Origin: an uncultured Balneola sp.
GTDB lineage: Bacteria; Bacteroidota; Rhodothermia; Balneolales; Balneolaceae
Direction of reading: 5' to 3'
Assembly: GCA_902529365.1 (NCBI GenBank)
Contig: CABZWK010000009.1
Span: 1 to 64,000 of the forward strand
DNA: 64,000 bases
In this document: positions 1-64,000 of the stretch, one piece after another
Position numbering within the stretch: position 1 is the stretch's first letter
Layout: every line of letters begins with the position of its first letter
The notes under the pieces: generated by a model
Databases searched by the model: none
What the model saw: the letters and a program-made list of their open reading frames with translations, nothing else
Told to the model about the DNA's origin: nothing
Program-made: the position numbers and the translations under genes

Positions 1-1068
1 AAATTGTCTAAAATTATTTCAGCCATTAGGGAGTGTATTTTGGCGCACGGGGGTGAGGTGCATTTTGGGAACCGGGTAGTGGATCTAGTGCTCGAGGGGG
101 TTGATAGTTCGCGAGAAAGTCGTCGAATTGCTGGCTTAAAAGTCACGGAGGTTGGTGACGTCGCTATCGAAGGAATTGTCGAAAATAACGCTGCTGTTCG
201 CAACATCTCTGTCAAGCATGTGATCCTTGCCACAGGTCATTCAGCCCGAGATATCTTTGAACTGTTGGTGCGGCGGGAAATCGAAGTGGAGGCCAAACCA
301 CTGGCCATTGGGGTGCGGGTGGAGCATCCGCAGGCTTTAATTGACTCCATTCAATATTCGTGTGAGTCGCGTGGAGAATATTTGCCGGCAGCACCCTACT
401 CGGTGGTGCATCAGGTAGAGGGGCGTGGGGTGTATTCTTTTTGCATGTGTCCAGGTGGGGTTGTGGCGCCTTGTGCAACCAAGCCAGGAGAGATTGTGAC
501 CAATGGATGGTCATCGTCGCGGCGGGCTCGTTTGACGGCAAATTCGGGCATAGTGGTGGAATTGGAATTGGCGGATTTCAAGGACTATGAGGCGGAGTAT
601 GGACCTTTGGCTGCGATGGCCTTTCAGGCGGAGATTGAGCGGAAAGCATGGGAAGCTGGTGGGCGAACGCAAACTGCGCCGGCGCAGCGTTTGGTGGATT
701 TTATGGAAGGACGAGTTTCCAAAGATTTGCCTAAGACCTCGTACGCGCCAGGCATACTATCAGTGGATTTAGCCAAGGTGCTTCCGGGTTTTATTGTGGA
801 GCGTTTGAGGGAGGGTTTTAGGGCTTTTGACCAGAAAATGAAAGGGTTTTTAACCAACGAAGCGGTGGTGCATGCTCCAGAAACTAGGACCTCGTCTCCG
901 GTAAGGATTCCTAGGGACGAAGAGTGGTTTGTGCACCCTGAGGTGTCGGGATTGTATCCGTGCGGGGAAGGATCTGGCTACGCCGGAGGGATTATCTCCG
1001 CGGCCATGGATGGGGAACGCGTGGCGGAAGCAGTGGTTCGATCGGTGCGGGGAGAGTGGAAGTCTTAA
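1..1068 (+). CDS. FAD-dependent dehydrogenase (COG2509-like), 5'-truncated by window edge
   Basis: This is the C-terminal part of a soluble FAD-dependent oxidoreductase whose substrate is not known to me. The frame is already open at base 1, and no N-terminal GxGxxG FAD-binding loop is present, so the true start lies upstream. Family landmarks are 'GGEVHF' near the beginning, 'ILATGHSARD', 'AIGVRVEHPQ', 'GRGVYSFCMCPGG', 'EIVTNGWSSS' and the C-terminal FAD-contacting segment 'CGEGSGYAGGIISAAMDG'. Together these are typical of the 'NAD(P)/FAD-dependent oxidoreductase' group often called an uncharacterised FAD-dependent dehydrogenase. Its stop shares the bases TTAA with the stop of the convergent SRPBCC gene. 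I am confident of the family but not of the function. Confidence 0.85.
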   Translation, partial: KLSKIISAIRECILAHGGEVHFGNRVVDLVLEGVDSSRESRRIAGLKVTEVGDVAIEGIVENNAAVRNISVKHVILATGHSARDIFELLVRREIEVEAKPLAIGVRVEHPQALIDSIQYSCESRGEYLPAAPYSVVHQVEGRGVYSFCMCPGGVVAPCATKPGEIVTNGWSSSRRARLTANSGIVVELELADFKDYEAEYGPLAAMAFQAEIERKAWEAGGRTQTAPAQRLVDFMEGRVSKDLPKTSYAPGILSVDLAKVLPGFIVERLREGFRAFDQKMKGFLTNEAVVHAPETRTSSPVRIPRDEEWFVHPEVSGLYPCGEGSGYAGGIISAAMDGERVAEAVVRSVRGEWKS

Positions 1069-1526
1069 GCCTCGACGTCAATTTTTATGGTAGAAGTAGC
1101 TTCTATGAGCTTGGGAAGGTATTTTTTCCAATTTTTTTTGGCGGAAATATAGCGGTCCAACCCGCCTTCAACGTATTTGTACCCTTTCTGTGTAATGGCT
1201 AGATGCGTAGTTCCATCGTAGTTGTCTAAGAGTTCATAGCAGACCACGATGTAGTTTTCGGGCGTTTCTTCGAGCCCCATCTGAGTAGGAAGGGAGCTAT
1301 ATTCGAGTAGTTTGTTAGCAGAAACCCGTATGACTTCCCCTTTTTCGACGACTTTTTCCTTGCCACCTCTGTTTTCAAGGAACCGTACTTTCGTACCCAC
1401 GGTCCATTCGCAACAGCATTGCTGGCCTTTAAAGATTTGTGCTAGGTGTTCAGGACTAGTGAGTACCTGCCAAACGACTTCGGGAACTGAAGGAATGTTC
1501 ACACTGATTGAAATACTATTCTCCAT
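1065..1526 (-). CDS. SRPBCC/START-like domain protein
   Basis: A 153-residue single-domain protein. The opening 'ISISVNIPSVPEVVWQVLTSPEHLAQIF' pattern, followed by alternating strands and a C-terminal helix, is the layout of SRPBCC (polyketide cyclase/AHSA1-like) helix-grip proteins, which bind hydrophobic ligands or act as co-chaperones. No catalytic residues can be assigned. An unusual 'CCC' triplet lies near residue 38. The gene is monocistronic and convergent with the FAD dehydrogenase. The stop codons of the two genes overlap completely in a TTAA palindrome (1065-1068), leaving no intergenic terminator space. Confidence is good for the fold and low for the role. Confidence 0.7.
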   Translation of the reverse strand: MENSISISVNIPSVPEVVWQVLTSPEHLAQIFKGQQCCCEWTVGTKVRFLENRGGKEKVVEKGEVIRVSANKLLEYSSLPTQMGLEETPENYIVVCYELLDNYDGTTHLAITQKGYKYVEGGLDRYISAKKNWKKYLPKLIEATSTIKIDVEA

Positions 1527-1653
1527 CTACTAAACCTAGTTATGCCTTAGTCTTATATTAGTTATACCGTTGGACCTACATGATATTACGATATAAACTT
1601 ACTTTTATAGTAGGAGAAATAAAAGTATTCTATAGTGATAATTTTAAGGAGTT

Positions 1654-1658
1654 GGAGG
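1654..1658 (+). promoter_or_regulatory. Shine-Dalgarno site that sets the start of the Nramp-related gene
   Basis: GGAGG sits 8 nt before the ATG at 1667, with AAGGAG immediately upstream at 1646-1651. Strong SD sites are rare in this window. This one argues for starting the transporter at 1667 rather than at the ATG at 1580 used by the longest ORF. Confidence 0.6.
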
Positions 1659-1666
1659 TATTGGAT

Positions 1667-2890
1667 ATGAGGCAAGCTTGGCGACGTTATTTTGGACCAA
1701 GTACCATGGTTACAGCTGCTTTTATTGGTCCTGGTACGGTGACTATGTGCACAATAGTTGGGGTGCGAACTGGATCGGCGCTACTTTGGGCGCTCGTTTT
1801 TTCAGTGGTAGCCACGGTGGTTCTACAGGAAATGTCCGCCCGACTCGGTGTGGTAACTCGCCATGGTATGGGCGAGGCTCTGCGCGAACGCTTGCCGCAG
1901 GGTTTGGTCCGATTAGGCACGCTTTCGTTGGTATTTTCGGCCATTTTTGTGGGCAACGCCGCCTATGAGGGAGGTAATTTGTCTGGCGCAGTCTTGGGGA
2001 TTCAGGCTTGGTTTAGTAACGGTCTTATTGATGCTTCAGTGGTCAGTGTGGCGCTTACACTGATCATGGGCGCTTTTGCTTTTGCGGTGCTATATCGTGG
2101 TCATTTTAAAGTGATTGAGCGGGTATTGGTGAGCCTGGTTGGGCTCATGAGTGTGGTGTTTTTGACCACCATGGTTATGAGTAGTCCGGACTGGTCTGAG
2201 GTGCTTAGCGGATTCATAACACCCAGTATTCCAGCCGATGATTGGCTGTTGGTGGTGGGGCTGGTGGGCACAACAGTGGTGCCTTACAACTTATTTTTGC
2301 ACGCTTCGGTAGTGCAGGAGCGCTATGCAGAGCCCGAGGAATTGCCTGATCTACGCCGCGAAAATGCTACGGCGATTATTCTTGGGGGGATAATTTCGAT
2401 GAGTATTGTTATTACCTGCGCGGCCAATGTACAAGGCACAGGGATTCGTTCGGTCATGGATATGGCGCAGGCTTTGGAACCATTACTTGGAGCTTGGGCT
2501 CCGTATGTGCTAGGACTAGGATTATTTGCGGCGGGAATATCATCTGCTATAACGGCACCGCTGGCCGCTGCTTACGCGGTGAAAGGGATTATGGGTTGGC
2601 CAGACGGGCTTCAAGATTGGCGTTTTCGAGCGGTTTGGATCAGTGTTTTGGGCATCGGAGTCCTTTCGGCTATATCAGGTTTTAGCCCAATCGGAGTCAT
2701 TCAATTTGCGCAGGTAGCCAACGGAGTACTGCTTCCCTTATTAGCAGGCGTGATCTTGTGGTTAACCAGCTCCAAACGAATTATGGGAGATTATGCCAAC
2801 TCGCAAAGGGTTCGGCTGCTTGGCGGTGGTGTGGTTTTTGTGACCGTTTTGATCGCCGCCAGAAGTTTATGGAGTGTGTTTGGTGGCTAG
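1667..2890 (+). CDS. Nramp-related membrane transporter lacking canonical metal motifs
   Basis: A polytopic membrane protein of about 407 residues from the chosen start (436 from the upstream ATG). It has the Nramp/SLC11 layout of about 11 membrane segments. The segments that carry the metal site in true Nramps are altered. TM1 reads 'FIGPGTVTMCT' where Nramps have DPGN, and TM6 reads 'VPYNLFLHAS' where they have AMPH(N). The protein is therefore probably not a classical Mn/Fe transporter. It lies 218 bp upstream of pxpA and fused pxpBC on the same strand. From memory, an Nramp-like gene (ycsG) also sits with pxpA/kipI/kipA in Bacillus subtilis, which makes a 5-oxoproline or related carboxylate transporter a reasonable guess. 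The start was chosen from the GGAGG at 1654; the 29 extra upstream codons look non-transmembrane. Confidence 0.8.
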   Translation: MRQAWRRYFGPSTMVTAAFIGPGTVTMCTIVGVRTGSALLWALVFSVVATVVLQEMSARLGVVTRHGMGEALRERLPQGLVRLGTLSLVFSAIFVGNAAYEGGNLSGAVLGIQAWFSNGLIDASVVSVALTLIMGAFAFAVLYRGHFKVIERVLVSLVGLMSVVFLTTMVMSSPDWSEVLSGFITPSIPADDWLLVVGLVGTTVVPYNLFLHASVVQERYAEPEELPDLRRENATAIILGGIISMSIVITCAANVQGTGIRSVMDMAQALEPLLGAWAPYVLGLGLFAAGISSAITAPLAAAYAVKGIMGWPDGLQDWRFRAVWISVLGIGVLSAISGFSPIGVIQFAQVANGVLLPLLAGVILWLTSSKRIMGDYANSQRVRLLGGGVVFVTVLIAARSLWSVFGG

Positions 2891-3108
2891 CAGGCGGTTA
2901 GATTTGAAGAGTACTTTTGAATCATTTAAAAAAACTGCAAAAATATTGGTATGTTTGACGCTAAATTACTAAATATAAATAACATAGATGAATGACTTTT
3001 AGCTTGGTAAGTTGGCTGGGGTACTGGTTAATGTAAACGGGACCTGTTTATAACAAAGTATGGGAAACATGACTAAAACAAAATTTTTAGATTATAAGAG
3101 TGGGTAAC

Positions 3109-4041
3109 ATGTCAAAAGAGAAAAAAATACATATTGATATAAACTGTGATTTAGGTGAATGGGATGCGCTAGACCCGCGTCCAGAACAACAGCTCCGAGA
3201 TCGGAAAATTATGTCCTTGGTCTCCTCGATAAACATTGCATGTGGAGGTCATCGTGGAGATGGCCATTCGATTCGCACTACTATGGAGCACGCAGCATAC
3301 TTAGATATTGCCATCGGTTTACACCCTTCCTTCCCTGACCGGCAAGGCTTTGGGCGGGTTGAAAAGCCATGGTCGGATTTGGTAGCTAAGTCGTTATATA
3401 ATCAGTTAGACTTTGGTCGTAGTTTAGCTCGGGAGGTAGGTGTCGAATTGCATCACATTAAACCACATGGGGCTTTATACAACATGGCGAGTAAATATGA
3501 AAGTTGGGCTGAAAAACTTTGGACCTTATTTCGAAATTGGGATGACGATATCTTGGTGTATGGTCTTTCGGAATCGGAGATGTCGAAAGGGATAGGTTTA
3601 GATATTATGAGTGTCGATGAAGGACGCTCATACGAGTCCGAGCTTGGCAGTTCCGAGTCGGAAGCTGTAGCTAGTTCCGATGAGGGTGCCGGGGTTCATG
3701 CTGGCACTAGTTCGGAAGTGACCAATGAGTTTTGGGCCTTTGATATGAAGTTAGGGGATGGATTTTGCGCAGAAGCATTTGCTGACCGGGCTTATAACCC
3801 TAATTTGACCCTTCGATCTCGGTCAAAGGATGGGGCCGTATATTCCGATCCTTCCATTGTCTTGGCACAGGTCCAAGAAATGGTACTCCATGGGCAAATC
3901 CGGTGCGTCGATGGAATTTCGCGCTCGCTAAAAGTCCAAAGTATTTGCCTGCACAGCGACACTCCCGGTGCCGTTGAAATGGCCGAGCTAATCGCCCGTA
4001 GTTTGAAAGAATTGGATATTGAGGTACGCCCTTGCTTATAG
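3109..4041 (+). CDS. pxpA: 5-oxoprolinase subunit A (LamB/YcsF family)
   Basis: The LamB/YcsF-family subunit of ATP-dependent 5-oxoprolinase, which acts with PxpB and PxpC to convert 5-oxoproline to glutamate. Family motifs are present but divergent: 'DINCDLGEWD', 'NIACGGHRGDG' (usually GFHAGDP), 'HPSFPDRQGFGR', 'IKPHGALYN', 'EAFADRAYN' and 'ICLHSDTPGA' (usually ICVHGDTPGA). At about 310 residues it is some 55-60 longer than the usual ~250. The excess is an acidic, Ser/Glu-rich insert of about 45 residues around 163-206, just before the 'FADRAY' segment. ATG 3109 is preferred over GTG 3100 because an AAGAG lies 8 nt upstream. The 3' end overlaps the pxpBC fusion by 10 bp, which implies co-translation. 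Confidence 0.88.
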   Translation: MSKEKKIHIDINCDLGEWDALDPRPEQQLRDRKIMSLVSSINIACGGHRGDGHSIRTTMEHAAYLDIAIGLHPSFPDRQGFGRVEKPWSDLVAKSLYNQLDFGRSLAREVGVELHHIKPHGALYNMASKYESWAEKLWTLFRNWDDDILVYGLSESEMSKGIGLDIMSVDEGRSYESELGSSESEAVASSDEGAGVHAGTSSEVTNEFWAFDMKLGDGFCAEAFADRAYNPNLTLRSRSKDGAVYSDPSIVLAQVQEMVLHGQIRCVDGISRSLKVQSICLHSDTPGAVEMAELIARSLKELDIEVRPCL

Positions 4042-6023
4042 AAAATTGGGAGCTTTCAAGCCCTATGGATTGGGGGCTGAATGGTTTTCGTGCATGGGCA
4101 CTGACCGAAGATGTACTGCTGGTTGAAGCAGTTTATCATCACCCAGTACATAATGAATCAGTACCTGCCGCGGGTAATTCTAGCCGGGTTGATGTAGCAT
4201 TTAGGCAGCGTTGCTTAAGCTGCTTTCTAGCCTTAAAACAGAATCTTGTACAGCAATCATCGGATTGGGTTAGCAGCGTAGAATGGGCTCCAGCTTATGT
4301 GTCTATGGGGATCCGTTTCGATCCAAGCTTACAGCCCATCGATCAGCTTTGGAAGGAGTTGAAGAAAGAGTTGACAGATGCTGTGGCTAGGGCAAATGAA
4401 CTGTCAAGCATCCCAGCGCAGGTTTTCGAACTGCCCGTTTGCTACAATAAAGGTCTGGATTGGTCTCGGATTGAAAACTTCAGTGGACTTAGCAGGGACG
4501 AATTTATTCAGCGTCATAGCAGTGGGGAATATTGGGTTGCTGCCATGGGCTTTTTGCCAGGTTTTGCCTTTTTGGATGGATTAGAATCCGCATTGTCATT
4601 GCCCCGTTTGGATGCGCCTCGAACGCGCATTCCAGCAGGTACCGTTGGTATTGGTGCTGGCCAAACAGGGTGGTACGCCTTTTCGAGCCCAGGTGGATGG
4701 AATAGTTTGGGAGAAACGCCCTTGGTATTGTTGGATCCGCGAGCGGGTATTCGTGATGAAAACCCATCACCGGTGCAGATTGGCGACCGCGTTCGATTCC
4801 GCGCAATTAATGAACAGGAGTTTGATGCGCTGAAAAACGAGCTAGACTTCCGTGGTTTGGAGCAGGGTACTGATCAGGATATTGATTGGGTTTTGGAAAA
4901 AGATTCTGAACAGGATTTAGTTGGAAATTCCATACCTGTATCGAGTGATGATTTAGGGCCAGTTACTGGTGAGTTTGCTGAAGATTCAATCCAAGATTTT
5001 GTTTCCTTTGAAGTGCTTGAGCCAGGGCTTTGGACAAGTCTGCAGGATCGTGGGCGCTCGGTTGGCTTGGCCTATGGCTTGCCGCGATCAGGTGCTGCGG
5101 ATTTGCTTGCCTATGAGACGGCATTAGAAGCAGTAGGTGGTAAATTAGGTAGTCAGATAGATGGTCAAAATAGCGGAGTAGTGTTGGAATGCACATTGAA
5201 AGGTCCAGTTCTTCGGTGTTGCAATGAGGCGATAATTGTTTTAACAGGGGCTGATTTTGAGGTGCGCTGTGAACGAACTACATTAACTAGTGGTAAATCC
5301 AAAACAACGCTCAGGGACAAATTAACCAGTGAAACACAATCGTGGAATATTCCATTACATACCTTAGTCAAGGTGCAGGTGGGTGATGTTCTGCGTTGGG
5401 GAATTAGTCAAGAAGGCTGCCGAGGATATATGGCGGTGCGCGCGAGTGACTACGCAGGTCAACGGTATTGGGGCTCTATTTCTGGGCTAGCAGATCGGGG
5501 AGCATTGGAGAAAGGGCAGGTTATTCGTTGGAAGTATTCTGGTCAAGGTGAAGAAGTGATGCAAGGTATCGAGATGGCGCATAATCTGGAAACACTTCAG
5601 AAAGCACAGAAAAGGCAGAGGATATATAAATCCGTGGGGAGATTTGCAGGAACCCCTCGATTTAGGTGCCAAAAAGGACCCGAGTGGGTCTGGATTTCTC
5701 AAGAATTTCAGGAGTATGTCATGGGAAGCGAGTACGAGGTGCGCTCGGATAGTAATCGGATGGGAATTCGGCTGAGCAGACGAGTGGTTGATGAGGCTCG
5801 AGAACGAGATTGGCGGGCATTTTTAGCAGAGTTGCCGTCAATGTGGTCGTCAGTGGTGCGGCCTGGCATTATTCAGTTACCACCTAGTGGGCAGCCGATT
5901 GTGCTAGGGCCGGATGGGCAAACTATCGGTGGTTATCCACGGATCGCCTATGTGCCTCAAGATCAGCAGTGGCGTTTGGCACAATTGCGCCCTGGTGACC
6001 GAGTGCGATTAGGGTGGGTATAG
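4032..6023 (+). CDS. pxpB-pxpC: 5-oxoprolinase subunits B and C fused (KipI-KipA type)
   Basis: One polypeptide carries both remaining 5-oxoprolinase subunits. Residues ~1-260 are PxpB/KipI (carboxyltransferase domain C/D), with 'MGFLPGFAFLDGL', 'RIPAGTVGIGAGQTGWYAFS' and 'SPGGWNSLGETP'. After an acidic linker at ~270-320, residues ~325-663 are PxpC/KipA (carboxyltransferase domain A/B), with 'LQDRGRSVGLAYGLPRSGAA', 'GYMAVRAS' and a C-terminal 'PSGQPIVLGPDGQTIGGYP'. Such fusions are known and are sometimes annotated as urea amidolyase-related. The TTG at 4032 overlaps pxpA. An in-frame ATG at 4065, with GGGAG 12 nt upstream, is an alternative start that keeps all domain sequence. With pxpA this gives a complete PxpABC set. 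Confidence 0.88.
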   Translation: MLIENWELSSPMDWGLNGFRAWALTEDVLLVEAVYHHPVHNESVPAAGNSSRVDVAFRQRCLSCFLALKQNLVQQSSDWVSSVEWAPAYVSMGIRFDPSLQPIDQLWKELKKELTDAVARANELSSIPAQVFELPVCYNKGLDWSRIENFSGLSRDEFIQRHSSGEYWVAAMGFLPGFAFLDGLESALSLPRLDAPRTRIPAGTVGIGAGQTGWYAFSSPGGWNSLGETPLVLLDPRAGIRDENPSPVQIGDRVRFRAINEQEFDALKNELDFRGLEQGTDQDIDWVLEKDSEQDLVGNSIPVSSDDLGPVTGEFAEDSIQDFVSFEVLEPGLWTSLQDRGRSVGLAYGLPRSGAADLLAYETALEAVGGKLGSQIDGQNSGVVLECTLKGPVLRCCNEAIIVLTGADFEVRCERTTLTSGKSKTTLRDKLTSETQSWNIPLHTLVKVQVGDVLRWGISQEGCRGYMAVRASDYAGQRYWGSISGLADRGALEKGQVIRWKYSGQGEEVMQGIEMAHNLETLQKAQKRQRIYKSVGRFAGTPRFRCQKGPEWVWISQEFQEYVMGSEYEVRSDSNRMGIRLSRRVVDEARERDWRAFLAELPSMWSSVVRPGIIQLPPSGQPIVLGPDGQTIGGYPRIAYVPQDQQWRLAQLRPGDRVRLGWV

Positions 6024-6138
6024 CAGTAGTTTGGTTGGTTTTTTGGTAATTGTGAACTAGATCAAGCTAAATTATTGATAATTGTATCATGTAAGTAACT
6101 GAATAAATAGTTGTTGTAACGTAAGTGCTAGTATATTT

Positions 6139-6146
6139 TATTTTTG
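6139..6146 (+). promoter_or_regulatory. candidate TAnnTTTG -7 box upstream of the sugar porter gene
   Basis: TATTTTTG matches the Bacteroidota -7 consensus TAnnTTTG. A TTGTTG about 22 bp upstream could serve as a weak -33 TTTG element. The box lies about 57 bp before the sugar porter ATG. In AT-rich sequence a match can arise by chance, so this is only suggestive. Confidence 0.3.
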
Positions 6147-6203
6147 TATTTCCAAAAATAGATGGATAGAGTATGTTTATTCAAATAATCGGAATAATCA
6201 ACC

Positions 6204-7538
6204 ATGAAGAAATCATATACATTGCTATACGCTTCAATTGTTGCGGCATTAGCAGGACTTTTATTTGGTTTTGATACCGCTGTAATTTCGGGAGCGGATC
6301 AACCAATTCAATCATTATGGAACACAAGTCCACTTTTCCATGGCACCTTTATCATGTCTATGGCTCTTTGGGGTACAGTTATTGGCGCGTTAACTGGTGG
6401 AATTCCCTGTGATCGATTTGGTCGAAAGAATACCTTAATTGGAATTGGTTTGTTATACCTAATATCTGCCTTAGGTTCAGCGCTTGCTATGGATCCTTTT
6501 TTGTTTTCATTTTTTCGATTTGTTGGAGGATTAGGAGTTGGAGCTTCTTCAGTGGCAGCACCAACGTATATTTCTGAAATTGCACCCGCTGCCCTGCGGG
6601 GACGCTTAGGTATTTTGTATCAATTTATGATTGTACTTGGAATTTTAGTCGCTTTTATTTCAAATTGGGTGATTGGTGATAGTTTTGGAGAAAGCTCATG
6701 GAGATGGATGTTAGGTTTTGAATGCATACCAGCATTGATTTATATGGTCATGGTGTTTGGAATACCAAATAGCCCACGATGGTTAGCGGTATATACAAAA
6801 GATAGAAAGGCAGTAGAGCAAACTTTATCTTTGTTTGGAATTTCAGAGTTTAATACTCAGTATTTATTTGAATCTGAAGATCATTCAACCATGAAGCAAA
6901 ACTATCCATTTTTCTCAGGTAGATATAACTTTTCCATAATATTAGCTTTTTTAGTGGCATTTTTTAATCAGGTATCTGGAATTAACTTCGTTATTTATTA
7001 CGCCCCTAGAATCTTCGAAGCGGCAGGTTTAGCAAACAGTACGGCTCTAGTGTCCTCCGTAGGCGTCGGTGTGGTCAATTTAGTCTTTACTATGTTACTT
7101 ATAGATAGAGCGGGTCGTAGGCAACTCATGCTTTATGGATCAATAGGCTATATCGTTACGCTCTCTGTGGTTTCCTGTGCTTTTTATACTGGGGTGGAGG
7201 GGACTATCGTGGTGCTTTTTTTGTTTGGCTTCATTGCCTCGCATGCCATTGGCCAAGGGGCTATAATTTGGGTGTTTATTTCTGAAATTTTCCCCAATTA
7301 TGTACGTGCCAGTGGTCAATCGTTTGGGACAGGGGTGCATTGGGTATTCGCAGCATTGATTACATTATTCACACTGTTTTTCATGGATTTATTAGGGGAT
7401 AACCCTGCACCATTATTTGGCTTCTTTGCATTTATGATGGTGCTTCAATTAGTCTTTGTTCTTCGTATTATGCCCGAGACTAAGGGTAAAACTCTTGAAG
7501 AATTAGAAGATGAGCTGTCAATTATTTTGAAAGCTTGA
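6204..7538 (+). CDS. MFS sugar porter family transporter (XylE/GLUT-like)
   Basis: A 444-residue, 12-TM major facilitator of the sugar porter family, probably a proton-linked monosaccharide importer in the inner membrane. Signatures include 'LFGFDTAVISGA' in TM1, 'DRFGRKNTL' in the TM2-3 loop, 'RFVGGLGVGASS', 'APAALRGRLG', 'QVSGINFVIYYAPRIFE' in TM7, 'DRAGRRQLMLYG' and the C-terminal 'PETKGKTLEELE'. The length is normal. The gene stands alone and is convergent with the Rieske gene. The substrate cannot be read from sequence; xylose, glucose, galactose or arabinose are all possible. No strong SD is visible before the ATG. Confidence 0.92.
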   Translation: MKKSYTLLYASIVAALAGLLFGFDTAVISGADQPIQSLWNTSPLFHGTFIMSMALWGTVIGALTGGIPCDRFGRKNTLIGIGLLYLISALGSALAMDPFLFSFFRFVGGLGVGASSVAAPTYISEIAPAALRGRLGILYQFMIVLGILVAFISNWVIGDSFGESSWRWMLGFECIPALIYMVMVFGIPNSPRWLAVYTKDRKAVEQTLSLFGISEFNTQYLFESEDHSTMKQNYPFFSGRYNFSIILAFLVAFFNQVSGINFVIYYAPRIFEAAGLANSTALVSSVGVGVVNLVFTMLLIDRAGRRQLMLYGSIGYIVTLSVVSCAFYTGVEGTIVVLFLFGFIASHAIGQGAIIWVFISEIFPNYVRASGQSFGTGVHWVFAALITLFTLFFMDLLGDNPAPLFGFFAFMMVLQLVFVLRIMPETKGKTLEELEDELSIILKA

Positions 7539-7647
7539 TAACAAATTAGGCAGGCGTTAATGCGGCTAGTTTTCTTTTTTGATGAGTTAAGCTATGAGGC
7601 ATTAAATCATAGCCAAAATTTAGGAAGAGCTCTATAAAATGTCTGCG

Positions 7648-8268
7648 CTACCCTTTGGTGATTTTGATAATATCGCCATTTTTATTGACCGAATATTCTG
7701 GTAATGGACTGTTTGCTGGTCCACTGACAACTTCACCTGAATTGTTAAATACAGAATTATGGCAGGTACAAATAAAGGTTGAATTGGTATATTGCCATGC
7801 ATTTCTGCACGAGGCATGGGTGCATATATCGGAAAAAGCGCGAATGCGAGTTCCGTCTATGTTAATAGCTAAGAATCCAAACTCACTTGCAATTAGCCAG
7901 CCTCCAGCAGAGGCTAGAGCTTGTCCACCGGAGATCGTCGTATCGATGGTTATAGTATTTCCATCTACGCTAAAGGCAGAAGTACCGCTATTGCTGTTGT
8001 TGTTAGAGTCGTCATTGCCAGTGTCATCACTGTTGTCATTCATATCAAGATCTGAGCCGTCTCCGGAATCCGCAACTCCGCATGAACTCATGGGAATACC
8101 AAACGCGGCAATTAAAGCAAGCGGTGTAGCTGTTCGAAGAAATTCAGCACGCGAGCTTGTTATTCCGCTTACCAAACCCATAGATGTGGTAATATTAAAA
8201 CTTTTTTGAACTTCCATCGAACTTGGTGCTTCCACAAAGTGAGAGAAATTCTTATTTAGCTTTGTCAT
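7648..8268 (-). CDS. Rieske [2Fe-2S] lipoprotein
   Basis: A 206-residue Rieske-fold protein. The cluster ligands are C149-x-H151 in 'CTHASC' and C167-x-x-H170 in 'CTCHNSVF'. The second and third cysteines that form the disulfide in bc1-type Rieske proteins are also present (C154, C169), followed by 'SGPANSPLPEYSV'. The N-terminus has a hydrophobic segment ending at C63 ('IPMSSC'), which suggests a lipoprotein, preceded by a Tat-like 'SSRAEFLR' with a single Arg. A ~35-residue Asp/Asn/Ser-rich tether follows. If translation began at M30 (8181) the signal would have a more usual length. No cytochrome b, oxidase or dioxygenase gene lies nearby, so the electron partner is unknown. Confidence 0.85.
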   Translation of the reverse strand: MTKLNKNFSHFVEAPSSMEVQKSFNITTSMGLVSGITSSRAEFLRTATPLALIAAFGIPMSSCGVADSGDGSDLDMNDNSDDTGNDDSNNNSNSGTSAFSVDGNTITIDTTISGGQALASAGGWLIASEFGFLAINIDGTRIRAFSDICTHASCRNAWQYTNSTFICTCHNSVFNNSGEVVSGPANSPLPEYSVNKNGDIIKITKG

Positions 8269-8554
8269 TTACTGATAATAATTTTTTAAGTTATCTTTCT
8301 TGATTGTGTGATTTTATGTTAATAAGAGCCTTACTCTAGTAGATCTATCTTGATGAATCGTCCTACGTTTACAACTTGCATAAATCGGCTTTTCGTTCCT
8401 ATGATTATTTATTTTTAGCTAATTTTAATTAGGTCGTCCTAGTTTCAAATTTGGAATTGAGTCAACCCATTGTACTAGATGTAAATACAGTATCATATAT
8501 GGATTATAAAATAGTGAATTAGCCCTGAAAATAGAAAGCTAAAGGCGGCGCTAA

Positions 8555-10264
8555 ATGAACATGCAAATATTTTTTTTAGCTAGTATATTGTTTCACAATA
8601 TTTTTTATACTTGGACAATGGGATATAGTTTGAGACGAGCTTTCTCTTTTTTTGGGTGTATTGGTATAATTTTGGCAGTTTATGATGTGGCGCATGCGCA
8701 ACAGGATTCGCGAATACTATCGTTATACGACCGGCAAAGTTACGAATATATAAAGCAGCTGCAGGATCGAGGGTATCTATTGGAGCTTCATCCGACAGAT
8801 ATGCCGTATCGCTATGACGAGCTACATGCAGCCTTGGAAGATGTAGCAGAGCATGAATTTACTGAGTTCGAAGCAATATGGATAGATTTTTTGCTGGATA
8901 GAACGGGAAGAGATGCCTCGGAGAGGCCAGTTCTGGATCTGCGAGGGGCAAGCTATCTGCAGGCTAATAATTCTGAGCGCGATCATATGTATCGCCCTAG
9001 TGATGATATTTTGTATCTATGGCCTATGATAGAGTTGGCGCCTGGGATTCGTTATAAAGGCGGAGTCATTCAGGCAAATGCTCGTCTTGAGTATTATGAA
9101 GACCGAAACATCGATGGACTAGACGCAGTAAGGCGATTTTATGTTAGAAACGAAGAGACTTATCTGGGCTTTTCTAATGAATTTTTGGAGGTGTATGGGG
9201 GCCGGGTACTTAATCATTGGGGAGTTTATAGGCAGTCGTCTGGTCTGCTGTCGGATCAATCGGTGACCTATGATCAGTTGAAGATCAATATAAGTACAAA
9301 GCACCTACAGCTTTCTTCGGTGATGGGCTACTTGGATAATTTAAATTCCGATAATGTATTCAATGGGGATACTAGATTTGATCCTTCATCAGTCAAGCGT
9401 TACCTGTTTGCCAAGCGACTGGATTGGAGGCCGCGCGAGCATTTGATGTTTTCGTATCGCGAGAGTCTTATTTTTTCGGGTTGGACTGCGGTGCCTCAGC
9501 CCAAGTATATGCTTCCAGGATATATAGGATTTTTTCAAGCGGATAATGCTCCTGCGAATGATTTTATTAATTTCATGACAGGAATTGCTTTTTGGGGGCA
9601 GTTTTGGGGCGGTCATAGCGATGCTAGTTTTGGCTCACAATCGAATTTACAATTCGATGCACAAACACGAAATATACTAACGATACACACTGAAGTGATA
9701 ATCGACGACATTATTTTCAACCGTAAACGCCGCGGAATTGATGAACTAAGTATTTTTAATGTATTCTTCAACGCCACCTATACAACTAGGCAACATCCAC
9801 TCAAGTTACAAATAAACGCAGAGATGGTAGGTGCTCAATCTTATAATACTGGCCAAGCGCACGGTCGCTACTTGTATCTTGGACGCGGTATAGCCACTCA
9901 GTTTAATGATTATATATTTGGAGAATTTCGGGTTGATTTATTTATGGGCGGTTTATTAAAAGGTCTTAAATTAAGCCCATATCTTGGGGGACTATTGCAA
10001 GGCGAGCAGATTATCGATAAAGACTTTGACAGCTCTATCCCAGACTTTGTGCTTAGCGGTGTCGTTCAGGAAAGTTTTAGAGCAGGCGCTGAGTGGGTGT
10101 ATTATTCGCATGAAGCACTGGCCTGGAATAAGGGTTGGTGGATACGGGGAGATTTTGGGCTTAATTTGATGCGTAACCTGCTAAATTTGAGAGATAATAA
10201 CCAATTACGGCTATTAGGGATGATAGAATTTGGAGTTCGTTTTGACTTTTCGATAATTGATTAG
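8555..10264 (+). CDS. outer-membrane beta-barrel protein, capsule assembly Wzi-like
   Basis: A 569-residue secreted protein. A signal peptide ends near 'VAHAQQD', using either M1 (AAGGCGG 6 nt upstream) or M22 (8618). A helical N-terminal region ('SYEYIKQLQDRGYL') is followed by many amphipathic strands and a C-terminus ending in an aromatic-rich strand ('FGVRFDFSIID'), as expected for an outer-membrane barrel. The pattern 'YGGRVLNHWG...LL...DQLKI' and 'KRYLFAKRLDWRP...YRESLIFSG' resembles the Wzi capsule-assembly family, which holds exopolysaccharide at the surface. No other capsule genes are in the window. The barrel assignment is firmer than the Wzi name. Confidence 0.55.
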   Translation: MNMQIFFLASILFHNIFYTWTMGYSLRRAFSFFGCIGIILAVYDVAHAQQDSRILSLYDRQSYEYIKQLQDRGYLLELHPTDMPYRYDELHAALEDVAEHEFTEFEAIWIDFLLDRTGRDASERPVLDLRGASYLQANNSERDHMYRPSDDILYLWPMIELAPGIRYKGGVIQANARLEYYEDRNIDGLDAVRRFYVRNEETYLGFSNEFLEVYGGRVLNHWGVYRQSSGLLSDQSVTYDQLKINISTKHLQLSSVMGYLDNLNSDNVFNGDTRFDPSSVKRYLFAKRLDWRPREHLMFSYRESLIFSGWTAVPQPKYMLPGYIGFFQADNAPANDFINFMTGIAFWGQFWGGHSDASFGSQSNLQFDAQTRNILTIHTEVIIDDIIFNRKRRGIDELSIFNVFFNATYTTRQHPLKLQINAEMVGAQSYNTGQAHGRYLYLGRGIATQFNDYIFGEFRVDLFMGGLLKGLKLSPYLGGLLQGEQIIDKDFDSSIPDFVLSGVVQESFRAGAEWVYYSHEALAWNKGWWIRGDFGLNLMRNLLNLRDNNQLRLLGMIEFGVRFDFSIID

Positions 10265-10364
10265 GAAGTTTCATCATATTTTGTTTTTGATGTGGATCTT
10301 AACTCCAGGTATGTAACCGAGTAGTTATTACTTTAGAGGTTTAGCTAATCCATCGCAGTTTTAA

Positions 10365-10475
10365 AATAAGCGTACTAAACATATTTCTCGCATTAATAAA
10401 GAGCTTGGTCATACGTCTTTAACTATCGAACGTGCCGAGTCAGATAAACAAAGAAAGCTCATTAATATAGATTGA
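10365..10475 (+). pseudogene. possible 3' remnant of a tyrosine recombinase gene
   Basis: An open stretch without a start codon reads '...RINKELGHTSLTIERAESDK...' up to a TGA at 10473. 'ELGHTSL' followed by a basic helical tail resembles the C-terminal LGHxSIxTT...Y segment of integrases, but the catalytic Tyr is not apparent and nothing upstream is recognisable. It lies in a 247-bp gap otherwise free of genes. This is a weak call based on one short motif. Confidence 0.22.
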
Positions 10476-10511
10476 GATGTACTGCTTTAATCTCGCATTT
10501 GTGCTACCTAT

Positions 10512-10796
10512 ATGGTTAGCAAATTTCTCACTATGACATTCATCTGGTTATTGCTTAAAGCAATTGGGTTTTTATTTACTGCGATTATACTTTGGTATTT
10601 AACCTCGCCGGTGTTTGGAGCTAAAGCCTCTAAAGCCGAACTACAAAAATATGCGGACTCAGAGCAGTTGAAAAGCAACGCCGAAAAGGATACCATTCAG
10701 GTGATCATTCCAGAGATAGGCCAGACAACCCGATTGGATTCCTTCACCGTTACAACACTGGATCCCTGGTGGACACGTATCCAAGAACTTAAATAA
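10512..10796 (+). CDS. small single-pass membrane protein, unknown
   Basis: A 94-residue ORF. One hydrophobic segment (~residues 8-35, 'FIWLLLKAIGFLFTAIILWY') is followed by a charged region of about 55 residues beginning 'ASKAELQKYADSEQLKS'. I do not recognise a family. It ends 14 bp before osmC on the same strand, which suggests co-transcription. An internal ATG at 10533 would shorten the N-terminus by 7 residues while keeping the membrane segment. Its coding status rests on ORF length, spacing and a protein-like composition. Confidence 0.5.
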   Translation: MVSKFLTMTFIWLLLKAIGFLFTAIILWYLTSPVFGAKASKAELQKYADSEQLKSNAEKDTIQVIIPEIGQTTRLDSFTVTTLDPWWTRIQELK

Positions 10797-10810
10797 AGTA
10801 GATAGATATC

Positions 10811-11287
10811 ATGACCATACGTTTAGAACAACAAAATAAGGCCGTTCACCTGGTAGCAACCAATGATGATGGGAATCAAGCACATTTAGATGGTTCGGAG
10901 GCTATTGGTGGAGAGGGTAAAGGCTTTAGACCCATGCAAATGCTGCTGGTAGGATTGGGTGCGTGTACATCAATGGACATAATCAGTGTGCTAAATAAGC
11001 AAAAACAGGAAATGGATTCTTATCATGTCCATGTGCAGGGATTGAGAACATCGGAAGGAATCCCAGCGGTCTTTGAACATATTCATGTACTTTTTAAGGT
11101 CAATGGTCCGGTATTAGAGGCGAAATTGGCTCGGGCTATTTTCTTGTCCATGACCAAGTACTGCTCGGTTACCCGAATGCTTCAGGGTACCGCTAAAATC
11201 ACGAGTGCCTACATCCTAAATGACTGCGAAGAAGTACCTGTAGCTACCGTAGGTCCAGAACATTTGGTACCCAAAACCGAAGACTAG
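10811..11287 (+). CDS. OsmC/Ohr family thiol peroxidase-like protein
   Basis: A 158-residue member of the OsmC superfamily, cytoplasmic proteins that reduce organic hydroperoxides through two cysteines. The reactive Cys is C52 in 'GLGACTSMDI' and the resolving Cys is C118 in 'MTKYCSVTRML'. Both sit in the usual contexts. The 'GFRPMQMLLVGLGAC' segment is typical of the YhfA/OsmC-like subgroup rather than Ohr. It follows a small membrane protein by 14 bp and is convergent with the desaturase gene. No OhrR-type regulator is nearby. Confidence 0.85.
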   Translation: MTIRLEQQNKAVHLVATNDDGNQAHLDGSEAIGGEGKGFRPMQMLLVGLGACTSMDIISVLNKQKQEMDSYHVHVQGLRTSEGIPAVFEHIHVLFKVNGPVLEAKLARAIFLSMTKYCSVTRMLQGTAKITSAYILNDCEEVPVATVGPEHLVPKTED

Positions 11288-11391
11288 TAAGAAGGCAATC
11301 AATCCACTGTCGCTGGATCAATACGAGTGGGTGTTTGCTCACCGGAAATCATCCCCATTACAACTCTATTGATAAGAAAAAAGCTATGAAT

Positions 11392-12546
11392 TTATGTCGC
11401 AGCTAAGGGCGATTCTTCTTGGTAGCTAAAGTTTGGGTCTCCAAACTGCTTAAGCGTGCGATAGTGAGACGCAACCGCTTCGCCAAAGGTTTCATGACAG
11501 TTGTAAGGAATGCTAAATTCTTTTGCGGTCTGCTCTACAATTGGACTAATGGCTGGATAATGAATGCTGCACACCTTAGGGAAAAGATGATGCTCTATCT
11601 GAAAATTCAACCCACCAACATACCAGCAAAGGGCTTTATTGGACCGGGCAAAGTTATTAGTGGTAAGCATTTCATGAATAACCCAGTGATTTTCGATCAT
11701 GTTATCTTCATTAGGGATGGGATGGGTAGTCGATTCTACCACATGAGCCAGCTGAAAAATAACGCCTAAAATTAATCCTGCTACCAAATGCATTGAGGTA
11801 AATCCAATGAGAAGTTGCCACCATGTAATATCTAAAAGTAGTAGCGGTAACACAATGATATAGGTATGGTAAAAGGCTTTGGTCACAAATAACTTAATCC
11901 ACTCGGAAACGGGGTGTTTTTTATCCTCATAAGGTCCTAACGGATTCTTGATGAAATACCAATAGTCTTTGATAAATACCCAAAAGAAGGTGGCAAAACT
12001 ATAGGCTAGAAATGCCAGTACATGTTGAAGGCGGTGAATGGGTTTATGCTCGGTGTGTGGGGATAGACGAATAAATTCAGCTACCTCTAAATCCTCATCA
12101 TGACCGTGAATATTCGTATAAGTATGATGAATAATGTTGTGCGTAATTTTCCAGATGTACCCGTTTGCTCCCACTAAATCAAAAAATAAGCCTATAAAGT
12201 TATTTATATGCTGATTTGACGAATAAGCACCATGAAGTGCATCATGGGTTATAGAAAAACCTATACCCGCCATTCCAATACCCATGACAACAGCCAGCGC
12301 CCACATCCAATTCAGGCTTAATCCACCCAGCATGATGAGTGCATAGGCACCCCAGTATATACCAAGGATAACCGCTGTTTTAATTACCATAGCAGCATTG
12401 GCATGTTTGGAAATATTTTGCTCTTCAAAATAAGCATTGACACGTTTTTTAACCTCTTGGCTAAACTCGCGATTGATCTTGTTGTTGAAGGTGACCATAG
12501 ATGGCATAGGCGGAGAATATATGAAATCAGTTCGGTGGTTGAGCAC
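11392..12546 (-). CDS. membrane fatty acid desaturase (acyl-lipid/acyl-CoA)
   Basis: A 384-residue di-iron membrane desaturase with all three histidine boxes: 'HDALHGA' (H101), 'HNIIHHTYTN' (H136-H141) and 'QIEHHLFP' near the C-terminus. The Gln in the third box is typical of front-end (delta-5/delta-6-like) desaturases, although no cytochrome b5 domain is present. Four or more membrane segments surround the boxes. It probably introduces a double bond in membrane lipids for fluidity control. The ORF opens at a GTG (12546); ATGs at 12507 and 12498 lie closer to the first conserved residues and are possible starts. It is convergent with osmC, and no thioredoxin or ferredoxin partner is adjacent. 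Confidence 0.88.
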   Translation of the reverse strand: MLNHRTDFIYSPPMPSMVTFNNKINREFSQEVKKRVNAYFEEQNISKHANAAMVIKTAVILGIYWGAYALIMLGGLSLNWMWALAVVMGIGMAGIGFSITHDALHGAYSSNQHINNFIGLFFDLVGANGYIWKITHNIIHHTYTNIHGHDEDLEVAEFIRLSPHTEHKPIHRLQHVLAFLAYSFATFFWVFIKDYWYFIKNPLGPYEDKKHPVSEWIKLFVTKAFYHTYIIVLPLLLLDITWWQLLIGFTSMHLVAGLILGVIFQLAHVVESTTHPIPNEDNMIENHWVIHEMLTTNNFARSNKALCWYVGGLNFQIEHHLFPKVCSIHYPAISPIVEQTAKEFSIPYNCHETFGEAVASHYRTLKQFGDPNFSYQEESPLAAT

Positions 12547-12664
12547 TCTTTTCAGCTGCTTTTAGAAAACGAGATGAATTTGAAAACGCAATGGCGACGG
12601 ATGTTGAATTATCTGCATATTCATTTTTAAATACTAAGTGAAAAATAATACAAAAAATTCCCTT

Positions 12665-13972
12665 TTAAATATGTATTTCATACCCATTGTTGATTAGTTG
12701 CTGCTCTAAAGCCTTTCCAAAAGCAGTGTATGGGGTGTGAAAACCGGCCGGTGCCAACGACTTAGCTTCGAGTTGTTTAAGGAGTAAAATTGAGGATTGA
12801 ACCAGAAAAAAAACAGTAGCCTTGTTGCTTGGATCACCCGAAAAGGTGCACTGAAGTTGTTCTTTTTGGCCCGAACTACTTTCTGCAAAGACATTTAGTT
12901 GCATAAATCCCTGCTCAATGGACTCCTCAGAAGGGCCTTCTCCGGGGGATGGAACAAAGTTAGAGAGTAAGGAGCGGAACCAGGCAAAGGGTCCAAGGGT
13001 AGTTAGGGTGATTAGTAATAAGGTGGTCATGATAAACGATCCTGGGGCATACCACCGGCCTAAGCTGCTTTGCTCAGAATATCCAAAGCGCTTGAAGGCA
13101 TAGCTCCCCAAAAATTGTTGGTGACTCATGGAGCGATATACTACTCGTGCGTTGACTCCACTCATAATGAACGGAGTGCTCCAACGCTGAATACGTCCAA
13201 TGAAGCCAAAAAATTGTGCGCCCTTAGGTTGAACCAAGTTGGGTAGCTCTGGGTTAGTACTCTCATTTTCTGCTGTAATTTTACCCGCCACTTCTTTGTA
13301 TATGCCTGTAGCGACCAATACATCGGGGCCAATATTTTGGTTATTACCACTAGAGGCTAGTTTATTGAGCATGGTGGCAATGGTGCCACCATTTAGCCCC
13401 CCTTTGGTGGTGTAATAGGATTGAATAATAAGTTGGTCTTCGGGACCAAATCGTTGTGCGAGTTTGTGGACGGCTACCTCAGCAGGAATACTATCAAAGC
13501 CGCAAAATGAAACCAATCGCGCACCTGAAGCTTGTGCCTTGTCTGAGTGGCGTTCGCTCATGCGAGCAATAAAATCAACTTCGCCGGTTATATCGGTGTA
13601 ATGAGTACCGAGCTCGGCGCAGGCTGCAATGACCGATTCACCATACAATGTATAAGGCCCAACAGTACTCACGATTAAGTGAGTGAACCCGACCACTTCT
13701 CGGACGCGTTCGGTATCGGTGGTGTCCACGATGAAACAATCTTTGGTAGGTAGACCGAGTTGGTCAGCCAAGGTCTCTAGGCGTTCCCTATTTCGCGCAG
13801 CCAGCCCAATTTGGTATTTAGAAGAATACTGGTTCATTAACTCACGAGCCGCACGTCGACCGGTGAAGCCCGTTGCGCCTAGGACGATAATGTCATAGTC
13901 TCGTTGTTTTGCGATCAGGTCTGCCGCAATATCTGCGGTCACGTTTGCCGTCACGTCTGTCGCCTTTTTCAT
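12665..13972 (-). CDS. saccharopine dehydrogenase-like NAD(P)-binding protein
   Basis: A membrane-associated oxidoreductase of the saccharopine dehydrogenase-like / trans-acting enoyl reductase family. The N-terminal Rossmann motif 'VLGATGFTGRRAARELM' is followed by 'LAARNRERL', 'STVGPYTLYGE', 'HYTDITGEVDF' and 'SFCGFDSIPAEVAVH'. A hydrophobic segment near residues 310-330 suggests lipid-associated substrates. The ATG at 13972 overlaps the TGA of the preceding Gfo/Idh gene (ATGA), so I prefer it to the upstream start at 13987. This makes the protein 435 residues. It is the last gene of a four-gene minus-strand run. The reaction is unknown, and true lysine-pathway saccharopine dehydrogenase is unlikely. 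Confidence 0.8.
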   Translation of the reverse strand: MKKATDVTANVTADIAADLIAKQRDYDIIVLGATGFTGRRAARELMNQYSSKYQIGLAARNRERLETLADQLGLPTKDCFIVDTTDTERVREVVGFTHLIVSTVGPYTLYGESVIAACAELGTHYTDITGEVDFIARMSERHSDKAQASGARLVSFCGFDSIPAEVAVHKLAQRFGPEDQLIIQSYYTTKGGLNGGTIATMLNKLASSGNNQNIGPDVLVATGIYKEVAGKITAENESTNPELPNLVQPKGAQFFGFIGRIQRWSTPFIMSGVNARVVYRSMSHQQFLGSYAFKRFGYSEQSSLGRWYAPGSFIMTTLLLITLTTLGPFAWFRSLLSNFVPSPGEGPSEESIEQGFMQLNVFAESSSGQKEQLQCTFSGDPSNKATVFFLVQSSILLLKQLEAKSLAPAGFHTPYTAFGKALEQQLINNGYEIHI

Positions 13973-14970
13973 GGAGTTTCGCCCCAAGAATCATCATTAT
14001 TAGGGCTAAATAGCCGGTCAATAATGGCCATTGTTTCCATAGAATCTTCAAGAGTAATAGGCACAGGTTTCTGCTCCTCGATAGCGTGCTGCATCTCTTG
14101 AGCCATTAGCGCATAGGCATTAGCTTGCTCAAAGGTTTTTTCTTCTACGCCATTCTGGGTGATAACTCGAATACTTCGGAGCTCTTCGTCCGAGGCAGAG
14201 TTAAAGGGAATATCGACTTCTATGCGGCCTTGGGTTCCGTGAATGCATACTTGCTGAAAAGGGAAGGTTTGGGTCGAACATACCAGTGTGGCGGTACCCC
14301 GTTCAAATTCCAATAAACCGGTGGTTAGGCGGTCGGTTCCAAAGTTGGAGTCATAGTCGATATGAGATTGAGCGCTTTTAGGGTTTCCATTAAAGATCAT
14401 TTTAGCCACATCTATGCAGTAACATCCGATGTCTAATAGACTACCCCCACCCAGGTCGTCTTGATTGCGAATATTTTGTGGATCGTCATTAAAATAGGTG
14501 AAAATAGAATGTACGTGGGTAACCTCTCCAATGATTTGGTCACGAATAATCTCACAAATGTAGCACCATTGTGGGTGAAAACGGTACATGAAACCCTCCA
14601 TAACCCGTGCCAGTGGGTACTGCTGCTGAGCCTGAACCAGCTGGTCTAATTCTCCTGTAGTTAAGGCGATAGGTTTCTCGCAAAGTACATGTTTGCCGTG
14701 CTTGAGGGCCTTAATGCTCAGAGGTACATGGAGGTGATTTGGGGTTGGGTTGTACAAGATATCGATATCGGGTTGTTCCAGGAGTTCCTGATGACTTCCA
14801 TACGCTTGGGGTATCCCGCATTCTTGGGCAAAAACCTCGGCCGCTTGAAGACTACGTGAGGCCACCGCGACCACTTCTACGTTGGACATGGATTGAAGGG
14901 CAGGGATGAATCGTGTTCGCCCAATATTTGCCGCACTAAGAACCCCCCAACGCCATCGTTTTTCGCTCAT
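13969..14970 (-). CDS. Gfo/Idh/MocA family NAD(P)-dependent oxidoreductase
   Basis: A 333-residue oxidoreductase that probably acts on a sugar or polyol. The N-terminal Rossmann domain reads 'WGVLSAANIGRTRFIPAL', followed by 'NPTPNHLHVPLSIKALKHGK' and the signature 'HVLCEKPIAL', where the Lys is the family's catalytic residue. The C-terminal Gfo/Idh/MocA domain includes 'GGGSLLDIGCYCIDVAKMIF'. The ATG overlaps the upstream S1/P1 nuclease stop (TAATG) and its own TGA overlaps the downstream ATG, so three genes are translationally coupled. The substrate is unknown; dimeric dihydrodiol dehydrogenase-like proteins are the closest relatives I recall. Confidence 0.88.
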   Translation of the reverse strand: MSEKRWRWGVLSAANIGRTRFIPALQSMSNVEVVAVASRSLQAAEVFAQECGIPQAYGSHQELLEQPDIDILYNPTPNHLHVPLSIKALKHGKHVLCEKPIALTTGELDQLVQAQQQYPLARVMEGFMYRFHPQWCYICEIIRDQIIGEVTHVHSIFTYFNDDPQNIRNQDDLGGGSLLDIGCYCIDVAKMIFNGNPKSAQSHIDYDSNFGTDRLTTGLLEFERGTATLVCSTQTFPFQQVCIHGTQGRIEVDIPFNSASDEELRSIRVITQNGVEEKTFEQANAYALMAQEMQHAIEEQKPVPITLEDSMETMAIIDRLFSPNNDDSWGETP

Positions 14971-15869
14971 TATTCCCCGTATATATCGTTAATAATTCCA
15001 GCCATTCGAACCCCTGCTTGTAGTAAACGTAGTTGAACCGCATCATAATTTTTATACATGTATTCATAGCTCAAGCGCCCATTTTCCGGTAAGTCATACA
15101 CCTGGTCTAGCAATGACTGCGATTCCATGGCCCAATCGTACCAATGCGTAGATTGCCACTCTTCAATTACTGTTTCATCGAGGCCGTCATCGATAAAGTC
15201 AGCCAATTCAGTAAAGCTAAGTTGCTTAGAGTTGATCATCTCACTGTCCCAAACCCGGTGTAAATTAGACCGTTCACCAAACCATTCGAGCAGCACATCA
15301 TTTCCACCACGATCCGTGCCGTTACCCACATGCAAAGGCTGGTGTAAATCTCCAATTAGATGCACTAATACCTTCAGGTTGATAGCTTCCTGTTCAGGGC
15401 TTAATCTACCTGCCTTGAGTTCACTAACTAATTTATCCAGTGCCCAAAGTATATCGCCACTCTCGGCTTTTTCGGCCGTTTCATAGGTTTTACCCGGTGG
15501 AATGGTTACATAATGCCATGGGTCCATAAAATCAAAACTTCGATCCGAACGCACTTCGTCCATCCAGGTGCTGACCTCAGCCAAGGAATTTCCATCCAAT
15601 ACACGCTGTACCGCTTGCCGGGCCTGAGGGCTTAAAAGATCTTGTGCAATCCAACCGGTGGCGCGATGACCTATTTGTCCCCACCAGAAATACGCTGCGG
15701 GATACATCGGTTCGTTGTGGCTTATTTCTGCAGTTGTCAACTTATTTGTCGGCGTAAGTCCTGAGTAGCCATTAAGACTTGGTGATGTAAAAAGGGCGAT
15801 ACTCAGTAAAACAAAAATAGTGGGGATGAATGTACTTTGAGTGAATGTAATTGGTTGTTTGCTGTACAT
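14970..15869 (-). CDS. S1/P1-type zinc nuclease, secreted
   Basis: A 299-residue secreted or periplasmic endonuclease. A signal peptide (~1-33) is followed by the S1/P1 pattern: 'WWGQIGHRATGWIA' (N-terminal Trp/His zinc ligands), 'STWMDEVRS', 'PWHYV', 'LVHLIGDLHQPLHVG', 'DRGGNDV' and 'NLHRVWDSEM'. These supply the Trp, His and Asp ligands of the tri-zinc site that cleaves single-stranded DNA and RNA and 3'-nucleotides. It probably scavenges phosphate and nucleosides. It begins 28 bp after the UPF0173 hydrolase gene and overlaps the Gfo/Idh gene by one base. Confidence 0.92.
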   Translation of the reverse strand: MYSKQPITFTQSTFIPTIFVLLSIALFTSPSLNGYSGLTPTNKLTTAEISHNEPMYPAAYFWWGQIGHRATGWIAQDLLSPQARQAVQRVLDGNSLAEVSTWMDEVRSDRSFDFMDPWHYVTIPPGKTYETAEKAESGDILWALDKLVSELKAGRLSPEQEAINLKVLVHLIGDLHQPLHVGNGTDRGGNDVLLEWFGERSNLHRVWDSEMINSKQLSFTELADFIDDGLDETVIEEWQSTHWYDWAMESQSLLDQVYDLPENGRLSYEYMYKNYDAVQLRLLQAGVRMAGIINDIYGE

Positions 15870-15897
15870 GTGAATTAGATTTGTATGAACTAGAAAG

Positions 15898-16599
15898 TTA
15901 AAAAATATCGGCTCCTATTGCCGGAATGATTACCTGTATTTCTTCGTCTTCTTCCACAAAATACTTGAATTCAATAGGATCGGAAGCAATTGCTTCCCAG
16001 GTGCCATAATGAATGGGAATAGCCAGTTTTGGATTAATCAGTTGAACGGCATAGGCTGCTTCTTCCGGACCCATCGTGTAATGATCACCAATCGGAGCTA
16101 GCACAATATCAGGCTCATACAATTCCCCATAGAGTTCTAGGTCCCCAAAAATATTGGTATCTCCCATATGATAGATGCAGATATCATCTTCAAACGAAAA
16201 TATAAGCCCGGACGCCTCACCAGCATAAGCTCCTTTGTACGACGAAGAGTGATTGGCGTGGACCATGGTCACCGAAAAATCATCGAAATGCACACTGCCC
16301 CCTTTGTTAAAATCTATACTTTGGGATGCAGGAAGTCCTTCGAGTTGAAGTAAACCTATTAATTCAACCATGCCACCTACTTTGCAGCCTGTTTTTGCTG
16401 CTATATCTAGAGTGTCCCCAACGTGATCATCATGGCCATGGGTTAAAAAGATAAAATCAGCTTCGTCAACTTTTTTCCATGGGTCGGGTGTGCTTTGGTT
16501 CTGAGATAGAAAGGGATCAATATAGATAGTGTATCCGTCAGGACTGATGATGCGAAAAGCAGAATGTCCAAGCCACTGAATTTGAGTTTTAGTTGTCAT
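15898..16599 (-). CDS. UPF0173 metal-dependent hydrolase (metallo-beta-lactamase fold)
   Basis: A 233-residue YtkL/UPF0173-type MBL-fold hydrolase. The zinc-binding motif is 'FLTHGHDDHVGD', with further ligands in 'MVHANHSSS', 'GDTNIFGDLELYGELY' and 'IPIHYGTW'. The opening 'QWLGHSAFRI...IYIDPFL' is diagnostic of this subgroup. The physiological substrate is unknown. It is the first gene of the minus-strand run that continues with S1/P1 nuclease, Gfo/Idh and the saccharopine dehydrogenase-like gene, and is divergent from ytxJ. The gap to ytxJ (16600-16751) holds two copies of AAGTGTAG but no clear promoter. Confidence 0.92.
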   Translation of the reverse strand: MTTKTQIQWLGHSAFRIISPDGYTIYIDPFLSQNQSTPDPWKKVDEADFIFLTHGHDDHVGDTLDIAAKTGCKVGGMVELIGLLQLEGLPASQSIDFNKGGSVHFDDFSVTMVHANHSSSYKGAYAGEASGLIFSFEDDICIYHMGDTNIFGDLELYGELYEPDIVLAPIGDHYTMGPEEAAYAVQLINPKLAIPIHYGTWEAIASDPIEFKYFVEEDEEIQVIIPAIGADIF

Positions 16600-16751
16600 A
16601 AGTAAAAGTATATCAAGTGAAAGTGTAGCGAGTTAAAGTGTAGTTAGTGATTCCAAACGATCGATATGCCTAAAGGACCTCGAATACTTAAGTAACAAAG
16701 CTCGTATATTAGAAACAATGAAAGTAGCTAAACTTATTGTTAATTTTTAAA

Positions 16752-17147
16752 ATGGGATTTTTAAACAAACTATTTGGTAAGGGCGCGGAAGAAACCGACT
16801 GGATCCAATTGGAATCCGAGGATTCTGTAGAAGAAGTATTTACAGCTTCTGGTGCCCGAGTGCAACTCATTTTAAAGCATTCACAGAGCTGTGCTATAAG
16901 TTTCTTTGCCAAACAAAACTTAGACAGTGTCCCCCTAGGAGAGTGGCCAGAAATGGATCGTAGTATGGTCGAAGTAGTCCGATTTCGACCTATTTCTCAA
17001 TACTTAGCCCAAAAGACGGGTGTTCGACACGAATCTCCTCAGGTATTGGTCATCGCCAACGGAGAGGTCATATTCAACACCTCCCACAGTGAGGTGAATA
17101 AGGTGAACATTCAACAGGCCTACGAAAAAGCCTTAGGCATGCTTTGA
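16752..17147 (+). CDS. ytxJ: monothiol bacilliredoxin (YtxJ/BrxC-like)
   Basis: A 131-residue thioredoxin-fold protein of the YtxJ family, found in bacillithiol-producing bacteria, where it removes bacillithiol from protein cysteines. The single redox Cys lies in 'ILKHSQSCAISFFA'; the rest follows the family ('VRFRPISQYLAQKTGVRHESPQVLVI'). ATG 16752 is preferred over TTG 16737 because homologues begin 'MGFLNKLFG'. Its presence implies that the organism makes bacillithiol; no bsh genes are in the window. It is convergent with ggt, with 8 bp between stops. Confidence 0.85.
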   Translation: MGFLNKLFGKGAEETDWIQLESEDSVEEVFTASGARVQLILKHSQSCAISFFAKQNLDSVPLGEWPEMDRSMVEVVRFRPISQYLAQKTGVRHESPQVLVIANGEVIFNTSHSEVNKVNIQQAYEKALGML

Positions 17148-17155
17148 CACTGTAA

Positions 17156-19036
17156 CTAGTAACCGGCCGCATACCCATCGCCCCGAGGGTCCACTCCCCC
17201 GGTGAGACGTCCTTGTGAGTCGACTACAATCGAATGTACCCTAGCCAAAGTGGTCTGTACTAGTTCATGACCTTTGCCTCGTAATAACGCTTGGGTATCC
17301 GCGCTTAGGCTCATGGGATCAAAGAGTAGTCGGTCGGGGTACCATTGATGATGAATGCGCGGCGACGCGTTGGCCTGTTGAGCATTCATATCGAATAGCA
17401 CTACATTAAGTACATTTTGCAGAGTAGCAGTGATAATTCGGGGTCCCCCCGCAGCACCTGCAACCATCCTAACTTGTCCATCTTTACTCACAATAATCGG
17501 TGTCATACTACTGATCATGCGTTTTCCAGACTCAATGGCATTGGCTTCACCCCCCAGTAATCCAAACATATTAGGCGTGCCAGGCTGGGCGGAAAAGTCA
17601 TCCATCTCGTTATTGAGTAAAAAACCTGCTCCATCCACGGCCAGTTTACTACCAAAAGAGCCGTTCAAGGTAGTCGTGATTCCAACCGCATTGCCCTGAG
17701 CATCAATAATCGAAAAATGGGTTGTCTCATAGCTTTCTTTGAACATAGAAACTTCACCATGACGTATTTTGTCAGAGGGTGTTGCCCGGTCTGGATCGAA
17801 ACTAGCCATTCTCTCGGCTGCATAATCGCTCTCGCTAAGTGCTTGGCTCGGCACCGGGTAAAAATCTGGATCCCCCAAATAGTGAGCTCGATCAGCAAAT
17901 GCCCTTCGCATCGCCTCGGCCAAAAGATGGTAATAGGCGGCAGAATGATGTTCCAAAGAATCCAATTCTTGAGTGTCCATCATCCGTAAAATTTGTCCAA
18001 CCGCAATACTGCCTGAACTCGGTGGCGGCATTATGTGCAAGCGATACCCCCGAAATTCTACCTCATAAGGTTCCCTCCAAACACTCTCATAAGCCTTTAA
18101 ATCCTCATGGCTAATTAAACCATCATACTTTCCCATGGTCTGCACAATCCGATCGGCTACCCAGCCCCCATAAAATCCCTCCCGACCCTTCTCCGCAACA
18201 CCCTCCAAAGTCCGAGCCAAATCGTTTTGCTGAAAATGCTCCCCCTCCTCAAAAGCCCGGCATGCCTCATCCGAGAGTTTCTCAGTAGCATTACCGCTCA
18301 TAATTTCTGCTTTCGCCCCTGGATCTTTAGCTCTAGCAGCGTTTACAGGGTTACTGGTTGATGTGTTTGCGGCTTTAGCTGCGTTCGTGGCCTTGGCAGT
18401 GCTTGTTGAAACGCTAGGCTTTTCACATGGCGCCCAAAAGTATTTCCTCGATGCTTCAAAGGGTGTAAACGCCGATTTGGTATTGTTCAAGGAAGAAGCT
18501 TGGGAGTAGGAGAGGGCATAGCCTTCGCGCGCTAGCGCGATGGCGGGGGCTAAAAGATCTGCCCAGGGCAAACTTCCGAAGCGCGCATGTGCTTTCACCA
18601 TACCATCCACCGTTCCAGGCACGCCAACCGCAAGTGCGCCGGTTTTGCTAAGGTCGGAGAGGTATTTCCCGCCGGAGTCCAGATACATGTCGCGGTGGGC
18701 GAGTCCGGGTGCGCGCTCGCGGAAGTCCAGGGAGGCGACCGTACCGTCGGCCATATGTGCTACCATGAAACCCCCACCACCGAGGTTGCCGGCTCTTGGG
18801 AGTGTGACGGCGAGTGCGAATTGTACAGCGATGGCTGCGTCGATGGCGTTTCCGCCTTGTTGGAGGATGTGCCGGCCAACCTCGGAGGCTACACCCTCAG
18901 CCGATACCACTAAACCGTTCTCGTAGGCTTTATTCCATCCGACCTGCGCCCAAATAGAGGAACTTGCAAGCAATGAAAGAGCAAGAATGAGTAGAATATG
19001 AGGCACTTTACTGAATGAAGTGGCCTTTGTATACAT
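17156..19036 (-). CDS. ggt: gamma-glutamyltransferase (Ntn-hydrolase), secreted
   Basis: A periplasmic gamma-glutamyl transpeptidase that would autocleave into large and small subunits. The nucleophile Thr lies in 'YETTHFSIIDAQGNAVGIT'. The large-subunit start 'VVSAEGVASEVGRHILQQGGNAIDAA' and 'GGGGFMVAH', and the small-subunit 'GGPRIITATLQNVLN', are canonical. I chose M41 (19036) because it starts a clean signal peptide ending 'SSIWAQ'. The open frame runs to GTG 19156, only 3 bp from xerD, so a longer or coupled start is possible. A ~50-residue Ala/Thr/Ser-rich insert ('STAKATNAAKAANTSTSN...') interrupts the large subunit near residues 250-300 of the long ORF. Confidence 0.9.
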   Translation of the reverse strand: MYTKATSFSKVPHILLILALSLLASSSIWAQVGWNKAYENGLVVSAEGVASEVGRHILQQGGNAIDAAIAVQFALAVTLPRAGNLGGGGFMVAHMADGTVASLDFRERAPGLAHRDMYLDSGGKYLSDLSKTGALAVGVPGTVDGMVKAHARFGSLPWADLLAPAIALAREGYALSYSQASSLNNTKSAFTPFEASRKYFWAPCEKPSVSTSTAKATNAAKAANTSTSNPVNAARAKDPGAKAEIMSGNATEKLSDEACRAFEEGEHFQQNDLARTLEGVAEKGREGFYGGWVADRIVQTMGKYDGLISHEDLKAYESVWREPYEVEFRGYRLHIMPPPSSGSIAVGQILRMMDTQELDSLEHHSAAYYHLLAEAMRRAFADRAHYLGDPDFYPVPSQALSESDYAAERMASFDPDRATPSDKIRHGEVSMFKESYETTHFSIIDAQGNAVGITTTLNGSFGSKLAVDGAGFLLNNEMDDFSAQPGTPNMFGLLGGEANAIESGKRMISSMTPIIVSKDGQVRMVAGAAGGPRIITATLQNVLNVVLFDMNAQQANASPRIHHQWYPDRLLFDPMSLSADTQALLRGKGHELVQTTLARVHSIVVDSQGRLTGGVDPRGDGYAAGY

Positions 19037-19159
19037 GAACCCGAAGGGAGAGGTTGTAAACGTAGCTTGGTAAGGGGAAACAGTGATATTGGGCATTGCA
19101 GTGTCGTTTGTGAATCGTATTGGATGCAAAGTAGTCAAACCCGATAACATTTTCACTTG

Positions 19160-20116
19160 CTAGCCGCGTGGATGAAATTGGATATGGGTATCGCGGAGTA
19201 GGCTGCGGTCGACATGGGTGTAAATTTCTGTGGTCACAATAGAGCTGTGGCCAAGCATCTCTTGCACGGCACGTAGATCCGCACCACCTTCGAGTAGGTG
19301 GGTGGCAAAGGAATGGCGAAAAATGTGAGGGTAGACACTTTTGGTAATACCCGCATCTAGGGCTGCCTTCCGGACAATATTCCACACACTCATACGGCTC
19401 AGTGCGCCACCTCGTTGGTTCAAAAAGACCTTATTTTTTGCTTTGTCGACTTTTTGAGGGTTGAAAAACAGCGGCCTCACATGCTCTATGTAGTGCTCCA
19501 AGGCATCTTGAGCCATTTCTCCTACTGGAACTAAGCGTTCCTTTCGGCCTTTACCTATGACTCGGATAAAACCGATTTCGAAAAATAGGCGATTGGTTTC
19601 TAGATCGGTGAGTTCGCTTACTCTCATACCCGTGCCATAAAGTGTTTCTAGGATGGCTCGATCGCGTATGCCTGCAGGTGTTTTTATGTCGGGACTTTCT
19701 AAGAGTGCCGAAACTTCAAAGGGGTCGAGTACTTCGGGTAGTTTTTTGGCTTTTTTGGGTAGCTCAATGAGCTCGGCGGGGTTGGCGTGGCTAAAGTTTT
19801 CGACCATCGCAAACTCGTGAAAGCCTCTAATGCTAGAAATGTTGCGAGCTAAACTACTGCTTGACAGTAGGCTTTCATCGATTAGATAATGTAAAAAGGA
19901 CTCAATGTGGGTCATAGTAACCCCGGCTATGTCATGAATTTTGGCGTGATGAATCAAAAACTGGAAATAGCGTTTTAAGTCATGTTCATAGGACTGAACA
20001 GAGTGAGCGCTGAGGCCTTTTTCTAGGCGAATGAATTGGAGGTAATGACTTAGCTGGGCTTTGTAGGCAGCTGGAATGGTGGATACATCAAGGTCATTGG
20101 CCTCTTTAGCCATCAC
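19160..20116 (-). CDS. xerD: site-specific tyrosine recombinase XerC/XerD
   Basis: A 318-residue tyrosine recombinase. A SAM-like core-binding domain (~25-110) precedes the catalytic domain, with Arg in 'YGTGMRVSEL', Lys in 'VIGKGRKERLVP', 'HIFRHSFATHLLEGGADL', His in 'LGHSSIVTTEIYTHV' and the Tyr in the same stretch. It probably resolves chromosome dimers at dif with FtsK. Only one Xer protein is seen here; D versus C is not certain from sequence alone. Its ATG overlaps the pgpH stop (ATGA), so it sits inside a minus-strand run after his genes and pgpH. No dif site was recognised nearby. Confidence 0.9.
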   Translation of the reverse strand: MMAKEANDLDVSTIPAAYKAQLSHYLQFIRLEKGLSAHSVQSYEHDLKRYFQFLIHHAKIHDIAGVTMTHIESFLHYLIDESLLSSSSLARNISSIRGFHEFAMVENFSHANPAELIELPKKAKKLPEVLDPFEVSALLESPDIKTPAGIRDRAILETLYGTGMRVSELTDLETNRLFFEIGFIRVIGKGRKERLVPVGEMAQDALEHYIEHVRPLFFNPQKVDKAKNKVFLNQRGGALSRMSVWNIVRKAALDAGITKSVYPHIFRHSFATHLLEGGADLRAVQEMLGHSSIVTTEIYTHVDRSLLRDTHIQFHPRG

Positions 20117-22617
20117 TGCTTCGTTGGTTCGGAGTTTGCTTGTTCATGCGAAGGTGGAGTTTCACCGTTGTTTTCTGGCTCGTTGTTTGCCACCGCTTTG
20201 GGATCGACACCGGCCTCCGCCTTGAGATCTACCTCAGACTTGGAATCGACATCAACCTCAGATTTAGAATCAGCCTCAGTATTCTGCTGCGTTTTATCTT
20301 CTGGATATTCTACCCTTTGGTGATAAATACCCATAAGCACATTCATAAACGTTTCTTTGATGAGTTGTAGATCACGGAAAGTGAGCGGACAATGCCCAAG
20401 CTGACCTTCTTTGACGCGTTCATCTACCATTCGATTGACCAGGTTTTCTAAGCGAGGATATGTGGGGTTTTTCATAGCTCGCGAGGCGGCCTCAATCCCA
20501 TCAGCCAGTAGAAGTATTCCTGTTTCTTTGGTTGCAGGTAAAGGTCCATCATAGCGGAATTTTTCCTCGGCGGTGACTTCTTTCATACTGTCGTTGTCTT
20601 TGGCTTTTTCGAAGAAGTACCGGATGACCGAGGTCCCGTGATGGGTGCTAATGAAGTCTATTAGTTTGTTGGGTAAGCCTGCTTCTTGGGCGATCTTTAT
20701 GCCTTCACTCACGTGGGCTTTAATGACCATCGCACTCATTTGGGGTTTTAATTTGTCGTGTTCATTGACCCCAGAGGATTGGTTTTCGACGTAGTATTCG
20801 GGTTTGAGTATTTTTCCAATGTCATGGTAGAGTGCTCCCACCCGGCTCAGTAGCGCTTTTGCACCAATGGCTGAGGCGGCGGATTCGGTTAGGTTGGCTA
20901 CGTGCATGCTATGATGGAAGGTTCCGGGAGCCTTGTTCATTAGTTCTTTGAGCAAGGGTTGATTGGTGTCCCCAAGTTCGAGCAGAGTGAAGTCGGTGAC
21001 CACATCGAATAATTTTTCGATCAGTAGAATCAGTGGATAGGTGAATAGAATAAGTAAGGAGCTAACGGTAATGTAGAACAGGTAATTGCTCATCACATCG
21101 AAGTTGTCCATTTTTGCAAGGCTGAAAGCTCCTAAGGTCAGTAAAAAGGTTCCCCAAACAATACTTGGTGTGCCGAAGAAAAACTGGGAGCGATCCCTGA
21201 TATCTCGCACCGAAAATACCCCCATCGAGCAGGCTACAATTGAAGATATGGTGTATTCAAAGTCGTATCCGTGTACCAGACCTATGAGGGAGGCGAGGGT
21301 AAGGGAGGCGATAATGCCTACGCGAGAGTCAAAAATGATGGTCAGAATAATTGGAGCTATGGCAATGGGTATGATGAGTGGGTGTATCAAATCGAAATAC
21401 AGCAAAGCACCGGCTGGTGCGGTGATTAAACTCATGACTAAGAAAACGAGTAGAAATTGGGCGTTGTCGTCAAAGATTTTCCGCCGATAGAGATGCAGGT
21501 AGATGTAGAAAACAAAACTGATTACTACGACCAAGATAATTCCGCCAAGTAAGCGTAGATATCGTTCGAAAGTGGAGGCATTTAGAGTTCGGGCGGCGTC
21601 CAAGCTTTGTAAGGTGTTGGCAATTTCTTCGGTTACAATGTCCCCGCGCCGAACAATAACCTGGCCCTGGGCAATAGCGCCTTTGGTGGGAGAAATATTG
21701 GCAATGGCTTCGTTTATTCGTTGTTGATGACGGGTAGGGCTGTTTAAATAGTTAGCCTTCATCACTTTGTTATAGATTTCAACAGCTAAGCGGGTTTCTT
21801 CAACATTTAAACGTGCATTTAATTGGATAAGACAGTATTCATTGGCTTCTCGCAGGTCGCGCACACGGGCAATGTTCATTGGTTGTTCGGTGCTTGCAGA
21901 AATATTGAGCAGAGTGAATATGTCATAGCCTACCATAGACTTATTTACGTCCACAATGCCTTGGTTTAATAAGCTGTTTAGTAAGGCAATTAGGGTATTT
22001 TTTATCTTATTTCCTACAAAATCGGGATTGGCAAAGACTTGATTTGCCGTGAGGTTTACCGCATCACCGGCTACTTGGTGATAGCTTTGCATGAGTAATT
22101 CCAAAGAAGGATCGGTGAGTCCTAGTGAAGCATTTTGTAACTCATTTGAAAAACGAACACTATCCTCTAAGGCAGTAGGATTGTTCTTGGTAACAGACAC
22201 TTGCCATAGGTGATAGGCTTGTAGTAGCGACTCTGTACCTATGTAAATTGAGTCGATTTCAGACTGTATACTAACTGGAGCATTGTTGTCTACCACAAAA
22301 ACAGGGGGTATTTGCTTTTGTATTTCTATGCGTTCTTGCTCTAATTCTACCGGTGTTTTATTGATGGCAAAGGTGAACGGGGCCGTTAAATCATCGGCGC
22401 GCCAGGGTTGCCCTGTTGTGTAATTGGTGGTAGTACGGACCTCACTGCGTGGAAGGGATAGAATGGAAATCAGAATGAAGACCCCAAAAATAGTCCAACG
22501 GATGTAGGGATTTTTATTGAGGCTGTAGGCCTCTTCTTCTTTTTTCAGCCTTTCCCCTTTTAATGGTAGGGATTGTTGTTTTTTTGTGCCTAAGCCAAAT
22601 TTATTGAACATGTTCAT
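20113..22617 (-). CDS. pgpH: 7TM-HD family phosphohydrolase (PgpH-like c-di-AMP phosphodiesterase)
   Basis: An 834-residue membrane protein of the PgpH type. One TM (~40-58) is followed by a long 7TMR-HD extracytoplasmic domain (to ~345), a seven-TM block (~350-535) and a cytoplasmic HD domain with 'FHHSMHVANLTESAAS' and 'ALYHDIGKILKPEYYVENQ'. In Firmicutes this family degrades cyclic di-AMP; the same domain order is common in FCB bacteria. The last ~60 residues are a low-complexity acidic tail with repeated 'DSKSEVD'-like units. It lies 93 bp after hisA and overlaps xerD by 4 bp. Confidence is high for the family, and the c-di-AMP role is inferred. Confidence 0.9.
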   Translation of the reverse strand: MNMFNKFGLGTKKQQSLPLKGERLKKEEEAYSLNKNPYIRWTIFGVFILISILSLPRSEVRTTTNYTTGQPWRADDLTAPFTFAINKTPVELEQERIEIQKQIPPVFVVDNNAPVSIQSEIDSIYIGTESLLQAYHLWQVSVTKNNPTALEDSVRFSNELQNASLGLTDPSLELLMQSYHQVAGDAVNLTANQVFANPDFVGNKIKNTLIALLNSLLNQGIVDVNKSMVGYDIFTLLNISASTEQPMNIARVRDLREANEYCLIQLNARLNVEETRLAVEIYNKVMKANYLNSPTRHQQRINEAIANISPTKGAIAQGQVIVRRGDIVTEEIANTLQSLDAARTLNASTFERYLRLLGGIILVVVISFVFYIYLHLYRRKIFDDNAQFLLVFLVMSLITAPAGALLYFDLIHPLIIPIAIAPIILTIIFDSRVGIIASLTLASLIGLVHGYDFEYTISSIVACSMGVFSVRDIRDRSQFFFGTPSIVWGTFLLTLGAFSLAKMDNFDVMSNYLFYITVSSLLILFTYPLILLIEKLFDVVTDFTLLELGDTNQPLLKELMNKAPGTFHHSMHVANLTESAASAIGAKALLSRVGALYHDIGKILKPEYYVENQSSGVNEHDKLKPQMSAMVIKAHVSEGIKIAQEAGLPNKLIDFISTHHGTSVIRYFFEKAKDNDSMKEVTAEEKFRYDGPLPATKETGILLLADGIEAASRAMKNPTYPRLENLVNRMVDERVKEGQLGHCPLTFRDLQLIKETFMNVLMGIYHQRVEYPEDKTQQNTEADSKSEVDVDSKSEVDLKAEAGVDPKAVANNEPENNGETPPSHEQANSEPTKQ

Positions 22618-22710
22618 GATGCAGTGTTAGTTCATTTCATAAGCAACTTCTATTGTACAACTTTCTTGTGCAAATTTTTCTATGCAACATAGAATTCGTA
22701 TTGGAAGAAG

Positions 22711-23436
22711 TCACATGGAATCTTTATTCCAGTACGCCATTTCTTCTAGACTCAAATATCCTTCATAATACGCTTTTCCAACCACAACAGCATCAATGCC
22801 TGCATGGTCTAGTGCTTCTAGGTCACTCGCTCCACTCACTCCACCTGATGCGATCCATCGAAGGTCGGGAAAAGAGCTCTTTAATTGTACATATAAATCT
22901 AGGTTTGTGCCACTTAAGGTTCCATCTTTTGAAATATCGGTGCATAGCACTTCTTGCAGTCCTTGGTGTTGCATACGAACTACCATAGACTCTGGGGGCT
23001 CCGACGCTGTTTCAAGCCAGCCACCAAAAGCCATCTGACCTTCTTTTAGGTCCAAACCAAGGATGGATTGTTGGGGATATTCCTGCACTAAACGTAACCA
23101 GTCAGCCTCATTCTGTATAGCCATAGAACTGCATATGACCTTGGATAGGCCGGCCTCCAAAAGTCTTTTAGCATCTTCGAAGCGGCGTATGCCACCACCT
23201 GTCTGGACAGAGAGCCCTAATTGGTGAATCATTTCTTGGATATGTACTAAATTTACAAATTCGCCCTGTTTTGCCCCGTTTAAATCCACCACATGAATGT
23301 GAGTGAAGCCAGCGTCTGCAAACGCCTTAGCCTGACTTAAGGGGTTATCATTGTACACGGTGGCTTGATCGTAATCTCCTTTATGAAGACGTACACAAGC
23401 TCCGTCTAGTAGGTCAATTGCTGGGATTACTTGCAT
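22711..23436 (-). CDS. hisA: ProFAR isomerase HisA
   Basis: A (beta-alpha)8-barrel isomerase converting ProFAR to PRFAR in histidine biosynthesis, 241 residues (normal length). Motifs: 'IPAIDLLDGACVRLHKGDY' with the first catalytic Asp, 'HVVDLNGAKQG', 'QTGGGIRRFEDAKRLLEAG', 'DISKDGTLSGTNLDLY' with the second catalytic Asp, and 'IASGGVSGASDLEAL'. Both phosphate-binding repeats are intact. It overlaps hisH by 10 bp. It is the last his gene of the cluster: the expected hisF and hisI/hisIE do not follow, and pgpH comes next after 93 bp. Confidence 0.95.
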   Translation of the reverse strand: MQVIPAIDLLDGACVRLHKGDYDQATVYNDNPLSQAKAFADAGFTHIHVVDLNGAKQGEFVNLVHIQEMIHQLGLSVQTGGGIRRFEDAKRLLEAGLSKVICSSMAIQNEADWLRLVQEYPQQSILGLDLKEGQMAFGGWLETASEPPESMVVRMQHQGLQEVLCTDISKDGTLSGTNLDLYVQLKSSFPDLRWIASGGVSGASDLEALDHAGIDAVVVGKAYYEGYLSLEEMAYWNKDSM

Positions 23437-24056
23437 GAATAGCTCCGTACGATTTCGTGAAAATTGTGTAACAGTTGTGCACCAGTGGCCCCACTTTTCT
23501 CTGGATGAAACTGCACCCCCAGGTAATTATCGCGCTCCACAACCGCCGAGAATTCATGAATGTATTCACAAGTGGCGAGGGTCCATGGGGTAATGGGAGC
23601 AAAGAAGGAATGCACAAAGTAAAAGGTGCTACCTGAAGGAATACCATTGAATAGCGGATGTGCTTGGGTATAATTAATCAGATTCCAGCCCATATGCGGC
23701 ACTTTGTACTCTTTGTTTCCTTTAGGATCGAAGCGCTCTAAACTCCCACTTAGGCAGCCTAAAGCCTGCGTCGGGGTTTCATTTGGAGTGCTTTCGGCGG
23801 ATGCATCGAACAGTAGCTGCATGCCAACACAAATACCGAGGAGTGGTTTTTTTGTTTGTTGCAGGTAGCTAATAAGTTGTTGTTCTCGTAGCGAATCCAT
23901 CGCGGAAGATGCATGCCCAACGCCAGGAAATATAATTCCATCGGCGGGCTCTAGTTTTTCTGGATGTTTGGCCAAATAATAGGGAATCTGTCCCCGATCC
24001 AGGGCATGTTGAACAGAAGCTAAGTTACCGGCTTTATAGGAAATGACTGCAATCAT
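23427..24056 (-). CDS. hisH: imidazole glycerol phosphate synthase, glutaminase subunit HisH
   Basis: A 209-residue class I glutamine amidotransferase subunit. The nucleophile Cys lies in 'PLLGICVGMQLLFD' and the His/Glu dyad in 'LGVQFHPEKSG'; the N-terminal 'AVISYKAGNLASVQHAL' is characteristic. It delivers ammonia to HisF, which makes IGP and AICAR. HisF is not encoded in this window, so the partner must lie elsewhere in the genome. It starts 12 bp after the hisC-hisB fusion stop and overlaps hisA by 10 bp. Confidence 0.95.
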   Translation of the reverse strand: MIAVISYKAGNLASVQHALDRGQIPYYLAKHPEKLEPADGIIFPGVGHASSAMDSLREQQLISYLQQTKKPLLGICVGMQLLFDASAESTPNETPTQALGCLSGSLERFDPKGNKEYKVPHMGWNLINYTQAHPLFNGIPSGSTFYFVHSFFAPITPWTLATCEYIHEFSAVVERDNYLGVQFHPEKSGATGAQLLHNFHEIVRSYSCK

Positions 24057-24068
24057 GATTACTGAGTG

Positions 24069-25886
24069 TTATAGGCTCCCTTTGGAACTGGGTACTTGGC
24101 CCGAAATTCTAGGGTTGTGTTCAACTGCCTGTTTTAGCGCACGCGCAAGCCCTTTGAAACAGGCTTCTACTTTATGATGATCGTTAGCGCCAAGTACATC
24201 GATATGCAGGGTAGCTTGCATATGCGTGGCTAGGCTGTAAAAAAAGTGCTCGATCATATCGGTTGGAATATCTCCCACATACACCCGGTCAAAGCTTCCA
24301 TTGAATACTAGGTAAGGGCGGCCCGATAAATCCAACGCCACCGTCGCTCGCGCTTCGTCCATGGGCAAAACAAATCCGTAGCGGTCAATTCCTTGTTTAT
24401 CTCCATAAGCCTGCGATAAGGCTTGCCCGAGTGCGATACCCACATCTTCAATGGTGTGATGTTCATCGATGTGTAAATCACCCTGACATTGTATATCAAG
24501 GTCGATGAGTCCATGCTGGGCTATTTGTTCGAGCATGTGATCAAAAAATCGTAAACCGGTCTTAATATGGTGCACTCCAGTACCGTCCAGATTGAGGGTG
24601 ATCTCAATCTTAGTTTCGCTGGTGTGCCGGCGCACCATAGCTTTTCGAGGGGACTGGGTCTGGTTGGTGGCCTGGACCGACTTGGAGCTCTGAGTATTGT
24701 CTTCCTGATCCAAAGCCGAGTGTTTTGTCTGCAGATCGAGCTGTTCGATAATGCTTTTGTATGTTGGCCCATCGTAGCCAAGAACATTGATTAATGCCTC
24801 AAAAAAACTGTTATTTTCTTCCCTAGAACCAATACTTAGGCGAAGACTGTTTTCACATTGCAGTTCGTTACCACGATAGCGTACGATTACTTTTTGTTCT
24901 GCTAATTCTTGTTGCAGACGCAGAGCGTCATCAATTTGAAAGAGTATAAAATTAGCCTGCGAATGGAAAATAGACCCAAGGGCGATGGGTGCATTAACCA
25001 GTATCTGCTTTAATAATACTAGGCGCTCGCTCACATAGGCCCGTTCAAGGAGAATTTCCTTCACTTTTGCGTGCATGATTTCTGGTTGTTGCAATGCAGA
25101 CAAGGCGACCTGAGCACTGAGGCTGTTTACGTTATATGGCGCTTTAATTTTGTCGAAATAGGTAATGATTTCTTTTGAAGCCAATGCGATTCCTAATCGT
25201 ATTCCGGCTAAACCAAAGGATTTGGACAGGGTCTGAAGCACGATTAGATTCGGGAATTCTGCTAACGATTTAGACATACTTTCGGCTTGGCTAAAGTCGA
25301 TGTATGCCTCGTCAATGACGACCAGACATCCGGCATGCTCACAAAGATATCGCAGATCCGACTCGTTGGCCATAGTTCCCGTAGGATTGTTTGGTGAACA
25401 GAGAAAAAGTACGCGTGTTTCTGGGCTAATGGCATCGATAATGGCCTTTGGTTGAAGGTTAAAATCGGGGTTCAAGGGTGCTTGGTCGACTGCTATGTTA
25501 TGTATGCGTGCGCTTACTTTGTACATGCCATAGGTGGGGGGAGTGCACAATATCCTGTGTTTAGTAGGTTCACAAAATAGTCTGATGATAAGATCTATGG
25601 CTTCATCGCTCCCATTTCCTGTGAATACCTGATTTGCATGGATCCCCCGAAGCTTTGCGATAGCTGTGCGCAACTCGCGCTGATAGGGGTCTGGATATCG
25701 ATGGAGGGTATTGGTTGAAACCGAGTGACCGGCATCTGTATCGGGAATAGCCGGTCCTATTCCAAGTTCATTGGCATCGAGTAAAATACCTTGGTCCTGT
25801 CCATACTGATCACGAGCGCTGGTATAGCTAGTGAGTTCTTGAATATTGGGGCGAACCCAGTCGATGAGTGAAAAAGACTTATTCAT
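24069..25886 (-). CDS. hisC-hisB: HisC-HisB fusion: histidinol-phosphate aminotransferase plus IGP dehydratase
   Basis: A single 605-residue ORF encodes two histidine enzymes. Residues 1-~372 are a class II PLP aminotransferase (HisC), with 'LLDANELG', '[15 protein letters not shown]', 'SPNNPTG' (164-170), '[10 protein letters not shown]' and the PLP lysine K222 in '[14 protein letters not shown]'. A polar linker rich in Gln, Ser and Thr (~375-415) leads to an IGP dehydratase domain (~418-605) with both metal sites, 'DEHHTIED' (474-481) and 'NDHHKVE' (568-574), and the C-terminal 'VPSSKGSL'. Both halves look catalytically complete. The usual HisB partner is a HAD phosphatase, which is absent here. 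The gene overlaps hisD by 8 bp, so translation is probably coupled. Confidence 0.95.
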
Positions 25887-27201
25887 GAGTGGAAGATAGA
25901 TGTTTTAAACGAATACTGACCGAGTTTTTGTGGGCTTGTAATCCTTCTCTTTCAGCTAAAATTTCGACGGTTGGTCCCACATTTTGCAGTCCAGTAGCGC
26001 TTAATTGTTGCACAGTCATGGATTTCTGAAAGGATGCGAGATGCACTCCAGAATACATGCGTGCGTAGCCATAGGTTGGTAGGGTATGGTTGGTTCCCGA
26101 AGCGTAATCTCCAACACTTTCTGGGGTGTAGGCTCCTAGGAAAACAGATCCTGCATGCTGAATGGATGGGAGGGTTTTTTCTGGCTCTCGAACATTCATT
26201 ATAAGGTGCTCTGGGGCATATTGATTCGAAAAGTCTAGGGCCGATGCTAGATCCGTGCAGCTTAAAGCGAAGGAATTTTGCAGCGCTTTAGCGGCCATCT
26301 GCTTTCTTGGCAGATCATTGAGTTGCTCTGCTAATTCACGTTGTAGTTCCTCAATGGCGAAGTCTGGTGTAAAAAGAAGTACCACTTGGGAATCGACTCC
26401 ATGCTCGGCTTGTGAGAGCAGGTCAGCAGCAATAAAATCGGGACGAGCATGCCCGTCAGCGATAATCAGCACTTCCGATGGGCCGGCTGGCATATCGATA
26501 CTCACTTGTGCTTCTGATTGTTGTACCATCATTTTTGCCGCGGTCACATATTGATTTCCAGGGCCGAAGAGTTTGTCAACTTTTGGAACACTTTGGGTTC
26601 CATAGGCCATAGCTGCTATGGCCTGTGCACCGCCCGCCTTAAGTAAATGGGTGATGCCTGCTTTTTGAGCTATGTACAGGATTTCGGGGGCCAACAAACC
26701 ATCGGGGCCTGGGGGCGAGGCTAATACACGAGTGCGGCAGCCAGCAATCATGGCAGGAATAGCCAACATCATAGCCGTAGAAGGTAATATGGCCGTCCCT
26801 CCTGGCACATATAGGCCTACTGATTCAATTTCACGAGTATGTTTTTCGCAGACAACGCCGGGCATAGTTTCTACCTGTAAAGGGGGTTGTACTTGGGTCC
26901 GGTGGAATTGTTCAATATTTGCAAAAGCTACGTCAATCGCCTGCTTTACCGTAGCACTGAGACTAGTGTTTTCAGTAGCTGGATTACTCACTAGCGGGTT
27001 GGCACTTTGCCCATCGAATTGGGTATTCCAATGCATAACGGCAGGATCGCCTTGTTCTGCTACCCGCTCTAGCACGGGCTTAACAATGGTAAAAATGGCT
27101 TCGAAATCCATTTTGGGTCGTTGTAAAAGGGTACCCAACTCCTGGGTAGATAGTCTGGCAAGGGTATGTAGTTTAAGCATTTCGGGCATTGATTTAGACA
27201 T
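25879..27201 (-). CDS. hisD: histidinol dehydrogenase HisD
   Basis: A 440-residue zinc enzyme that oxidises L-histidinol to L-histidine in two NAD-dependent steps. Family segments include '[20 protein letters not shown]', '[17 protein letters not shown]', '[14 protein letters not shown]', '[15 protein letters not shown]', '[10 protein letters not shown]' and '[20 protein letters not shown]', where Gln, His, Glu, Asp and His residues supply zinc and catalysis. The length is normal. It begins 3 bp after hisG and overlaps hisC-hisB by 8 bp. Confidence 0.96.
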
Positions 27202-27204
27202 TGC

Positions 27205-28086
27205 TTAGGCAATCATACTTTCGATGGGTAACATGACAATATCGGAGGCTCCAGCATTCTGAAGTTGTTCCATAACGTCCCAAAACTGATCAAAAGGAAT
27301 AACGCTGTGGATGGCAACCATCTCTGTTTCGGCTAAGGGCATAATGGTCGGACTCTTCATGGAAGGCAGCAGTACTTTAATGGTTTCTACTGAGTCAAGA
27401 GGAGCATTCATAAGTATGTAGCGACTTTTTTTAGCTGTTTGGTACCCATCGATTCGTTGTAAGAACTTTTGAATGAGTTGCTGTTTTCCTTCCGAAAGTG
27501 CTTGTTGGGTTTGAATAAGCTTGGTTTCGGATTCTATTACGGTAAAACGTTCAACCAGTCCATTAGCTTTTAGGGTTCCGCCTGTAGAAACCAAATCGGA
27601 GATAGCATCGGCTACATGTAACTGTGGGGTTATTTCTACAGCGCCTGAAATTTCTACCATTTCGATAGTGACTCCTAATTTTTCAAAGAAACGCTTAGTT
27701 AAATAAGGATAGGAGGTAGCTATTTTTTTACCTTCAAAGTCCGAAGGGATCACGAGTGCAGAGTCTTTAGGTGAGGCCAGTGCGAGTCGACAATTTCCAT
27801 AGTTTAAGCCGCGTAAAACGGTAACTTGAGTGTTTTTTTCAAAGACTTCATTCGCGCCGACAAAGCCCAAATCACAAACCCCATCTTGAACATATTCCGG
27901 AATATCATCGTCCCGAAGAAGAAGTAATTCAACATCGAAATTTCGAGTTTTAACCATAAGATTTCGTTTATAGTTATCGAATTCTATTCCGATCCCATGA
28001 AGTAAGTCGATGGTTTTGTCGGTTAATCGGCCACTTTTTTGGATGGCAATACGTAATGAAGTCATGTGGTCAAGAGATCGGTTCAT
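27205..28086 (-). CDS. hisG: ATP phosphoribosyltransferase HisG (long form)
   Basis: First enzyme of histidine synthesis, joining ATP and PRPP. The 293-residue length and C-terminal regulatory domain ('ILMNAPLDSVETIKVLLPSM...VIPFDQFWDVMEQLQNAGASDIV') mark the long, histidine-inhibited form that needs no HisZ. Catalytic-domain motifs: 'LRIAIQKSGRL', 'DDIPEYVQDGVCDLGFVGAN' and the PRPP loop 'ISDLVSTGGTLKANGL'. M1 (28086) and M8 (28065) are both possible starts; homologues usually begin near M8. The gene follows a candidate leader peptide and RNA stem (28143-28283), so attenuation control is likely. Confidence 0.95.
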   Translation of the reverse strand: MNRSLDHMTSLRIAIQKSGRLTDKTIDLLHGIGIEFDNYKRNLMVKTRNFDVELLLLRDDDIPEYVQDGVCDLGFVGANEVFEKNTQVTVLRGLNYGNCRLALASPKDSALVIPSDFEGKKIATSYPYLTKRFFEKLGVTIEMVEISGAVEITPQLHVADAISDLVSTGGTLKANGLVERFTVIESETKLIQTQQALSEGKQQLIQKFLQRIDGYQTAKKSRYILMNAPLDSVETIKVLLPSMKSPTIMPLAETEMVAIHSVIPFDQFWDVMEQLQNAGASDIVMLPIESMIA

Positions 28087-28142
28087 GAGAGGTATTAAAA
28101 ATTGGGTGAAAATGAGTTATCAGACGCAGGCGAGTTGAAGAA

Positions 28143-28216
28143 GGGGATTTGCGCGTAAAATTAATTTAAGGAATATCCATAGTGCGATTAGCAGGGATAT
28201 AGATGCACAAATCCCC
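28143..28216 (-). promoter_or_regulatory. candidate his leader RNA structure (12-bp stem with nested 6-bp stem)
   Basis: In the his mRNA sense, GGGGATTTGTGC (28216 down to 28205) pairs with GCGCAAATCCCC (28154 down to 28143) as a continuous 12-bp stem with one G-U wobble. On the other strand the wobble becomes an A-C mismatch, which favours a function in the his transcript. A nested stem ATATCC/GGATAT (28195-28200 with 28173-28178) holds the leader peptide stop in its loop. The outer 5' arm lies inside the leader ORF over its fifth His codon, so a ribosome stalled there would block pairing. The 3' arm is followed by TTCTTC rather than a long T-run, so a classical terminator is not clear. Confidence 0.5.
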
Positions 28217-28283
28217 ATGGATGTACATTAAGAATATGTACAGAGGTGTGTACAGAAATTGTATGTAATGGTGATTTGTACAT
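28188..28283 (-). CDS. hisL: candidate histidine operon leader peptide (31 codons, 5 His)
   Basis: An ORF of 31 codons, too short for the ORF track, runs from ATG at 28283 to TAA at 28188, about 100 nt before hisG. It carries His at positions 7, 12, 16, 21 and 27, or 16% of residues. Four of these follow Val (codons GTA CAC, GTA CAT, GTA CAT, GTG CAT). In known his attenuators a ribosome slowing at His codons shifts a downstream RNA fold and allows hisG expression. The usual design is a run of His codons, so the even spacing is unusual. No SD precedes it. The Val-His pairs coincide with TGTACA hexamers, so an operator array is the main alternative reading. Confidence 0.55.
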   Translation of the reverse strand: MYKSPLHTISVHTSVHILNVHPWGFVHLYPC

Positions 28284-28414
28284 AAATAGAGTATAAATAT
28301 AGGCATTAAATAACAAAGGAGGAACGGGAATTTTATTACCACGAAAAGCCGTTAGTGTTACAGAATATTTACCGCTTTAATGCTATATTAAGTCAATAAA
28401 CGTAATTTTATACT

Positions 28415-28657
28415 ATGCATACAATTGCTCAATTAACATACATTCCTTTAGCTACACACAATCCGACTGAATTGGTTCAGGAATTGTTGGAACATCTAGC
28501 ACAGTACGAGGTAAAAATTGAGGTAGGTTATCTTTCATCAACGGTCATTGGAGAGCCAGAGGAAGTCTTTAAATTGATTAAAGAAACCTACGAAATGATG
28601 TCTGTAGAGCAAGAACGATTTAGGTTTCATATAGAGTTGCTTAGTCCAGAGAAGTAA
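28415..28657 (+). CDS. YkoF/MTH1187-like (thiamine-binding type) small protein
   Basis: An 80-residue protein with a single ferredoxin-like repeat. 'IAQLTYIPLATHNPTELVQELLEHL', 'VKIEVGYLSSTVIGEPEEVFKLIKETYE' and a closing 'FRFHIELLSP' match the MTH1187/YkoF family, in which a core domain binds thiamine or a related ligand. It is slightly shorter than typical (~95-100). The gene is divergent from hisG and 63 bp upstream of lepA. The ligand is unknown in this lineage. Confidence 0.6.
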   Translation: MHTIAQLTYIPLATHNPTELVQELLEHLAQYEVKIEVGYLSSTVIGEPEEVFKLIKETYEMMSVEQERFRFHIELLSPEK

Positions 28658-28720
28658 CTTTTTTTTCATCAAGTTTGCCCCAAAAGTTGGGGACTTAGGT
28701 TAAAGTTTACCTTATTATAT

Positions 28721-30523
28721 ATGTCAGATATCAGGAATTTTTGCATCATAGCTCATATCGATCACGGTAAGAGCACCCTAGCAGACCGGTTGCTGCAAAT
28801 CACCGGTACAATTACTGAACGAGAAATGCAGGAGCAAATGCTCGATGACATGGACTTGGAACGTGAGCGTGGTATTACCATTAAAAGTCATGCTATCAAG
28901 CTGAATTATGTACGTCCAAATGGAGAAAAGTATTTCTTTAATCTAATCGATACACCTGGTCACGTAGATTTTGCTTATGAGGTGTCGAGAGCGCTTAAAG
29001 CATGCGAAGGAGCCATTTTGGTTGTGGATGCCACTCAAGGTATTGAAGCGCAAACCATATCAAATTTGTACCAGGCCATTGAGCAGGGGCTTGAAATTAT
29101 ACCGGTGCTCAACAAAATAGACTTACCCTCTTCCGATCCCGAGGGAGTGGGCCAGCAGGTGGTGGATTTAATTGGCTGTAAAATGGAGGAGATTTTGCAT
29201 GTTTCTGGGAAGACAGGTGAAGGAGTTCCGGAACTATTAGAGGCCATTGTAGAGCGAGTACCCGCGCCCAAAGAAGAGGTTGATAAACCCTTACGTGCCT
29301 TAATCTTTGATTCCATTTTTAATACCTACCGGGGATCGGTTGCCTATGTCCGCGTATTCGAAGGCGTGTTGAAAAAAGGGGAGCGATTTCGATTTATGGC
29401 CAATGAAATTGAGTACAATGCCGAAGATGTAGGCTATTTGCGCATGAGTTATGAGCCTACTCAGGAGCTTCGGGCTGGTGATGTAGGCTATGTGATTGGA
29501 AGCGTTAAATCACTTCAAGATGTGCGTGTGGGGGATACCATCACCCATGTAAAAAATGGGGCTACGGTGCCTATTCCTGGTTATCAAGAAGCCAAACCGA
29601 TGGTATTTAGTGGAATATTCCCGACTCAATCGGAAGATTTCGAGGACTTACGGTCGGCTTTGGAAAAACTCCAACTTAATGATGCCTCCTTGACCTATGA
29701 GCCTGAAACCTCTAAAGCCTTAGGCTTTGGTTTTAGGGCTGGTTTCCTTGGCTTGTTGCATATGGAGATTGTTCAAGAGCGTTTAGATCGAGAGTTCGAT
29801 ATTGACATTATTACCACAGTTCCTAACGTACAGTACGAGGTTGAGCTCGAAGATAAATCAAAGATCAGGGTGGATAACCCTAGTCAGATGCCTGAAGTAG
29901 GAGAAATCAGTACTATTTATGAACCGTACATTAAGGCTAATATCATCACACCAGCAGAGTACATTGGTCCTATAATGAAACTTTGTCAGGAACGACGAGG
30001 TATTTATGTAAACCAGATGTTTATGCAAAATAACCGGGTGGAGATAACCTATGAACTACCCATGGCCGAAGTGGTTTTTGATTTTTATGATCGCCTGAAA
30101 TCTGGTACACGTGGTTACGCATCGTTGGATTATGAATTCATCGAGTACCGGCCAGGCCAGTTAGTGCGGTTGGACATTTTGTTGAATGGAGATCAGGTAG
30201 ATGCATTGTCGTCCATTTCGCACAGGGATAAAGCGTACTATCAAGGGCGAAAAGTGTGTGCTAAGTTAAAAGAACTTATTCCCAGACAACAATTCGAAGT
30301 GGCGGTACAGGCAGCTATCGGTTCTCGTATTATTGCTCGTGATTCAGTTCGAGCCCTTCGTAAAGATGTTACGGCGAAGTGTTATGGTGGGGATATTTCG
30401 CGTAAGCGAAAGTTACTCGAGAAACAAAAAGAGGGTAAGAAGCGGATGAAGCAGGTGGGTGCAGTGGAAATTCCACAGGAAGCTTTCCTAGCGGTTCTAT
30501 CCATGGACGACGATGACCGGTAA
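28721..30523 (+). CDS. lepA: elongation factor 4 (LepA) GTPase
   Basis: A 600-residue translational GTPase that binds stalled or mistranslocated ribosomes and aids 30S biogenesis. G motifs: '[15 protein letters not shown]' (G1), 'RERGITIKS' (G2), 'DTPGHVDF' (G3) and '[10 protein letters not shown]' (G4). The LepA-specific C-terminus is intact ('[20 protein letters not shown]...[22 protein letters not shown]'). The length is canonical. It is followed 33 bp later by a secreted protein of unknown function and then lepB, as in the classic lepA-lepB pairing. A CCCCAA-AAG-TTGGGG hairpin lies at 28678-28692, ahead of the start. Confidence 0.97.
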
Positions 30524-30556
30524 TCACTAATAAGAACTACAGCTGTTAAAGCCACT

Positions 30557-31189
30557 ATGTCTACTATGTTGAATACAGAAGAATTATCACACAGCAAAAC
30601 CTCGTTCTTACACTCATGCAAGACTGCTTTAGCGGTTTTTTTTCTGATTATGCTAGTAAGCACCTCTACTGTTAATGCCCAATTTGAGGAGCCTGTGATA
30701 AAAAAAGTATCTACAGAAGATGCGGCAGCATTTGAAGCAGAGTTCAAAGACATTAAATGGACAGGGCAGGGATTCAACTACAATGAGTTAGACCGTGTGC
30801 CAGCTATTGAATTACGCGCTCGATTAGAATCCATATTTGGAGAACCTACAAAAACCATAGAGGATATTGTCGAGCGAGGGAAGCTAAGAGCGGGTAAAGC
30901 CATACAATTTGAGTATTGGTTTATTGTAGATGGGGAAATACCCATGATGATTTTAGATCTGGATGGTCCTTTTGCAGACGGGTTAGTGTATGTTGGTGCA
31001 AGTCGTTACATTGATTTAATGCCAGCAGTTAAACGGAGTTTGACAAGGCAGTTATTGGAAACCGAGCCCAAGGCCTACAAAGATTATTTTTATTCTCCAG
31101 AACGTGAGCAGTGGTACGAAGTTCGTTATCAAGATGGTGAATACACTAAGAAAGAAGTGGATAAACCCTCTCATATACGATTGTATTAA
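30557..31189 (+). CDS. secreted/periplasmic protein of unknown function
   Basis: A 210-residue protein with an N-terminal signal (~20-43, 'TALAVFFLIMLVSTSTVNAQ') and a mature domain of about 165 residues with no family I recognise. The mature part contains 'LDRVPAIELRARLESIFGEP', 'FEYWFIVDGEIPMMILDLDG' and a C-terminal 'EREQWYEVRYQDGEY'. It sits between lepA and lepB on the same strand, with 33 bp to lepA and about 100 bp to lepB. Co-expression with the secretion peptidase is plausible, but this says little about its role. Confidence 0.7.
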   Translation: MSTMLNTEELSHSKTSFLHSCKTALAVFFLIMLVSTSTVNAQFEEPVIKKVSTEDAAAFEAEFKDIKWTGQGFNYNELDRVPAIELRARLESIFGEPTKTIEDIVERGKLRAGKAIQFEYWFIVDGEIPMMILDLDGPFADGLVYVGASRYIDLMPAVKRSLTRQLLETEPKAYKDYFYSPEREQWYEVRYQDGEYTKKEVDKPSHIRLY

Positions 31190-31290
31190 AGTCACGAACC
31201 AAGTATAATAACCAAGTATATCTTTTGGCTTGAATGGCCAATTTGCCGTATACATGAAATACCGCAACATCCACTAACAGCTACATAGTA

Positions 31291-32403
31291 TTGGAAACTT
31301 CCCATTCTTCTCAAGATCCTAACTCATCATCTGCTAAAAACGCGGGTAAAACTAACCAAGAACACCCTACAAAATCAGTGCTTCGCGAGTGGCTAGATGC
31401 CTTTGTTTTTGCCTTCATAGTGGCCGCAATTCTTCGGGCTTTTTTGTTTGGCTCCTATAAGATACCCACTGGATCTATGGAGAAAGATCTGTTGATTGGC
31501 GATTTTTTGATTGTTTCCAACGCAGCCTATGGTGCGCGTACACCCATGTCTCTTTGTGTGCCATTTACCCAATGGTGTTTACCAGGCGTTACCTTGCCAT
31601 TCACTCGTTTACCTGGATACCGTTCAATTGCTCGGAATGACGTGTTTGTATTTAATGTGCCTTGGGAAGTAAAGCCTATATCCCAAAAAACAAATTATAT
31701 TAAACGAGCGGTAGGAATTCCTGGTGATACCCTTGAGTTCAAAGACAAAGTGTTGTTTGTAAATGGCGAGGCTGAACCTACTCACGATGGGGTTCAGAAA
31801 TTCCATACGTTGATTTTGAAGGAAGGAGTTAGGCTGACCAATGCAAGAATGGAAGAAATTAATGCTGGGACCATAGGCGCTAGTAGTCGCTATTTTCAGC
31901 AGGTATCTAACGTTGAGTATCGAGTAAATTTAACCGATGAAGTAGTCCAACAAGCTGCTTCTTGGGCTGAAACTGATACACTTTACCCTACCGTTATTCC
32001 AGCCAATCAAGTGGTTTCTGCCTATACCCAAAGCGCAGGTTATTTTTCTAGAGCATTCAACAATCCAGATCATTTTGGGCCTATTGTAGTTCCTTTTGAG
32101 GGTCAAGAAGTTTTATTGAATGCGTCAAATTGGCCTGTTTACAAAGACCTGATTGAGCGCTATGAGCATAATGAGGTGCAAACTCAGGGCGGGGTTTTCA
32201 TGATAAACAGGGAGCAGACGAATCGATATGTTGTTCAACAAGATTATTACTTTGCCATGGGGGATAATCGCGATTCAAGTGAAGATTCTAGGTTTTGGGG
32301 ATTTGTACCCAAGGATCATGTGATTGGCAGGGCAGGTATTGTCTGGATGTCATTGAACAATGGCCTGCCAAGGATGAACCGGTTTTTTCATATCATCGAC
32401 TAG
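31291..32403 (+). CDS. lepB: signal peptidase I
   Basis: An inner-membrane signal peptidase I of 370 residues. A TM segment (~36-58) is followed by the catalytic Ser in 'IPTGSMEKDLLIGDFL' and the general-base Lys in 'NYIKRAVGIPGDTLEFKD'; box E is 'MGDNRDSSEDSRFWGFVPKDHVIGRA'. It cleaves Sec and Tat signal peptides, such as those on several proteins in this window. A long region between boxes D and E (~150-320) is typical of FCB enzymes. The start is a TTG at 31291, with no good in-frame ATG upstream of the TM segment. Confidence 0.95.
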   Translation: METSHSSQDPNSSSAKNAGKTNQEHPTKSVLREWLDAFVFAFIVAAILRAFLFGSYKIPTGSMEKDLLIGDFLIVSNAAYGARTPMSLCVPFTQWCLPGVTLPFTRLPGYRSIARNDVFVFNVPWEVKPISQKTNYIKRAVGIPGDTLEFKDKVLFVNGEAEPTHDGVQKFHTLILKEGVRLTNARMEEINAGTIGASSRYFQQVSNVEYRVNLTDEVVQQAASWAETDTLYPTVIPANQVVSAYTQSAGYFSRAFNNPDHFGPIVVPFEGQEVLLNASNWPVYKDLIERYEHNEVQTQGGVFMINREQTNRYVVQQDYYFAMGDNRDSSEDSRFWGFVPKDHVIGRAGIVWMSLNNGLPRMNRFFHIID

Positions 32404-32433
32404 TTTCATTCCGTCGAGGGGCTCTAGTTTAAA

Positions 32434-33603
32434 CTAAGCAATACTCTTTCCCCTGGGAGCTCCTTCCCGTATGGCTAATTGTCCGCAACCGGCATCAATA
32501 TCATCACCCCGGGATCGACGTACTGTCGCTCGGATTTTATGCTTGGACAATCGGTTCATAAAACGATCTAGCCTGTCTTCTCGTGCTCGGCGAAGAGCCA
32601 CTCCGGCTACATTATTGTACATGATGATGTTCACCTTGCTCGGAGCCCACCCTACAATAGAGGCAAGTGCATCGGCGTCTTCTATTGAGTCATTGAATTC
32701 GTCGAATAATAGATATTCATAAGTGATAGCCCGTTCGGTCGCTTGGTAATAGTATTGGACTGCTTGCTTTAGTTGTTCCAGGTTCATAGAGCTGTTGATG
32801 GGCATGATTTTATCTCGCTTATCATCTATGGCGGCATGAAGTGAGATGGCAAGATTGAACGGCTGGCCTTCGTCAGCTAATTTTATTATCTGTTTGGTGA
32901 GTCCTACGGTAGATACAGTGATCCGTTTTGGAGATAACTCAATACTGAGAGGATCGGAAATGATGGAGGCTGACTGGGTGATGGCTGTATAGTTATGAAG
33001 AGGCTCACCCATACCCATATAGACGATGTTGGTAATTTTTTTCCCGTACTTCTCCATGGCAATCTCATTTATATATTGTACTTGGTCGACTATTTCGCCG
33101 TGACTGAGATTACGGAAAAAGCCCATTTTACCGGTAGCGCAAAATTGACAGCCAAATACGCAGCCTACCTGAGAACTTACACACACTGTAAGGCGATTGG
33201 CAGCTCCATCGGGATAAAAGTCAGGTATGAGTACGGCTTCTATCTTATCGTTTTCCTGTCGGTCGTTTAGTTGGAACAAAAACTTAATGGTGCCGTCCTT
33301 GGATTGCTGCTCTAGCGAAGGAGTAATGCGGTTGATGAAGGCATTATCTTGCAGATATTCGCGCATTTTTTTAGGAAGATTAGTCATGTCTTCGAACTTA
33401 TGAACTCCTTTTTGGTATAACCATTGAAAGAGTTGGTCGGCACGAAAACGGGGCCATCCATGTTCGGCGCAATAGGCTAGGAGTTCTTCCTTGGTCAGTG
33501 ATTTGACATCCAATTTACTAGTGACATGGTTGGATTTAGTAGGTGTGATCGAAGGTGAATCCTCTGATTGTGCAGAGGTTATATCACTGGATGATTCGCG
33601 CAT
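32434..33603 (-). CDS. rlmN: 23S rRNA / tRNA adenine-C2 methyltransferase RlmN
   Basis: A radical SAM methyltransferase of 389 residues that modifies A2503 of 23S rRNA and A37 of some tRNAs. The cluster motif is 'CVFGCQFCATGKMGFFRNL' (CxxxCxxC). 'NIVYMGMGEPLHNY', 'ISLHAAIDDKRDKIMPIN', 'YEYLLFDEFNDS' and a C-terminal 'VRRSRGDDIDAGCGQLA' with the methyl-carrying and catalytic Cys region are all present. About 30 N-terminal residues before the first conserved helix look disordered, so a later start is possible. It is convergent with lepB, with about 30 bp between stops. Confidence 0.96.
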   Translation of the reverse strand: MRESSSDITSAQSEDSPSITPTKSNHVTSKLDVKSLTKEELLAYCAEHGWPRFRADQLFQWLYQKGVHKFEDMTNLPKKMREYLQDNAFINRITPSLEQQSKDGTIKFLFQLNDRQENDKIEAVLIPDFYPDGAANRLTVCVSSQVGCVFGCQFCATGKMGFFRNLSHGEIVDQVQYINEIAMEKYGKKITNIVYMGMGEPLHNYTAITQSASIISDPLSIELSPKRITVSTVGLTKQIIKLADEGQPFNLAISLHAAIDDKRDKIMPINSSMNLEQLKQAVQYYYQATERAITYEYLLFDEFNDSIEDADALASIVGWAPSKVNIIMYNNVAGVALRRAREDRLDRFMNRLSKHKIRATVRRSRGDDIDAGCGQLAIREGAPRGKSIA

Positions 33604-33629
33604 TCAGATGTGGGTATAAATTGGGCTTT

Positions 33630-34973
33630 TTAAAAGCGGGTGTTTACCACACTATCATAAATAGATCCAAAGCTAATTTCAAATCCTGCACTTACGCGAT
33701 ATGAATAAGAAGTTGCCTGCTGACGGGTATTAGCAATGGCTTCTTTATCGGTAACGCCTCCTGCGGAGAGTGATAGTTGGTTATTTATGATTGAGTATTC
33801 ATTATTGACAAATACTGATAAACCTCTAATTATTCTCATACTTAATTCAAGCTCAATATTGAGTCTATTTTTACTTAAATCATGCAAATAAGTAGTCCCT
33901 TCCATAGTAGCCTGTAAACTACCCCATGGCTTAGTGTAGTCCATATTAAAATTTAACTCCTGCTCAAACAATGTTTCTTCTGTTTTTCCAAATAGAGTCT
34001 TTTCAGTGTAAAAAACTTTTTGTGGATTAATACCATATCTAAGAGTTACTTCTCTTCGTGCAAATTCTCTGTAGGGATAAAATGAAAATTCAACTGTAGG
34101 AGCAATGCCATATGCTAGATCAATATTTTCTCTGGTAGATGAACGCCCCCCGAAATAAGTTCCTATTGACCAATGCTCACTCAAAGAGTAAACTAATTGG
34201 CCATAAACATATTGTCTCTCTGTTACAAATTCGTCATTGATATTATTACCTAGATAATCTTTGGTTTTAAATGTTCTTCGCCTATAGTTGTTGTTAAACC
34301 AAAGCCTAAACTTCCATGTTTCAGTTGTATGTCTAATATTTACTCGATTTTCGATAACTAGTGTTTTTTGATTCTCTTCACCATCTATTGAACCATTGCT
34401 ACCAATTTCAAATATCCAATTATTCCATTTATCCTCATTATTTGAAGATAATTCTCGGAGATCGCCAGTATATTTTAAATCAAAATTATTAAGAGCATTT
34501 TTTTTGCTCAGATAAGTTACTAGGCCTAGTTTAATGTGCTTTACAAGTCCATTACGTTCTTCGTCATCTGTATCAGAATCAAATGAGGTGTAAGTTATGT
34601 CTTGGTTTATATTCACATAACTTTTATTGCCTAGATAAGAGATTTGATATTGACTACCACCAGAAGCTGTACGACGCTGAGTTATTATTAAATGGATCTC
34701 GGCATCTGCCATCTCACGAACAAAGTTCACAAAAATAATTTCGCTCTTTATAAAGCTCTCTCTACAACCACGACAGTCTAAGAAAACATTGAGAGGCTCT
34801 TCTGGATTGGGTGCTTGTTCAACGGTAGTGATGAGTTTATTTGCTCCTAGACTTAGTACTTGAGCAAATATAATAGGGGATATCGTAAGATTGGTAGCTA
34901 ATAAAACCAACAAAAATACATTGCTTTTTTTATATAAAGATGACCAAGAAAAGCGGTGTAAAATTCGATTCAT
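33630..34973 (-). CDS. outer-membrane-like protein of unknown function with CxxC region
   Basis: A 447-residue secreted protein with a signal peptide (~1-38, ending 'SPIIFAQ'). Next comes an N-terminal domain with 'LNVFLDCRGCRESFIKSEII' and 'MADAEIHLIITQRRTASGG', then a long strand-rich region ending 'YRVSAGFEISFGSIYDSVVNTRF', as in an outer-membrane barrel. I have seen the 'VFLDC..C..YI..EI.FVNYVRD..AQVH' pattern in uncharacterised FCB proteins, but the function is not known to me. The gene is clearly AT-richer than its neighbours and lies next to a decayed ZIP gene, so lateral transfer or relaxed selection is possible. It starts 26 bp upstream of rlmN in the same direction. Confidence 0.6.
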   Translation of the reverse strand: MNRILHRFSWSSLYKKSNVFLLVLLATNLTISPIIFAQVLSLGANKLITTVEQAPNPEEPLNVFLDCRGCRESFIKSEIIFVNFVREMADAEIHLIITQRRTASGGSQYQISYLGNKSYVNINQDITYTSFDSDTDDEERNGLVKHIKLGLVTYLSKKNALNNFDLKYTGDLRELSSNNEDKWNNWIFEIGSNGSIDGEENQKTLVIENRVNIRHTTETWKFRLWFNNNYRRRTFKTKDYLGNNINDEFVTERQYVYGQLVYSLSEHWSIGTYFGGRSSTRENIDLAYGIAPTVEFSFYPYREFARREVTLRYGINPQKVFYTEKTLFGKTEETLFEQELNFNMDYTKPWGSLQATMEGTTYLHDLSKNRLNIELELSMRIIRGLSVFVNNEYSIINNQLSLSAGGVTDKEAIANTRQQATSYSYRVSAGFEISFGSIYDSVVNTRF

Positions 34974-35153
34974 TAAGTTTGGGTAATGATAAATAAATAA
35001 TTCCTTGTATTGGCTGAGTTTTTAAGCCATATATTGCGATCGTGAGATGATATTTTATTAACTGATTAGAATAACCCTTGAAGTGAAAGATTTTTGAATA
35101 TCACAAGTAGGCTAATTTAAAATCAGAATAATTGTAAAACGGGTAACTAAAAA

Positions 35154-35212
35154 TACAGTTAATTCAATTACTCGATTGCAAAAAAATATTAATAACTGTA
35201 GAGTAATTGAAT
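35154..35212. repeat. interleaved inverted repeats (order A-B-A'-B')
   Basis: Two perfect inverted repeats interlock. A is TACAGTTA (35154-35161) and A' is TAACTGTA (35193-35200). B is ATTCAATTACTC (35162-35173) and B' is GAGTAATTGAAT (35201-35212). A abuts B and A' abuts B', with 19 nt between the blocks. In RNA the two hairpins could not easily form together, so they would be alternatives. The element lies about 180-240 nt upstream of the barrel-like gene and just beyond the 3' end of the ZIP pseudogene, both on the minus strand. Confidence 0.6.
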
Positions 35213-35266
35213 AGAAATGTGGCCACATTTCGTTCCAAATTGAAAATAAAACACTTGTTAATAGCG

Positions 35267-35894
35267 TTAATGAGCGAAGAGTATTTGGAACACAGCCATA
35301 CCCATAATGGCTAAACTTATCCACCAAGCGACCGTAGCTCCATTGGAGTGCTCTAGTGACTCTGGAATAAGTTCAGCAAAGACCATCCATATCATAGCGC
35401 CGGCGGCTAACCCAAGACCAAAGGGTAGATAAGCTTGGAATTGTTCCACAAACAAAAAGGCATGAACGGCCATAAGAAGTTGAGGGAGGCTGGAAAAAAT
35501 ACTCCACCAAACGGCTTTAATTTGTGATGCTCCTTTGGGTATCATAACTAAACTGATCGCTAGCCCCGATCAGGTCTCTGATCTCTATATGTGAGCTGTT
35601 CTTCATCTATTTATTCGAGAGAACCACTAAGAGTAAGCCAGTAAACATCCCAGCGATAGTCATCCATTAAGCAATTTTATAGCCCTCAAAAATAAGGTTG
35701 AAACTAGCCGAAAGCATAAGTCCACCTACCAGGGCGTTTGATTTGGCCAAAAAACTATTGGAGATATTCTTAATGAAAAAAAACGGTAGGGCGCCGAGTC
35801 CGGTTGCTAAGGCGTTAATCATCGCATAGTTGAATACTTGCACAAGAGGCTCTTGAAAAAAAGAGGTGGGAGTAAGTAGTTCCGCATTCTCCAC
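35267..35894 (-). pseudogene. decayed ZIP-family metal transporter
   Basis: Two ORFs are pieces of one ZIP (zinc/iron permease) gene. The 5' piece (35894-35667) carries 'INALATGLGALPFFFIKNI' and 'LVGGLMLSASFNLIFEGYK'. In the same frame past its TAA (35667) the sequence continues ZIP-like ('WMTIAGMFTGLLLVVLSNK'), meets a second stop TAG (35607-35609), then 'IEIRDLIGAS'. The 3' piece (35545-35267) is in another frame and begins inside the TM following the HNxPEG region ('IPKGASQIKAVWWSIFSSLP', 'FGLGLAAGAMIWMVFAELIP'). The central segment expected to hold the metal-binding helices, about 50 residues, is missing. The gene is dead by two nonsense codons, a deletion and a frame change. Confidence 0.8.
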
Positions 35895-36031
35895 GTAGGC
35901 AGATATTAGATTGTGTATGGGCCTAAAAGTAGAGCTTTATTGATTTAGAACGGAATTAAATTGCACCTATACTCATAGATTTATTCGATAATTGCGATAG
36001 TTTTAATACCAAATGTGCGCAGTTATAGCTA

Positions 36032-36039
36032 TACTTTTG
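36032..36039 (+). promoter_or_regulatory. candidate TAnnTTTG -7 box just upstream of pcm
   Basis: TACTTTTG fits the Bacteroidota -7 consensus and ends 3 bp before the preferred pcm ATG at 36042, so a transcript from it would be nearly leaderless. No convincing -33 TTTG was found. A GTG start at 36015 would place the box inside the coding region. Confidence 0.3.
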
Positions 36040-36041
36040 CC

Positions 36042-36689
36042 ATGTTAGATCGAAGATTTGCTAAACCGCGCCAACGACTGGTAGAACAGCTGGTTGAAAA
36101 AGGAATTCAAGACCCTATGGTTCTTAATGCTATAGGATCATTACCCCGTCATATTCTTATAGATACCGCTCTTCATCATCGAGCATATGAAGATTCTGCT
36201 TTACCCATTGGTCTCGGTCAAACTATTTCTCAACCCTTCACAGTTGCCAAGCAAACCGAACTCTTAGGGGTAAAACCAGGAGATAAAATCTTAGAAATTG
36301 GAACGGGTTCTGGTTACCAGTGTATGGTATTATGTGAGCTTAAAGCACAGGTTTATAGTGTGGAACGTCATAATGAATTGTATCACCGTGCTAAAGAGGC
36401 CTTACGTGATTTGGGATACCGGCCCCAGCTCAAATGTGGCGATGGGACCTTGGGTTGGTCCACCTATGCACCTTATCATGGTATCGTTGTTACTGCTGGC
36501 GCTCCAGTGGTGCCAGATGATCTTATCCAGCAACTACATGTTGGAGGTAGATTGATCATTCCCGTAGGAAGTAATACCGAACAAAAAATGTTGCGAATTA
36601 CACGCCATTCAGAGGAGGAATATGCCCAGGAAGAGTTTGAAGGATTTACCTTTGTTCCACTAATTGGCCAAAAAGGCTGGAAAGAATAA
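36042..36689 (+). CDS. pcm: protein-L-isoaspartate O-methyltransferase
   Basis: A SAM-dependent repair enzyme of about 215 residues that methylates isoaspartyl residues in aged proteins. Motifs: 'LPRHILIDTALHHRAYEDSA', 'PIGLGQTISQPFTVA' and SAM-binding motif I 'ILEIGTGSGYQCMVL', followed by 'VYSVERHNELY', 'GDGTLGW' and 'RLIIPVGS'. ATG 36042 gives the usual family N-terminus ('MLDRRFAKPRQRLVEQLVEKG'); the longer GTG start at 36015 adds nine unlikely residues. It is followed 13 bp later by popT on the same strand. Confidence 0.93.
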   Translation: MLDRRFAKPRQRLVEQLVEKGIQDPMVLNAIGSLPRHILIDTALHHRAYEDSALPIGLGQTISQPFTVAKQTELLGVKPGDKILEIGTGSGYQCMVLCELKAQVYSVERHNELYHRAKEALRDLGYRPQLKCGDGTLGWSTYAPYHGIVVTAGAPVVPDDLIQQLHVGGRLIIPVGSNTEQKMLRITRHSEEEYAQEEFEGFTFVPLIGQKGWKE

Positions 36690-36702
36690 ACGCTGATAAA
36701 CT

Positions 36703-37869
36703 ATGGTCGACGAAGTAAGAAAACACCCATCTCCAGATTCCTCAGAAAAAGATCAAAGTTCATTAAAAGAATTCTCTATACTCTGGTTAAAGGGATTTTT
36801 TATGGGCTCGGCTGATGTGGTTCCGGGCGTGAGTGGGGGGACCATGGCGCTCATTTTAGGAATCTATGAGCGGCTTTTATCAGCTATAAAAAGTGTGAAT
36901 GGCGCCGTTTTAAAAGATCTGTTTTCACTACGTTTGGCAAAAGCTGTGGGCCAAATTCATTTGTTATTTTTGGTCATGTTGTTTTCTGGGATTGCTACAG
37001 CTCTTGCCTTCTTTACCAAAATTGTACCCCTTCAAGTGTATATGTTTACCCATCCTGAAATAGTGTTTGGGCTCTTTTTTGGTCTTATACTTGGCTCCAT
37101 TTACGTACTATTGAAAGCCATAGAGCAGCGTCATCTAAGTATGATGGTATTTATTGTGGTGGGAACAGCTATTGGGCTCTGGATAGTCCAATTAGTACCA
37201 ACTCAAACGCCCGAACATCCTCTGTTTGTTTTTTTTAGTGGTGTGATAGCCATAACAGCGATGATCTTGCCCGGTATATCGGGCTCTTATTTGCTGCTGA
37301 TCATGCGTAAGTATGATTTTGTATTGAGTAACATTGGCAAACTAGGTGGGCCAGAGACGATGGAAGGATTTTGGGCGCTCTTACCTTTTATTATTGGGGC
37401 GGTAGTTGGTTTAGCTCTTTTTTCTAGGGTGTTATCTTGGCTTTTGGCACGCTATCATCGGGCTACTTTATCGGTATTGATTGGGTTTTTATTGGGTTCC
37501 TTACTGGTTATCTGGCCATTTCAGGACAGAGAGTATATTGAGCAGGTTAGCGAGGTTGAAATGGTGCTGGCGAATGAGGTGAGCGTACAGCATTTACCAG
37601 GTATTGGCGATGACGCCCCTGCTTTACCGGAATATATGAGGGTGGTGCCTACTCCAAAAGAATCCTCTCTAGTTGACGAGGAGTCATCTACACAGGAATC
37701 TATAGATGGAACTGCTGAAGCCGAGGTTCTTGTCGAAACGGTGAAGCGTAAACTTATTTCGTCCACACCTTATTGGCCCGATGCTACCAATGAACCCAAT
37801 CGTTGGATGGGCTTTACAAGCATATTGATGGGCTTAATGTTGGTGACGGGTTTGGAACGGCTTCGATGA
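36703..37869 (+). CDS. popT: DUF368 undecaprenyl-phosphate translocase (PopT-like)
   Basis: A 388-residue polytopic membrane protein of the DUF368 family. Members called PopT recycle undecaprenyl phosphate, the cell-envelope lipid carrier, to the cytoplasmic face. The two inverted-repeat signatures are present: 'GSADVVPGVSGGTMALILGIYE' early and 'AITAMILPGISGSYLLLIMRKYD' in the middle. An acidic ~90-residue segment between the last two TMs ('EYIEQVSEVEMV...PEYMRVVPTPKESS...') is much longer than a normal loop. pcm precedes it by 13 bp. The family is sure; the activity is inferred from homologues. Confidence 0.85.
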   Translation: MVDEVRKHPSPDSSEKDQSSLKEFSILWLKGFFMGSADVVPGVSGGTMALILGIYERLLSAIKSVNGAVLKDLFSLRLAKAVGQIHLLFLVMLFSGIATALAFFTKIVPLQVYMFTHPEIVFGLFFGLILGSIYVLLKAIEQRHLSMMVFIVVGTAIGLWIVQLVPTQTPEHPLFVFFSGVIAITAMILPGISGSYLLLIMRKYDFVLSNIGKLGGPETMEGFWALLPFIIGAVVGLALFSRVLSWLLARYHRATLSVLIGFLLGSLLVIWPFQDREYIEQVSEVEMVLANEVSVQHLPGIGDDAPALPEYMRVVPTPKESSLVDEESSTQESIDGTAEAEVLVETVKRKLISSTPYWPDATNEPNRWMGFTSILMGLMLVTGLERLR

Positions 37870-38025
37870 TGCAGGTTACTTTTAAAGTAAGCCATGGTTA
37901 AAGGGACTAGACCAATGTTCAATAAATTATAAAAGGATAGTCATAAAATTTTTAAGAATATTGATGCTTATTTATTTTTCTGGGTATTCTATGCAGTGCC
38001 TAAGTTTTAGCTTTGCCAGTCGGGA

Positions 38026-38271
38026 GTGGTCTTCAAGGCTGAGCTGGTATCCACGAAACATCCAGAATTGAAAGTAGATCTTGAAACAGTGGTTTTAAAG
38101 TATGTTTCGGCACATCACGAAATCGGGGATTATGTAGACGAACACGGCGATTTACTGGTCATGAGTACTCATGGGCGCACGGGTTTGGCGCGAATTCTTA
38201 TTAGCTCAACCACAGAGCAGGTGGCACGACACAGTAAAAAACCGATGCTTACCATCCGAAGCCTTAGTTAA
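38026..38271 (+). pseudogene. universal stress protein remnant (C-terminal half)
   Basis: The reading frame covers only the second half of a UspA domain: 'HHEIGDYVDEHGDLLVMSTHGRTGLARILISSTTEQVARHSKKPMLTIR'-like order, with the ATP-loop Gly-Ser altered to 'SS'. The N-terminal half (first strand and nucleotide Asp) is missing. In the same frame upstream there is an ATG at 37915 reading 'MFNKL' followed by stops, which may be a relic of the original start. About 80 residues compares with the usual ~145. A functional short protein starting at GTG 38026 is possible but unlikely. Confidence 0.65.
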
Positions 38272-38302
38272 GTTCTTAGTTAAGTTATGCGTACCTTGAG
38301 AC

Positions 38303-39097
38303 ATGAGTACGGATCGATTTAGAATCAAAAAACGCCTTGGCCAGCACTTTCTCACGGATAAGAATGTGCTCAGTAATATAGTTACCGCTTTTCCAGCTAC
38401 TTCGAATGATTGGGTGCTTGAAATTGGCCCGGGGACAGGGGCTCTGACTCAGTATCTTTGGCCGCGCTACCCGCGGCTGGAGTTGGTTGAGGTGGATGCT
38501 GAAGCAGTGGCTGTGCTTAATGAGCGGTTTGAAGGGTTGCTTATTCATCAGCAGGATATACTCAAGGTCAATTTACAGGAGCTTATTCCTCAGCAGTTAG
38601 TTGCAGATCAGGAAGCGGCAAAGCCTAAAAATTATGTCATTGGAAATCTACCATATTATATCACCAGCCCTATTTTATTTGGTCTTTTGGCGCATAGAAG
38701 TAGATTAGCTGGCGCTTTATTGATGATGCAAAAGGAAGTTGCTCAGCGTTTGGTAGCATTACCAAGGACCAAGGATTATGGAATTTTAAGTGTGCAAACT
38801 CAGCTCATGAGTAGCCTGGAATATCTTTTTGACGTGAAGCCAGGATCTTTTAGCCCACCACCAAAAGTAACCAGTGCCATGGTGTACGTACATTTTGACA
38901 AGCCTGCCTTAGCTTGTTCCGACAAAATGCTCAAAACCGTTGTAAGAACTGCTTTTAACCAGCGTAGGAAAAAGCTCAGTAATGCTCTAAAATGTATGAT
39001 TCAAGGGGTTGATTGTTTGCATTTTGACTTAGATGTTCGAGCGGAGGAATGGACACCTGACATTTATGCAGAGTTTGCGGCCTATTTAGAAGCGTAA
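38303..39097 (+). CDS. rsmA: 16S rRNA dimethyladenosine transferase RsmA (KsgA)
   Basis: A 264-residue SAM-dependent enzyme that dimethylates A1518 and A1519 of 16S rRNA late in 30S assembly. Motifs: 'KKRLGQHFLTDKNVLSNIV', motif I 'VLEIGPGTGALTQYL', 'LVEVDAEAVAVL' and the catalytic 'NYVIGNLPYYITSPILFGLL', then 'MMQKEVAQRLVA' and 'FSPPPKVTSAMVYV' with a helical C-terminal domain. The length is normal. It follows the usp remnant by 31 bp and precedes groES. Confidence 0.95.
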   Translation: MSTDRFRIKKRLGQHFLTDKNVLSNIVTAFPATSNDWVLEIGPGTGALTQYLWPRYPRLELVEVDAEAVAVLNERFEGLLIHQQDILKVNLQELIPQQLVADQEAAKPKNYVIGNLPYYITSPILFGLLAHRSRLAGALLMMQKEVAQRLVALPRTKDYGILSVQTQLMSSLEYLFDVKPGSFSPPPKVTSAMVYVHFDKPALACSDKMLKTVVRTAFNQRRKKLSNALKCMIQGVDCLHFDLDVRAEEWTPDIYAEFAAYLEA

Positions 39098-39248
39098 GTT
39101 CATGAATAGCGCTTTGGTACGGGTTTTGCATTGAACAAGAATAAACAAATGTAGGCAAAAGGTTGCTACCAATTTTGAGGAAGAACCTATTCAGCTTGCA
39201 AAACAAAGTAAAATCAATAACTAAACTAATATAAAGGAGTCATACCCT

Positions 39249-39536
39249 ATGGCTAGCATAAAACCTTTAGGAGATCGTGTACTGATCCAGGCCGATTTAG
39301 CTGAAGAAGTAACCAGCTCTGGTCTTTACATTCCTGATACCGCTAAAGAGAAACCTCAACAAGGAACAGTGATAGCTGTCGGTCCAGGTAAAGTAGAAAA
39401 CGGCACCAAAGTCGAAATGACGGTAAATGAAGGAGATAAAGTACTTTACGGTAAGTATGCCGGTACCGAAGTCACTATTGACGGTAATGAGTATCTCATC
39501 ATGCGTGAATCGGATATCGTTGGTATCCTCTCGTAA
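39249..39536 (+). CDS. groES: co-chaperonin GroES
   Basis: A 95-residue heptameric lid of the GroEL folding chamber. '[11 protein letters not shown]', the mobile loop '[21 protein letters not shown]' and '[14 protein letters not shown]' are canonical. One of the few strong SD sites of the window, AAAGGAG (39233-39239), lies 9 nt before the ATG, in keeping with high expression. No CIRCE operator (TTAGCACTC-N9-GAGTGCTAA) is visible upstream, so HrcA control at this locus is not supported. It forms an operon with groEL, 42 bp downstream. Confidence 0.97.
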
Positions 39537-39578
39537 TTGCTGTTCAATAATTTTTAATCATCTAATCTAAAGAAAGAA

Positions 39579-41231
39579 ATGTCAAAGTTAGTTCATTATG
39601 ATATCGAAGCCCGCGATGCTCTAAAGCGTGGTGTAGACAAACTTGCCGATGCGGTTAAAGTAACCCTTGGCCCTAGAGGACGTAACGTAGTTATCGAAAA
39701 ATCTTTTGGCGCACCTACTGTGACCAAAGATGGGGTAACCGTTGCAAAAGAAATAGAATTGAGCGATAAAGTTGAAAATATGGGTGCTCAAATGGTGAAA
39801 GAAGTTGCTTCTAGAACCAGCGATAACGCAGGTGACGGTACAACTACTGCCACTGTTTTAGCTCAAGCTGTTGTAACTGCAGGTTTAAAAAATGTTACTG
39901 CAGGTGCCAATCCAATGGACCTAAAGCGTGGGATAGATCAAGCAGTTGAAGCTATAGTTGCAGGTTTGAAAGAGCTTTCTCGCGATATTGACGATCGCAA
40001 TGAGATTGCCCAGGTTGGAACTATTTCAGCTAACAATGATGAGTTCATTGGTAACCTTATTGCCGACGCAATGGAAAAAGTGGGTAAAGATGGTGTGATC
40101 ACCGTAGAAGAAGCGAAAGGAACAGAAACCTACCTGGAAACTGTAGAAGGTATGCAGTTCGACCGTGGATACCTTTCTCCTTATTTCGTGACAGATTCCG
40201 ACAAAATGACGACTGAATTAGAAGATCCTTACATCTTAATCTTCGACAAGAAAATTTCGAACATGAAGGACTTACTTCCTATTCTAGAAAAAGTTGTTCA
40301 GTCTGGTAAGCCGCTATTAATTATTGCTGAAGATATAGAAGGCGAAGCACTTGCGACACTCGTAGTGAACAAATTACGAGGAAGCTTAAAAATTGCTGCG
40401 GTAAAAGCTCCTGGTTTTGGTGACCGTCGAAAAGCTATGCTTGAAGACATCGCTATTCTAACCGGTGGTACGGTAATTTCTGAAGAGCGTGGATATAAAC
40501 TAGAGAACGCTACACTAGACTACTTAGGTCAGGCTGCTCGCATTAGTATCGACAAAGACAACACGACTATTGTAGATGGTGCTGGTCAAGAGGGTGACAT
40601 CCAAGCTCGTGTGAATCAAATCCGTTCTCAGATTGAAACTACTACTTCTGACTACGATCGCGAAAAATTACAAGAGCGTTTAGCGAAGTTAAGCGGTGGT
40701 GTTGCAGTGCTTTATATTGGCGCGGCTTCAGAAGTTGAAATGAAAGAGAAAAAAGCTCGGGTCGAAGATGCCCTACACGCAACGCGCGCCGCTGTGGAAG
40801 AAGGAATTGTTCCTGGTGGTGGAGTCGCATTGCTTCGTACCGCAGGTGTTCTAGAAGGCCTAAAGGCTGTAAATGAAGACCAAGCTGTTGGATTCCAAAT
40901 CGTGCGTCGTGCCATTGAAGCACCTCTACGTACTATTTCAAACAACGCTGGTGTTGAAGGAGCTATTGTAGTACAAAAAGTGCTAGATGGCGAAGGCGCT
41001 TTCGGATACAACGCTCGCACCGGTGAGTACGAAGATCTCATTAAAGCTGGGGTTATTGATCCAACCAAAGTAACTCGTACTGCTTTACAAAATGCGGCTT
41101 CCGTAGCGGGTCTATTATTGACCACCGAAGCAGTCATTAGCGAAAAGCCAAAAGATGAGTCTGCAGCAGCTCCTGCTATGCCAGATATGGGCGGCATGGG
41201 TGGTATGGGCGGCATGGGTGGCATGATGTAA
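39579..41231 (+). CDS. groEL: chaperonin GroEL
   Basis: A 550-residue Hsp60 subunit that forms the double-ring folding chamber. Characteristic segments are '[23 protein letters not shown]'-type apical/equatorial contacts, '[14 protein letters not shown]' with the ATPase Asp, '[20 protein letters not shown]', 'GGGVALLRT' and the flexible C-terminal GGM repeat tail. Codon use here is more even and less AT-shifted than in nearby accessory genes, as expected for a highly expressed gene. A strong terminator follows at 41295. Only one groESL operon is in the window. Confidence 0.98.
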
Positions 41232-41294
41232 AACTAGCTGTCACAGTCTTTGCCGTAATACCTAGACTGATACAACTATTCATTCTGTTTAGTG

Positions 41295-41325
41295 AAAGCC
41301 TCTCCAATATGGAGGGGCTTTTTTT
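41295..41325 (+). terminator. rho-independent terminator of groES-groEL
   Basis: AAAGCCTCTCC, a 5-nt loop AATAT and GGAGGGGCTTT form an 11-bp stem with one G-U wobble, followed by a run of T (41319-41325). It lies 64 bp after the groEL stop. This is the clearest intrinsic terminator in the window. Confidence 0.9.
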
Positions 41326-41474
41326 ATGCAAACACATTTAGCGTTGTAATGAATCCTATTTTTAGGGTTCATACTAGATATATAGTTAGTAAATAATGGG
41401 CTTATTATTGCTAGGTAACGAGTGTAGGAAAACTCGTATATTTATTATGAGTCAACTGTTTAATTGGATTACTT

Positions 41475-42566
41475 ATGACCCTTTTGCTTTTTGTTTTAGG
41501 ACTGGCCGGCCTCATTTTTGGTGCGGAATTATTTTTAAAGGCGGTCGATCGATTTGGCCTGAAGTGGGGTGTTTCTCCCATGGTCATGGGACTAACTGTA
41601 GTGGCATTTGCTACAGGTGCCCCAGAACTTGCCATTAGTTTAAAAGCAGCAATGAATGACTCTGCTGATTTGGTCTTGGGTAATATCATCGGATCTAATA
41701 TTGCGAATATTTTACTTATTTTAGGAGTTAGCGGACTTATTACCCCCTTGCATATTAAACAGAGTATTGTGCGTATTGACGTACCCATTGTAATTGCAAT
41801 GAGCATTGGGCTGTATGTATTGGCTCTGGACGGAGTCCTTAGTCCAATGGACGGCGGTATCTTGTTAATGGGTTTGGTGGCCTATTCTATATTTACTTTT
41901 TTTCAGGTGCGTAAGAACAAGGTGGACATAAGTGAATTGTATGAACAGGAAGAAGAGGTCCAACTAGCCTCAGGAGCCTGTTTTTATGCAAAAAATGTTG
42001 GGATATTACTGGTAGGTCTGGCTCTTATCGTGCAAGGAGCCAATTGGATGGTAGGAAGCGCGGTGACCATCGCTCAACTATTAGGAATGTCGGAATTAGT
42101 GGTAGGCTTGACCATCGTTTCAGTAGGGACCTCGCTACCCGAAGTTGCGACATCCATGTCTGCAGCGCGAAGAGGGAATGCAGATATTGCGGTAGCTAAC
42201 GTATTAGGAAGTAACATATATAATGTATTGCTAACTCTTGGTCTCACAATCGTAGTGGCCCCAGGGGTGCTGGAAGTTTCTAGAAATGCCTTGATTTTAG
42301 ACATGCCATTCATGATTGCCGTTGCCGTAGGATGTGTACCTATTTTTCTTGCAGGATTTGACCTAAACCGCAAAGATGCCTTCCTTTTTCTTTTTTATTA
42401 CGCAGCCTATCTAATTTATTTGGTATTAGAGGCAACTGGTTCGGAGTATTTGGGCTGGATTGAAAAAGGTTTTTTCTTTGGTGTGCTACCTCTCACTCTT
42501 TGCTATATGTTTTCTAGGCTCATTCGTGAGGGTTTAACTGGCCTTCGTAGTGCGGGGCGTAATTAA
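41475..42566 (+). CDS. calcium/sodium antiporter (CaCA family, YrbG-like)
   Basis: A 363-residue inner-membrane cation exchanger with about 10-11 TMs and two inverted alpha repeats. The first is 'GAPELAISLKAAMNDSADLVLGNIIGSNIANIL' in pattern, the second 'GTSLPEVATSMSAARRGNADIAVANVLGSNIYNVL'. The acidic residues of both repeats that bind Ca2+ are kept. It probably exports Ca2+ in exchange for Na+ or H+. The last 47 bp overlap the 3' end of the convergent GH20 gene, which is unusual. Substrate beyond Ca2+/Na+ is not determinable. Confidence 0.92.
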   Translation: MTLLLFVLGLAGLIFGAELFLKAVDRFGLKWGVSPMVMGLTVVAFATGAPELAISLKAAMNDSADLVLGNIIGSNIANILLILGVSGLITPLHIKQSIVRIDVPIVIAMSIGLYVLALDGVLSPMDGGILLMGLVAYSIFTFFQVRKNKVDISELYEQEEEVQLASGACFYAKNVGILLVGLALIVQGANWMVGSAVTIAQLLGMSELVVGLTIVSVGTSLPEVATSMSAARRGNADIAVANVLGSNIYNVLLTLGLTIVVAPGVLEVSRNALILDMPFMIAVAVGCVPIFLAGFDLNRKDAFLFLFYYAAYLIYLVLEATGSEYLGWIEKGFFFGVLPLTLCYMFSRLIREGLTGLRSAGRN

Positions 42567-44277
42567 CTCCTCTATAGTCTAGTCGTTCAAAATGATGTTG
42601 CAAGCGAGTCCAAAAGCTGTACCAATCTTTTTGGGAGGGATCTGACCAGAGTACTTCCGATAAGGCAGTAGCTCTAGGATAGGCCATGTATTCGACTTTT
42701 TCGGGGGTGCGAATATATTCTGTCCAGACATTGCCTTGCGCTCCGAGTACGTGTATGGCCTCTTCTTGGCTTAATGCTTCGGGTACTGGTTCGTAGCCGT
42801 AGACATCCTCAACAGAGGTAAAACAACAAATCGCCAAGGGCTCATTCGACATAGTTCCCTGGTAGTGATCAAAATAATTGGTGTTACCTGGGGTCATGAT
42901 AACGTCATGGCCCATTTTCGCTGCTTCAATACCACCTCGTTCACCTCGCCAAGACATAACGGTAGCTCGTGGAGCTAGGCCACCCTCTAAAATTTCGTCC
43001 CAACCTATTATTTGTCGTCCCTTACTGTTTAAGTATCGTTCAATGCGGGTAATAAAGTAGCTTTGGAGTTCATGCTCGTCTTTTAGTCCTTCGCGACGAA
43101 TCACTTCTTGGGCTAATGCGCTTTCTTCCCATTGCTTTTTGGGCGCTTCATCTCCACCAATATGGATATATTCTCCTGGGAAAAGGACCATTACTTCATC
43201 TAAAACATCCTCCAAAAAGCCAAAAGTTTCTTCTGAGGGACAAAAAATATCTTCAAATACCCCCCAAGTTGTCTGGACTATATATTCTTTATCGAGGCAA
43301 CCATATTCTGGGTAGGCATCAAGAACAGCAGAGGTATGGCCAGGCATTTCTATTTCAGGGACAACAGTAATATAATTATCAGCTGCATAGGCAACTACTT
43401 CTTTAATTTCTTCTTGGGTGTAAAACCCCCCATATGGACGATTATCATAGGTATTTGAGCCATATCGTCGAATCAACGTCTCCTCACGGAAAGCAGCAAT
43501 TTCGGTCAATTTAGGATAGGCTTTGATCTCTATACGCCAGCCTTGATCCTCGGTCAAGTGCCAATGAAACCGATTCATTTTATGCATAGCCAATAAATCG
43601 ATGTAGTGTTTTACGAAAGAAACGGGCATAAAATGACGCCCTACATCTAAATGTAAGCCTCTGTATTGAAAGCGAGGATGATCAGCAATATGTACACCCG
43701 GTACCGTCCATACCATATTGTTGCTTACCCTTGATGGATCTTCTTTTTCTACTTCGGTCGGTAGTAATTGCCGTAAGGTCATAATTGCATTAAACACCCC
43801 ATGTTCCGTCGTAGCTTCTAGTTTAAGTTGTTCAGGGGTCACGTGAATTCGGTACCCTTCCTCGTGTTGAAGATGTTTCTGATCGGGATCGTTGAGTAGA
43901 TTTTCAGGGCTGTGTAGTAGCACCAGAATGGCCGAATCAATAGATGTAGCTTGGGTTATGGAAGGGGTAGAGCCTTCATAGAGGATAAAATTGCCATTCA
44001 GCCATGTTGTTGTATACATGAGTTCATTTAGGGCTTTGTGAATAGAAGTTCCTTCTAGCTGGTTTGGTAGTAAAATCGGAGTGCCCTGTTCAATGATAAA
44101 CGAATTACCGGTAGGCACCATAGTTTTGGGAACAGGAATCAGGGCTGATAACACGGGATCTGGATCTTGAGCCAGTATGCTATTGCAAGTGCAAAGTAGC
44201 AAGCATAGCATAAAAGTGGGGAATCGTAACAAGTGAAATTTTTGGTTAGTGATCGCTTTATTCATGTATGTAGTCAA
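42520..44277 (-). CDS. beta-N-acetylhexosaminidase, GH20
   Basis: A 585-residue secreted glycoside hydrolase that removes terminal GlcNAc or GalNAc from chitooligosaccharides, glycans or peptidoglycan fragments. A signal peptide (~20-37, ending 'CNSILAQ') is followed by a GH20b N-terminal domain and the GH20 barrel. 'FQYRGLHLDVGRHFMPVSFV', 'HWHLTEDQGWRIEIK', 'VVPEIEMPGHTSAVL' and the catalytic Asp-Glu pair in 'YIHIGGDEAPKKQWEES' are all intact. Substrate-assisted catalysis is known for the family. The start lies 6 bp from the AlkA-like gene stop, and the 3' end overlaps the antiporter gene. M5 is an alternative start. Confidence 0.93.
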   Translation of the reverse strand: MTTYMNKAITNQKFHLLRFPTFMLCLLLCTCNSILAQDPDPVLSALIPVPKTMVPTGNSFIIEQGTPILLPNQLEGTSIHKALNELMYTTTWLNGNFILYEGSTPSITQATSIDSAILVLLHSPENLLNDPDQKHLQHEEGYRIHVTPEQLKLEATTEHGVFNAIMTLRQLLPTEVEKEDPSRVSNNMVWTVPGVHIADHPRFQYRGLHLDVGRHFMPVSFVKHYIDLLAMHKMNRFHWHLTEDQGWRIEIKAYPKLTEIAAFREETLIRRYGSNTYDNRPYGGFYTQEEIKEVVAYAADNYITVVPEIEMPGHTSAVLDAYPEYGCLDKEYIVQTTWGVFEDIFCPSEETFGFLEDVLDEVMVLFPGEYIHIGGDEAPKKQWEESALAQEVIRREGLKDEHELQSYFITRIERYLNSKGRQIIGWDEILEGGLAPRATVMSWRGERGGIEAAKMGHDVIMTPGNTNYFDHYQGTMSNEPLAICCFTSVEDVYGYEPVPEALSQEEAIHVLGAQGNVWTEYIRTPEKVEYMAYPRATALSEVLWSDPSQKDWYSFWTRLQHHFERLDYRGVNYAPHYEGQLNPHE

Positions 44278-44283
44278 TGTCTG

Positions 44284-45234
44284 TTAGGATTTCTTTTGAC
44301 GCTGTTCCTTCTCGTTCATAATGTAGTTTAAATACATAAATTCTAAGGCGGCAGATTCGTAGCCTTTCCAAGGCTTTGTGAGTTCCAAAAACCTGTTTTC
44401 TGTGGTAGTGTCAGGATCTTCTCCATAGCTCCAAATTATCCACCTTCGAAGTCCTTTTTCTTGGTCTTTTTTTCTATTACTAGGAAATACAGCATCCGGT
44501 CGTCCCCGCATCATAATTAAATCTTGTGCCGCTGTGGGACCAATACCTTTGATTTTGACCAAGGTGTTATAGGCAGTCACAGGGTCACAGGTGGTTAACC
44601 AATCCATATCGGTTGTACCTGCCACAATATCCTGGGCCAAGCCGGTGAGGTATTGTCCCTTTCGTAAGGTAGGTCCTAAAGCTCGAATATTCTGTGGGTC
44701 CGCTTTCATAAGCTCTTGAGGTCGTGGCCAGGCCGCTAGGGTACCTCCATCATGATCCAACAGTGTTCCATATTGTTCACGAATCCTGTACATCATCTTC
44801 TTCGCAGTGGGCTTGTGATTCATCTGCATTTCGACAATTCGATTCTGAATATCCTCGAATAAGGTAGCTCGAGTCATTCTTTTTAGCCCGTAATATTCAC
44901 TTAGTTTTGGCCCTAAAACTGGATCATTCCCCGCTGTATCATACAATTTTCGGAGATCCATTTCCAAGCCGAGTATCTTGGAGAGATGTTTGTAAGCGGT
45001 ATCTATTTCTTCAGAATTAAGTGTTTCTTTACTGCTAACATAGAATTCCGGTGACTCTGGATCCCCATTAAACCGAATAGTGAGTATGGCATCTCGATCT
45101 CCAATAGGTACTGGTCTTGTAAAACCAGTTTCGAACATATGCTCTGGTTCATGTTCAAAATCGAAATATGAACTCACATCTAAGCATAAATACCAGTCAT
45201 GTGGGGGGGTAGAAGTTAAGGTCCATTCACTCAT
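44284..45234 (-). CDS. AlkA-like HhH-GPD DNA glycosylase with altered catalytic segment
   Basis: A 316-residue homologue of 3-methyladenine glycosylase II. An AlkA-type N-terminal domain is followed by 'DPVLGPKLSEYYGLKRMTRATLFEDI' and the helix-hairpin-helix 'LVKIKGIGPTAAQDLIMMRG'. In AlkA the catalytic Asp lies in 'DVFPxxDLGLRRA'. Here the stretch is 'DAVFPSNRKKDQEKGLRRWI', about five residues longer, with Glu at the usual Asp position relative to GLRR and an Asp two residues earlier. Activity is therefore uncertain. It lies 135 bp downstream of the ATP-dependent ligase on the same strand, at the end of the repair island, and 6 bp before GH20. Confidence 0.75.
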   Translation of the reverse strand: MSEWTLTSTPPHDWYLCLDVSSYFDFEHEPEHMFETGFTRPVPIGDRDAILTIRFNGDPESPEFYVSSKETLNSEEIDTAYKHLSKILGLEMDLRKLYDTAGNDPVLGPKLSEYYGLKRMTRATLFEDIQNRIVEMQMNHKPTAKKMMYRIREQYGTLLDHDGGTLAAWPRPQELMKADPQNIRALGPTLRKGQYLTGLAQDIVAGTTDMDWLTTCDPVTAYNTLVKIKGIGPTAAQDLIMMRGRPDAVFPSNRKKDQEKGLRRWIIWSYGEDPDTTTENRFLELTKPWKGYESAALEFMYLNYIMNEKEQRQKKS

Positions 45235-45369
45235 GCTACAAGATTATAAAATTGAGCTTCTGAATAAAATATTAATATTGGAAGTAATTTAAATGAAATT
45301 AAAAAAATAAGTGCAGATTGTACTATATATGAGAAAACAGTCTTTTTATTTTACGAAATTTAGTAGTGC

Positions 45370-47094
45370 TCATTCTGGATATAGAAACGATCGGCTACTT
45401 TTTTGAGGACTGCGCTCTTTAGATTGGTGTTCCTTGAATAGCAATTCTACATGTTCTAAGCTATCTACATCCTTGGGTGATAAATCCCATCGAATTGCTT
45501 TAAACCGTGGAAATCTAAGCGTATATTTTGCCTTAGTTCTCGAATTGGGTTGAATGGCTTCAAACTCGAGTTCGACAACGATTTCAGGTCGTAATTGTGC
45601 TGTTGGACCAAAACGGTCTATAATGCATCCCTTTATGGCTTTGTTAAGGTCCTTCCATTCTTGATCCGTATACCCGCCATAGGCTTTACCAATAGGTATG
45701 AATTCTTCCTCATAACGCGGATCTTCTTTAACGGAAACACCTAAGGTGAAATCTGAATAACTACCACCACGTTTTCCACTACCTGCTTGAGCGTATAAGA
45801 TTACGGTATCGATGCTGCCGGAGGGTCGTTTTACTTTTAGCCAATGATTTTTACGTTCACCGAAAGAATAAGGGGCATTCTTTTCTTTGAGCATAAGTCC
45901 CTCGTTGCCGTGAGCTAGGGCTTGTTCAAATAACTGATCAACCTGATCTTTTGAGCCAATAGAGTACTGTTTACTTATGGGGAATTCATATTTTTTTGCA
46001 AGTTTCTCAAGGCTTATTCTGCGCTGTATTAATGATTTTGATACAGTTTCTTTTTGGTCTAGATACAGTAAGTCATAGCCAATAAACAAAACAGGATATT
46101 TGCTCATTAATTCTTTAGAAGGTTTTTTTACCCCCATTCGTTTTTGTAGCTCTTGAAATGGTTGAATGGTTTGGTTGCGGAATATGCAGATTTCTCCGTC
46201 TAGAACTGTTGGGAGAAATCCTTTTATTCTGAATATTTCTACTAGTTCTGGGAATTGATTCGAAATAGCATTTAAATCACGAGAAAATAGTTCAACCTTT
46301 GGGCCATGAGCGTGGAGCTGACAACGCATTCCATCAAATTTTTCCTCGGCTATAAAATCTTGCCAATTTTCAACCGATTTGGAATGTAAAGGAGCCGCAA
46401 GCATAAAGGCGATGGGGTTAAACAATTTGAATTGGGCCTGATCTAAACGATTCGTACATGCCAATTCGGCTGTTTTAGCCAAGCTTCCAGTAAGCATGTG
46501 TGCGTATCGCAGTTGTTCGTAATCGACCTGAGAACTTCTAGCTAGCGCCTGAAGCACACTTCTACTTTCAAAGCCTATTCTTAAAGAACCTTGGGAAAGT
46601 AATCTGAGAAAATACTTGGTTGCCAAAGGTGATAAGCCATCCCAAATACGCGTTAGGATTCGCTGCTTATCTTTTCGACCATGCGTTTGGGCTAGTTTTT
46701 CTGCCAATTCGGAAATACGAGCTAGATTCCAATGCTGTATGGTATTTTTCTGCCTAGCTTTTGGAAGGTTTTCGAAGAGACGCTGAATGGTTTCAGTACT
46801 ACTACCGCTGGCTGTTCGGCATGTTTTAAATACGATATCATAGTCGATTCCACAATATTCGGCAGCCGCTACCCCAATGGTTTGCGCTCCTACAGAAGCA
46901 CGTTTACCAGAGATATTGGAAAAGGCGCCTTCTCCCATAAACTGGCAGGCTAACGATACCTCAGAAGGGGTTAAATGAGAAAAATAGTTAGCGCAAAGCT
47001 CTACTTTTGCATTGCTTCCTCTAGTTTCGGCTATGTCTTGGACAAGCCTAGCCCAAAGCTCAAAGTTATCTGCTGCCTCCTGCTTGTTTTGCAT
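45370..47094 (-). CDS. ATP-dependent DNA ligase (ligase-associated DNA damage response set)
   Basis: A 574-residue ATP-dependent ligase of the bacterial LigB/archaeal-like type. It has an N-terminal DNA-binding domain (~1-210), nucleotidyltransferase motif I 'EEKFDGMRCQLH' with the AMP-accepting Lys, 'LDGEICIFRN', 'GLMLKEKNAPYSFGERKNHW' and 'WLKVKRPSG', then an OB fold with 'LRPEIVVELEFEAIQ' and 'LRFPRFKAIRWD'. It is the hub of a conserved set with an MBL exonuclease, PdeM and an Lhr-type helicase. Its start abuts the exonuclease stop directly (47094/47095). The genome also has NAD-dependent LigA in this window. Confidence 0.93.
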   Translation of the reverse strand: MQNKQEAADNFELWARLVQDIAETRGSNAKVELCANYFSHLTPSEVSLACQFMGEGAFSNISGKRASVGAQTIGVAAAEYCGIDYDIVFKTCRTASGSSTETIQRLFENLPKARQKNTIQHWNLARISELAEKLAQTHGRKDKQRILTRIWDGLSPLATKYFLRLLSQGSLRIGFESRSVLQALARSSQVDYEQLRYAHMLTGSLAKTAELACTNRLDQAQFKLFNPIAFMLAAPLHSKSVENWQDFIAEEKFDGMRCQLHAHGPKVELFSRDLNAISNQFPELVEIFRIKGFLPTVLDGEICIFRNQTIQPFQELQKRMGVKKPSKELMSKYPVLFIGYDLLYLDQKETVSKSLIQRRISLEKLAKKYEFPISKQYSIGSKDQVDQLFEQALAHGNEGLMLKEKNAPYSFGERKNHWLKVKRPSGSIDTVILYAQAGSGKRGGSYSDFTLGVSVKEDPRYEEEFIPIGKAYGGYTDQEWKDLNKAIKGCIIDRFGPTAQLRPEIVVELEFEAIQPNSRTKAKYTLRFPRFKAIRWDLSPKDVDSLEHVELLFKEHQSKERSPQKSSRSFLYPE

Positions 47095-48108
47095 TTATTC
47101 GAGCTCCTCATGCATCATGTCGAGGTATACTGCGTCAAGGTCTCTCTGCTGCAATTCATGCAGAACTACCTTTGGATTGGGTGTGTGGGTAATATAGGTG
47201 CGCTTGGGTTGAAGGTGTTCACACAGGTTAATGAGTTCAAAGTAGTCTAAATGATCGCTTAAGGGGATTAAGGCGTGAGCCTGGGTTTGGGTTCTTCTAG
47301 ACTCATGCGATGCCCAGCCACTACAATAGGCAATTTTTTTCTTCTTAATATGACTCGCAAAACCCGATTCTAAACCAGAATTTGGTGTAAACAAAAGGCA
47401 CCCTTCTGAGCTAGCACGATTATAGCGCTCGTATGATCCTAGGTCAATTCCATACTCTTCATATACTGCGCACAGTGGATGCCCAGCGCCATGAATTTGC
47501 TTGGTTTCGGGTAGTCCCCTAAGCATATGCATCATTTCTTGAGCCTTACCTAGGTTGTAGCCTAGAAAAATAGGTGTATAATCCTCGTCTAAGGCTTTGC
47601 GTGCAAAACTCACTAAGTCCGATTGTAGTTCCTCGTTGGATTTCCACCGGTAAATGGGCAAACCAAAAGTAGCCTCTATGATCAGTTGGTCAACTTGGCG
47701 GTCCTTGGGTAACTCGAATCCTTCGGTAGCAGGGGAAGCGGGTGTTTTACAGTCACCGGTATATAAAATATTTCCAACTCCTGACTCAATAAAAGCCATC
47801 GCAGATCCAAGAATATGACCGGCTGGGTATAAGGTCATAGTAAAAAGATCGGTAGTCAAAGTTTCGAAAAAAGGCAGCTCTGTAATATCCTCTTTGAAAC
47901 CTCGAAGTCTCATGAGTGCAGCCGTTGGTGGGGTAGCGTAAATGGCTAAGTTGGTATGTTCTCGTAAGGACTTTCTATTTCTAGGGATGTGATCGGCATG
48001 AGCATGTGAAACAAAGATGTGTTGAACGTCTGCATCGCTATAATCCAACCCAATAGATAATTCAGGAAGTTTAATACCATGATACCGTGCTTTTTTGACC
48101 TTTAGCAT
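47095..48108 (-). CDS. ligase-associated MBL-fold DNA exonuclease
   Basis: A 337-residue metallo-beta-lactamase/beta-CASP-like protein related to SNM1 and CPSF nucleases. The zinc motif is 'FVSHAHADHIPRN'; 'LYPAGHILGSAMAFIESG', 'NILYTGDCKT' and a C-terminal 'HALIPLSDHLDYFELINL' are typical. It is the exonuclease always paired with the ATP-dependent ligase and probably trims ends before sealing. It ends exactly where the ligase gene begins. The 266-bp gap upstream separates it from a TlpA-like lipoprotein gene that does not belong to the module. Confidence 0.9.
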   Translation of the reverse strand: MLKVKKARYHGIKLPELSIGLDYSDADVQHIFVSHAHADHIPRNRKSLREHTNLAIYATPPTAALMRLRGFKEDITELPFFETLTTDLFTMTLYPAGHILGSAMAFIESGVGNILYTGDCKTPASPATEGFELPKDRQVDQLIIEATFGLPIYRWKSNEELQSDLVSFARKALDEDYTPIFLGYNLGKAQEMMHMLRGLPETKQIHGAGHPLCAVYEEYGIDLGSYERYNRASSEGCLLFTPNSGLESGFASHIKKKKIAYCSGWASHESRRTQTQAHALIPLSDHLDYFELINLCEHLQPKRTYITHTPNPKVVLHELQQRDLDAVYLDMMHEELE

Positions 48109-48268
48109 GGATACTTAATGTTATGTGACGGGTTTATATGGGGATGAGTGTACATGTAAATGAACCACACTTTAAATTTTTATGCATTTTAATCCATCTT
48201 TAAGTTATTGTATTTACATATTAAGAGTTGGTTGGGTGATGTAAATGTGCTGAGCCGCAGTGGCAAAA

Positions 48269-48358
48269 TGTAGATATTTATCTACAGCTACTATGTACGA
48301 TAGTGGGTTAGTGTCATTTTTTTAGGGTCAATACATCAATGTTGAAGTAATGTATTGA
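48269..48358. repeat. two short hairpins between the exonuclease and TlpA genes
   Basis: TGTAGAT-ATTT-ATCTACA forms a 7-bp stem at 48269-48286. TCAATACAT and ATGTATTGA form a 9-bp stem with a 13-nt loop at 48328-48358. Neither is followed by a T-run on the minus strand (the second is followed by CCCTAAAAAAA), so they are not clear terminators. They lie between the TlpA stop and the exonuclease start. Confidence 0.4.
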
Positions 48359-48374
48359 GCTTCGCAGTTATCTG

Positions 48375-49901
48375 CTAGTTAGAATCGATACGATCTTCGA
48401 GTACTTCTTCCAGGTTGAATGTTGGACGTATATCATTGTAACGCTCTATTTCTCCTTCTGGATTCAACAAAATATAAAAGGGAATTCCTCCACCTCTGTA
48501 TCCTTTGAAGGTGGCTTGTTCGAAACCATCACCACCGTACACTTGGATCCATGGATTTTGAAATTGTTCGATATCTCGAATCCATGTTATGCTATCCACT
48601 TCGGTAGAAATCGCTAGAATTTCAAAATCCTCACGATCAAATCGCGCATATATCCGGCGCATATCATCAAATTCATCTAAACAGGGCTGACACCATCCGG
48701 CCCAAAAGTCTAAGAGCACATATTTTCCTTTAAAGTCACTTAGTTCATAGGCCATACCATTGCGGTCGAATAATCGAAAAGGGATAGCTGGGTTGCCAGG
48801 AGAGACTGCTTGTATAGCTTCATAAAAACCCTTTATGAAGTCAGTGTAGGCTGGATAATTGTCATTATATGTATTCAAATATCTCTGGTAATTAGGTTCA
48901 GCGATACCCAAAGTTACTTCGCCAAGTCGTTCGGCCACCATAAACAATTCGGCATAAGCGCGAGCTTGGTCATTCTGTATGTATTCGAGAACTTCTAGTC
49001 TGCGACGATCCAAAGCCGGATAAGCTAGACGCTTTATATCGTATTCCATGAGTTCACCGTACTGCTGGATAACCGAATCGTAGAGGGCAAATGTGCGAGA
49101 ATAAAAGTGAGTATAGTCACGTATACCCGCTCGTTGAGCCACCAAGTGATCGAGCTGAAATAGGCCATCCTTTTGGGCTTGGATCAATAATGAATCACGG
49201 AGTTTGTCCGCGTTTGGTAGCCCTTTAAAGCGTTGCAGAAACTCAATCGCCCGAATTTCACGAACCAAATGTTCTCCTTGAACCCGGTACCACCAACTCT
49301 GATACAGACCATTAGATAACAGCCGCTCTGCGAGCTTCATTTTTTGCTGACTCAGTTCTAGCATGGATGCCACGTCTCCTTTGGTGAAAACACTTTCTTG
49401 TTGAGAGATAGCCTGGTCTAGCGGAGCCACCTCTTCTTGGTAACGCAGGAAGTTTTCATACGCCGGTAAAGGTTGTTCATCTTGGTTGGTTATAGTCAAG
49501 CCTTTCGGGAAAGCCGCTCGCTGTACTTCTATGTTGATGGCTGTGGGCTGATCTGAAGAGTGAGTTGGTATAGCAAGGGGGAAAAATTGATCCTGAATAC
49601 GTACATGATACCATAGTGTAGATGCGTTGTTTGAGCCAACATCCGTTTCCCCACTGGTTGATAGGGTTGGCACCTCAAAGGTGAAGATATTGCCGTCCTG
49701 ATTACCATCGAGTGTAGTCTTCTCTGAGTATTTGTAATGTAGTGGAACTTCTTCTAAGTGGAGGGTTGCATCACCCAGATAATCTACCTTGATAGTTAAG
49801 GTGGTGGATGAAGGGCTAGAAGAACACGACCACAAAAGCAATGCTAGTGTTATCAGACTTAGAACTAATTTACGTATAGAGCTAATATGCTGTGTTTTCA
49901 T
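48375..49901 (-). CDS. TlpA/ResA-like thioredoxin-fold lipoprotein
   Basis: A 508-residue lipoprotein (lipobox Cys near residue 26, 'ALLLWSCSSS') exposed to the periplasm. Residues ~30-135 form a strand-rich N-terminal domain, ~140-355 a helical domain and ~365-505 a thioredoxin domain with 'LLDFWAGWCQPCLDEF', the redox CxxC being WCQPC, and the cis-Pro loop 'GGGIPFYILLNPEGEI'. FCB bacteria use many such proteins to reduce periplasmic disulfides, for example during cytochrome c maturation. It interrupts the DNA repair module with the next gene, in the same direction. A perfect 30-bp tandem repeat lies just upstream. Confidence 0.88.
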   Translation of the reverse strand: MKTQHISSIRKLVLSLITLALLLWSCSSSPSSTTLTIKVDYLGDATLHLEEVPLHYKYSEKTTLDGNQDGNIFTFEVPTLSTSGETDVGSNNASTLWYHVRIQDQFFPLAIPTHSSDQPTAINIEVQRAAFPKGLTITNQDEQPLPAYENFLRYQEEVAPLDQAISQQESVFTKGDVASMLELSQQKMKLAERLLSNGLYQSWWYRVQGEHLVREIRAIEFLQRFKGLPNADKLRDSLLIQAQKDGLFQLDHLVAQRAGIRDYTHFYSRTFALYDSVIQQYGELMEYDIKRLAYPALDRRRLEVLEYIQNDQARAYAELFMVAERLGEVTLGIAEPNYQRYLNTYNDNYPAYTDFIKGFYEAIQAVSPGNPAIPFRLFDRNGMAYELSDFKGKYVLLDFWAGWCQPCLDEFDDMRRIYARFDREDFEILAISTEVDSITWIRDIEQFQNPWIQVYGGDGFEQATFKGYRGGGIPFYILLNPEGEIERYNDIRPTFNLEEVLEDRIDSN

Positions 49902-49916
49902 AGTGAATAGGTCTAA

Positions 49917-49976
49917 ATATGTATATGTGTTTAAATTTAAGCAACGATATGTATATGTGTTTAAATTTAAGCAACG
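49917..49976. repeat. perfect 30-bp tandem duplication upstream of the TlpA gene
   Basis: The unit ATATGTATATGTGTTTAAAT... (30 bp, ending TTTAAGCAACG) occurs twice head to tail at 49917-49946 and 49947-49976 without a mismatch. Each copy contains the palindrome TTAAATTTAA. It starts 16 bp upstream of the TlpA gene start codon, in its probable promoter or 5' UTR. Identity of the copies suggests a recent slippage or duplication event. Confidence 0.9.
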
Positions 49977-50096
49977 TCTCTAGTTTAGAAAATTCTATAA
50001 CACAAAAAACTCCAAAGAAATTCAAAAAGCTAAGCCAGTGCGAGGACCAGAAAAACTAGGATGATTCAAGCCTTGCATGATTGCTACCTCCGGTAC

Positions 50097-50807
50097 TCAA
50101 AAAAATAACTGAATTTGTAAGACCGGCAAAGAGTGTGCAAATGTTTCAGACAAACCGGTCGCTATTGTATATGTATGATCTATCCATGGATGATTCATCT
50201 GCGAGGGTTGTAGAGACCAGTTCCAACTCAAATATTCTCCTTGAAAGGATGATAATTGCTTGCTGAGCTTTGTATGCCTCGCATAAAGCAGTAGATCAAA
50301 AGCCATTAGAAAGCTACCCTGTAAAATGATGGCTTGGCCGTACCCCTTCCAACGTTCTTTGCCCAATTTGTAACCGCGATAGGCTAACCAAGCACCCCCA
50401 CTTATGTATAGGACATCTAAGCCTGCATTAACCAATAGAATTGTGTCAAAGTGGTTCATGTCATACAGTATTTCTGCAGAGGTAACACTGATGTTGGTAA
50501 GGGTTCCTTTATACCCAAAGTAGGCAATGCCTGCATTAACTGTGTTCCAGGCGGCATTCATTTGGTGAAAGTAGGATCTAGAACCATCTGTTCTAGCATA
50601 GCCCAAGCCTCCTGTAAGTAGATTTAATCCAGCCCAAGAACCTAATATGAGCATTCCATTTTGTTGGAGTCGGAGCGACTGTTGTTGCCACCAAAGTGGA
50701 TCTTGCTGAGCATTTTGTGCCATAACCCAGGTGGGTACCCCAATTAAAAAACAGAAGAGAAGTGCTAAAAGAATTCGGCTTAGATGAATATGGTTGTATG
50801 TAGACAT
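50097..50807 (-). CDS. conserved membrane protein (DUF6992-like), unknown function
   Basis: A 236-residue protein with a signal or first TM (~10-30, ending 'WVMAQ') and about four further membrane segments. The motifs 'NGMLILGSWAGLNLLTGGLG', 'RTDGSRSYFHQMNAAWNTVN' and 'YFGYKGTL' resemble an uncharacterised FCB family that I believe is DUF6992; the name is from memory. No catalytic residues are evident. It lies 12 bp downstream of pdeM, so it is probably transcribed with the repair genes. Confidence 0.65.
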   Translation of the reverse strand: MSTYNHIHLSRILLALLFCFLIGVPTWVMAQNAQQDPLWWQQQSLRLQQNGMLILGSWAGLNLLTGGLGYARTDGSRSYFHQMNAAWNTVNAGIAYFGYKGTLTNISVTSAEILYDMNHFDTILLVNAGLDVLYISGGAWLAYRGYKLGKERWKGYGQAIILQGSFLMAFDLLLYARHTKLSKQLSSFQGEYLSWNWSLQPSQMNHPWIDHTYTIATGLSETFAHSLPVLQIQLFF

Positions 50808-50819
50808 GGTAGAAGGTCG

Positions 50820-51575
50820 TTAGGTGGCTTGGCGAACTTGTATGAGCTCATTTTCTGCAATCGCAATGATTTTGGGCGTTTTACTAGTAATTAAATGCAG
50901 GCCAGTAAACGTTCCAAATGCAGGTAAAACCAGTCGGGCTGTGTACTGAACAAAGCAGGGTAAAATTATTCGCTGTCTACCTTTACCCTGTATTTTTATG
51001 CCCGGATGCAGGTGTCCACTAATCCATCCTATAATCGGGTTTGAATTCATTGGGTCAATTTGTTGGGTATCATTTTCGGATTTGTAAACAGGGGTATGGG
51101 TTGATGATTGAGTCCCATGATTGTGGGTGATCGGAGCCTCTTTATCGTGAAGGAAACGAATGTTTTTCAAATCTAGATGAGATAAGACCTGCAGACCTAG
51201 ATCCTCGTATTTCTGTGCTGAGTATAGTTCGTGATTACCCAATATTAAGGTCATGGATAAAGAAGAGTAATGTCTGCGCCATTGTTCGAAATCATCCCAT
51301 TCATTATTGGTTTCACTATGAAACAAATCACCCAGAAAAAGGAGTCTTTCGGGGTTAAATTGGGCAATAACCTGGCTAAGTCGTGTTAAATTATCCTGAT
51401 TAACTTTGGTTGGTATAGGGATGCCATAACGCCTAAAATGCCCCGCCTTACCCAAATGAACATCACTTATAACCAGAGTTTTTTCAGTTGGATAATAAAG
51501 TACTCTTTGGGCTGAGAGTAGAAGTTCTTCTTCTTGGAAATAAACGATGATAGAATGAGCCGTAGTTTCAGACAT
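50820..51575 (-). CDS. pdeM: ligase-associated DNA damage response phosphoesterase PdeM
   Basis: A 251-residue calcineurin-like metallophosphoesterase. Metal motifs are 'LVISDVHLGKAGHFRRYG' (DxH), 'LLFLGDLFHSETNNEW' (GD), 'LILGNHELYS' (GNHE) and 'IGWISGHLHPGIKIQGKG' (GHxH). PdeM-type enzymes accompany the ATP-dependent ligase, MBL exonuclease and Lhr-like helicase, and probably process DNA ends. A ~30-residue segment before 'IIGWISGHLHP' is polar and looks inserted. The ATG lies inside the 3' end of the helicase gene (8-bp overlap), so the two are co-translated. Confidence 0.9.
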   Translation of the reverse strand: MSETTAHSIIVYFQEEELLLSAQRVLYYPTEKTLVISDVHLGKAGHFRRYGIPIPTKVNQDNLTRLSQVIAQFNPERLLFLGDLFHSETNNEWDDFEQWRRHYSSLSMTLILGNHELYSAQKYEDLGLQVLSHLDLKNIRFLHDKEAPITHNHGTQSSTHTPVYKSENDTQQIDPMNSNPIIGWISGHLHPGIKIQGKGRQRIILPCFVQYTARLVLPAFGTFTGLHLITSKTPKIIAIAENELIQVRQAT

Positions 51576-54069
51576 GTTTAATGAGTTGAGCCTGCATTTT
51601 TTTTATCCGATCCATGAGTTTTTCACTGCTCATTTTCTCACGCAACCGGTCAACCATGATAGGAAAGGCATAAGGGGTGAATCGTTTGGTTTGTCGATAT
51701 TCGATGTGACCTGCTTGAATGCGGTCGAGTACCTGCCTGAGTCTAATTTCATCAAATTGAAAAAAGAGTACTTCATCTATGGCCTGTTGCAAAAGTAGGT
51801 GATCTGGTTCATAGGATTGAAATACATCAAAGAAAAGACTCGATGACATTTGAAGATGTCGAGTTGTACGGCCTTGGCCAGGGAATCCCTGAAAAACCAA
51901 GCCGGCAATTTGGGCTATTTCCCGAAACCGTCGTTTTGCAAGTTCAGAGTTATTGAGACTACTTTTAATGTCGTTGATTAAATGTTCAGAGCTAAACAAA
52001 TCTTTTTCAAGTGCTTGCTGGATAGGAATATCCTGATCGGATAGTAGTTCAAAACCATAGTCATTCATTGCGATAGTGAAAGTGATTGGGACCAGTTTGG
52101 CAATGCGATGTGCTAACAGAGTAGAGAGTCCTTCATGCACATTTCTTCCCTCAAATGGATAGAAAAATAGATGACACCCCTCGCGTGAAAAGCTTTTTTC
52201 TATGAGTAATTGGTTTGGACCTGGTAACAAGGACCAGGCCTGCTGCACCGCTAAAATGGGTTTTAAGTAATCAATTTCTGCCGAGCTTTGATGTATTACC
52301 TGTGGAACATCTTGGCTGTAGTGATCGATGGCTCGCAACATACTCTCCTTGAGCATTTCACTCATATTGGAGGATAAAGACATACGTCCACCTAGCCAGC
52401 TAGGCACTTTAGCACTCCCCGAGGAAGCCCGTCGGACATAAGCGGTCATTTGCTCTACTTTTATAAGTTCTAAACGCCTACCAGAAAACCAGAATCGGTC
52501 GCCCTCTTTTAACTGACCAATGAACCACTCTTCAATGCTTCCTATACGACCACCACTAAGGTATTTAATCTGCATGTTAGCATCAGAACTAATGGTCCCA
52601 ATATTCATACGATGTCTTCGTGCTACGGTACGATTCCTTACGATATAACGTCCCTGGTCATCTAATTCTAATTTTGCAAATTCAGGATAGGCATGCAACG
52701 CGGGTCCACCACTACATAAAAATTGAATAATTTTATATAAATCCTGTTCACTAAGGTGGCGATAAGCGAAAGTACTGTGAAGTTCGTTTAAAGTAGATTC
52801 AGCGATGAAACCACTTCCAACCGCCCGAGTCATCAGATATTGAACTAGAACATCGGTCGGTGATAAGATAGGAGGGCGTGGTTCAATTTTATCTTGCTTT
52901 ACCGCTTGGCGAAGGGCATCTGCTTCCAGGAGTTCGAGTGCATGTGTGGGTAAAAAGTGGATGATGCTGGTTGCCCCAGGTTGGTGTCCACTACGACCGG
53001 CACGTTGAACAAAGCGTGCAACTCCTTTAGGACTGCCCACTTGAACAACGGTTTCAACAGGGCTAAAATCAACGCCCAAATCTAGGCTGGAGGTACAAAC
53101 GACCACCTTTAGTCGTTCATCTTGCAAACTTTCTTCCACCCAGTTACGCACTTTTCTGTCTAGTGAGCCGTGATGTAAGGCAATTTGACCTGCCCATTCA
53201 GGTACTCGCTCAAGTAATTCTTGAAACCAACGCTCGGCTTGTCCCCGGGTATTGGTAAATACTAAGGTTGATCGGCTTCTTTGTAAAATAGGAATGAGTT
53301 CATCGATTAAATGTAGACCCAGATGCCCATGCCAAGGAAAAAACTCTATAGATTTAGGAAATATAGATTCTACCTGTATATTTTTTTTTTTGCTGGCTTT
53401 AATGGTTATCGAATTCCTATAACGCTCTTCAGACCCCATTAATACTTCCAATGCCTCTTTCATGTTACCCAAAGTGGCAGAAATACCCCATGTTTTTACT
53501 TCTGGTTGAAGCGCTCTAGCTCTAGCTAAAAAAAGTTCGGTTTGTGTGCCTCGTTTACTACCCACTAGTTCATGCCACTCGTCTACTACTACGCTATGGA
53601 GTCGCTTAAAATAACGTTCGTGGTTTTTTTGGGCCATGAGTACGTGCAAACTTTCAGGGGTTGTAATGAGTACCTGAGGCATGGATTGTTCCTGTTTTTT
53701 TCGGATCGAAGCGGATACATCACCCGTTCGCCTGCCTACTTGAATATCAAGATCAAATGCGGCTAAACTTTGCCTGAACTGCCGTTCCATATCCTTAGCA
53801 AGTGCTCTAAGGGGAGTAACCCATATGAGCTGCAGACCTTTTTGGCTCTTTTTAGGTGTGTCCAGCCACCGGATAAGGTGTGGCATCCAAAGGGCTAAGG
53901 TCTTGCCCGATCCGGTAGGTGCATGTAAGATACCTTCTTTGCTGTTTTGAACAGCCTGCCAACACTCTTGTTGAAATGTAAAAATTTCCCAATGATTGTT
54001 TGTAAACCAATCACTTACTTGATCTAAGCCACTCTTAGGAGATTGAATAAGCTGTTTAGTGGGTGACAT
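51568..54069 (-). CDS. ligase-associated DEXH-box helicase (Lhr core type)
   Basis: An 833-residue SF2 helicase with the Lhr-core architecture. Walker A is 'HAPTGSGKTLALWMPHL'; then 'TPLRALAKDMERQF', DExH box 'VVVDEWHELVGSKRG', motif III 'SATLG', 'VFTNTRGQAERWFQELL', 'VVCTSSLDLGVDFSPVETV' and motif VI 'QRAGRSGHQPGA'. A winged-helix and beta-barrel C-terminal half follows. It translocates on single-stranded DNA and unwinds DNA or RNA-DNA duplexes in characterised relatives. It is the first gene of the repair run, divergent from acsA and overlapping pdeM by 8 bp. The length fits the ligase-associated subgroup. Confidence 0.94.
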   Translation of the reverse strand: MSPTKQLIQSPKSGLDQVSDWFTNNHWEIFTFQQECWQAVQNSKEGILHAPTGSGKTLALWMPHLIRWLDTPKKSQKGLQLIWVTPLRALAKDMERQFRQSLAAFDLDIQVGRRTGDVSASIRKKQEQSMPQVLITTPESLHVLMAQKNHERYFKRLHSVVVDEWHELVGSKRGTQTELFLARARALQPEVKTWGISATLGNMKEALEVLMGSEERYRNSITIKASKKKNIQVESIFPKSIEFFPWHGHLGLHLIDELIPILQRSRSTLVFTNTRGQAERWFQELLERVPEWAGQIALHHGSLDRKVRNWVEESLQDERLKVVVCTSSLDLGVDFSPVETVVQVGSPKGVARFVQRAGRSGHQPGATSIIHFLPTHALELLEADALRQAVKQDKIEPRPPILSPTDVLVQYLMTRAVGSGFIAESTLNELHSTFAYRHLSEQDLYKIIQFLCSGGPALHAYPEFAKLELDDQGRYIVRNRTVARRHRMNIGTISSDANMQIKYLSGGRIGSIEEWFIGQLKEGDRFWFSGRRLELIKVEQMTAYVRRASSGSAKVPSWLGGRMSLSSNMSEMLKESMLRAIDHYSQDVPQVIHQSSAEIDYLKPILAVQQAWSLLPGPNQLLIEKSFSREGCHLFFYPFEGRNVHEGLSTLLAHRIAKLVPITFTIAMNDYGFELLSDQDIPIQQALEKDLFSSEHLINDIKSSLNNSELAKRRFREIAQIAGLVFQGFPGQGRTTRHLQMSSSLFFDVFQSYEPDHLLLQQAIDEVLFFQFDEIRLRQVLDRIQAGHIEYRQTKRFTPYAFPIMVDRLREKMSSEKLMDRIKKMQAQLIKHV

Positions 54070-54304
54070 GTAAGAGTGAAGGTGGTGCTTTGGTGCGTTT
54101 TTTTGGTCTGATTTGTTGGATTAAAACTTTTTGAAAAAATCTATAAAAGCGCTTGCAGAGCTTCTTAATTTTTTAGAGTATATGAGTCTTGTAGATTTTG
54201 CAAGCACACAGTTTGTAGACCAAAGTATAATGTCGTTATGTATGCATGTAAATTGGTCAAATACACTCAACAAATACATCAAACTATCCAAATAGCGTTC
54301 CATT

Positions 54305-56203
54305 ATGTGGCTGAACATTAAATCCTTCGACAATTATCAAGAAATCTTTAACCAAAGTGAGCAAGATAGACTCGGTTTTTGGGATCACGAGGCGGGTACT
54401 TTTTATTGGCGAAAACGTTGGGATCAAGTGCAGTCGGGGAGTTTTGATGAAGGCAACATTAAGTGGTTTGTTGGTGGTAAATTAAACATCACTGAGAATG
54501 CTCTGGATAGACATTTGAATACTATTGGAAACAAAACAGCATTCATTTTTGAGCCGAATAATCCCGATTCATTTCGTCGGTCCATTACCTACAAACAACT
54601 TCATGAAGATGTATGTAGATTTTCCAATGTACTTGAGAGTAAGGGTATAACCAAAGGTGATCGGGTGTGTATCTATATGGCTATGACTCCTGAGCTGATA
54701 ATAGCAGCTCTTGCATGTGCGAGGATTGGGGCGGTACATTCTATTGTGTTTGCGGGGTTTTCTGCTCAATCGCTGAGCGAACGGATTAACGACTGTCAGG
54801 CTAAAATGCTCATCACTAACGATGGACTTCGAAGAGGGGATAAGCATGTACCATTAAAAGATATTTCGGATGAGGCGTTGCAGACATCCCCCTCAGTAGA
54901 AAATGTGATTGTTTGTCAGCGAACCAACAGAGATATCCACTGGGAAGAAGGACGTGATTTTTGGTGGCATAACCTTATTAGGAATGCATCACGTCATCAC
55001 GAGGCAGTAGAGATGGATACCGAAGATCCCCTTTTTATTTTATATACCTCAGGGTCAACTGGTAAGCCTAAAGGGGTAGTGCATACTTGTGGGGGATATA
55101 TGGTTTATACCTCTTATTCTTTCCGTAATGTATTTCAAGTTGGAGCAGATGATGTCTATTGGTGTACCGCAGATGCCGGTTGGATTACCGGTCATAGTTA
55201 CATCGTTTATGGGCCACTATTCACTGGTACTACTGGAATTATTTTTGAGGGAACTCCTACGTATCCGGATGCAGGACGTTTTTGGGAAGTAGTTGAGAAG
55301 TACAAAGTTACTCATTTTTATACGGCACCAACGGCCATTCGGTCGTTAATGTCGTTTGATATGGATTACGTGACGAAATATGATCTGAGTTCATTGAAAG
55401 TATTAGGTAGTGTGGGTGAACCCATTAATGAGGAGGCATGGAATTGGTATTATAAGCATATAGGCAAAGAACGTTGCGATATTGTGGACACTTGGTGGCA
55501 GACGGAAACGGGTGGGATTCTAATATCTCCACTCGCGGGTATAACTCCAACCAAACCAGGCTTTGCAACACTCCCATTGCCAGGAATTATTCCAGTGTTG
55601 ATGGATGAAAATGGACATGAAATCCAAGGTAATGGAGTCGAAGGGAATCTATGTATTAAATATCCTTGGCCATCAATTGCTCGAACCGTATATGGCGATC
55701 ATGAGCGCTATTTACAGACCTATTTATCTGCTTATAAAGGATATTATTTCACTGGTGATGGGTGTCGTCGGGATGAGGATGGATATTACAGGATTACCGG
55801 ACGAGTGGATGATGTACTAAATGTTTCGGGGCATCGTCTAGGAACTGCCGAGATTGAAAATGCCCTTGATGAGCATCCCAAAGTAGTGGAAACGGCCATC
55901 GTCGGCTACCCACATGACATAAAAGGGCAGGGCGTGTACGCTTTCATGATTTGTGATGGGGAAGTGGGTGATAAAGCTGCTTTCAAGAAAGAGTTGTTGG
56001 ATTTAGTTACCAAAATTATAGGCCCTATTGCTAAGCCTGATAAAATTCAAATTGTTCCAGGCTTACCCAAAACTCGTTCAGGGAAGATTATGCGACGAAT
56101 ATTACGTAAAGTGGCCTCAAATAAAGTTGATCAGTTAGGTGATACATCAACGCTATTAGATCCTAGTGTGGTGGATGCTATAGTTTCTGGAGAGGCACTT
56201 TAG
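54305..56203 (+). CDS. acsA: acetyl-CoA synthetase (AMP-forming)
   Basis: A 632-residue adenylate-forming enzyme that makes acetyl-CoA from acetate, ATP and CoA. 'YTSGSTGKPKGVVHTCGGYM' is the P-loop, 'CTADAGWITGHSYIVYGPL' and 'DTWWQTETGGILI' are acetate/AMP-site motifs, 'GYYFTGDGCRRDEDGYYRIT' contains the adenylate Asp and hinge, and 'LPKTRSGKIMRRILRKVA' carries the catalytic, acetylation-regulated Lys. The length is normal. Divergent from the Lhr-type helicase, with a 235-bp gap in which I see nothing clear. Confidence 0.96.
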   Translation: MWLNIKSFDNYQEIFNQSEQDRLGFWDHEAGTFYWRKRWDQVQSGSFDEGNIKWFVGGKLNITENALDRHLNTIGNKTAFIFEPNNPDSFRRSITYKQLHEDVCRFSNVLESKGITKGDRVCIYMAMTPELIIAALACARIGAVHSIVFAGFSAQSLSERINDCQAKMLITNDGLRRGDKHVPLKDISDEALQTSPSVENVIVCQRTNRDIHWEEGRDFWWHNLIRNASRHHEAVEMDTEDPLFILYTSGSTGKPKGVVHTCGGYMVYTSYSFRNVFQVGADDVYWCTADAGWITGHSYIVYGPLFTGTTGIIFEGTPTYPDAGRFWEVVEKYKVTHFYTAPTAIRSLMSFDMDYVTKYDLSSLKVLGSVGEPINEEAWNWYYKHIGKERCDIVDTWWQTETGGILISPLAGITPTKPGFATLPLPGIIPVLMDENGHEIQGNGVEGNLCIKYPWPSIARTVYGDHERYLQTYLSAYKGYYFTGDGCRRDEDGYYRITGRVDDVLNVSGHRLGTAEIENALDEHPKVVETAIVGYPHDIKGQGVYAFMICDGEVGDKAAFKKELLDLVTKIIGPIAKPDKIQIVPGLPKTRSGKIMRRILRKVASNKVDQLGDTSTLLDPSVVDAIVSGEAL

Positions 56204-56267
56204 TTAGTGGTAATAGCCGTGGGATCGGGATGCTTTTTTTTCGCCCCTATCTTTGTAATAGGAATTT

Positions 56268-56636
56268 CTACACTCCTAAGGCAAAGCCAAAGGGAAGGAA
56301 TAATAAGCTGACCAGCAAAAAAATTAACCGGAATCGTGTCTTAACCAGCGTTGGATGAAAAAAAAGTCCAAAGGTGTAGGGTTTTGTTGAAAGCCATTCA
56401 TAATAGCGGTATCGGTGTATTGAACCTAGTGCCATAGTCACATGACCATGAATAATGGTTAATAAAAACGGCATAGCGAACATGAAGGCACCGATGTATC
56501 GGAAACTCAGATCAAGCCCCAATTCTCTGGCTGCATAATAATATGGCCAAGCAAAAAGTATGAGCAATGGCAAGGTAAGCGCCCAATTGATGACGCTGAT
56601 ACGGACAAAGTTAGAGGCTGAGAATTCAGATTTCAT
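56268..56636 (-). CDS. small three- to four-TM membrane protein, unknown
   Basis: A 122-residue hydrophobic protein with TMs at about 12-33, 47-68 and 100-120 and a short loop ('LGSIHRYRYYEWLSTKPYTF'). I do not recognise the family. It begins 71 bp after the ald stop on the same strand and may be the last gene of the rodZ-like/ligA/ald run. It is convergent with acsA. The intergenic T8 run at 56232-56239 has no convincing stem. Confidence 0.6.
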   Translation of the reverse strand: MKSEFSASNFVRISVINWALTLPLLILFAWPYYYAARELGLDLSFRYIGAFMFAMPFLLTIIHGHVTMALGSIHRYRYYEWLSTKPYTFGLFFHPTLVKTRFRLIFLLVSLLFLPFGFALGV

Positions 56637-56707
56637 AGGATACTAATACCGAGAGTCGAGGAGCATGAATGGGAAGGGTATTTAGCTGTGGATTCATGTA
56701 AATATCC

Positions 56708-57931
56708 TCAAATTTGTGAGGCGATGAGTAGTTCAATTTCTCGTACAGGCAATCCAAAGGCTTTACCAAGTGAGGGTTTGGTAAGATGCCCACGATAGGT
56801 GTAGGTGCCGTTTCGAAGGGCTGTATTTCTCCATAAACACTCTTGTATTCCCCCATTTTCACCAATGGCCAGTACATATGGAACCAGTACATTATTTAAA
56901 GCATAGGTACCGGTCCTAGCCACTTTAGATGGAATGTTTGGCACACAGTAGTAGGTCGCGCCGTGCTGGGAGTAGGTGGGCTTAGAGTGTGTGGTCGGCC
57001 GAGACGTTTCGATACAACCACCTTGATCGATGACTGTATCGACAATTACACTCCCTGTTTTCATTGTCCGTACCATTTCTTCGCTTATCCAAACCGAGCT
57101 TTTTTCTCCCTCTTGAAAAGCGGAACCAATGAGTACATCAGCAAATTTTAACGCATTTCCAAGGTATTGTTCGTTGGCCACTGCGGTGATAATTCGTCGA
57201 TCTAAGGCATTTTCGAGTCGGCGAAGGGCTGCTAAATCATTATCCATTACAAATACTTGTGCACCGTAACCCAAAGCAGTTCTTGCTGCATATTCGGCGG
57301 TAATGCCTGCTCCTAAAATAGCTACAGTAGCGGGTGGTACTCCTGATATCCCTCCTAACATAATTCCTTGACCACCTTCTTTGGTATCATTGGTTTCCAA
57401 ATAGTGGGCAGCAATTTGTACGGCCATTGAACCGGTAATCTCATGCATCATGCGGACCAGTGGGAATTCATTATCCGCCCCCTTTATAAATTCATATGCA
57501 ATACCTGTAGCAGATTTCTTAAGAATATTGGTAAAAAAGGCTTCCTCCTGGGAACCCAAATGCAATGCTGAGATAATGGTTTGATTTCCCTGCACCCAAG
57601 TCATTTCCTCCGGAGTAAGTGGGGCCACTTTAACAATGATGTCTGCCTGATCAAAGGTAGATTCGGTAGATTCAACGATTTCAGCGCCCGCCTCACTATA
57701 TTCTTGATCGGTGAACTTGGCGTCGGCACCCGCACCTCGTTCTACCCGAATTTTATGGCCATTGGCACTCAGAATTCGCACGCCCCCTGGGCTAATACTC
57801 ACCCGGCCTTCATCAACAGAATGTTCCTTCGGGACCCCCACATGCAACTGCTTTTGGGTGTGGGTACGAATAAGATGCTTCTCGAGTGTTTTTAGTCCGA
57901 TTTCCTCGGTATCCAGTGGATGTATCTGCAT
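56708..57931 (-). CDS. ald: alanine dehydrogenase
   Basis: A 407-residue NAD-dependent dehydrogenase of the AlaDH/PNT family that interconverts alanine with pyruvate and ammonia. 'VGVPKEHSVDEGRVSISPGG' is the substrate domain; 'VAILGAGITAEYAARTALGYGAQVFVMDND' is the Rossmann NAD site; 'NIPSKVARTGTYALNNVLVPY' is the conserved C-terminal hinge. It is ~35 residues longer than usual because of an N-terminal leader ('MQIHPLDTEEIGLKTLEKHL') before the conserved start. It lies 13 bp after ligA. The transhydrogenase alpha subunit is excluded by length and the missing TMs. Confidence 0.9.
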   Translation of the reverse strand: MQIHPLDTEEIGLKTLEKHLIRTHTQKQLHVGVPKEHSVDEGRVSISPGGVRILSANGHKIRVERGAGADAKFTDQEYSEAGAEIVESTESTFDQADIIVKVAPLTPEEMTWVQGNQTIISALHLGSQEEAFFTNILKKSATGIAYEFIKGADNEFPLVRMMHEITGSMAVQIAAHYLETNDTKEGGQGIMLGGISGVPPATVAILGAGITAEYAARTALGYGAQVFVMDNDLAALRRLENALDRRIITAVANEQYLGNALKFADVLIGSAFQEGEKSSVWISEEMVRTMKTGSVIVDTVIDQGGCIETSRPTTHSKPTYSQHGATYYCVPNIPSKVARTGTYALNNVLVPYVLAIGENGGIQECLWRNTALRNGTYTYRGHLTKPSLGKAFGLPVREIELLIASQI

Positions 57932-57944
57932 GCTAAAACTCCTC

Positions 57945-59981
<2,037 letters not shown>

Positions 59982-60041
59982 CTAGTAGAGCTCGTTACCC
60001 AAGTGATCTTAGCAAGCAGAATCATAGAGTTCGTCTATTGG

Positions 60042-61571
60042 TTAAAAATCTATCGCATATACAATAGAGTCGGGTTCGGATACACTATCAGGTAGAACTA
60101 AATCTGGTTTTGCTTCAAATTCCGCAGCCGCTAAGCGCTTACGTGTGAGGCGAGCGGTGTTTTCTTGAACTCCTGGAAATCGTTCTAATGGTGCCTCAAT
60201 AACGTTATTGTTGAATAAAATAAGCATTCTACTGAACTGTCCTCGAATAGTGATTTCTTCTTTGAAATCAAAATAGTATGCCTCTCCTTGTTCTACCCAT
60301 AGTGGAAAAACGGATTCTTTCAAATCACTCCCCACTCTTACTGGATTTAACTTATCATAGGCAGCGTAAATCACAATTTGCAGGGTATCAGGAAATTGAG
60401 CCAAATTTTGCAGTGTAATCGAATCAAGAGGTACCGTTTCTGTTTGGGTTAATCCAACCGCGGTCACACTTTGAGATGTTTCAGGCTCATTTACTTCTGA
60501 GCTTATACTTTGTTGCTCATCCCCAGTGGTAGTCCCTGTGATTTCGGAATTTTGGCTTGAACTGGCAGGGTTGTCGCTTAGGGTATTCCCAGCTAAAGAA
60601 TCGGCGATGAATATGTTATCTGAATTAAGGTCGGTGACTTCTGCTGTGTTTTCTGAGGGGGCTTCAGAAAATCCAGCAAACCAGCTGGTGATTGTACTTC
60701 TGTATAAAAAACCGAATACGAGTAAACTCCCAGTAATTACCGCTAGAATTGTGATAAGCACAACATTACTTTTGGACTCTTGTTGGGCATTGAACCGTTT
60801 ACCCATTTGGGCCCAATTCACTTTATTTGCCATTTTAGTGGATGAAGTAGGCGACTTATGAGATGGTTTCTTTTCGGGTATTGGAGTTTTTTTTGCCTCC
60901 CTAGATAGGTCTTCTGAATGATCAGTGAAATCAACATTGGTGTCAGGTTCTTCCGTGGCATTGGTTTCTTCACCATAAGAGATATGAGCAGATTTGTTGG
61001 TAGGCTCAACAACAGATTCTTTGGTAATTTTTGAGTCTGAATTGGTAATTGGAGTCTGTTCTGAATGATCGGTTTCCTCAGTATCAGTCAAATTTAACTT
61101 GCCCGTGGCTTTTTTAGAATTAATCTCTTTATCTATTATTTCCGTAGCTTCTTTATCTGCCAATGCTTTATTTGTTGCTTCTATTTTCGTTTTGGCGTCA
61201 TAATTAAGTTCGGTTCGTATAGGTGCCTTTTTTGGGGCTATTTCTTCTTCTAAATTGCGTTTTCTTTCCTCTCTACCAAATGGATCTGTTGGATTAGGGG
61301 CTCCAGCTTCTTTAAATATACCATGATCATAACTTCCTTTTTCCATGGCATCTAAGGCACGTAAAATGACTGCGTCCTTAATTTTTAATCCTCGTGCATA
61401 GCTCCGTACAAAGTTTCTTATGTATGCATTGTTGTAGATTTCCGAATTGAAAATAGCGTCCGATTCAATTTCTGCGATGATTTCAAAAGATAATTTGGTC
61501 AAGCCCTGAATTTCATCAGTATCAACGCCTAGTTCTTCTCTAATTTCGGCTAAGTCTTTTCCTAAGGCCAT
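60042..61571 (-). CDS. RodZ-like membrane-anchored HTH protein
   Basis: A 509-residue protein with RodZ architecture. An N-terminal cytoplasmic HTH (~1-80, 'GKDLAEIREELGVDTDEIQG...IRNFVRSYARGL') precedes a long low-complexity Thr/Glu/Lys-rich linker, one TM near residue 270 ('VVLITILAVITGSLLVFGFLY') and a periplasmic C-terminal DUF4115-like domain (~370-509, 'EQGEAYYFDFKEEITIRGQF'). RodZ links MreB to the elongasome in rods. The linker is longer than in E. coli. It lies upstream of ligA on the same strand. Confidence 0.8.
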   Translation of the reverse strand: MALGKDLAEIREELGVDTDEIQGLTKLSFEIIAEIESDAIFNSEIYNNAYIRNFVRSYARGLKIKDAVILRALDAMEKGSYDHGIFKEAGAPNPTDPFGREERKRNLEEEIAPKKAPIRTELNYDAKTKIEATNKALADKEATEIIDKEINSKKATGKLNLTDTEETDHSEQTPITNSDSKITKESVVEPTNKSAHISYGEETNATEEPDTNVDFTDHSEDLSREAKKTPIPEKKPSHKSPTSSTKMANKVNWAQMGKRFNAQQESKSNVVLITILAVITGSLLVFGFLYRSTITSWFAGFSEAPSENTAEVTDLNSDNIFIADSLAGNTLSDNPASSSQNSEITGTTTGDEQQSISSEVNEPETSQSVTAVGLTQTETVPLDSITLQNLAQFPDTLQIVIYAAYDKLNPVRVGSDLKESVFPLWVEQGEAYYFDFKEEITIRGQFSRMLILFNNNVIEAPLERFPGVQENTARLTRKRLAAAEFEAKPDLVLPDSVSEPDSIVYAIDF

Positions 61572-61735
61572 AATATAGCATGTAATGATTTCTTATCTGA
61601 TTGCCCTACATAGGTGGTATACCTCATACATCCCCAAATATAGAATCAAATATAGACCCAATTGAGCAAGTACTGTAATTTAGTAGAATTAGCGACAAAA
61701 AATAATCTACGAATCTATTTTTATACCTTTTAGAC

Positions 61736-62458
61736 ATGACTATGTTCACTACAAGAAAATGGGTAGAAGTACCCCATACGAAGAAAAATCTCTGGGCTTT
61801 TCCATTACAGTGTTAGAATTGTGGAATTCGACTTCTGGGTGCCTTTAAAGAGATTTGTAGTTATTGTATTCTAAGTGAGTTAGCTCGGATTTACCCGGAA
61901 CCTAAAAAAGAAATATATCCTGAAGGTGTTGAATGGCAGATTGCCTGTTGGAGATATGATGAAACACATTTGATCCAGCGCTAAATGCATCGTATAAAGC
62001 ATAATGGAGCCTATGATATTGGGGTGGATTTGGGCAGGGCGGCAGCTGAATTGTTTCAATAAGCCCACCCAAAAAACATACGGAGAACTCATCTCAGAGC
62101 AACCACTTGTGGTGCCAGTCCCACTTTCTCAGCAGAGACGGAATTCTAGAGGATATAATCAAAGCTATAGTATAGCTGAGGGATGGGTAGCAGCGATGCC
62201 TTTGCCTATAATTCGAGAGGTTAGCATAGCGCGAAGAGCTTCTAGGATTAATCAATTACATATTAGTAAATCTGAGAGAAGATTGAATATGGAATGGGTC
62301 TACAGGCTTGCATGTCCAAGTGTATATGATTGGAACAACAGGCCTATTCTCATCATGGACGACGTCTATACCACAGGCTCTACTTGTTTCGCCTTGTGGC
62401 GATTTCTAAAATCCCTTGGCTTTAAAAAATGTATCTATTTACCTTAGCCATGGCCTAG
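61736..62458 (+). pseudogene. comF: comF-like phosphoribosyltransferase pseudogene
   Basis: A ComF gene is readable across several lesions. From ATG 61736 the frame gives the zinc ribbon, with C26, a TAG (61814-61816) at the next position, C29, then 'EICSYC' (C41, C44). It continues '...ETHLIQR', a TAA (61982-61984), 'MHRIKHNGAYDIGVDLGRA' and ends at 62060. The remainder is in another frame (the 62004 ORF): 'LVVPVPLSQQRRNSRGYNQS' and the PRPP loop 'ILIMDDVYTTGSTC'. The natural C-terminus 'LFTLAMA' lies in yet another frame, with stop at 62456-62458. Two nonsense codons and two frameshifts make it non-functional unless there is extensive recoding. ComF normally supports DNA uptake. Confidence 0.88.
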
Positions 62459-62576
62459 TTTGTGCCAGTTTAGATAAAACTTTGCCCAAGCTCAAATCTC
62501 AGCTGTTTCAAAAAGCATAGGAATAATTCTCTGTAAAGTCCCAACACCTAAGTATGATAATAGCTATTTTTAAATC

Positions 62577-63248
62577 ATGTCTGATCAAAGGAAGAAAGGT
62601 AGATGGGAATTAGTAGAATTGCCGGGCGGTTTTCGAACTAGCTTTGGTAACTGGTATACAATGACTAGAGCGGGCCTTGAAAGCTATGTTCCTGGATTAT
62701 TGAAGCGATATTCGCTGGAACATTTGGTCCGAGTGGCTGACGACTGGCTTAGAAGTAGAGAGCAGTTTCCTGTCCTGGTTTTTATGCTACTTGTTTACAG
62801 TCCCCTCCCGGAGTCATTGAGCTTAGTGTTGGGCTTGAGCTTTTATGTATTTTGGAGAACTCAGCTATCGGCTTTGATTTATCATTGGGCCCATCCAGCT
62901 ATTCGGTGGTTTTGTGAAGATGTACTGTTATATGGGGTTTTTTTAGTGGGTCTCGCCTATGATTCAGTTGCTCCTGAGGGTTGGGGACAATTAGGACTAT
63001 CCTCACTGGAAATCACCACCTTAGTAGCAAGCTTCTTAATCATTAAAACAGGTTTAGCTGCAATCGCTTATCATTTTTTACATACTCGTTTTAGCAGGAA
63101 AGACACTACGGCGATAACGGACCGGATACTTAATATGGTTTTGATTCGCTACGGGTATAAAGAGGGTTTGTTAACAGGTAATCTAAAGGCTATGCAGGAT
63201 GAGTTTATTCGTTTGGCCAACTATCATAAAACCCGCAGAAAGAACTAA
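62577..63248 (+). CDS. membrane protein of unknown function
   Basis: A 223-residue protein. Residues ~1-65 are soluble ('GRWELVELPGGFRTSFGNWY'), followed by TMs around 62-88, 110-128 and 143-165 and a charged C-terminus ('GNLKAMQDEFIRLANYHKTRRK'). I do not recognise the family. It is followed 17 bp later by a histidine phosphatase gene, so the two are probably co-transcribed. The composition and start look normal. Confidence 0.6.
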   Translation: MSDQRKKGRWELVELPGGFRTSFGNWYTMTRAGLESYVPGLLKRYSLEHLVRVADDWLRSREQFPVLVFMLLVYSPLPESLSLVLGLSFYVFWRTQLSALIYHWAHPAIRWFCEDVLLYGVFLVGLAYDSVAPEGWGQLGLSSLEITTLVASFLIIKTGLAAIAYHFLHTRFSRKDTTAITDRILNMVLIRYGYKEGLLTGNLKAMQDEFIRLANYHKTRRKN

Positions 63249-63265
63249 AGCCATTATATTATCCT

Positions 63266-63916
63266 ATGCAGGAAGCATCAACCAGGACCATTCTTTACTT
63301 AGTCAGACATGGTCAGACCGATTACAATGCAAGCCAAAGATTTCAGGGTAGGGGTATTGACGCCGAACTGAATGAACTAGGGAGAAAGCAGGCAGTGGCG
63401 GTTGCTAGGTATTTTGAGGGGGATTCGGCGACCATTGACCGATTGTATTGCAGTAGTTTGAAGCGCACTGCAGAGACCGCTGCGCCTTTGGCTCATGCAC
63501 AGAATCTACAAATCATTTCGAGCATTCATCTGGATGAAATGGATTTTGGGTCATTGGAAGGAGCATATGTGGCGGATTATTTGCCCTATCTTTGCGAATT
63601 ACAAGAGCAGTGGAGATCAGGAAAGACTGGCATACCGGTTCATGAAGGAGAACATCCTGAGCAGGTTTATTCGCGGGCTAATGGTTATGTAAATGATGTA
63701 GTTCTTAGGGGTAATGAGTCAGAGGGAAGAAAGCCTGAGAAGGTAGTACTGGTTGTACACGGACGATTGATACGAATTTTATTGTCGGTTTGGTTGGGTT
63801 ACGGTTTGGAGCATATGGATGAAATCGAGCATAGCAATGGAGCTATTTATAAAATTGGATGGGATGGACGGGGATTTACGCCTATACAACTGCATATTAC
63901 CGAGCACTTAGCTTAG
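63266..63916 (+). CDS. histidine phosphatase family protein (phosphoglycerate mutase-like)
   Basis: A 216-residue histidine phosphatase. The phosphoacceptor His lies in 'YLVRHGQTDYNASQRFQGRG'; 'LYCSSLKRTAETAAPLAH' supplies the second Arg, 'LDEMDFGSLEG' the acid/base Glu and 'VVLVVHGRLIRILLSVWLG' the second His. Relatives include CobC, PhoE and phosphoglycerate-mutase-like phosphatases; the substrate cannot be decided here. It is co-directional with the preceding membrane protein gene (17 bp). Nothing recognisable follows to the window end. Confidence 0.9.
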   Translation: MQEASTRTILYLVRHGQTDYNASQRFQGRGIDAELNELGRKQAVAVARYFEGDSATIDRLYCSSLKRTAETAAPLAHAQNLQIISSIHLDEMDFGSLEGAYVADYLPYLCELQEQWRSGKTGIPVHEGEHPEQVYSRANGYVNDVVLRGNESEGRKPEKVVLVVHGRLIRILLSVWLGYGLEHMDEIEHSNGAIYKIGWDGRGFTPIQLHITEHLA

Positions 63917-64000
63917 TGCACTTTTCGGGCTTGATGCTTAGTTTTTACGTATATTAAAATCCTATTCGTCAACAAATCCGCCTGTAATAGGCCTTAGTTA

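Follow-up and report, generated by a model that had tools for sequence, protein, structure and literature searches.

The window, by which we mean the whole 64,000-nucleotide stretch of Balneolaceae DNA analysed here, carries upstream of hisG an element that, judged by its conservation in relatives, is a genuine his leader peptide. With a probability of roughly 0.6 we read it as an attenuator that controls the hisG-D-CB-H-A operon by ribosome-based sensing of histidine and whose output is probably Rho-dependent. The preliminary description had proposed a His leader peptide attenuating hisG; the leader peptide is strongly backed by conservation and attenuation is likely, albeit without the classical terminator.

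Leader ORF and his operon of the window

The following features were annotated in the leader and in the operon behind it:

28188-28283, minus strand: ORF of the His leader peptide, 31 codons, His at codons 7, 12, 16, 21 and 27, stop codon at 28188-28190
27205-28086, minus strand: hisG, ATP phosphoribosyltransferase (long form), first gene of the operon (TIGR00070, TIGR03455, PF01634, PF08029)
25879-27201, minus strand: hisD (TIGR00069)
24069-25886, minus strand: hisC-hisB fusion, a single 605-aa ORF (TIGR01141 at residues 12-365, HisB models at 395-605)
23427-24056, minus strand: ORF reading as hisH, from its translation only
22711-23436, minus strand: ORF reading as hisA, with a weaker match of HisA/HisF type

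The product encoded by the minus-strand ORF from 28283 to 28188 is MYKSPLHTISVHTSVHILNVHPWGFVHLYPC, and the distance from this ORF to hisG, whose ATG is at 28086, is 101 nt. The first account of the ORF, with 31 codons and His at the five positions listed, four of them after Val, matches the sequence exactly. Because 18 of 2000 Markov-shuffled versions of the 300 upstream nucleotides contained an ATG ORF of 10-40 codons with at least five His codons, the window sequence by itself is suggestive and not conclusive. Just two such ORFs are present in the whole window, the second one (at 38893, minus strand) encoding MYVHHGTGYFWWWAKRSWLHVKKIFQATHELSLHT. The Rfam search of the window gave no family at the gathering score and no match to a known leader (His_leader), T-box or riboswitch.

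Next to the operon, a divergent small ORF of 80 aa (28415-28657, plus strand) with a borderline match to PF01910 (thiamine-binding protein family) sits between the his leader promoter and an elongation-factor-like ORF at 28721.

Conservation of the leader peptide

The survey of Balneolaceae comprised 53 distinct hisG upstream regions of at least 200 nt, 47 of them from outside the window genus. A His-rich leader ORF with 4-12 His codons was present in all 53, the typical peptide being VKNKRLHNAHHLHHGLHHGHHHVH. None of the 49 hisF and hisI upstream regions carried such an ORF, which makes the leader a specific feature of the hisG operon.

Within the window genus, four more species have the ORF at the same place, with 28-31 codons and 6-7 His codons; their peptides are MYQSPLHNSSLHTSVHVVHVHLRGFVHLHPC, MYNSPLHTTLLHTSEHVHHVHPRGFVHLYPC, MYISPLHTISMHTSVHVHPRGFVHLHPC and MNISPIYTTLMHTSVHVSHVQLMGFVHVHHC. 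The deletion of 9 nt found in the leader ORF of one congener is in-frame, and 37% of the codons with a single difference are synonymous in the genus comparison, against 23% expected. These percentages point to modest purifying selection on the leader peptide, and both the frame and the His codons persist in the relatives. In a sixth congener (L006), the region is rearranged and contains an ORF with 10 His codons, the TTG start of which is uncertain.

His codons 12, 16 and 27 are kept in all five species of the genus and codons 7 and 21 in four of the five. The congeners carry additional His codons at 18/19, 29 or 30, codons 19 and 29 being CAT in congeners and AAT and TAT, respectively, in the window, and the His codons of the sister genera are clustered. 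The window species has the lowest His count of the genus (5 versus 6-10). Since congeners have extra His codons and sister genera have clusters, the regular spacing, first taken for an unusual variant of design, looks like dilution or loss of His codons in the window lineage and not like a separate class. In an attenuation model, a smaller regulatory fraction of control codons lowers the predicted sensitivity (PMC1183508). The predicted leaderless start and the missing terminator, described below, are more unusual than the His spacing.

Promoter box and predicted transcription start

One promoter element was annotated before the leader:

28294-28301, minus strand: -7 promoter box TATATTTA, of the Bacteroidota type TAnnTTTG, 10 nt before the leader ATG

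The TATATT of this box is common to all six aligned members of the genus. The distance from a TAnnTT box to the start codon is 4-5 nt in 45 of the 53 Balneolaceae his leaders, in which the third T is also frequent, whereas this spacing was found in 6 of 166 control genes. The controls for promoters and base composition were sampled from 20-kb stretches of three genomes, including that of the window. In the window genus the gap between box and start codon is 9-11 nt, and in the Trp leaders of Balneolales the start codon follows the TAnnTT box by 4-7 nt.

In Flavobacterium psychrophilum, the TAnnTTTG box was mapped at -12 to -5 (PMC9723704), and therefore transcription at the loci with a 4-5 nt gap would begin at the leader start codon or one base before it. 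The prediction carries a flavobacterial measurement over to Balneolota, and leaderless mRNAs make up only 5.5% in F. psychrophilum (PMC9723704). We consider a leaderless start of the his mRNA quite likely. For the window, the position of the box puts the predicted transcription start at about 28289, with a 5' UTR of about 6 nt. A start downstream of 28283, the situation which the preliminary description had set against a leader, is not what the box predicts, as the predicted start precedes the ORF.

Missing terminator and composition of the spacer

The stretch between the leader and hisG was annotated as follows:

28087-28187, minus strand: leader-to-hisG spacer, candidate Rho loading (rut) tract, 30% C and 9% G, without an intrinsic terminator

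The scan for terminators required a hairpin with a U-run at or below a cut-off of -8 kcal/mol. Between leader and hisG, it found an intrinsic terminator at just 4 of the 53 Balneolaceae loci, which is near chance (8%, with 2% in shuffles). The same scan detected terminators in all Trp leaders of this order (22/22) and in 14/15 His leaders from Ignavibacteria and other distantly related groups, so the absence is not a failure of the scan. The Trp leaders, mostly with a WWW motif, precede trpE at 22 loci of Balneolales (L111-L140), and the sister genera carry both a terminator-less His leader and a classical Trp leader. In the window genus, eight species were examined (L118, L122, L123, L125, L128, L130, L131 and L137), none of which showed a Trp leader. 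In Ignavibacteria, Melioribacteraceae and one Saprospiraceae, hisG is preceded by His-rich short ORFs followed by terminator hairpins (L088-L109); several of these ORFs end in RGAG-type sequences. Upstream of ilvB and leuA, which are possibly not the first genes of their operons, nothing convincing in the way of leader peptides was found.

The spacers from the leader stop codon to hisG in Balneolaceae contain 27.0% C and 7.9% G (over 4114 nt). Upstream of the promoter, the 47 loci outside the window genus have 18.1% C and 18.5% G, and the Trp leader spacers show no C bias (17.4% C, 20.4% G). In the survey of 166 upstream regions from three genomes, the last 65 nt before hisG had the highest C-minus-G value, which was reached by 0/83, 0/31 and 0/51 controls in the respective genomes. 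Ranks 2 and 3 of the 166 are held by the C-rich, G-poor 65-nt regions upstream of 54069 and 56636, both on the minus strand of the window. A C-rich, G-poor tract of about 60-80 nt is present after the leader stop codon, and Rho loads on tracts of this composition and length.

Rho homologues occur in all 19 genomes searched. The genome of the window has two, at G000:C4:63433-64614 (L226) and G000:C13:10776-12338 (L227), a long Rho (open frame of 539 aa) and a short paralogue of 413 aa scoring above the PRK09376 Rho cut-off. Most of the Balneolales genomes searched contain this pair of a long and a short Rho.

Predicted RNA pairings in the window genus

Three regions of the leader RNA were distinguished:

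28205-28216, minus strand: region 1, 5' stem arm GGGGATTTGTGC, within the leader ORF (from conservation and folding)
28143-28154, minus strand: region 2, 3' stem arm GCGCAAATCCCC, past the leader stop codon (from conservation and folding)
28124-28128, minus strand: region 3, TGCGT, alternative partner of GCGCA in region 2 (from ribosome-placed folding)

The 12-bp stem of regions 1 and 2, noticed already in the preliminary description, was found as described there; of His codon 27, just the first base falls within the 5' arm. Compared with shuffled sequences, the folded region has a higher stability (z = -4.7, 0/200). In five species, 23 of the 24 columns of the stem arms are invariant, compared with 100 of 173 elsewhere, and the third codon positions within the arm are invariant in 4/4 cases, compared with 14/27 elsewhere. 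The near invariance of the arms and of all their third positions suggests a constraint at the RNA level; the arms hardly vary and show no covariation.

For the alternative pairings, the RNA was folded with the ribosome positioned on each of the His codons in turn, its leading edge 12 nt beyond the A-site codon. With the ribosome at His 7, 12 or 16, the 12-bp stem 1:2 is predicted. A ribosome at His 21, at His 27 or at the stop codon covers region 1, and the pairing 2:3 (GCGCA with TGCGY) is predicted. Region 3 reads TGCGC elsewhere in the genus. The switch is predicted in four of the five species; in the remaining congener (G008), a 2:3 pairing of 8 bp is favoured in every state. The start region of hisG is mostly unpaired in the predicted folds of the window genus, whichever state is modelled.

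Across the sister genera, RNAalifold gave only two pairs of common structure, and folding within the ORF was no better than after synonymous permutation. A hairpin at the stop codon better than in shuffled downstream sequence (p<=0.05) was found in only 28% of loci.

Proposed mechanism

Ribosome stalling on control codons is the established sensing logic of such leader ORFs, and histidine is very probably sensed in this way here, in agreement with all the observations. Transcription starting at the leader start codon or a few bases before it would allow immediate loading of ribosomes on the His-rich leader. If charged His-tRNA were scarce, the ribosome would stall on the His codons; if it were plentiful, the ribosome would reach the stop codon. 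A stall at His 7, 12 or 16 would, in the window genus, leave the 1:2 stem to form and a ribosome at His 21 or beyond would lead to 2:3, the two being mutually exclusive. With plentiful histidine, Rho would load on the free tract and end transcription before hisG or early within it. During starvation, Rho would be hindered by the stem that depends on stalling and lies at the 5' edge of the tract, or else by the stalled ribosome. Antitermination might alternatively come from the masking effect of ribosomes that have stalled at the last His codons; in many leaders, -VH directly precedes the stop codon.

A factor-dependent output would be the most economical one because there is no terminator and no sequestered hisG start and the spacer is rich in C and poor in G. 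For Rho-type output taken by itself, we put the chances slightly short of even. The sign of the response hinges on the proposed stem or on masking by the ribosome, since early stalling would, under a simple Rho model, leave more RNA exposed. Rho action can be predicted only weakly from base bias, and further points against the proposed reading are that the switch is without covariation support, that G008 prefers 2:3 throughout and that the sister genera share no consensus structure.

Alternative explanations

The main rival is translational attenuation or mRNA protection, in which a ribosome stalled near the 5' end would alter the translation of hisG or shield the mRNA from decay while termination is unaffected. 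Protection by a stalled ribosome would have its likeness in stabilisation of the ermC type. Both the leaderless start predicted beside the promoter box and the absence of a terminator agree with this rival. A precedent is offered by leaderless poly-Cys attenuators of mycobacteria, in which such a sensory ORF can act on downstream translation (PMC9031893). We nevertheless regard it as unlikely: the hisG start, mostly unpaired in all modelled states, shows no obvious sequestration, a G-poor spacer is hard to sequester, and the C-rich bias is not common to other genes.

Classical attenuation with a cryptic or non-standard terminator would have 2:3 or another hairpin halting RNA polymerase at U-runs before hisG. 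Exclusive, ribosome-dependent pairings 1:2 and 2:3 are indeed predicted in the genus, and many loci have runs of 5-6 U at 10-35 nt upstream of hisG. However, no hairpin adjoins a U-run at 49 of the 53 loci, whereas strong terminators are found by the same scan in all Trp leaders of the order, and the 2:3 pairing comprises no more than 5-8 bp closing a loop of some 15-21 nt, so that this explanation appears improbable.

It is slightly less probable still that the leader is decaying, with His codons being lost in the window lineage and regulation weak or gone. The His count of the window species, the smallest in its genus, would fit such decay, as would the lack in this genus of the Trp leader seen in sister genera; the retention of His 12, 16 and 27 in 5/5 species, the nearly invariant stem arms and a spacer bias in the window as strong as anywhere speak against it.

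The last alternative, a DNA operator of TGTACA repeats bound by a repressor with the ORF incidental, was rejected as highly improbable, for although the window sequence has several GTACA-containing repeats, TrpR-family HisR repressors are known in other bacteria (PMC9413887) and a HisR-like gene occurs in a congener with a divergent hisG, most of the GTACA repeats are accounted for by Val-His codon pairs, no TrpR-family hit (PF01371) was obtained in the genome of the window (G000, 86% complete), and in congeners the hexamers are not conserved while the frame and the His codons are, the opposite of the pattern that the preliminary description had named as speaking against a leader.

In that congener (G006, L225:1239-2361), the divergent hisG has 43% identity, is directly preceded by an overlapping TrpR-family gene of the YerC/YecD type and has no His leader. 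It is probable from this arrangement that hisG was replaced there together with its regulation.

Comparison with known leader systems

Leader peptides are best known from Proteobacteria and also from Actinobacteria and Firmicutes, mostly with hairpin terminators. Like the enterobacterial his attenuator (hisL; Rfam His_leader), the Balneolaceae leader is a short His-rich ORF just before the first his gene, hisG, and in the window genus the position of the ribosome is predicted to choose the RNA pairing. Unlike hisL, it has no Rfam match and no intrinsic terminator and is predicted to be leaderless, and in the window genus its His codons are spread out. What departs from known his leaders is thus the predicted leaderless start together with the absence of a terminator.

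With the leaderless poly-cysteine short ORF attenuators of mycobacteria, reportedly described by Canestrari et al. in 2020, the leader has in common a first ORF that is predicted to be leaderless and would sense the regulated amino acid through its codons; the amino acid, the phylum and the operon are different, and here the spacer is C-rich and G-poor and sequestration of the downstream start is not predicted. In Escherichia coli tnaC, an arrest peptide senses free Trp and induces a catabolic operon, with Rho-dependent attenuation at the leader stop codon. The likeness to tnaC lies in the candidate rut tract right after the leader stop codon and in leader translation that would gate Rho, whereas stalling here would be codon-specific and serve a biosynthetic operon. 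For the Cys leader peptides of Mycobacterium, which likewise have a pyrimidine-rich spacer and no terminator hairpin, Rho-dependent termination was proposed (PMC1262725). The pyrimidine motifs of these Cys leaders lack conservation, and the prediction was described as weak (PMC1262725), whereas the bias described here recurs over 53 loci with internal controls.

The Trp leaders of Balneolales and the His leaders of Ignavibacteria are likewise leader peptides before a first gene, the Trp leaders also lying near the box, but both retain the classical terminator. In the literature, we found no relevant report of his leader peptides in Bacteroidetes or Balneolaceae, although the attenuator survey of Vitreschak et al. 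(2004) may include wider Bacteroidota cases. Hints of attenuation by leader peptides at amino acid operons have been reported for F. psychrophilum (PMC9723704).

Implications for Balneolaceae

Tentatively, Balneolaceae may use two leader attenuators, a classical one for trp with a terminator hairpin and one for his that would be leaderless and terminator-less, with the position of the ribosome gating Rho on a C-rich tract. The sister genera with a His leader and a classical Trp leader, the distant relatives with classical His leaders and the one congener with a HisR-like repressor form a natural comparison set. With the his leader of Balneolota, it becomes directly testable by what other means a ribosome stalled on a leader can be read out. 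If the proposed reading is true, sensing would fall to a leaderless mRNA end and switching to Rho in the control of a biosynthetic operon.
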